Shown: positions 1 through 33,889 of the stretch, in pieces
How the letters are laid out: every line of letters starts with the position of its first letter
How positions within the stretch are numbered: the first letter of the stretch is position 1
From: Kangiella sp.
GTDB taxonomy: Bacteria > Pseudomonadota > Gammaproteobacteria > Enterobacterales > Kangiellaceae
Assembly: GCA_026195755.1 (NCBI GenBank)
Contig: JAPHRL010000222.1
Coordinates: 1-33,889, forward strand
Direction: 5' to 3'
DNA length: 33,889 nucleotides
Made by a program: the position numbers and the translations under genes
Notes under the pieces: model-generated
What the model was told of the DNA's origin: nothing
Database searches by the model: none
What the model saw: the letters and a program-made list of their open reading frames with translations, nothing else

Positions 1-1
1 A

Positions 2-1459
2 GTTAACAAAAACACCAATGAAGACAAAAACTATTCAAGGCTTGATATATTTGAACCTGTCGGAGCTATAGATGAGCGCTTTATCGTGGCGCTCTCAAAC
101 ATGGGAAGAGATAAAACTGCAGTTATCAAGTTTGATGCAAGCTTGAAAAAAGAAGTCGATGTTTTATACGAATCAAATAGTTACGATATTAAGTCAGCAA
201 CATTTGATACTATCCAAAATAAGCTGACATCAGTAACTTATGTTGATAGAGGAGTAAAAAAGCAGAAATTTCTAGATAAACCTAATCAAGCACTGCAAAA
301 AGACCTTCACCAGCAAATTGGCTTGGATTCTATTTTCATTATTGATAGTTCATTAAATAACAATGACTTAGTTATTTTTGCTTATGATTCAACGCACCCT
401 GGTAAGTTTTATCACTACAATCAGGAGCTTGGTAAGTTACGATTCTTGCAAAATGAGATGCCAGATTTACACCCTTATACCTTCAGAAAAGGCAGGCTTC
501 TTACAGCAAAAAATGAGCTCGATAACATCGTTGAAGGCTTTTTATTCCTACCTCAAGCACCAAACAAACATCCTCTAGTTGTTATGCCTCATGGAGGGCC
601 GATTGGCGTGCAGGACCGCAATGAATTTGATCAAGCCACTCAGTTCTTAGTCAATAGAGGTTATGCAGTCCTAACCATCAACTTCAGAGGAAGTGCTGGT
701 TATGGTAAAGAATACATGAACGCTGGACGCGAACAGTTTGGCGAGGGTATTGAAGCAGATATTAACCTACTAACTCAAAAAGCGTTTGCTCATCCATCTG
801 TAGATAAAAACAATGCCTGCATTTATGGTACCAGTTACGGTGGTTATTCAGCGGTAACCTCAACGATCATTTATCCGCAGAATTTTAAATGTGCCATCAC
901 CGCTTTTGGTGTTTTTGATTTACCTTTACTATTCAGTGCTACCAATCTTAACCAAACTGAAAGCCGGAAAGACGCAATCAGCTTTATTGTTGGCGATATA
1001 GATGCCGACTATAACAAATTGAAAGCCAATTCACCTTTATATAAGGCTTCTCAGATCAAAGTACCTACTCTGATTTTTTCAGGCTTACGTGATGAGATTG
1101 CCCATCCCGAACACAGCCGTCGCCTAAATTATGTACTAACGGAACTCGGTAATACGGAAGTACAATATCATGAGTATACGCTTTCGGGGCATGGACACAG
1201 AAACTGGCGTGGAGACATTCACCAATATGTCACTATTGTTGAGTTTTTAGATCGGCACATAGGCAAGAATAAGTCTTATCCCAAAGACGACCATAATGTA
1301 CTAGCAAATGATAACTTTAATGTGGGTATGATTTACTACAATGGAACCTTTGTTGAAAAAGACACTAAGCAGGCTGAGCGCTATCTCAAGCTAGCTCATA
1401 AATATGGAGATGATCGTGCAGCTCAATACTTAAGGCGTTTAGGCATTTATAATTTTTAG
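2..1459 (+). CDS. S9-family prolyl oligopeptidase-like peptidase, 5' truncated by the window edge, with a Sel1-like C-terminal tail
   Basis: The frame stays open from base 2 through the listed ORF start. Catalytic-type motif GTSYGGYSA, then GLRDE and SGHGH; C-terminal YYNGTFVEKDTKQAERYLKLAHKYGDDRAAQYL resembles a Sel1 repeat. Confidence 0.85.
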   Translation, partial: VNKNTNEDKNYSRLDIFEPVGAIDERFIVALSNMGRDKTAVIKFDASLKKEVDVLYESNSYDIKSATFDTIQNKLTSVTYVDRGVKKQKFLDKPNQALQKDLHQQIGLDSIFIIDSSLNNNDLVIFAYDSTHPGKFYHYNQELGKLRFLQNEMPDLHPYTFRKGRLLTAKNELDNIVEGFLFLPQAPNKHPLVVMPHGGPIGVQDRNEFDQATQFLVNRGYAVLTINFRGSAGYGKEYMNAGREQFGEGIEADINLLTQKAFAHPSVDKNNACIYGTSYGGYSAVTSTIIYPQNFKCAITAFGVFDLPLLFSATNLNQTESRKDAISFIVGDIDADYNKLKANSPLYKASQIKVPTLIFSGLRDEIAHPEHSRRLNYVLTELGNTEVQYHEYTLSGHGHRNWRGDIHQYVTIVEFLDRHIGKNKSYPKDDHNVLANDNFNVGMIYYNGTFVEKDTKQAERYLKLAHKYGDDRAAQYLRRLGIYNF

Positions 1460-1472
1460 TTGTCCAAGCATC

Positions 1473-1502
1473 AAAAAAAGGAGCTAACAGCTCCTTTTTT
1501 TT
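1473..1502 (+). terminator. Rho-independent terminator after the S9 peptidase
   Basis: aaaaaaaggagctaacagctcctttttttt: GGAGCT/AGCTCC stem followed by a T-run. Confidence 0.85.
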
Positions 1503-1583
1503 CACCCAATCTACAAATCACCAACAAGCCTCTTTTACCCATTGAAAACTACGTAAACTCTTCAGCAATAATTTGTATAAATC

Positions 1584-1618
1584 TTGACACAGGTAAATAC
1601 GTGCATATACACTTAATT
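1584..1618 (+). promoter_or_regulatory. Sigma70-like promoter of the marR module
   Basis: TTGACA (1584-1589), 16 bp spacer, TATACA (1606-1611), then 7 nt to ATG at 1619. The near-palindrome GTGCATATACAC (1601-1612) overlaps the -10. Confidence 0.6.
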
Positions 1619-2017
1619 ATGATGAGACCCGAATTTATTGAAGCAAAAGACTGTTTTTGTCTTGAAGCTCGGCGTAAAGCCAGAGCAATCACTAGACTCT
1701 ACGAAGAAAAACTGAGACCTCATGGTCTCCGTGCCACTCAGTTTTCAGTATTAGCTGTCCTAAAGTTAAAGGGACCGACATCAACCACAGAGCTTGCTGA
1801 CTTTCTGGTTCTTGAGCGAACCACAATGACCCGTGGCGCAGCGGTGATGGCAAAACACGGTTGGATTGAACCGTCACCAACTGAAGATAAGCGGGTTAAA
1901 GCATGGCGATTAACCCCAACTGGAGCTCAAAAGCTCAAAGAAGCATTTCCAGCCTGGCAGGAAGTGCAGCATCAACTGAAGAAAGAGATGGAGACCCAGC
2001 ACAACGATAAGGAGTAA
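1619..2017 (+). CDS. MarR-family winged-helix transcriptional regulator
   Basis: ATRFSVLAVLKLKGPTSTTELADFLVLERTTMTRGAAVMAKHGWIEPSPTEDKRVKAWRLTPTG is a MarR wHTH pattern (sequence in window: ATQFSVLAVL). The upstream ORF extension to 1460 runs through the terminator and promoter, so ATG 1619 or 1622 is preferred. Confidence 0.85.
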   Translation: MMRPEFIEAKDCFCLEARRKARAITRLYEEKLRPHGLRATQFSVLAVLKLKGPTSTTELADFLVLERTTMTRGAAVMAKHGWIEPSPTEDKRVKAWRLTPTGAQKLKEAFPAWQEVQHQLKKEMETQHNDKE

Positions 2018-2019
2018 CA

Positions 2020-2637
2020 ATGAAGCTTTACTATGCGGAAACAGCCAATTGCTATAAAACTTGTGCCGTTGCGCACTATTTAAAATCCCCGGTTGAATTT
2101 GTTCGGGTTAACCTTGGAGAGCTTGAACATAAGCAGCCGGATTTCATGGCCAAAAACCCTAATGGCAAAGTGCCGGTGCTTGATACCGGGAACGGATATC
2201 TCTGGGAATCGGTGGCCATCATGTGCCATCTGGCACGTCAGGCCGACTCAGACTTATGGCCAAATGACGACAAACAGATTGAAGTATTACGATGGATCAG
2301 TTGGGATTTTGACTGCTTTTTGCCCAGTGCGGGCGTCTATTATTACGAGAATATTATTAAACCTCAGTTCAACATTGGTAAACCCGATCCCAATGCCTTG
2401 CAAAAAGTTGAACCACAGTTTAAGCAGCACGCAGAACTTCTAAACAACCACCTGGCAGGAAAAGACTTTGTGGTTGGAGACAGCCTGACATTAGCCGATT
2501 TTTCACTTGCAGTCATGCTGCCCTACGCAGAACAGGCGCAGATCCCGCTTGATAATTTCCCCGAAATTCAACGCTGGCACCATGAGTTAATGCAACTTCC
2601 GGCCTGGCGTTCCCCCTTCCCCACCATAGATAAATAA
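2020..2637 (+). CDS. Glutathione S-transferase family protein
   Basis: N-terminal thioredoxin-like fold with NPNGKVPVLDTGNGYLWESVAIMCHLA and C-terminal GDSLTLADFSLAV. Confidence 0.88.
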   Translation: MKLYYAETANCYKTCAVAHYLKSPVEFVRVNLGELEHKQPDFMAKNPNGKVPVLDTGNGYLWESVAIMCHLARQADSDLWPNDDKQIEVLRWISWDFDCFLPSAGVYYYENIIKPQFNIGKPDPNALQKVEPQFKQHAELLNNHLAGKDFVVGDSLTLADFSLAVMLPYAEQAQIPLDNFPEIQRWHHELMQLPAWRSPFPTIDK

Positions 2638-2647
2638 GGAGTTAATT

Positions 2648-3007
2648 ATGACGTTTTATATTGATGGATATGTTTTACCCGTACCGAAAGACAAACTTGA
2701 TGAATACATTGAAATGGCCAAGATGGCCGGAAGTGTCTGGAAAGAATATGGCGCACTAAAAGTTGTTGAAGCGGTGGCTGACGATGTGCAACCCGGCAAA
2801 GTCACCTCATTTCCACAGAGTGTGCAACTCAAAGACAACGAAACCGTTATTTTCTCTTACATCCTTTATGAGTCTCGCGAAGCTCGCGACGAAATCAATG
2901 AAAAAGTGATGAAGGATCCGCGCCTTGCTGATATGAAGCCCGAAAGCATGCCCTTCGATGGGATGAGAATGTTTTGGGGCGGATTCAAACCTATCGTCGA
3001 ACTGTAA
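2648..3007 (+). CDS. DUF1428 family protein (YbaA-like)
   Basis: YIDGYVLPVPKDKLDEYIEMAKMAGSVWKEYGALKVVEAVADDV...PFDGMRMFWGGFKPIVEL. Confidence 0.85.
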   Translation: MTFYIDGYVLPVPKDKLDEYIEMAKMAGSVWKEYGALKVVEAVADDVQPGKVTSFPQSVQLKDNETVIFSYILYESREARDEINEKVMKDPRLADMKPESMPFDGMRMFWGGFKPIVEL

Positions 3008-3038
3008 AGTCTGTTGATCTTAATTAAAGGAGCAAATT

Positions 3039-3515
3039 ATGAGTCACAACAATAACCCACCGAAAGCACCCATCGCTCACCTGGTCTGCAGCCCTTGCAA
3101 TGAAGCCATTGAGTTCTATAAAAATGCATTTGATGCAGAAGAAGTGCAAAAAGTACCCTCGCCGGACGGAAAGAAAGTCATGCATGCTTGTTTAAAATTG
3201 GATGGCGGCTTTATCTTTCTGGTCGATGACTTCCCTGAGTTTAACCCTGATGGCAAGTCACTGTCTCCGCAATCACTGGGTGGAAGCTGTGTCACCATTC
3301 ATCGTCAGGTTAAAGACTGTGATGCTGCCTTTAAACAAGCCATCAAATCAGGCGCAAAATCGCGAATGGAACCCGAAGATACTTTCTGGGGCGATCGCTA
3401 CGGTGTGATTACGGATCCCTTCGGACATTACTGGTCGATAGCTCATCATATTAGAGAAGTTTCCGAAGACGATATTGAACAGTACATGAAGAATGAATTT
3501 ACCGACAAGTGCTAA
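3039..3515 (+). CDS. VOC/glyoxalase superfamily protein (PhnB-like)
   Basis: HLVCSPCNEAIEFYKNAFDAEEV...GDRYGVITDPFGHYWSIAHHIREV. Confidence 0.88.
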   Translation: MSHNNNPPKAPIAHLVCSPCNEAIEFYKNAFDAEEVQKVPSPDGKKVMHACLKLDGGFIFLVDDFPEFNPDGKSLSPQSLGGSCVTIHRQVKDCDAAFKQAIKSGAKSRMEPEDTFWGDRYGVITDPFGHYWSIAHHIREVSEDDIEQYMKNEFTDKC

Positions 3516-3617
3516 GGCACCTATCGGAAGATCGAGCAGAACAACCCCTAAAGGCTAGGAGTTTGTCATGCCTATAATAACCACTTGTTTATGCTTTGAT
3601 AACCGGGAAGAAGGTGC

Positions 3618-4241
3618 CTATTCAAAAACCGTCGCATCGCCAGCACCGTAACGGATAATTTCTGGATAGCCGGTGGTCATATCGACCACGGTTGTTTCCT
3701 GATGACCACAATAGCCGCCGTCAATTACCGCATCAACACGGCCATTTAGTTCATCAAAAATTTCGTATGGCGCCAACACCTCGCCTTCATCTTGGCCGGG
3801 CAAGATCAAGCTGGTGTTCATCATGGGCTCGCCGAGCGCTTCCAAAATTGCTTGCGAAATAGCGTTATCCGGCACACGAATACCAATAGTTTTCTTTTTC
3901 GGATGCTTAAGACGATTAGGCACTTCTGCCGTAGCGCGCAGGATGAAGGTGTATGGGCCTGGTGTGTTGTTTTTAATCAGCCGAAATGCTGTGTTATCCA
4001 CTCGTGCATAAAAAGCCAATTCGGATAAATCACGACACACTAAAGTAAAGTTATGATCTTTTTCCAGGTCACGTATCTGACGGATCCGATCCAGCGCTTT
4101 TTTATCACCAATATGGCAACCAAGCGCATAGCCTGAGTCCGTCGGATACACCACAACGCCACCATTACGGATAATGGCAACGATCTGGCTGACTAATCGT
4201 GGCTGAGGGTTTTCTGGATGTATTTCAATCAGTTGTGTCAT
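3618..4241 (-). CDS. yciO: YciO/Sua5/YrdC-family protein
   Basis: GGVVVYPTDSGYALGCHIGDKKALDRIRQIRDLEKDHNFTLVCRDLS...RLKHPKKKTIGIRVP. Confidence 0.85.
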   Translation of the reverse strand: MTQLIEIHPENPQPRLVSQIVAIIRNGGVVVYPTDSGYALGCHIGDKKALDRIRQIRDLEKDHNFTLVCRDLSELAFYARVDNTAFRLIKNNTPGPYTFILRATAEVPNRLKHPKKKTIGIRVPDNAISQAILEALGEPMMNTSLILPGQDEGEVLAPYEIFDELNGRVDAVIDGGYCGHQETTVVDMTTGYPEIIRYGAGDATVFE

Positions 4242-4279
4242 AAGTTATCTTTAGGGTCTGTTGACCTTTGGTATTCGAA

Positions 4280-5110
4280 TTACTGCCATGCCGTCCATAC
4301 AGGTGTGACGTCGGCAGGCATCGGTGGAAACTTTCCAAGCAAGGCCCACGGTTTATCCGGAGAATGGAAATCTGAGCCTTGTGAGCCAAGCAGGTTATAC
4401 TTTTGCGCCCAGTTTGCCAATAGGTTTTTCTTGCCTGGATGGATATTAGGATAACATACCTCAATACCCTCTCCGCCCATCTTCTGGAATGACTGAATCA
4501 ATTCATGGAGCTGGTTAGAGCCCATTTTATAGCGTGTAGGATGTGCTAATACTGGAACGCCGCCTGACTGTTTGATAATGGCTATGGCGTCCTCCAGTTC
4601 AAACCACTCATCTTTAACAAACGCCTTGCCACCTTTAGCCAGATACTTTTTAAAAGCATTGCCAAAATTGTTCACCACTCCATTATCTAAGAGATATTGA
4701 GCCAGATGGGTACGACAAACCATGTTCTGTTCTTGCAACATCACTTCCACATCAGCTACCGCCTGTTCGACACCTGCTTTTTGCATCTTATGTGCCATTT
4801 CTAGCGCGCGGGTATGCCGTTTCTGTTGCTGAAGCTTTAGAAATGATGATAAACCTGCATGCTCAGGATCAATATTTAAACCCAAAATATGCAGGGTATG
4901 TTTACCCCAACCCGCCGAAATCTCCACCCCTTCGACAAGGTTAATGGCAAAATCATCCGCTTGTTTACGCAATGCCAATACGCCAGCCACTGAATCGTGA
5001 TCGGTAATCGCCAGCTCATCCACGCCGCGCTCAATGGCTAACTCAATCAGCTCTATCGGTGACAAACTGCCGTCTGAGGCATGCGTGTGGTTGTGTAAAT
5101 CTCTCAGCAC
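4280..5110 (-). CDS. PHP-domain phosphoesterase (RNase AM / YciV-like)
   Basis: MLRDLHNHTHASDGSLSP...AITDHDSVAG...GVEISA...GSDFHSPD PHP metal-binding motifs; adjacent to yciO as in other gammaproteobacteria. Confidence 0.85.
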   Translation of the reverse strand: MLRDLHNHTHASDGSLSPIELIELAIERGVDELAITDHDSVAGVLALRKQADDFAINLVEGVEISAGWGKHTLHILGLNIDPEHAGLSSFLKLQQQKRHTRALEMAHKMQKAGVEQAVADVEVMLQEQNMVCRTHLAQYLLDNGVVNNFGNAFKKYLAKGGKAFVKDEWFELEDAIAIIKQSGGVPVLAHPTRYKMGSNQLHELIQSFQKMGGEGIEVCYPNIHPGKKNLLANWAQKYNLLGSQGSDFHSPDKPWALLGKFPPMPADVTPVWTAWQ

Positions 5111-5210
5111 TTCAATCCTGCTTGGTTTTAGGTATCAAATGAAAACGGTTACCAGTTTGCCTATCTTTTGCATTCAGGTAAACTTGGCGGGCACTTTTTT
5201 GGAGTCTAAT

Positions 5211-5828
5211 ATGACCTTTTTGAAAGAAAACTATCCTTTAGTCGCATTTATCGCGGTTTACCTCATCACTAAAAACTTAATTCTCGCCGCGGCAGTCTGG
5301 AGCGCAGGTTCGTTAGTGCAAATTTTAACCAGCGTATTCACCAAGCAACCGATTAAGAAAAGTCACATCGCCTATTTTGTTCTCGGCGTGCTATTAGTGG
5401 CTTCAGCCTACTACTTCGATGACGAAAACTTCATCAAATGGAAAACCAGCATTATTTTATGGGCTGGGTCATTGTTTATCTTGTTCCGCCAGATTTTTAG
5501 CAAAAAGTACATCATTCAGGATTTGCTGAAAGCCAATAACATCCTAAAAGATACAGCGCCACGCAGTCTGCTAACAAAGATCAACTGGCTATGGATTCTG
5601 TATTTAACTGGCTTCGGCTTCTTAAATTTATATGTCGCCTATACCTTTAGCACCGACGTCTGGTTCTGGTTTAAAATAATTGGCCTCTTTGCATCAACCA
5701 TGCTGTTATTTATCATCAGCATTATCATGCTCAAAGAACATGTTGATCTCGAAGAGCCACAGAAAGCTGATGCTGGAAAAACTGATTCAGATAAGAACGA
5801 TCCCCAAGATAAAGAGTCTCAGGAATAA
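5211..5828 (+). CDS. yciB: YciB/septation protein A family inner membrane protein
   Basis: Multi-TM protein with FDDENFIKWKTSIILWAG and FWFKIIGLFASTML. Start taken as ATG 5211 (MTFLKENYPL), not the upstream ORF start at 5034. Confidence 0.8.
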   Translation: MTFLKENYPLVAFIAVYLITKNLILAAAVWSAGSLVQILTSVFTKQPIKKSHIAYFVLGVLLVASAYYFDDENFIKWKTSIILWAGSLFILFRQIFSKKYIIQDLLKANNILKDTAPRSLLTKINWLWILYLTGFGFLNLYVAYTFSTDVWFWFKIIGLFASTMLLFIISIIMLKEHVDLEEPQKADAGKTDSDKNDPQDKESQE

Positions 5829-5831
5829 ATT

Positions 5832-6131
5832 ATGTTGTATGTCATCTTTTCACAAGACGTTGAAAACTCATTGCCGCTACGCACTCAAGCGCGCCCAGCG
5901 CATGTCGAACGGCTACAGGCACTTAAAGAACAAGGTCGCCTGATAATCGCCGGCCCCTGCCCTGCTATCGACGCAGAAGATCCGGGCGAAGCAGGCTTCA
6001 CCGGCAGCATGATCGTCGCCGAGTTCGATTCACTCGAAGATGCACAAGCCTGGGCCGACGCCGATCCCTACATCGAAGCCGGTGTTTACCAATCGGTAAT
6101 CGTAAAGCCTTATAAAAAAGTACTGCCTTAA
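5832..6131 (+). CDS. yciI: YciI family protein
   Basis: [27 protein letters not shown]...[42 protein letters not shown]. Confidence 0.9.
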
Positions 6132-6153
6132 CTAGTTATAAACGGAGCCCACA

Positions 6154-6417
6154 ATGGATAACTCACAACGCCTTGAACGCATGCAACAAATGATTCAAGA
6201 CGCACTAAACCCGACACAACTTGAAGTTATTGACGACAGCCATAAACACATAGGCCACGCCGGAGCAAAGGAAGGCAAAGGACACTTCACCGTAGTCATA
6301 AAAAGTGAAGCGTTAGAAGGGAAGCGAATGCTGCAACAACATCGAATGATCTATGAAGCGCTAGGCGACATGATGGAAACCGATATTCATGCACTGGCGA
6401 TTAAAGTCATAAAATAG
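6154..6417 (+). CDS. BolA family protein
   Basis: LEVIDDSHKHIGHAGAKEGKGHFTVVIKSEALEGKRMLQQHRMIYEALGDMMETDIHALAIKVI. Confidence 0.9.
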   Translation: MDNSQRLERMQQMIQDALNPTQLEVIDDSHKHIGHAGAKEGKGHFTVVIKSEALEGKRMLQQHRMIYEALGDMMETDIHALAIKVIK

Positions 6418-6423
6418 AAAAGC

Positions 6424-6446
6424 GGTGCGTCACGACGCACCCTACG
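6424..6446. repeat. REP-like hairpin GGTGCGTCACGACGCACCCTACGA
   Basis: GGTGCGT/ACGCACC stem with CACG loop and CTACGA tail, between the convergent ends of bolA and the 160-aa ORF. Confidence 0.6.
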
Positions 6447-6924
6447 ACTCACTAACTACTTTTATGAAATAAGTTTGCTTATGCTTGCTTTTTTCGAACC
6501 TTAACTTAACAGCTTGAGCACTCGCCTCATCAAGAAACCTATATATCTCAAACTCATTACCATTATCATCGAACCTGAATAATCCATATTTAGGCGGTGA
6601 TAAAGACTCTGTAGTCCATGTTGGCTCAGTGGAAAACACTTCACGAAGCTTTTCTACAAGTATTGAAGGGTTTCTTTCAGTACTGATACACTTTAGCAAG
6701 ATTCCAAAATCAAGAGAGTTTTTACAGAAAAATCCTTGGAGGAAAGCCTGAGAATCATCAATTTCCAAATAGGCCCCAAAACACTTTCCAAGCCCATCTT
6801 CCAAATATTCAAAGAACTCAACACTTAAAATCCTTTCAACATCAAATACTGTTAATGGAAAAGTGCATAAAGGAACAGGATTTGCTAGTTCACCCCACTG
6901 CTCTTTTGAAATTACCTTTATCAA
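6442..6924 (-). CDS. Hypothetical protein (160 aa), no family recognised
   Basis: Intact ORF, 23 nt downstream of nlpD on the same strand; composition is protein-like. Confidence 0.65.
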   Translation of the reverse strand: MIKVISKEQWGELANPVPLCTFPLTVFDVERILSVEFFEYLEDGLGKCFGAYLEIDDSQAFLQGFFCKNSLDFGILLKCISTERNPSILVEKLREVFSTEPTWTTESLSPPKYGLFRFDDNGNEFEIYRFLDEASAQAVKLRFEKSKHKQTYFIKVVSES

Positions 6925-6947
6925 CCTATAACCTCGAAATTGATCAA

Positions 6948-7940
6948 CTACCGCTTCGGTAAATAACGCATTGGGTCGACGGGTTTGCCTTTGAAGCGAA
7001 TTTCAAAATGCAGTTTGGGGACATCGCTGTCGGTGTTGCCGACTTCGGCAATTTTCTGGCCAGCTTTGATGATTTCGTTTTCTTTAACCAGCAGGATTCG
7101 GTTGTGGGCGTAGGCGCTGATGAAGTCATTATTATGTTTGACGATAACTAAGTTGCCATAACCACGCAGTCCTCGGCCGGCATACACCACTCGACCTGCG
7201 GCGGAGGCTCGTACTGGGTCGCCTAAATTACCCGCTATATCAATCCCTTTGGAGCTTTTACTCGCTCCAGAAAAACCTTGCAGGATTTGTCCCATGGTTG
7301 GCCACATCCAGTATTTGACTGGTGAGTTAGGTGTATAGGCGATTGGCTCTTTACTACCACCGGTAGTATTTGAGGTGCCTGTCGGTTCCTTCTTGGGTTC
7401 TTTTTTAGGTTCTTGCCGCGCCACTGGTTGCGTTGGCTGAGTGCTTGGCTGGGTTTGATTACCGGCAGGATTTCTGGGAACTTCAGTGACAGGTCTTCTG
7501 GCAACGCTGACTGGTGTACGACGCGAGGCATCGGTAGATTGTTGCGTACCAGGTGGCTCTGTTCCAGCCACCTCATACTCTTCCGCTGGGGTTATATCGC
7601 GGGCTTTCTGTAAATTGATGCGCTGCCCTGCGTGAATGGTGTAGTTACTATCAATATCGTTGGCTTGGGCAAGAATGTTGTAATCAAGGCCGTAACGGAA
7701 GGCGATGGAGTATAGAGTGTCTCCTGGACGCACATGATAGAACTGCTGGCTGTTATCGACTTCGGAAGGCGGGTAGAAGCTATGGAGTTGTGCTTTATAA
7801 TTGTTGGCTTCACGCTCTTCGACTGGCGCCAGACGCTCATTACCACAACCCTGCAACCAGAAGACCACTAACACGATAGCGACGATCCAGAGTGAGCGGA
7901 TGGCCGATCGTTTTAGTATGTCTTTAGTTTCCTGTCGCAT
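6948..7940 (-). CDS. nlpD: NlpD-like lipoprotein: LysM plus degenerate LytM/M23 domain
   Basis: Lipobox-like LQGCGN, LysM YHVRPGDTLYSIAFRYGLDYNILAQANDI, C-terminal GIDIAGNLGDPVRASAAGRVVYAGRGLRGYGNLVIVKHNNDFISAYAHN...LHFEIRFKGKPVDPMRYLPKR. Confidence 0.93.
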   Translation of the reverse strand: MRQETKDILKRSAIRSLWIVAIVLVVFWLQGCGNERLAPVEEREANNYKAQLHSFYPPSEVDNSQQFYHVRPGDTLYSIAFRYGLDYNILAQANDIDSNYTIHAGQRINLQKARDITPAEEYEVAGTEPPGTQQSTDASRRTPVSVARRPVTEVPRNPAGNQTQPSTQPTQPVARQEPKKEPKKEPTGTSNTTGGSKEPIAYTPNSPVKYWMWPTMGQILQGFSGASKSSKGIDIAGNLGDPVRASAAGRVVYAGRGLRGYGNLVIVKHNNDFISAYAHNRILLVKENEIIKAGQKIAEVGNTDSDVPKLHFEIRFKGKPVDPMRYLPKR

Positions 7941-7990
7941 GCCTTAGTTAAAAATCCTTGTTTTTACAATGAGTTATTGATTTTTCTAGC

Positions 7991-8575
7991 TTACACGTAT
8001 TTATAAATAATATAAGCGATGACCGCAAGGATTAAGAAGCCCCAGCCAATCCAATCTACATATTGACGCAACTTATGGCGCATTGGTTCCCCGCCCCACT
8101 TCACTAATCCGCCAATTAAGTAAAATTGCGCCGCTCTAGCTACGATCGAGGCTAACACAAATGGCAAAAAGGCCATACTGAGCGCGCCTGCGGTTAAGGT
8201 GAATATTTTATAGGGAACAGGGGAGAAACCCGCAATCAGTACTACCCAGACGCCAAAATCAGCAAACCAGACAACCGCTCTTTCGTAGGTCTCTAAGTAG
8301 CCAAACTGTTCAATTGCTGGCAACACCCAGGACTCAAAAGCAAAGGCGCCCACCAGATAACCGACAATACCACCTAAAACAGAGGTCACTGTTGCAAGAC
8401 CGGCTAATCTCAAAGCTCGGTGCGGTGTCGATAATGCCATTGGTGCCAACATCGCCGCAGTGGGGATAGGGAAAAAGATGGATTCGATGAAACTGACAAA
8501 GCCTAAAATATAAACGGCGTATTTATGACGAGCCCAACGCATGCAAGCGTCGTACATCTTGGTAAAAATATTCAT
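7991..8575 (-). CDS. yqaA: YqaA/DedA-type (VTT domain) membrane protein
   Basis: SFIESIFFPIPTAAMLAPMAL...FSPVPYKIFTLTAGALSMAFLPFVLASIVARAAQFYLIGGLV; overlaps pcm by 4 nt. Confidence 0.85.
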   Translation of the reverse strand: MNIFTKMYDACMRWARHKYAVYILGFVSFIESIFFPIPTAAMLAPMALSTPHRALRLAGLATVTSVLGGIVGYLVGAFAFESWVLPAIEQFGYLETYERAVVWFADFGVWVVLIAGFSPVPYKIFTLTAGALSMAFLPFVLASIVARAAQFYLIGGLVKWGGEPMRHKLRQYVDWIGWGFLILAVIAYIIYKYV

Positions 8576-9240
8576 CGCGCAACGCCGCTGACTAATGGAA
8601 CAAACTTAACTTTCTCAATCACGGTTTTCTTGAACTCATCACCCTGACGCTCCACCAGAATCAACTCTTGAGCTGTTTCGGTTTGCCCAACGGGGATAAC
8701 CATACGTCCGCCATCAGCTAGTTGCGCCATCAGCTTTTCAGGAATTGAAGGCGGAGCGGCGGTGACGATGATAGCGTCGAAAGGCGCGTTCTGTTGCCAG
8801 CCGTTAAAACCATCGGCAAAAAGATATTGCACATTGTGAATACCCAGCTGGCCCAGCGTCTTACGAGCCTGCATATGAAGCGCGCGGATACGCTCGACGG
8901 TAAATACGGTTTTGCACAGTTTGGATAAAATAGCCGTTTGATAACCGCAGCCAGTGCCAATTTCGAGAACCTTATTCATCGAGCCGGATTCAAGCAAAGC
9001 CTGAGTCATGCGGGCGACAATATAAGGTTGTGAGATGGTTTGCCCCATACCAATCGGTAAAGCAGTGTCTTCATAGGCGCGGTGGGATAAACCCTCATCA
9101 ATAAACACATGACGGGGCGTGTCTTCTACTGCTTTCAAAACCTGCTGATTGGTAATACCTTCGGCAATCAAACGTTGAACCAAACGGCCACGCGTTCTCG
9201 CTGAAGTCATGCCAATGCCAGAAAAATGAGTTGCGTTCAT
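8572..9240 (-). CDS. pcm: Protein-L-isoaspartate O-methyltransferase
   Basis: MGQTISQPYIVARMTQALL...VLEIGTGCGYQTAILSKL...FDAIIVTAAPPSIPEKLMAQLADGGRMVIPVG. Confidence 0.95.
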   Translation of the reverse strand: MNATHFSGIGMTSARTRGRLVQRLIAEGITNQQVLKAVEDTPRHVFIDEGLSHRAYEDTALPIGMGQTISQPYIVARMTQALLESGSMNKVLEIGTGCGYQTAILSKLCKTVFTVERIRALHMQARKTLGQLGIHNVQYLFADGFNGWQQNAPFDAIIVTAAPPSIPEKLMAQLADGGRMVIPVGQTETAQELILVERQGDEFKKTVIEKVKFVPLVSGVAR

Positions 9241-9325
9241 AGTTGTCTGTCTGTTCTATGTTGTTGTTATTACTAAAGTAGTTATAGCTAAATTTGTTAT
9301 AGTACTGCGCCAGCTTTTTAAATGA

Positions 9326-10096
9326 TTATTTGTTAGTGGTAAAAGGAGAATCAAAGGCCTCCAGAAAATCTTCCACTTCATCAAAACTGTTATACGCAGT
9401 CAGATCCACATTGACGGGCGTGATCGAAACGTAGCCATTCTCAACGGCATGAAAATCCGTTCCTTCCCCAATATCTTGCCCGCTCGGTAAGGGGCCAAGC
9501 CAATATACCTGGCGGCCTTTTGGATCCTTGTCCGGAATAATAGTATCAGCACGGTGGCGATTTCCCAAGCGTGTTAGCTTAATTCCTTTTAATTCTTCAT
9601 AAGGAAGGTCAGGAACATTGATATTCAATACTCTATCTTTACCCAGCGGGTGCTCAATAAGCCCTTCAATGATCTCCGCGGCTACTCGCGCAGCGGTATC
9701 GTAATGTTGGCAGTTGTGCCCAACTAAAGACACTGCCACTGCAGTATACCCCAGGGCACGCCCTTCCATCGCTGCCGCAACCGTACCTGAGTAGAGGGTA
9801 TCATCGCCCAGATTAGCCCCGGTATTGATACCAGCAACCACCATATCCGGCGCTGCACCCATCAAGTGATGAGTGCCAAGGTGCACACAGTCGGTAGGCG
9901 TACCAGTTACGGCGAAAAATCCGCGCTCAGTTTGCCAGGCACGAATCGGGTGTTCCAAAGTTAATGAGTTGCTGGCACCGCTTCGATTGCGATCAGGTGC
10001 AACCACGGTTACCTGGGCAATACGTTGCAAATGGTCATATAAGGCATTAATTCCCGGCGCAAAAAAGCCGTCGTCATTACTCAGCAATATTTTCAT
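9326..10096 (-). CDS. surE: 5'/3'-nucleotidase SurE
   Basis: [23 protein letters not shown]...[20 protein letters not shown]...[11 protein letters not shown]. Confidence 0.95.
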
Positions 10097-11165
10097 AAGA
10101 TTCTTTGTTGGATGTATCTTGTGTGTGGGTTTTCAATGCAAATAGTTCGCGCAATAAACTGGTGGCAAAGGCTCCTTTGGGCAGACTGAAAGCCAGCTCC
10201 AGAGTATTGTCATTATGCCATTGCAAGATGACATTCTGTGGAAAAACACGAATCGCACGGCGCTCACCATTAAGCCCTTTGCGCTCCAAAGCAGCAATCA
10301 GCTCATGATAAGGCTCTAGAACTGCTGTTTCAAATTCAGCGGCTTTAGCTAACAGCTGTGAACGACCACGTCCCGGCATAGGTGCTGTGGGATGGATGTC
10401 TTTTGCAACAAAGCGCGGCAGCTCCTGCGCCATATCCTGAACCGTAAAACCACTTTCAGAACCATCAAGCTGCACATAGTCGCCATCCAGCAACTCTGTA
10501 AACTTATTGGCTTCGATGCGCTTAGCCAAAACCTGATTAAACAAAAAGGAGCGTACGGCAGAAAATAACAGCCCCTGTAGATTACGATTTTTGAGACGTT
10601 TATTAGCCAACAATAAGTCAGCACCGCGAGTTAAATTGTCGCCATTATGACCGAAACGCTGCTCACCAAAATAATTGGCGAAACCGTGCTCCTGAATCTG
10701 TTCAAGCCTTTGCTCTAGGGCTTGCTTATCATAATCCTGGCTAAAGTTCAGATCACGTAAAGTAATCGCAAAATGATTTTGCTTAACCGCACCAATACGT
10801 AACTTTTTATCATGGCGAGTGGCTTTTAGGACTGTCACTTCGTCATCGTTAAACTCAGACCAATCAATCTCTTTAAGCAATGGCAACTGCACGCTGAACC
10901 ATTGTCTTGCGATGGCAAAGCGATCTTTCTTGCCTGCATAGCCAACATCAGTTGGATGAACCTCAGCAAAGCGACGCAGTTTGTGGCACACAATATCAGT
11001 ATTGATATTGCGCTTTTCGATGAGTAGCAGGTGGTGTGCGCCCTCACCCGAGGGTTCAAAGCGTAAATCTTCATCAACGCAGAAGTCGCTAAGCTGTTGA
11101 CGAAAAGTAGCGGTAGCTAATGGAGTACCGTAGGCTCTTGGCCAATCCTGAACGTGTATCTCCAT
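10077..11165 (-). CDS. truD: tRNA pseudouridine(13) synthase TruD
   Basis: [18 protein letters not shown] and [15 protein letters not shown]. Start set to [13 protein letters not shown] at 11165; the longer ORF runs into ispF. Confidence 0.93.
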
Positions 11166-11166
11166 C

Positions 11167-11649
11167 TTAATGGTCGATGGATTCAAGCAAGCAAACAGAA
11201 TGCACAGCAATCCCCTCTTTGCGACCAACAAAGCCCAGTTTTTCTGTGGTGGTTGCTTTGACATTAATGCGGTTCAGCTCAGCTTTACAGATATCCGCAA
11301 TGACCTGTTGCATGTCTGGAATTTTAGCGGCCATTTTTGGAGCTTGCGCCACGATAGTGACATCCAGGTTACCTAGGCGATACCCTTCGTCATTCACCTG
11401 CTGCATGACGGCTACTAACAGGCCACGACTATCGGCACCGGCAAATTTTTCGTCAGTGTCAGGAAAATGATGACCAATATCGCCTTTAGTGATAGCGCCC
11501 AATAGCGCATCACAAACCGCGTGCAACACCACATCTCCGTCAGAGTGGGCAAGTAAACCTTGCTCACCGGGAAACTCGACGCCACCTAAAATCAATGGGC
11601 TGTCGCCACCAAATTTATGTACGTCATAACCATGACCAATACGAAACAT
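11167..11649 (-). CDS. ispF: 2-C-methyl-D-erythritol 2,4-cyclodiphosphate synthase
   Basis: [52 protein letters not shown]...[22 protein letters not shown]. Confidence 0.95.
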
Positions 11650-11683
11650 AGAAATCCTAACACTCGCGCTTAAAAACTGATTG

Positions 11684-12901
11684 CTAGGATCTTACCTGCA
11701 TACTGCGTTCATGCCAAACCAATTGCTCCGCTTCAGCCAGCGGGCGACCAATCTCCGCCAATTGGATACGACCTTCATCGCTAATCTGCTGGTAGGATTG
11801 AATATTCATAAAGCTTTGCACGCACAAGCCACTAGAACGATTGGCGCTGCCCATGGTGGGTAATGTGTGATTAGGGCCGGCACAATAATCCCCGAAAGCC
11901 ACTGCGCTGTTCTGTCCAATAAAGAGCGAGCCGTAGTGCTTCAGGCTTTGCGCTGCAATTCGTTCGTCAGCCAGCAACAGGTGTTCAGGCGCGTAGCGAT
12001 TACTAAAACGAATCATGGCTTCACTGTCATTAGCTTGCAGTAAAACTATCTGCTCGCCTTTGAGTAGATTATTCAGTTCATCATTAGCAAAAAGCTGCTG
12101 CTCGATGGATTGCAGAAACGCCACATCATCACTAACCAATACACTTTGCGCCTGTGGATCATGTTCAGCCTGCGCAGCCATATCGGCAATTAGCCATTCC
12201 TGATTAGCATTAGAGTCGGACAGAATTAGTAGCTCACTTGGTCCTGCTGCAACATCAATTTTGATACGACTTTGCAATAATTGCTTTGCCACGTTCACAT
12301 ATTGATTGCCCGGACCCACCACCATCTGTACCGGCAACATGCTCTGATACCCATAGGCCATTGCTGCGACCGCCTGTGCACCGCCAATGTGCCAGAACTC
12401 TGTTGCTCCTGCCAACGATGCAGCCGCTAAAATTGCAGGGTGCACTGATGGCGAACAGGCTATTCGACGTTCACAACCAGCAACCCGCGCTGGAATCAAG
12501 GTCATCAGTGCAGTTGAAATCAGCGGAAAGCGCCCACCCGGAATATAAGCCCCAATCGCTTCAATAGGACTGTACTGAAAGCCAAACACGCCACTTGCTT
12601 CTTCGAACTGTTGGGGTTGCAATGAATCTTGTTGCAACTGACAGAAAGCTTCAATTCGTTGCGCCGACTGTTCAATCGAGTTTAATAGTTGCGGCTCTAG
12701 CTCGTAGTCACGATAAGAACGTAGCTCGATTTTGCGTGGTTGAAAACCATCAAATCGCTTGCTCAGGTTATCAATCGCAAGATCACCGCCAGTCTCAATT
12801 TCCTTTAAAAGCTTAGCTACCTGTTGAAACAATTCCGGCGATTGGGTGAGATTAGGACGCTTCCAGTTAGAAACGCACTCAATGTAAGATTTATCCGCCA
12901 T
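11684..12901 (-). CDS. hisD: Histidinol dehydrogenase
   Basis: [63 protein letters not shown]. Start set to MADKSYIE at 12901, overlapping the hisIE stop. Confidence 0.95.
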
Positions 12902-14129
12902 TTCGTGCCCCCAATTCGTTAATAATATCACTGGCTGCTACCCCTTTTGATTTAGCTCGCGCCAGGGCAAAGAAGATTAAATCTGCCGCCTCCCAACGCA
13001 CTTCATCTTGATCGTGCGCCTCAATTAACTCTTCGCATTCTTCACGCAGTTTCTCCTGTTGTAAATCATCGCTAGCCAAAAGCTTTTGACTAAAGGTTTT
13101 GATTTCCTGAGTTTGCATGCGTTGTTCAAAAATGCGGTCCAAAGTGTCCAGCTCAAAAGAAGCTGATTGCCCAGCGAAACAACTGTAACGCTCAAAGTGA
13201 CAGGCATTACCTGTTTGTCTAACTTTGAATAATAAAGTATCGCCATCGCAGTCATAATCGACATTCACCAATTGTTGTTGATTGCCACTAGTTAACCCTT
13301 TCTCCCATAACTCATTACGCGAACGGCTGAAATAAATTCCTCTCTTCTGCGTAATGGCAGCCTGTAATGACTCTGGTGTTGAGTAAGCCAGCATTAGCAC
13401 ACTGCCGGTATCCACGTCTTGCACAATGGTTGGAATCAAGGGCGCTTTTTCAAAATCAAGACAAGCCATAACTGCCTCATCCAGTTTTAACTTACCCGTG
13501 TAAATTGACATACCTAACTGGCTGTTAGCACCAAGCTTATTGATAAACTGAATGTCATCCAGATCGGTTATACCACCAGCAACGGTTACCGGAATTTTTG
13601 ATTGCTTGATGACCTGTTCTATTCGCTCACGATCAATGCCTTGCATCATGCCTTCTTTTTCCACCTGGGTATAAAGAAACTCTGAACAGTTATCTTGAAG
13701 CTCATCAATCATGGCTGCAACTTTGCTATTTGAAGAGGACTGCCAGCCGTGAGTTACCCAGTCATCACCTTTTGCATCAATGGCAAATATCAGCTGTGAC
13801 TTTGGCAACTTCTTAACAAATTCTTCGCGACAACAAGTCCCTAAAATAATCTTTTTAGCACCACTGGCAAGATAATCTCTGGCAGTATCGTAATCACGAA
13901 TCCCACCACCCACACGACAGGGAAATTTTTTGATTAGTTGCTTGATTAAGGTTTTATTGTCGCCCTTCCCCAAAGCAGCATTTAAATCAATAATGGCGAC
14001 TTCGCCAAACAAAGAAAACTCTTCCAACAATTCGAACAAATTGTCTTTTTCTACAATCTTTCGACTGGCATCACCTTGCTGCAATTGCACAGCTTTGCCA
14101 TCTAATAAATCAATACTTGGAATCAACAT
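12891..14129 (-). CDS. hisA-hisIE: Fusion protein: HisA isomerase plus HisI cyclohydrolase plus HisE pyrophosphohydrolase
   Basis: N-terminal MLIPSIDLLDGKAVQLQQGD...VGGGIRDYDTARDYLASGAKKIILGT (HisA); GIYFSRSRNELWEKGLTSGNQQQLVNVDYDCDGDTLLFKVRQTGNACH (HisI); EKLREECEELIEAHDQDEVRWEAADLIFFALARA (HisE); one uninterrupted frame. Confidence 0.92.
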   Translation of the reverse strand: MLIPSIDLLDGKAVQLQQGDASRKIVEKDNLFELLEEFSLFGEVAIIDLNAALGKGDNKTLIKQLIKKFPCRVGGGIRDYDTARDYLASGAKKIILGTCCREEFVKKLPKSQLIFAIDAKGDDWVTHGWQSSSNSKVAAMIDELQDNCSEFLYTQVEKEGMMQGIDRERIEQVIKQSKIPVTVAGGITDLDDIQFINKLGANSQLGMSIYTGKLKLDEAVMACLDFEKAPLIPTIVQDVDTGSVLMLAYSTPESLQAAITQKRGIYFSRSRNELWEKGLTSGNQQQLVNVDYDCDGDTLLFKVRQTGNACHFERYSCFAGQSASFELDTLDRIFEQRMQTQEIKTFSQKLLASDDLQQEKLREECEELIEAHDQDEVRWEAADLIFFALARAKSKGVAASDIINELGARNGG

Positions 14130-14139
14130 AATTTTTACC

Positions 14140-14967
14140 TTAATCTTTTAAGTATTCGTTTCGAACGGCAACACCGTTTCTCAATAATTCGTCTTTCACC
14201 TGACCAACCGTAAATTCGCCACGATGGAAAATGCCTGCTGCTAGTGCTGCATCGCTGCCTGCGAGAAAGGTCTCGGTAAAGTGCTCAGGTTTGCAAGCAC
14301 CACCCGAGGCGATCACTTGAATACCAAGTTGCTCGCTGACTTTGCTCATCAGCTCATTATCAAAACCAAGACCAGTTCCATCTCGATGCATAGCAGTGAG
14401 TAATACTTCCCCTGCACCACGCTGCTCGACTTGTGCAAGCCACTGCATCGCATCTAAATCGGTCGGAGTATTACCACCATTAATAAAGACCTGGTAATCG
14501 CTTAAAGGCTTGTTCTGATCCTGCTTTTGACTCTGACCTTGATTCAAGTCCACAGCCACCACCACACACTGCGAACCAAAACCCTTAGCAATCTGGTCAA
14601 TCAAATCAGGGTGCTTAACTGCAGCACTATTGAGCGCTACTTTGTCAGCACCGGCATTTAAGAACTGCGCCACATCAGCATAAGTATTCAATCCACCGCC
14701 GACAGTAAATGGAATCGATAAATTTTCTGCCACACGAGTTACAACTTCTAAAGCATTAGCTCGCTGTTCAAGTGTCGCCTTAATATCAAGGAAAACAATC
14801 TCATCAGCTCCCTGTTCCTGGTAACGAACTGCCAACTCAACTGGGTCACCCATATCTTTCAGGCCTTTAAAATTAATTCCTTTAACCACCCGACCATGTG
14901 CCACATCAAGACAAACAATCACCCGGGACTTAAGCCCTTGTTCAATACTGTTTATTAACTCAGACAT
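14140..14967 (-). CDS. hisF: Imidazole glycerol phosphate synthase cyclase subunit HisF
   Basis: [48 protein letters not shown]...[13 protein letters not shown]...[13 protein letters not shown]. Confidence 0.95.
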
Positions 14968-15563
14968 TGCTTTAATACCTCTTCGCCAGCTACTCCGGAT
15001 TTTTCAGGGTGGCATTGAAATGCAATCGTGTTATTACTGGCAATAGCAGCAACAAACGTTTGCCCATATGTTACCGTTGCAATCGACTTGTCACTGGCAC
15101 TAACACCATAACTATTGACGAAATAAAGCGTCTGATTGTTGAGCCAATCTTCACTTGATTGAACATCAGACCATCCCACCATCGGTTGTTTTGGGCTTTG
15201 TAACCTAGTCACTTTTCCCTGCAATAATCCCAGTCCTGATACACCAGGATCTTCTTCAGACTCCTCAAACATAATCTGCAAGCCGATACAGATGCCGACC
15301 ATTTTTTTGTTGTCTCGATACCAGTTCGTAATCACCTCATCCAGAGCGCAGGCTTTCAGGTTGGTCATTACAGTTCTAAATCGGCCCTGACCAGGAATAA
15401 CCAAAGCCGAAATGTCGTAGCGCTCCAAATCGCTGGGTTGATTGATTGTTACTGGATAAAAACCCATACGACGTAAGCAACCATTTAAACTATATAAATT
15501 GCCCGCTCCAGTATTTATCACACCCACCGTTTTAGAGGCTTCTTTCATCACTGAATCACTCAT
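14955..15563 (-). CDS. hisH: Imidazole glycerol phosphate synthase glutamine amidotransferase subunit HisH
   Basis: GVINTGAGNLYSLNGCLRRMGF, LVIPGQGRF, GICIGLQIMFEESEEDPGVSGLGLLQGKV, FQCHPEKSG. Confidence 0.94.
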   Translation of the reverse strand: MSDSVMKEASKTVGVINTGAGNLYSLNGCLRRMGFYPVTINQPSDLERYDISALVIPGQGRFRTVMTNLKACALDEVITNWYRDNKKMVGICIGLQIMFEESEEDPGVSGLGLLQGKVTRLQSPKQPMVGWSDVQSSEDWLNNQTLYFVNSYGVSASDKSIATVTYGQTFVAAIASNNTIAFQCHPEKSGVAGEEVLKQCLS

Positions 15564-16156
15564 AAACTACCCTTCGAACTATTGGCACCCGACTTTGGAA
15601 GCAAAGCTTCGCGCAGTGCAAAAGCAAGTCCTTTGAAAGAGGCTTCAATTAAGTGGTGATTGTTATCGAAATACTCCGCTTTAATGTGCAAACTTATCTG
15701 CGCATTAATCGCGAAGGTGTAGAAAAAGTGTTTCCACATTTCAGTAGCAATATTGCCAATCATTTCGCGTGTAAAAGGTAAGTCCGTTACGCCGTAACCA
15801 CGTCCACACACATCCACCGCGACCATGATCAGGCTGGCGTCCATCGGTAACAATCGTTGCCCATAACGGGTGATCGACTCTTGTTCGCGCCATGCTTGCT
15901 GCAAAGCTTGTCCTAAACAAATCGCGACATCTTCAATCAGGTGATGATCATCAACCTCTAAGTCACCATTGGCTTCAAGATTTAAATTCCAACCTGCGTG
16001 CAATGCCAACTGAGTGAGCATGTGATCGAAGAAAGGCAGTCCAGTATTGATCTTGAGCTTCTGCTGGCCATAGATATTGAGATCCAGGCGAATAGCTGTC
16101 TCTTTAGTCTGACGGACAATAGAAACTATAGACTTTTGGTTCTTTGTGTCACTCAT
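15560..16156 (-). CDS. hisB: Imidazoleglycerol-phosphate dehydratase, monofunctional HisB
   Basis: TGLPFFDHMLTQLALHAGW, VDDHHLIEDVAICLGQAL, NNHHLIEASFKGLAFALREAL; no N-terminal phosphatase domain. Confidence 0.95.
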   Translation of the reverse strand: MSDTKNQKSIVSIVRQTKETAIRLDLNIYGQQKLKINTGLPFFDHMLTQLALHAGWNLNLEANGDLEVDDHHLIEDVAICLGQALQQAWREQESITRYGQRLLPMDASLIMVAVDVCGRGYGVTDLPFTREMIGNIATEMWKHFFYTFAINAQISLHIKAEYFDNNHHLIEASFKGLAFALREALLPKSGANSSKGSL

Positions 16157-17853
16157 AATAACCTCTCTAAATCATTTACTGACGCCACTACCAGATCGGC
16201 ACCAGCTTGATATAAATTTTGTTCGTTATCTTTGTTACTAACTCCAATAGCCAATGCGCCCGCTGCTTTAGCTGCCTGAATATCATCCGGTGTATCACCC
16301 AGCATCCAACAATAAGTTGCGCCATAATAAGCTTTACACTGATTGATTCCTTCTGGAGCAGGTTTAGACTCAATAACATCACAATCACTAACCAAATACG
16401 TATTACGAATCCCTAGCAGCTCTAAGCCAATTTCAGCTTCTCCACGAGGACGACCCGTGACTACCGCAGTTTTAAATTGCTTGCTGTTCTGTACAAATAA
16501 CTGAGTACAAAGATTTGTATCCAATAAGGCCTCTTCTAATTCATTGAGGCCTGCTTGACCACTACTGCCCAGATAAAACAACTGAAACTGTTCCACCACT
16601 GAGTCGTAGTTTGGCAATGAATCTTCTCGTTGTATCTTTATTAATTCATAGGTCAGCACCCAGTCATTATTAAATCCGCCACGTGAACGTAATGTGTCGA
16701 TTGCTTGTTGCTCTGGTTGTGTACCAATAAAGAACTCTACTGTTTGCTTGATAGCAGCGTCGTAACTCTTGCTGGTGTCAATCAAAACCCCATCCATATC
16801 AAAACAAATCAGCTCAGGTTTAAGCGCGAGTACCAAAGCCTGTCTTAGTACTTCCAATTCATAAGGAATGGCAATACGGATTGCTGACTGCTCTTGTGAA
16901 TCCAACTCCTTTTGCTCTAAGCCAACCAAATCAGTTTTAATCTGGATATTGCTTTGTTCACAAGCCGCTTTAATCAGTTTCAGTCTTTGTGGATTATCAA
17001 CAATCAGAATAAAATTAGCCTGGCTGTCTAACACATTCAAACCACGCTGGCGCAAAAACTGCACTAACAGATCACGGTTCTCTGCGATGCGCTGAGTAAA
17101 GTCCGCCACATCTCGTTGTGCCGCTTGAGTGAATGCCTGAATAGCGATTTCCAGAGTTGGCTGCGGCACATTGAATGGCATCTTGCGCTCAGCAAATCGC
17201 TTAATGAAAGCTTCACCACCCAATAGATAACCGCATCGAATGCCAGCCAGTCCATAAGCTTTGGATAAAGTGCGAAGCAGCACCAGGTTATCGAACTCTT
17301 CTAGCAAAGAAAGAGACTCTTCTGCCTGCCCTGTAAACTCGATATAAGCCTGATCAAGAAAGACCTCCGCTCCTTTGTTCTTGGCCTTTCGACAAGCATC
17401 TCTAATGAAATCCAAAGAAAGCGTTTCACCGGTTGGGTTATTAGGACTAGTCAATACCAGAATCGACTTCTCTGTTAGTGCTTGCAGGCTTGCCTCAAGA
17501 TCAATTGATAAATCTGACTTAGCTGGAATCAGTTTAGCTTTACTGCTCCAAACCTTGATGCCCGATAAATATTGACTAAAAGCAGGCATCGGAATGATCA
17601 AGTCACGCTGCTCAAGCGTTGCCAGTTTGAACATCAGTTCAATCGCTTCGTCGCCACCGTTGGTTACTAAAATCTGCTCGGGACTCAAACCCAACTGCTT
17701 GCTCATGGCTGATTTCAACTGAGACTGATCGGGATAGCGCCAATAGTTCTGTGGCGATAGTTTGCTGGTATCCAACCACTCAGGGAAACGATCCGCCCGC
17801 TCATTAAAATCGAGCTTTAACGGCTCAGTTTTGATTTCTTTCATATTCATCAC
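16153..17853 (-). CDS. hisC: Fusion protein: histidinol-phosphate aminotransferase HisC plus C-terminal HAD phosphatase domain
   Basis: Aminotransferase VLTSPNNPTGETLS and PLP lysine motif LRTLSKAYGLAGIRCGYLLG; then HAD motifs CFDMDGVLIDT, AVVTGRPRGEAE, SKPAPEGI, MLGDTPDDIQAAKAAG. Confidence 0.93.
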   Translation of the reverse strand: MMNMKEIKTEPLKLDFNERADRFPEWLDTSKLSPQNYWRYPDQSQLKSAMSKQLGLSPEQILVTNGGDEAIELMFKLATLEQRDLIIPMPAFSQYLSGIKVWSSKAKLIPAKSDLSIDLEASLQALTEKSILVLTSPNNPTGETLSLDFIRDACRKAKNKGAEVFLDQAYIEFTGQAEESLSLLEEFDNLVLLRTLSKAYGLAGIRCGYLLGGEAFIKRFAERKMPFNVPQPTLEIAIQAFTQAAQRDVADFTQRIAENRDLLVQFLRQRGLNVLDSQANFILIVDNPQRLKLIKAACEQSNIQIKTDLVGLEQKELDSQEQSAIRIAIPYELEVLRQALVLALKPELICFDMDGVLIDTSKSYDAAIKQTVEFFIGTQPEQQAIDTLRSRGGFNNDWVLTYELIKIQREDSLPNYDSVVEQFQLFYLGSSGQAGLNELEEALLDTNLCTQLFVQNSKQFKTAVVTGRPRGEAEIGLELLGIRNTYLVSDCDVIESKPAPEGINQCKAYYGATYCWMLGDTPDDIQAAKAAGALAIGVSNKDNEQNLYQAGADLVVASVNDLERLL

Positions 17854-17875
17854 ACTTACCTTTTTTAAACGGGCG

Positions 17876-18724
17876 CTACAGCACTTTGCGAATCGGCGTT
17901 TCTAAAATATCCGTTGCACCAGCTGTAATCAGTTTCGGTAACAAGTCTTTAATCAGCTTACGCTCAATGGCTGCTTTAATAGCAAAACCATCGGCGTTAT
18001 ACAGTTGGCTGACGGTTGGGGCTCGCATTGCAGGCAATAAATCGACAACCCTATCGATGCTCTCTTCTGAGCAGTTCATCTCCAGTAACACACGCTTACG
18101 ACCATTAAGAACACCACGCATCAAAAGCAAAAGGTCGTCAATCTGTTGACGTTTTGCGGGATCATTTATAACGTCCTTATTAGCGATAAGCTGGGTTGAA
18201 CTTTCCATAACCGTATCAACAATCTTCAAACGATTAGCGCGAATAGTCGAACCAGTGCTGGTATTGTCGATCACCATATCCGCATCTTCTGGCGGGAAAA
18301 CTTCAGTCGCGCCATAAGCACGGAGCAGCTGATATTGAACGCCCAACTTATCGAGATACTTCGCAGAAATTTTCTTATACTCGGAAGCAACAATAATTTT
18401 TCGCTGCTGTACCTCGTTCCAATCCCACTCTTCTGGAATACAGGAAACTAGTCTGACCGGGTTAAAACCTAAATCCTCAAGAACCTCAACGTCCGCCTCC
18501 TGCTCCAGCACCCAGTCCATGCCCGCAAAGCCAATATCGTGTTGGCCCAGCGCCACCATTTCAGGAATGTTCTGACTTTTCAGCAACTTAACCTCGATAT
18601 CACAGCCAAATAGCTGAGGGCGATAATTACGACTATCACCAACCAACGTCAGACCAATATCGGAAAGTAGCTCAGCCACCTTGTCGTATAACTTCCCTTT
18701 TGGGATTACCATTTTTAAAGCCAT
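17876..18724 (-). CDS. hisG: ATP phosphoribosyltransferase HisG, form with C-terminal regulatory-like domain
   Basis: MVIPKGKLYDKVAELLSDIGL, HDIGFAGMDWVLE, ADMVIDNTSTGSTIRANRLKIVDTVMESS; good SD TAGGAG upstream. Confidence 0.92.
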   Translation of the reverse strand: MALKMVIPKGKLYDKVAELLSDIGLTLVGDSRNYRPQLFGCDIEVKLLKSQNIPEMVALGQHDIGFAGMDWVLEQEADVEVLEDLGFNPVRLVSCIPEEWDWNEVQQRKIIVASEYKKISAKYLDKLGVQYQLLRAYGATEVFPPEDADMVIDNTSTGSTIRANRLKIVDTVMESSTQLIANKDVINDPAKRQQIDDLLLLMRGVLNGRKRVLLEMNCSEESIDRVVDLLPAMRAPTVSQLYNADGFAIKAAIERKLIKDLLPKLITAGATDILETPIRKVL

Positions 18725-18793
18725 GTCATTTCTCCTAAAGTTTAAAAATTTTAAAGTTTCATAGTTTCAAAAGCATCATTTCTTAAAGCCAAT

Positions 18794-18829
18794 AAAAAAC
18801 CCCGTTGACCTTGCGGAGCAACGGGGTTT
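18794..18829 (-). terminator. his attenuator 2 terminator (hisG-proximal)
   Basis: Minus strand AAACCCCGTTG...CAACGGGGTTTTTT: 11-bp stem plus T-run, between leader peptide 2 and hisG. Confidence 0.88.
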
Positions 18830-18863
18830 CTAAACCTGGGTGTCTTAACTGTTTAACTGAGTC

Positions 18864-18950
18864 TTAAAAAAGTCTTAAACATAAGCACCGCCACCGTCGC
18901 TCGCGCAGTGTATGATGATGGTGATGATGTAAGCTCTTGTTTAAAAACAT
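18864..18950 (-). CDS. his operon leader peptide 2: MFLNKSLHHHHHHTLRERRWRCLCLRLF
   Basis: Short ORF with six consecutive His codons (CAT CAT CAC CAT CAT CAT, 18929-18912), followed by a terminator hairpin and hisG. Confidence 0.85.
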   Translation of the reverse strand: MFLNKSLHHHHHHTLRERRWRCLCLRLF

Positions 18951-19016
18951 CTTTTTATCTCGTTTAATCAGCTTCAGTATTCAGTGTTAAAAGTCAGTTA
19001 TAAAAGTTACAAACAT

Positions 19017-19046
19017 AAAAAAAGCCCCGCTTCTGGCGGGGCTTTT
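19017..19046 (-). terminator. his attenuator 1 terminator (distal)
   Basis: Minus strand AAAGCCCCGC CAGAA GCGGGGCTTTTTTT: 10-bp GC-rich stem plus T-run, between the two leader peptides. Confidence 0.88.
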
Positions 19047-19068
19047 AGAAATTCCTAATCAGTAAATT

Positions 19069-19143
19069 TCACACATAAAGCAACACCGCCAATCGGTCTG
19101 AATGGTGGTGATGGTGGTGAATTTGCGTCATTACTGTATTCAT
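19069..19143 (-). CDS. his operon leader peptide 1: MNTVMTQIHHHHHHSDRLAVLLYV
   Basis: Short ORF with six consecutive His codons (CAC CAC CAT CAC CAC CAT, 19119-19102), followed by its own terminator. Confidence 0.85.
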   Translation of the reverse strand: MNTVMTQIHHHHHHSDRLAVLLYV

Positions 19144-19150
19144 GAGGCTG

Positions 19151-19179
19151 ATTAAAACCTATCCGATGAGAGGTGTCAA
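19151..19179 (-). promoter_or_regulatory. Predicted sigma70-like promoter of the his operon
   Basis: Minus strand TTGACA (19179-19174), 17 bp spacer, TTTAAT (19156-19151), then 7 nt to the leader 1 ATG. Confidence 0.65.
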
Positions 19180-19280
19180 CAGTGTTATTAATATTTAATA
19201 CTTATATTAGATTAAGTTGTTTGTAAGGGCTCACCCAACAGGCTTGCTCCAATTCCCCCTTAGATTGAGCTGAGTAGTAG

Positions 19281-19613
19281 CCAAGTCATAGCAATTCAAA
19301 ACAGGACGTTTTGAATAGTAAAATTCGGGCCAGTGACCGAAGGAAATCCCTTTAGGGAGATGGAACGTATTTTACGGTGCATTAAGTGACTTGGCGGAAA
19401 CGAAGGTAGTTGAACGAAGTGAAACCTCAATCACGGGGTGTCGTTTCTTTTATGAAGTACATCCTTGTACTTCACCCTTCGGGCTAGCTTCGCTATTCAA
19501 AATCGTTCCTGACGATTTTGTGGCCCCTAAGGCAAAGACAAATTTGTCTGGAGCAAATTTGAACAGCGGAGAGGAGCGACGCTGGCTTTAGCAGAATACA
19601 GGGAAGTATTCTG
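19281..19613. repeat. Array of short inverted repeats between the his promoter and ispD
   Basis: Perfect stems: attcaaaac-N5-gttttgaat (19294-19316), gaagtaca-N4-tgtacttc (19454-19473), caaaatcgt-N5-acgattttg (19498-19520), caaatttg-N7-caaatttg (19539-19561), cagaatac-N6-gtattctg (19592-19613); also ccaagtca/tgacttgg flanking about 19281-19394. Confidence 0.7.
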
Positions 19614-19716
19614 TAAAAGGAACTCGCTGAAGAGCGAAACACTCAATTAAACTAACGTAAAATAGGAGCAACGTTTGTATAATTTAATCAGGCTCACGCT
19701 CAGACCCTTCACAGAT

Positions 19717-19740
19717 GGTGGGCCAAGGCCCACCCTACAA
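19717..19740. repeat. REP-like hairpin GGTGGGCCAAGGCCCACCCTACAA
   Basis: GGTGGGCC/GGCCCACC stem plus CCCTACAA tail just past the ispD stop; same layout as the hairpin at 6424-6446. Confidence 0.65.
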
Positions 19741-19743
19741 CGA

Positions 19744-20445
19744 TCAATTACCCGCCAACCAAACCGATGCTAACATCATGTCTTCCGGTTCGGTGACTTT
19801 GATATTTTTGCGAGTTCCTATGACCAGAGCTGGGTGCTGGCCTTGCGCTTCGATAGCGGAGGCTTCATCGGTTATGGGCAATCCTTTCTCCAAACCTATA
19901 TCAATCGCTGTCGCTAAGGCTTCAACGGGAAAATATTGTGGTGTTTGGGCCAGCCAGATTTGTTCGCGGTTAAGCGTTTTATCGATCGTTTGGTTAGCGT
20001 TTGCAAGTTTGACGGTGTCCACTGAGGGGATAGCCAGAATAGCGCCATGTTTTGAATCTTTTCCGGCCTGAATCAGCGCATCGATGCTAGCTGTATCAAG
20101 GCAGGGTCTGGCGGCGTCGTGCACCATCACCCAGTCATCACCACCCTTCTGCTGCTTAATGGCTTGCAACCCATTAAGCACAGACTCTGCACGCGTTTCG
20201 CCACCTTCAACAGTAATGACTTTAGGATGCTTGGCGATTTTGAGCTTTGCCCAATGATTGTCGTTGGGGTGTAAGGCAACTACAACTTTATCAATGGATG
20301 GATGTTCGAGAAACTTGGATAGGCTGTGCTCAAGAATGGTTTTGTCATCAATTTCAAGATACTGCTTCGGCAGTTCGGCTTTCATCCGACTGCCAATTCC
20401 TGCTGCCGGAATCAGTGCCCAAATCTTCGGTTTACTTTCAGTCAT
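19744..20445 (-). CDS. ispD: 2-C-methyl-D-erythritol 4-phosphate cytidylyltransferase
   Basis: WALIPAAGIGSRMKAELPKQYLEIDDKTILEHSL...DWVMVHDAARPCL...LAQTPQYF...TDEASAIEAQG. Confidence 0.95.
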   Translation of the reverse strand: MTESKPKIWALIPAAGIGSRMKAELPKQYLEIDDKTILEHSLSKFLEHPSIDKVVVALHPNDNHWAKLKIAKHPKVITVEGGETRAESVLNGLQAIKQQKGGDDWVMVHDAARPCLDTASIDALIQAGKDSKHGAILAIPSVDTVKLANANQTIDKTLNREQIWLAQTPQYFPVEALATAIDIGLEKGLPITDEASAIEAQGQHPALVIGTRKNIKVTEPEDMMLASVWLAGN

Positions 20446-20450
20446 ATTAT

Positions 20451-20777
20451 TTACTTAGGAGAATCTTGCCTGGTCTCTTGACGAGTGTCTTGTCTGGAGC
20501 TTTCTCTTGAATCGAGAATGCGGAAGAAAGTTTCGCCTTCTTTGATCATGCCTAGTTGATAACGGGCACGCTCTTCAATGGCGTCAGTGCCTTCTCTTAG
20601 GTCATGAATTTCAGCGAGAATTTTTTGATTGCGTAGCGCCAGTTCAGCATTTTCTGATTTGACTAATTCTGCTCTGGCTTCTTGTTGCTTTATTTCACGA
20701 AAAGAAGTTTGCCCGAACCACATTCGGTATTGAAGACTGGCCAAAATGACCAGTAATGTTAGGGCAACCCATTTCAT
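20451..20777 (-). CDS. ftsB: Cell division protein FtsB
   Basis: Short TM plus coiled-coil protein, LRNQKILAEIHDLREGTDAIEERARYQLGMIKEGETFFRIL, directly upstream of ispD. Confidence 0.92.
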   Translation of the reverse strand: MKWVALTLLVILASLQYRMWFGQTSFREIKQQEARAELVKSENAELALRNQKILAEIHDLREGTDAIEERARYQLGMIKEGETFFRILDSRESSRQDTRQETRQDSPK

Positions 20778-20801
20778 AATCGTAACAATGCCAGAAAACA
20801 G

Positions 20802-20832
20802 GGGGCAAATAAAGCAATATGCTGTTTGCCCC
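20802..20832. terminator. Hairpin between eno and ftsB, possible weak terminator
   Basis: ggggcaaa ... agca-ata-tgct ... tttgcccc nested stem; no long T-run. Confidence 0.4.
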
Positions 20833-20847
20833 AGTTGGCTCTAATGA

Positions 20848-22134
<1,287 letters not shown>

Positions 22135-22183
22135 TTAAATTGTTTCAACCAAAACCTAAATAAAGAAAAAATCGAATAGACAT

Positions 22184-22212
22184 AAAAAAACACTCCTGAG
22201 AACAGGAGTGTT
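22184..22212 (-). terminator. Intrinsic terminator between kdsA and eno
   Basis: Minus strand AACACTCCTG TTCT CAGGAGTGTTTTTTT. Confidence 0.88.
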
Positions 22213-22218
22213 AGAAAC

Positions 22219-23079
22219 TTAGAGCAAGTCGCCCTTACCAAACTCGTGGATCGAGTCCTCAATATAGCCGGCCTTTTTGACCACATCGTCCAGCTCTTTC
22301 ATGACACGCAGCATTTCTTCAATGCGATACATGGGGAAAGAGTTAGGGCCATCGCATTTTGCCACTTCAGGATTAGGGTGCGACTCCATAAATACGCCAG
22401 AGACCCCTGCGGCAATCGCGGCTCGCGCCAGCACTGGAATCACATCACGCAAACCACCTGATGTTGAACCTTGGCCACCCGGCAGCTGCGCAGAATGGGT
22501 CGCGTCATATACAATTGGACAACCCGTTTCGCGCATAATCGACAGCGAGCGCATATCTGATACTAAATTATTGTAACCAAAGGAGACACCACGCTCGCAG
22601 ACCATAATATTTTGATTGCCGGTTTCGCGCGCCTTATCAACCACATTTTTCATATCCCATGGCGACAAGAACTGACCTTTTTTGATGTTAACCGGAATAC
22701 CAGGTTCACAAACTTTACGGATGAAGTTAGTTTGACGGCACAGGAAAGCAGGAGTTTGCATCACATCAACCACATCCGCCACTTCTTGCATCGGTGTGTC
22801 TTCATGAACATCGGTTAAGACCGGAACACCCACCTGATCTTTGACTTTTTGTAGAATTCGCAAACCTTCTTCCAAACCAGGCCCGCGGAAACTTTTACTG
22901 GACGACCGATTCGCCTTATCAAACGACGACTTGTAAATATAAGGAATACCCAGTCTGTCAGTCATTTCTTTCATGAAGCCCGCAGTATCAATCGCCAATT
23001 GCTCACTTTCGATTACACAGGGGCCACAAATCAAGAAAAACGGTTTATCCAGACCAACTTCCCAATCCAGTAGTTTCAT
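22219..23079 (-). CDS. kdsA: 3-deoxy-8-phosphooctulonate synthase
   Basis: [20 protein letters not shown]...[12 protein letters not shown]...[31 protein letters not shown]. Confidence 0.96.
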
Positions 23080-23121
23080 ACTCTCACCTTAATAACTCAT
23101 CTTACCTTAGTAACTATTTGA

Positions 23122-24801
<1,680 letters not shown>

Positions 24802-25050
24802 TCAAAAAAACCATAAACAACTATATATAAATTTTGCCAATGCAAAAATCGGCCTGAAGGCCTTATATATCGTAGCTTTTCGAATTCTGACACACTTAAA
24901 ATCGGCCAAGGAGCTCGGCCAAATGTCGATGAGAAGAAAGGGTCTCAAGACGGGAAGGCAGTATATCAAAAAGGGCGGAGCATTGGCGAGGAGTTTTTGT
25001 AAATACTTGGACCGAAGCTTGAGAGTCGGGAGATTAAGGGTGAGGAAGTG

Positions 25051-25079
25051 AAGGCCATTAAAATGAAATGGCCTTTCTT
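25051..25079. terminator. Hairpin downstream of the XRE-DUF805 gene
   Basis: aaggccattaaaatgaaatggcctttctt: AAGGCCATT/AATGGCCTT-type stem; partial T-rich tail. Confidence 0.5.
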
Positions 25080-25082
25080 AAA

Positions 25083-25667
25083 TCAGGGCTTCAAGGTCGC
25101 GCCCTCCTCACTAGCAGTCTCCTGCCCTTGAGATTCACCTTTCAAAGCTAACATAATAAACACTGGCACAAAGCCGAAAGGCACTAAAAACAATAGCTGA
25201 CACCAGCCACTGTGGCCAACGTCATTAAAACGCCGAGTACCAGCAGCTAACAGCGGTAACAGGGTTAAAATAGCGATAATCAGGTACAGCTTCTCATGCA
25301 GAACTTTCGAAATGGCGGCAATGAGCAAAACAAACAGAAAAAACCACCAATACTCAGCTCTGGAAGCTCTACCCTCAAAATTCGCATAATTGATAAAACA
25401 ATATTTAGCCGCAGTAAATAGATACATGGAAGCCTCACCGGTCTCGGGCTTGTCGATTTCAGGCTGCCCGCTTTCGGGAACAGTTAAATCATCCGGCGAA
25501 ACCTCAAAGACTGCAGCCAAAGCCCGAACAGTTTCGATGGATGCTTTGCCAGAGCTTTCTAAGCGCTGAATGGTTCTTAGGTTAAGACCGCATGCATCAC
25601 TTAATTGTTGCTGTGACCAATGTTTATTGGCACGTAGTTGTTTTACCAATTCTGAATTAATTCTCAT
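25083..25667 (-). CDS. XRE-family HTH domain fused to DUF805 membrane domain
   Basis: N-terminal LVKQLRANKHWSQQQLSDACGLNLRTIQRLESSGKASIETVRALAAVFEVSPDDL; C-terminal FINYANFEGRASRAEYWWFFLFVLLI...GTRRFNDVGHSGWCQLLFLVP. Confidence 0.9.
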   Translation of the reverse strand: MRINSELVKQLRANKHWSQQQLSDACGLNLRTIQRLESSGKASIETVRALAAVFEVSPDDLTVPESGQPEIDKPETGEASMYLFTAAKYCFINYANFEGRASRAEYWWFFLFVLLIAAISKVLHEKLYLIIAILTLLPLLAAGTRRFNDVGHSGWCQLLFLVPFGFVPVFIMLALKGESQGQETASEEGATLKP

Positions 25668-25848
25668 CTAACTAGCTCTTATTCCCTGAATGAGACTCTA
25701 ATATAAAGAAAATTAAGCAATATAGTTACGACATTTTTACGTCTTTGTTTACGACACTAAACGGCAGGAATTATTTTTTGCTCAATAAAACAGTGACTTG
25801 GCATTAAATGGTGTAAAATAGAGCAAATGTAGAATTGCTGGAATCATC

Positions 25849-26292
25849 ATGAAAATCTGGGTTGATGCCGACGCCTGCCCCGTAGTTATCAAAGATATTC
25901 TGTTTCGCGCGGCAGAGCGTACCAAAACACCTTTAACGCTGGTCGCCAACCAGTTTATTCGCACGCCACCCTCGCCCTACCTCAAAGCAATCCAGGTCAG
26001 TTCTGGCTTTGATGTGGCGGATGATGAAATAGTACAACGTGCAGAAAAAGGCGATTTGGTCATTACTTCGGATATTCCGTTGGCTGCCGAGGTCATTGAA
26101 AAAGGCTGCCAGGCATTGAGTCCACGCGGTGAGTTATTCACAAAGGATAATATTCGAGGGCGGCTCAATATGCGTGACTTTATGGATACCATGCGCTCAA
26201 GCGGCATTCACACCGGAGGTCCACCACCACTGAGTCAGACAGACCGGATGAATTTCGCCAATCACCTAGATAGGATTTTGGCGAAGGGCTAA
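25849..26292 (+). CDS. yaiI: YaiI/YqxD (UPF0178) family protein
   Basis: [35 protein letters not shown]...[39 protein letters not shown]. Confidence 0.93.
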
Positions 26293-26317
26293 ATGATAAA
26301 CAGGGAATGACTTGCTT

Positions 26318-27151
26318 TCACCGTTTAACGGTTTGCCATCCTTCATCCAGCTGCTTAACCGCACGCCATCCCTCATCCAGCTGCTCTAGAGTCGCGCTAT
26401 CCACAGACAAGCTGCTCTGAGCCAAATAGTCTTCCAGCTTTCTGAATCGGGTCTCAAACTTGCGGGCGCTTTTACGCAGTGCCGCTTCGGCGTCTACTTT
26501 TAGGTGGCGCGAAAGATTTACACAGGAAAATAGCAAGTCGCCAATCTCTTCTTCAATGTTTTGCTGGTCATTGTTAGCGATAGCCTGTTTGAGCTCTTGA
26601 ATCTCTTCTTCAATTTTATCAATCACACCACTGATTTCGGGCCAGTCAAAACCATGACGGCCAACGCGCTTTTGCATTTTCTGGGCTAGCGACAAAGCAG
26701 GAAAATGTTTGGGCAAATCATCCAGCAAGCTGGTATTGGACTCATCTTTACCCTGGCGCTCTTGATGCTTCTGTTGCTCCCAGTTCTTTTTCAGTTCTTC
26801 ATCAGTCACAAACTCTTTATCACCAAACACATGCGGATGACGGCTGACGAGTTTGTCAGAAACCTTTTCGGCAATCGACTCAAAATCAAAGCGCCCTTCT
26901 TCCTGCCCTATCTGGGCATAGAATATAACCTGAAACAGCAGATCACCCAGTTCGCCATGTAACTCTTCAAAGTCGCCACGTTCGATGGCGTCTGCCACTT
27001 CATAGGCCTCTTCCAGCGTATAGGGAACGATGGTCTCGTAAGTTTGTTTACGATCCCAGGGGCAGCCTGAAATCGGATCACGCAACGCCTGCATGATGGT
27101 CATCAGTCGTTGCGTTTGTGGCAGTGCTGTAAGAACGGTTGTATCACTCAT
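26318..27151 (-). CDS. mazG: Nucleoside triphosphate pyrophosphohydrolase MazG
   Basis: LRDPISGCPWDRKQTYETIVPYTLEEAYEVADAIERGDFEELHGELGDLLFQVIFYAQ...RVGFDWPE-type region (KRVGRHGFDWPEISGVIDKIEEEIQEL). Confidence 0.95.
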   Translation of the reverse strand: MSDTTVLTALPQTQRLMTIMQALRDPISGCPWDRKQTYETIVPYTLEEAYEVADAIERGDFEELHGELGDLLFQVIFYAQIGQEEGRFDFESIAEKVSDKLVSRHPHVFGDKEFVTDEELKKNWEQQKHQERQGKDESNTSLLDDLPKHFPALSLAQKMQKRVGRHGFDWPEISGVIDKIEEEIQELKQAIANNDQQNIEEEIGDLLFSCVNLSRHLKVDAEAALRKSARKFETRFRKLEDYLAQSSLSVDSATLEQLDEGWRAVKQLDEGWQTVKR

Positions 27152-27162
27152 AAGTTAACTAT

Positions 27163-29373
27163 TTATCCGCGTCGTCTTTGGACTTTAAAAATATTAGGCA
27201 ATTGCTTGAGCAGTGTAATGACTCGCTGCAAATCTTCAAGCTGTGATAACTCAACTTCTATGTTGATCTGAACCTGTTCTCCACGCTTGCTAGTTGATAA
27301 GTCGGTTACGCCAGCATTTTCATTAGCAAGCACCGTAGTAATGTCTTTAAGCAAGCTTTTTCGATCCATTGCAAAGATCACCAAATCCACAGCATAAGCA
27401 TTACTAGACTCAGCTTCCCACTGCACCGGAATAATCCGTTCGGGTTTATCACGCAGCGCTTTCTTGGCGTGGGTACAATCTTTCAGGTGAATCACAATAC
27501 CGCGGCCCTGAGTAACATACCCAATAATATCTTCACCCGGTACTGGTTTACAGCACTTGGCAATACTGGTCAGCAGGTCGCCGACTCCTGACACTGACAC
27601 ATCGCTGAAAGATTTACGCTTGGATTTTTTGCGCAGAACCGGCTTGATATCACGTTGTGGCTGTTTAGATTCAAGTAGCTCTTTAGCACGATTAATAGCC
27701 TGCGTAATACCAAGATTACCAGTGCCGATCTTGGTGTACATTTCCACATCACTGGACAAATGCAATTTTTGTGCCAATTCTCGATACGGAACATTCGCCA
27801 AATCATTACGCGCTAATTCTTTTTCTAAAAGCAGACGGCCAGCATTGGCATTATCTTCCTGATCCAGTTTATTAAAAAACTGCTGAATTTTATGGCGGGT
27901 GCGACTGCTATTGATGTACCCATTGTGTGGAATCAACCAATCTCGACTCGGTGATTCTTCTTTTTGCGTCATAATCTCTATGACTTCGCCAGTCTGCACC
28001 TGATAAGTTAATGGCACGATTCGACCATTAATTTTAGCGCCCACGCAACGATGACCGATCGAGCTGTGAATTCTATAAGCAAAATCAATCGGCGTGCTGC
28101 CAGCCGGTAAATCGATAACCTTGCCCTGTGGCGTAAACACAAACACACGATCTTCGGAAACCGAGCTTTGAAATTCATGCATCAATTCATCCGCATTAAC
28201 ATCCGCCAGCTCACTTTGCCATTCCAGTAATTGGCGCATCCAAGCAATTTTATCGTCAACGCCCACTTTGGCTAAGTTGGCACCTTCTTTGTATGCCCAG
28301 TGTGCAGCAATCCCTTTTTCAGATTCCTCGTGCATCTGGAATGTACGGATCTGAATTTCAAGAATTTTGCCTTCCGGCCCAACCACTGCTGTATGAATCG
28401 AGCGATAGCCATTCTCTTTTGGGGTTGCTACATAATCATCAAACTCTTTGGGAATATGTTGCCATTCGCCATGCACAATGCCGAGCGCCCCATAACAATC
28501 CTGTACCCGCTCAACCAGAATTCGTACAGCGCGAACATCATAAATTTCCTCAAAACCCACCTTCTTACGGGTCATCTTTTTCCAGATGCTGTAAATATGC
28601 TTTACGCGACCACTGACTTCGCCTTTGATGTTTTCTTCTTTGAGTTTTTGCTCAAGCAATTGAGTAACATCATCAATATAACGTTCGCGATCAACCCGTT
28701 TTTCTTTTAAGTTTTTAGCAATTGACAGGTAAGCTTCCGGCTCAAGGTAACGGAATGATAAATCCTCCAGTTCCCACTTAAGCTGACCAATACCAAGACG
28801 ATTAGCCAATGGGGCAAAAATATTTTTCGTTTCGCGAGCAAAAGTTAATTGAGTCTCGCGACTGGAATCCTTGATATGACGGAGTGAGACAACCCGGTCA
28901 GCCAGCTTTAACAAGACAACTCGCGCATCATTCACCATACCCAGAAGCATCTTACGCAAACTTTCCACCTGCTGATGGTCATTTTCAGCACCGGTTTCCT
29001 GCTGTAAGCTACGCATAGCCTCCATTTGGCCAGCACCTTCCACCAGACCGGCAATAGTAGAGCCCACCTTATCTTTAATCGTTTCGATTTTGATAGAACC
29101 GGCAATCACAGAAGGCAACAAAACCGCGGCCGTCAAAGTATCAGGATCCGCATTGAAATGCGTCAAAACCTCAGCCAACTCAAGCCCCGCCGCCAAAGTA
29201 TTCAGCTTTAAAACAGGCGTCACCGATACATTCTGCTGCGCCATCGTCACCGCCTTCTGCAGCTTAGACTTAGGCTTACCATCAACCGTCAATTGATTCA
29301 GCTCAAGCCACTGCTCAAACGAAAACTGCGAATTATCAACCAGCTCAAATATATCGTGATCTTTACGTTTCAT
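27163..29373 (-). CDS. relA: (p)ppGpp synthetase RelA
   Basis: Degenerate HD region, synthetase EEIYDVRAVRILVE...FDDYVATPKENGYRSIHTAVVGPEGKILEIQIRT, TGS domain VFVFTPQGKVIDLPAGSTPIDFAYRIHSSIGHRCVGAKING, C-terminal ACT. Confidence 0.95.
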   Translation of the reverse strand: MKRKDHDIFELVDNSQFSFEQWLELNQLTVDGKPKSKLQKAVTMAQQNVSVTPVLKLNTLAAGLELAEVLTHFNADPDTLTAAVLLPSVIAGSIKIETIKDKVGSTIAGLVEGAGQMEAMRSLQQETGAENDHQQVESLRKMLLGMVNDARVVLLKLADRVVSLRHIKDSSRETQLTFARETKNIFAPLANRLGIGQLKWELEDLSFRYLEPEAYLSIAKNLKEKRVDRERYIDDVTQLLEQKLKEENIKGEVSGRVKHIYSIWKKMTRKKVGFEEIYDVRAVRILVERVQDCYGALGIVHGEWQHIPKEFDDYVATPKENGYRSIHTAVVGPEGKILEIQIRTFQMHEESEKGIAAHWAYKEGANLAKVGVDDKIAWMRQLLEWQSELADVNADELMHEFQSSVSEDRVFVFTPQGKVIDLPAGSTPIDFAYRIHSSIGHRCVGAKINGRIVPLTYQVQTGEVIEIMTQKEESPSRDWLIPHNGYINSSRTRHKIQQFFNKLDQEDNANAGRLLLEKELARNDLANVPYRELAQKLHLSSDVEMYTKIGTGNLGITQAINRAKELLESKQPQRDIKPVLRKKSKRKSFSDVSVSGVGDLLTSIAKCCKPVPGEDIIGYVTQGRGIVIHLKDCTHAKKALRDKPERIIPVQWEAESSNAYAVDLVIFAMDRKSLLKDITTVLANENAGVTDLSTSKRGEQVQINIEVELSQLEDLQRVITLLKQLPNIFKVQRRRG

Positions 29374-29618
29374 AATCTGGGTTCTTATTCTGTCCTTGGG
29401 ATAGGTCTAATTTTGTGGCCGTCTACAATAACGAAAAGCCTATATTAGCAGTATTGGTTTTTATTGGAAGTGGAGAAAAGTAACCAGGGTGTAAGCAAGT
29501 GTTTTGGTGCTTATTGGATCGCAAAGAGACTAGCTGATTATTAATGCCTGCGTATTTTTCTTGTCCATATAAATAAGCTATAGTCCTACTGACGAATAGT
29601 ATTCTCAATAGGATCTTC

Positions 29619-30116
29619 ATGAAAACATTAGCCTTTATAACACTTTTAAGTTTGATTAGTTCAGTTGAGTCAGTAGAGATAACGAACTTTAAAGCAGGCC
29701 TTGCCTGTACTGATGGTGAAACATTTGGCTGGATTTGCCACGAAACAAATGACATCTACATTACTGGACAAGGAAAATGTGTTTATAACAAGCAAGAAAA
29801 ACCTTGCACATGGCACGGATTCTCTTTTGATTACACTGGAGTGACAGAAGAAACAGAAATAAGCTGTAATATAGAGACATCAGTCCCAAGTAACCTCGGA
29901 AATCCAAAAGAAGAAATTTCAAAGAATCAGAACAGTTCAGAATTTATTTTAGAAGTACCAATTGGAGATGGTCATTTTTTCAATCCTCAATACAGCGTTT
30001 TGTCGTTTAATGATGACTCTCCCATTGTTGTAAAAAGAACATCTTGCTTCGTTGCAGATAAACTTTTATTTGAAATCAATAACCGACACATCTACCCTTC
30101 TAACCCACTAAAATAG
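29619..30116 (+). CDS. Hypothetical secreted protein (165 aa) with N-terminal signal-like segment
   Basis: MKTLAFITLLSLISSVESVE signal-like start, several Cys; SD-like AGGATC before ATG. Confidence 0.6.
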   Translation: MKTLAFITLLSLISSVESVEITNFKAGLACTDGETFGWICHETNDIYITGQGKCVYNKQEKPCTWHGFSFDYTGVTEETEISCNIETSVPSNLGNPKEEISKNQNSSEFILEVPIGDGHFFNPQYSVLSFNDDSPIVVKRTSCFVADKLLFEINNRHIYPSNPLK

Positions 30117-30190
30117 TATGTGTCAGTTGAGATGAAGAGTGAACCAGAGCGAAGCCTGCCCTCGCGCGCAACATTATTAATAATAAGTCA

Positions 30191-30223
30191 CTGGACCCCG
30201 TGGTTAAACCACGGGGTGACAAG
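30191..30223. repeat. Palindromic repeat CTGGACCCCGTGGTTAAACCACGGGGTGACAAG
   Basis: Perfect 11-bp arms ACCCCGTGGTT/AACCACGGGGT flanked by CTGG and TGAC. Confidence 0.7.
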
Positions 30224-30368
30224 ATAATAGAGTTATTAAAAAAGTATTAACTGAATATTTACCATTAACCTTACAGGCCAGAAAGAACTAAAATGCTTAA
30301 GTTCACGGCAAAGAGTTGCGAAAGAGCGAGGTAATATTTCCTCAGCGAACGACACACTTTCCGACATG

Positions 30369-30497
30369 GTTTTAAAGCAGGATTTTTCTTTCAAGACAAG
30401 GCATAAGACTTTTTGAGGCGCGGAGCGGACTAATCGTCCGTGAGCACCTCAAATAAGTCTTATAACGCAGTATTGGAAGGAAAAGACTATTTAAAAC
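30369..30497. repeat. About 129-nt nested imperfect palindrome between the 165-aa ORF and rlmD
   Basis: Nested arms: GTTTTAAA/TTTAAAAC, TTTTTCTTTCAA/TTGGAAGGAAAA (RNA pairing with two G-U), ATAAGACTT/AAGTCTTAT, GAGGCG/CACCTC, CGGAC/GTCCG. Confidence 0.65.
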
Positions 30498-31843
30498 TAG
30501 CCCCTTTCAAAAAGAGCGATGGACTCTGTGTGCGAAGTATGCGGAAACATATCCATAACCCCAGCCTTCACCAGCTTATACCCTTTCTCTTTTAACTCAC
30601 CTGCATCACGCGCCAGGGTCGCTGGATTGCAGGATACATAGACGATGCGTTCTGGGTTGAAGCGCGTAATGTTTTGCACGACATCCAATGCGCCACTGCG
30701 TGGCGGGTCGATTAGGATTTTGTTGAAACCCTGTTGCGCCCATTCTTCTTGAGTAAAGTCGTCTTGCAGGTTGGTGGCATAAAATTCTACGTTGCTAAGA
30801 TCGTTATGTTTGGCGTTCATTTGCCCACGCTCAACCATGGCTTCGCTGCCTTCGACACCGACTACGTTTTGCACTTGTGTAGCCAGCGGGATGGTGAAGT
30901 TTCCTAAGCCACAGAACAAATCAAGAATTCGGTCGTCGGCTTTTGGCTCTAGCCATTCGATGGCGCGCTTGACCATTTTCGAATTAATGCTGGCATTAAC
31001 CTGGGTGAAGTCCATGGGGTGGAATAACATTTCCACATCATAGTCATCGAGACGATAGGACAACCAGTCTCGCGTGTCTGGGCCATAGAGCAAATGAACC
31101 GTATCCGGCCCTTTCGGTTGCAGGTAAATATAAATGCCGTGTTCTTTACCAAACTCGATCCACAAGTTTTGATCTTTTTCGGTTAATGGCACTAGATGGC
31201 GCACCACTAAGGCCACCTGATCATCGCCCATGGCGACTTCAAGCTGTGCGGTTTTGTCGTTGCTGTCGAGTTCGCTGATCATGTTTTTCAGTGGCGTGAT
31301 TAACTGCCCTACTCGCGGATCAAGTACCACACAGGAATCGATAGTGGCTAAAAAGCTGCTGCGCTTTTCACGGAAACCGACCAAGGCTCCGCCTTTCTTA
31401 GGTACAAATTTAACGCCCAGACGCGCTTTACGACGATAGCCTAAAACGTCTGCCTGCAGCGGTTCAACCAGCTCATAGTCACCATCTTTATGGGAGTGAT
31501 TACCGAAATGATCCAGCTGCTCGACCAATACATTTTGCTTGTGGGCTATCTGCGCTGAGTTACTCATGTGTTGCAAGCTGCAGCCGCCACAAATATCGGC
31601 GTGTTCGCAAGGCGGGGTTACGCGGTCTTCCGAGGCACTGTGAATTTCGATGGCCACGCCTTCGTCAAACTTGCCACGCTTTTCGGTGTACTGGAATGAC
31701 ACCTCTTCACCCTTAAGGGCATTGTCTACAAAAACCGTTTTGCCTTCTACGCTACAAATGCCGCGACCTTCGTGCGAGAACGCATGAATGGTTGCATTGA
31801 CGGGTTCGGTCGGTAACGGCTTTCTACGACGTCTTCTTGCCAT
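30497..31843 (-). CDS. rlmD: 23S rRNA (uracil(1939)-C(5))-methyltransferase RlmD
   Basis: TRAM domain, CEHADICGGCSLQHM iron-sulfur-type cysteines, ILDLFCGLGNFTIPLA, LIDPPRSGA, IVYVSCNPATLARD. Confidence 0.95.
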   Translation of the reverse strand: MARRRRRKPLPTEPVNATIHAFSHEGRGICSVEGKTVFVDNALKGEEVSFQYTEKRGKFDEGVAIEIHSASEDRVTPPCEHADICGGCSLQHMSNSAQIAHKQNVLVEQLDHFGNHSHKDGDYELVEPLQADVLGYRRKARLGVKFVPKKGGALVGFREKRSSFLATIDSCVVLDPRVGQLITPLKNMISELDSNDKTAQLEVAMGDDQVALVVRHLVPLTEKDQNLWIEFGKEHGIYIYLQPKGPDTVHLLYGPDTRDWLSYRLDDYDVEMLFHPMDFTQVNASINSKMVKRAIEWLEPKADDRILDLFCGLGNFTIPLATQVQNVVGVEGSEAMVERGQMNAKHNDLSNVEFYATNLQDDFTQEEWAQQGFNKILIDPPRSGALDVVQNITRFNPERIVYVSCNPATLARDAGELKEKGYKLVKAGVMDMFPHTSHTESIALFERG

Positions 31844-31911
31844 GGTTAACTCTCAGATTCAGTTGATAAAATTCGGTAACAGGAAAGCCTGTGGCTGGCT
31901 CTGGGTTAGAG

Positions 31912-32679
31912 TCAGCTCCAGGCTTCGAGGAATTCAGTAAAGTGCGGTTGATTTTCGCTGGCTAAATACTCTTTTAACTTTTGCTCTTCTGCTTGCAGAT
32001 CTTGATGGCTTAAATTGCCACGCATCACTTCAAAGCGCAGGTACACCAGATAAGTATTAAGCACATCCGTTTCGCAATAATCGCGAATCGCCTTGAGATT
32101 GCCCTGGTGAAACGTTTCCCACACTTTGGCGCCGCTCATGCCCATTTTACCGGGATAGCCCAGCATGCTGGCGATTTTATCCAGCGGTGCATTGGCACGC
32201 GGATTATAGGAGGCAATCACGTCCATCAAGTCCAGGTGGCGACTGTGGTAACGGCTAATATAATTGTTCCACTTGAACTGGCTGTCCATTTCGCCGGTAT
32301 CCCAATATTTTGGAGCCGCGATATTATGTTTCATCGCGCGATAATGTAAGACCGGCAAATCAAAGCCAGAACCATTCCAGGACACGATAGTTGGCGTGAA
32401 ACGGTCAATACCATCAAAAAAGCGCTGAATGATTTCTTTCTCATCTGCCTGCTCGTCGCCCAAAGACCAGACGGTTAGCTTATCGCCATGGCGAAATACT
32501 GCTGAAATCGCAACCACTTTTTGCAAATACAAAGGCTGAAAAGTATTGCCGGTTTGCTGATAGCGCAAATGCTCCATCGCAGTGACCACATCCTCATCGG
32601 ACAAGCCTTCAAATTCGTTCAGCAAGCGACCTGCTTCAATGTCAGGTATTGTTTCGATATCAAATACAAATATATTCAT
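31912..32679 (-). CDS. PolB-like 3'-5' exonuclease family protein
   Basis: FVFDIETIPD...PTIVSWNGSGFDLPVLHYRAMKHNI...MLGYPGKMGMSGAKVW...YCETDVLNTYLVYLR. Confidence 0.88.
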   Translation of the reverse strand: MNIFVFDIETIPDIEAGRLLNEFEGLSDEDVVTAMEHLRYQQTGNTFQPLYLQKVVAISAVFRHGDKLTVWSLGDEQADEKEIIQRFFDGIDRFTPTIVSWNGSGFDLPVLHYRAMKHNIAAPKYWDTGEMDSQFKWNNYISRYHSRHLDLMDVIASYNPRANAPLDKIASMLGYPGKMGMSGAKVWETFHQGNLKAIRDYCETDVLNTYLVYLRFEVMRGNLSHQDLQAEEQKLKEYLASENQPHFTEFLEAWS

Positions 32680-32793
32680 AAAGTCTATCCGGCTCCCGCC
32701 TTTACTTGCCTATATCCATGGGGCAAGGTAGATTATGCAACGAAAGCCCCACATTATAACGACTTTGCCAAAAAAAGCTTGGAGAAATCACCT

Positions 32794-33765
32794 TTGAAAG
32801 ACATGCCGTGGTTCTACACAGTGTCATTGATTATAGCCCTGCTATTACTCGGGCCGTTAGCTGTAGCTGAACACCCTACACGCAAGGTCATTTCAGTGGA
32901 TGTGCTTGGCCCCTTTGCCAGCCCGCAAGAACAAGAGTTACTGTTTAGCCTAAAGCAAAATCTTCTGGATAAATATGACTTAGGATTGAAACAAAACTTA
33001 CTGTTCTGGCAAAAGCAGCCAAACTGGGCAACCCAGCTCCAGAACTCTGAAGCAGATTATATTATTACCGTGGGACAGGAAGGTTTGGATCGGATTATGA
33101 AGCAGTCAACAGGCCGCCCTGTTATTGCTGTGATGAATACGGCAGATAGCATCGAAGCCTTACGTAAAAAGCCGCATGATAACTTTTATGCCATCACTCA
33201 TGAGCAACCTTTAGTCCGATATTTTGCACTTATTAAAAGTCTTAACATTTATCAGGCCCAGACAGCCTCATTTTTCAGCGACCAAAACAGCTATTTAAAA
33301 ACACGATACAGTCAAATATCACGCTTTTTTAATTTACCCTACAAACCACTGGTGGTGAATCCGCATTTAAAAGCATTAGACGCCATCAGTCAGCTATCTG
33401 ACTGTTGCCGAATTATGCTGCATGATAGTGACCGAATTTATCCACCGGGGCGCTCTCGAAAATCATTACTGGTCAACAGCTTTCAGCATCGCATCATTGT
33501 TATAGGTAACTCGCAGAGCATGTTACAGGAAGGTGCGATGCTAGCATTATTTAGCAGGCCCTATACAATAGGTGAACAAACGGCTGATTTAATTTATCAG
33601 ATCGAAAAGGGCCAAGTTAAAGAGCGATATCAATATCCGGACAAATTCGTGCTAGATGCTAATCGCCGGATTGCCAAATTACTCGGTTTTTCTGAATTGA
33701 CTTTAGGTGAGTTAATTGGTCAGATTGAGATGTTAGAAAATCTATACTATGAGATGGAACAATAG
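32794..33765 (+). CDS. Periplasmic ABC-type substrate-binding-like protein
   Basis: Signal peptide MPWFYTVSLIIALLLLGPLAVAE; domain DYIITVGQEGLDRIMKQSTGRPVIAVMN. Start is TTG 32794 (GGAG at 32781) or ATG 32803; the ORF track start at 32521 lies inside the opposite-strand exonuclease gene. Confidence 0.75.
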   Translation: MKDMPWFYTVSLIIALLLLGPLAVAEHPTRKVISVDVLGPFASPQEQELLFSLKQNLLDKYDLGLKQNLLFWQKQPNWATQLQNSEADYIITVGQEGLDRIMKQSTGRPVIAVMNTADSIEALRKKPHDNFYAITHEQPLVRYFALIKSLNIYQAQTASFFSDQNSYLKTRYSQISRFFNLPYKPLVVNPHLKALDAISQLSDCCRIMLHDSDRIYPPGRSRKSLLVNSFQHRIIVIGNSQSMLQEGAMLALFSRPYTIGEQTADLIYQIEKGQVKERYQYPDKFVLDANRRIAKLLGFSELTLGELIGQIEMLENLYYEMEQ

Positions 33766-33889
33766 ATGAAAGACTGGGGAATCAGTAAACGCATAATGAC
33801 ATTGGCGTTGACGCCAACTATTTTGGTTGCCTTATTACTGGGCACCCTCTTCATTAGCAACCACATCAACGATAGCAAGTACTCCTTAA
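33766..33889 (+). CDS. N-terminus of a BarA/GacS-like hybrid histidine kinase, truncated by the window edge
   Basis: MKDWGISKRIMTLALTPTILVALLLGTLFISNHINDSKYSL resembles GacS/BarA N-termini; next to rlmD/relA as in E. coli barA-rlmD-relA. Confidence 0.6.
   Translation, partial: MKDWGISKRIMTLALTPTILVALLLGTLFISNHINDSKYSL

Follow-up and report, generated by a model that had tools for sequence, protein, structure and literature searches.

The his operon of the genome analyzed here, that of the marine bacterium Kangiella, is very probably controlled by two complete ribosome-mediated his attenuators, which would lie in series on one transcript and would both read charged tRNA-His. Textbooks present leader-peptide attenuation with a single sensor for each operon, and attenuation of the his type is known; the doubling in series appears to be the new part.

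Here, we will use the term window for the whole stretch of DNA that was analyzed (33,889 nucleotides), which is part of a Kangiella assembly and carries the his operon on the minus strand. Its HisG is 98% identical to that of Kangiella sp. MAG Bin_2 and 95% identical to that of K. aquimarina DSM 16071. Reading the minus strand from ispD toward hisG, one encounters a promoter, a first His6 leader, terminator 1, a second His6 leader, and terminator 2, which is the order proposed in the initial annotation (Table 1).

Table 1. Features of the his leader region and operon in the window, listed in the direction of transcription
Feature	Positions	Strand	Sequence or content	Basis or remark
Sigma-70 his operon promoter	19151-19179	minus	TTGACA (19179-19174), 17 nt, TTTAAT (19156-19151)	Kept in 19/19 Kangiella-clade loci
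Predicted transcription start	19142-19144	minus	About the A of the leader-1 ATG (19143)	Promoter geometry
Leader peptide 1	19069-19143	minus	MNTVMTQI-HHHHHH-SDRLAVLLYV	ORF; homologues in every tandem locus of Kangiella and the Marinicella type
His codon block 1	19102-19119	minus	CAC CAC CAT CAC CAC CAT	Pattern search
Antiterminator 1, 5′ arm	19086-19092	minus	UUGGCGG	Pairs with CCGCCAG 19039-19033; p=0.015
Intrinsic terminator 1	19020-19046	minus	AAAAGCCCCGCC-AGA-AGCGGGGCUUUU, U-run to about 19015	Hairpin scans
Leader peptide 2	18864-18950	minus	MFLNKSL-HHHHHH-TLRERRWRCLCLRLF	ORF and comparison across loci
His codon block 2	18912-18929	minus	CAT CAT CAC CAT CAT CAT	Pattern search
Antiterminator 2, 5′ arm	18890-18907	minus	Core GAGCGACGG (18902-18894)	Pairs with CCGUUGCUC 18824-18816; p=0.002
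Intrinsic terminator 2	18795-18831	minus	AGAAACCCCGUUGCUCC...GGUCAACGGGGUUUUU, U-run to about 18794	Own scan; paired columns co-vary
hisG	17876-18724	minus	Long version, carrying a HisG_C domain	First gene of the regulated operon
Remaining his operon	11684-17853	minus	hisC-HAD fusion, hisB (dehydratase), hisH, hisF, hisA-hisIE fusion, hisD	

The two leader ORFs, with six His codons each, lie exactly where they had first been placed, and each is indeed followed by a terminator of its own, a GC-rich hairpin with a U-run that stands between the ORF and hisG. A simple terminator scanner catches terminator 1 and misses terminator 2, the loop of which is too long, whereas our own scan catches both. 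The 2.54-Mb assembly contains exactly two (CAY)6 sites, one per leader; when 200,000 random sequences of 450 nt were generated with the same dinucleotide composition, three held one (CAY)5 run and none held two. Searching a plasmid collection with the leader region gave no match, and in six Kangiella genomes the regions upstream of leuA and trpE showed no tandem leaders, which is a weak test.

Upstream regions were read for 59 distinct hisG loci belonging to the same HisG clade as the window. Two leader-plus-terminator modules are present in 32 of them and one module in 26, and no leader was recognized in the last (L101). The tandem layout occurs in 19/19 Kangiella-clade loci, including K. aquimarina DSM 16071 and K. 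taiwanensis; the remaining 13 tandem loci come from Marinicella and its relatives, where they are mixed with single-module loci. The Aliikangiella/Pleionea clade, to which L101 belongs, has one module in 16 of its 17 loci. Because the layout is common to all 19 Kangiella genomes and to the distant Marinicella-type bacteria, the doubled arrangement is a kept design and not an accident. Recent duplication or an assembly error, against which the initial annotation had argued, can be ruled out, as no arm is the same in the two modules and the layout is found again in isolates and in other genera, being present in the two named Kangiella species and in 16 other Kangiella-clade loci.

A single leader is what had been stated for classical his attenuation, and among long-HisG control loci that represent other families in this order this is what one sees: 16 of 18 have exactly one His leader and one terminator, and no leader was recognized in the other two. 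Among the class-level HisG hits, the top 30 by score are of the short type, and no His leader was found in these controls. A class-wide search for tandem His runs by a two-gap DNA pattern was dropped, 310 of 369 genomes having been matched by chance.

The genes downstream include two fusions. HisC aminotransferase and a HAD-type hydrolase domain form one protein of 566 aa (window 16153-17853, minus strand), and HisA, HisI, and HisE form another of 412 aa (window 12891-14129, minus strand). A HisC-HAD fusion is also encoded in L022 (3846-5510; 554 aa, 40% identical to the window's protein), and the fusion follows hisG in Marinicella pacifica as well as in L053, where it is cut by the locus end. 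The HisG proteins of most other families of the order show just 25-32% identity. Set against that low identity elsewhere, the fusion common to Kangiella and Marinicella suggests that the his operon and its leader may have moved as one between distant gammaproteobacteria. A contig from a Planctomycetota-labelled MAG (L029) carries a related hisG (46-47% identical) behind one His leader and terminator, reflecting either transfer or a binning error.

An attenuator should possess not only stalling codons and a terminator but also an antiterminator. Each module of every tandem locus (32/32) has, near the His block, a stretch complementary to the terminator's 5′ arm, and this stretch begins between the end of the block and about 16 nt past it. 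Measured against dinucleotide shuffles of the spacer, this complementarity has p<0.05 in 27/32 loci for module 1 and 28/32 for module 2, the loci being related and the tests non-independent. Since the register of the module-1 antiterminator shifts between Kangiella and Marinicella, a duplex test was used instead of a fixed-column pair count. With an intrinsic terminator, an antiterminator arm, and stalling codons in both modules, and a conserved layout, the sequence supports the description of tandem double his attenuator under which the region was first recorded.

Several loci illustrate how the pairing is kept. In L016, the terminator-2 5′ arm changes from CCCCGTTG to CCCTGTTG, and both of its partners change to match, namely the 3′ arm of the terminator and the antiterminator arm encoded in the leader. 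The module-2 antiterminator is maintained in L008 and L052 by A-U and G-C pairs that replace G-U, and in module 1 of L008, L011, L012, and L052 complementarity is held in a shifted register. The terminator 2 helix co-varies strongly on fixed columns (0/500 shuffles attain its score); pair covariation for antiterminator 2 is modest (22/500 shuffles attain the observed score) because most of its pairs are invariant.

Folding in silico casts module 1 as the classical three-way switch. The antiterminator is predicted to form when a ribosome sits on His1-His3 (-16.2 kcal/mol) and to be largely lost when the ribosome is at the stop codon (-6.5); if no ribosome is present, the antiterminator arm is predicted to be taken up by the His codons, which corresponds to the classical 1:2 hairpin. 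Module 2 of the window is the weaker point of this reading. There, the leader stop lies 46 nt beyond the His block, past the antiterminator arm, and a ribosome at the stop leaves the arm uncovered; termination would thus need a protector hairpin (ACACUGC-GCGA-GC-G-ACGGUG) to have formed first. The equilibrium fold of module 2 before the terminator 3′ arm still favors the antiterminator in the window species. Among Kangiella relatives, the leader-2 stop is found at +13 to +34 in many and at +43 in others.

Only upstream of leader 1 is a near-consensus promoter kept in both sequence and place. The promoter tool overlooked this TTGACA/TTTAAT pair since it requires an A at position 2 of the -10 box. 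In the window, 7 nt separate the -10 box from the leader-1 ATG, and the spacing is 6-8 nt, usually 7, in 31/31 testable tandem loci; most single-module loci have the 6-8 nt spacing as well, so it is not tandem-specific. Because transcription would, at such a distance, begin with the A of the AUG, leader 1 is probably translated from a leaderless mRNA. In L006, L037, and many Marinicella-type loci, the first ATG that looks like an annotated start in fact overlaps the -10 box. Leader 2 has a weak Shine–Dalgarno match and must start internally.

The two initiation contexts, a conserved leaderless geometry for leader 1 and internal initiation for leader 2, raise the possibility of two different sensors, set apart either by 70S initiation on the leaderless mRNA of leader 1 or by CAC and CAU being read differently (queuosine, tRNA-His). 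Codon usage points the same way over the 32 tandem loci, where leader 1 has the larger share of CAC among its His codons (0.44 vs 0.26 in leader 2; Wilcoxon p=0.0025). The contrast between a CAC-rich and a CAT-rich block that had been drawn initially stands for the window genome and for Kangiella (means of 0.44 and 0.19); it is weak in Marinicella-type loci (0.43 and 0.36), and no mechanistic weight should be placed on it. As the codon contrast is strong in Kangiella alone, and the leaderless geometry extends to single-module loci and is thus not specific to the tandem state, we regard two different sensors as unlikely, and prefer two attenuators that would read the same signal.

One might also suppose that one module does the regulating, the other being a relic or a passive second terminator. 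Single-module loci are viable and common in the clade (26/59), and one of them shows how a module may go. L152, which has one module, matches its two-module sister L151 through leader 1 and terminator 1, and then resumes after the L151 terminator 2; this alignment points to loss of module 2 by a deletion running from one terminator U-tract to the other, with module 1 kept. On the HisG tree there are at least five changes of tandem state, and the root is uncertain, so gain and loss cannot be read from the tree. Against a relic, every tandem locus has His codons, an antiterminator arm, and a terminator in both modules, although decay would be expected in some of the 32 given the large divergence of both modules between Kangiella and Marinicella-type loci. 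We therefore consider a single working module quite improbable, and two working modules the better reading.

If a second promoter lay between the modules, these would be independent units: leader 1 and terminator 1 would yield a short RNA, and hisG would need module 2. The initial annotation had named a strong promoter in this position as a sign of independent action; one was looked for, and none that was significant or consistently placed was found. Weak -10-like hexamers do occur in some loci, the best promoter-like match being TTGACT-18-CAAAAT in L019. These hits are scattered, without a fixed place, and in the 23 loci listed none scores significantly above shuffled sequence (p 0.15-0.95). 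The inter-leader region itself is about 24 to 70 nt long and poorly conserved, in contrast to the conserved promoter before leader 1. An internal promoter is accordingly very unlikely in our judgment. With one promoter before both modules and no fixed or significant one between them, a tandem series on one transcript is well supported at the sequence level, and a transcript from the first promoter should pass both terminators.

Least likely of all is that the first attenuator mainly frees a short leaderless RNA or peptide acting in trans, like the trpL attenuator RNA and peptide in Sinorhizobium meliloti: leader 1 does look leaderless in the clade, as is S. meliloti rnTrpL (PMC7298713), but no conserved peptide or RNA sequence was seen beyond the regulatory elements, nothing points to a target, and the peptide tails encode the antiterminator arm.

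The favored mechanism, two attenuators in series, would operate as follows. Transcription would start at or next to the leader-1 AUG, so that a ribosome can begin on the 5′ end. When histidine is plentiful, this ribosome would pass the six His codons and move onto the antiterminator arm, terminator 1 would form, and RNA polymerase would halt; when histidine is scarce, the ribosome would stall on the His codons, the arm would be free to capture the 5′ strand of terminator 1, and polymerase would continue. A polymerase past terminator 1 would then meet the second His6 leader, independently translated and equipped with its own antiterminator and terminator, and only polymerases that pass both modules would reach hisG. 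On this model both leaders would be translated, both terminators would be used, and the operon would be derepressed under histidine limitation.

As read-through probabilities would multiply, one may expect less leak at the basal level and a steeper response than with a single attenuator. The race model of attenuation of Elf and Ehrenberg (PMC1183508) can be used to visualize this effect. With illustrative, unfitted parameters and an assumed 5% leak per hairpin, the basal level with two modules is about 20 times lower; with the same illustrative parameters, full expression under starvation is nearly equal for two modules and one.

The arrangement could also function as an AND gate, with hisG being turned on only when the ribosomes initiating at the 5′ end (leader 1) and those initiating internally (leader 2) both report histidine shortage. 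We think this doubtful; if true, the operon would take two differently sampled readings of one amino acid through different initiation modes.

Among the closest known systems is the enterobacterial hisL (Rfam RF00514, His_leader), which shares with Kangiella a poly-His leader, mutually exclusive antiterminator and intrinsic terminator, and a position directly before hisG, and differs in having one module instead of two. Rfam at its gathering score gave no match in the window. RF00514 reaches 26.8 bits on module 1, below its 49-bit cut-off, does not hit module 2, and stays below the cut-off on L004, L022, L053, and L152 too; single-leader controls of the enterobacterial type score 114 bits (L168) and 75 bits (L160). 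Because RF00514 fails on the clade loci tested, routine annotation likely misses the leaders of this clade. Rfam TwoAYGGAY matches L004 at 2335-2472 on the minus strand (44.9 bits vs a cut-off of 43), where it overlaps the tandem leader region on the opposite strand, and is probably a chance match to the terminator stems.

In the open-access literature, we found no tandem attenuator with both modules for the same amino acid; tandem attenuators were found for mgtCBR alone, and nothing on Kangiella attenuators or doubled his leaders was seen. Vitreschak et al. 2004 is the main comparative paper on proteobacterial attenuators. The mgtCBR leader of Salmonella (mgtM, mgtP), called a singular example by its authors, resembles that of Kangiella in that its leader mRNA contains two short ORFs, either of which controls whether transcription proceeds into the coding region (PMC3641672). 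Its ORFs sense two different signals, ATP and proline, have additive effects, and work without intrinsic terminators (PMC3641672), whereas both Kangiella leaders would read one amino acid and each has an intrinsic terminator.

Other systems place two sensors of the same molecule in series. Tandem same-ligand riboswitches (e.g., TPP), with two independent sensors, have been described as "pseudo-cooperative" and are predicted to give a steeper, more digital response (PMC9481103); there, RNA aptamers bind the ligand, whereas in Kangiella ribosomes would stall on codons. In Enterococcus, tandem T-boxes that precede genes for histidine transport likewise sense tRNA-His charging twice in series, but belong to Firmicutes and bind the uncharged tRNA directly (PMC9413887). 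As for leader 1, the attenuator RNA of S. meliloti trpL also begins at the ATG of its leader ORF (PMC7298713), although this is a single attenuator, for tryptophan, in an alphaproteobacterium. If leader 1 is truly leaderless, it would add a second case, from the gammaproteobacteria, to the attenuator RNAs whose first codon is also their 5′ end.

The Kangiella tandem attenuator may thus be seen as the ribosome-based counterpart of the pseudo-cooperative tandem riboswitches. Two sensors of the same amino acid in series lead to a clear prediction, namely that read-through would multiply, leak would fall, and steepness would rise, and the clade offers natural one- and two-module relatives, including a sister pair (L151/L152) that is one deletion apart.
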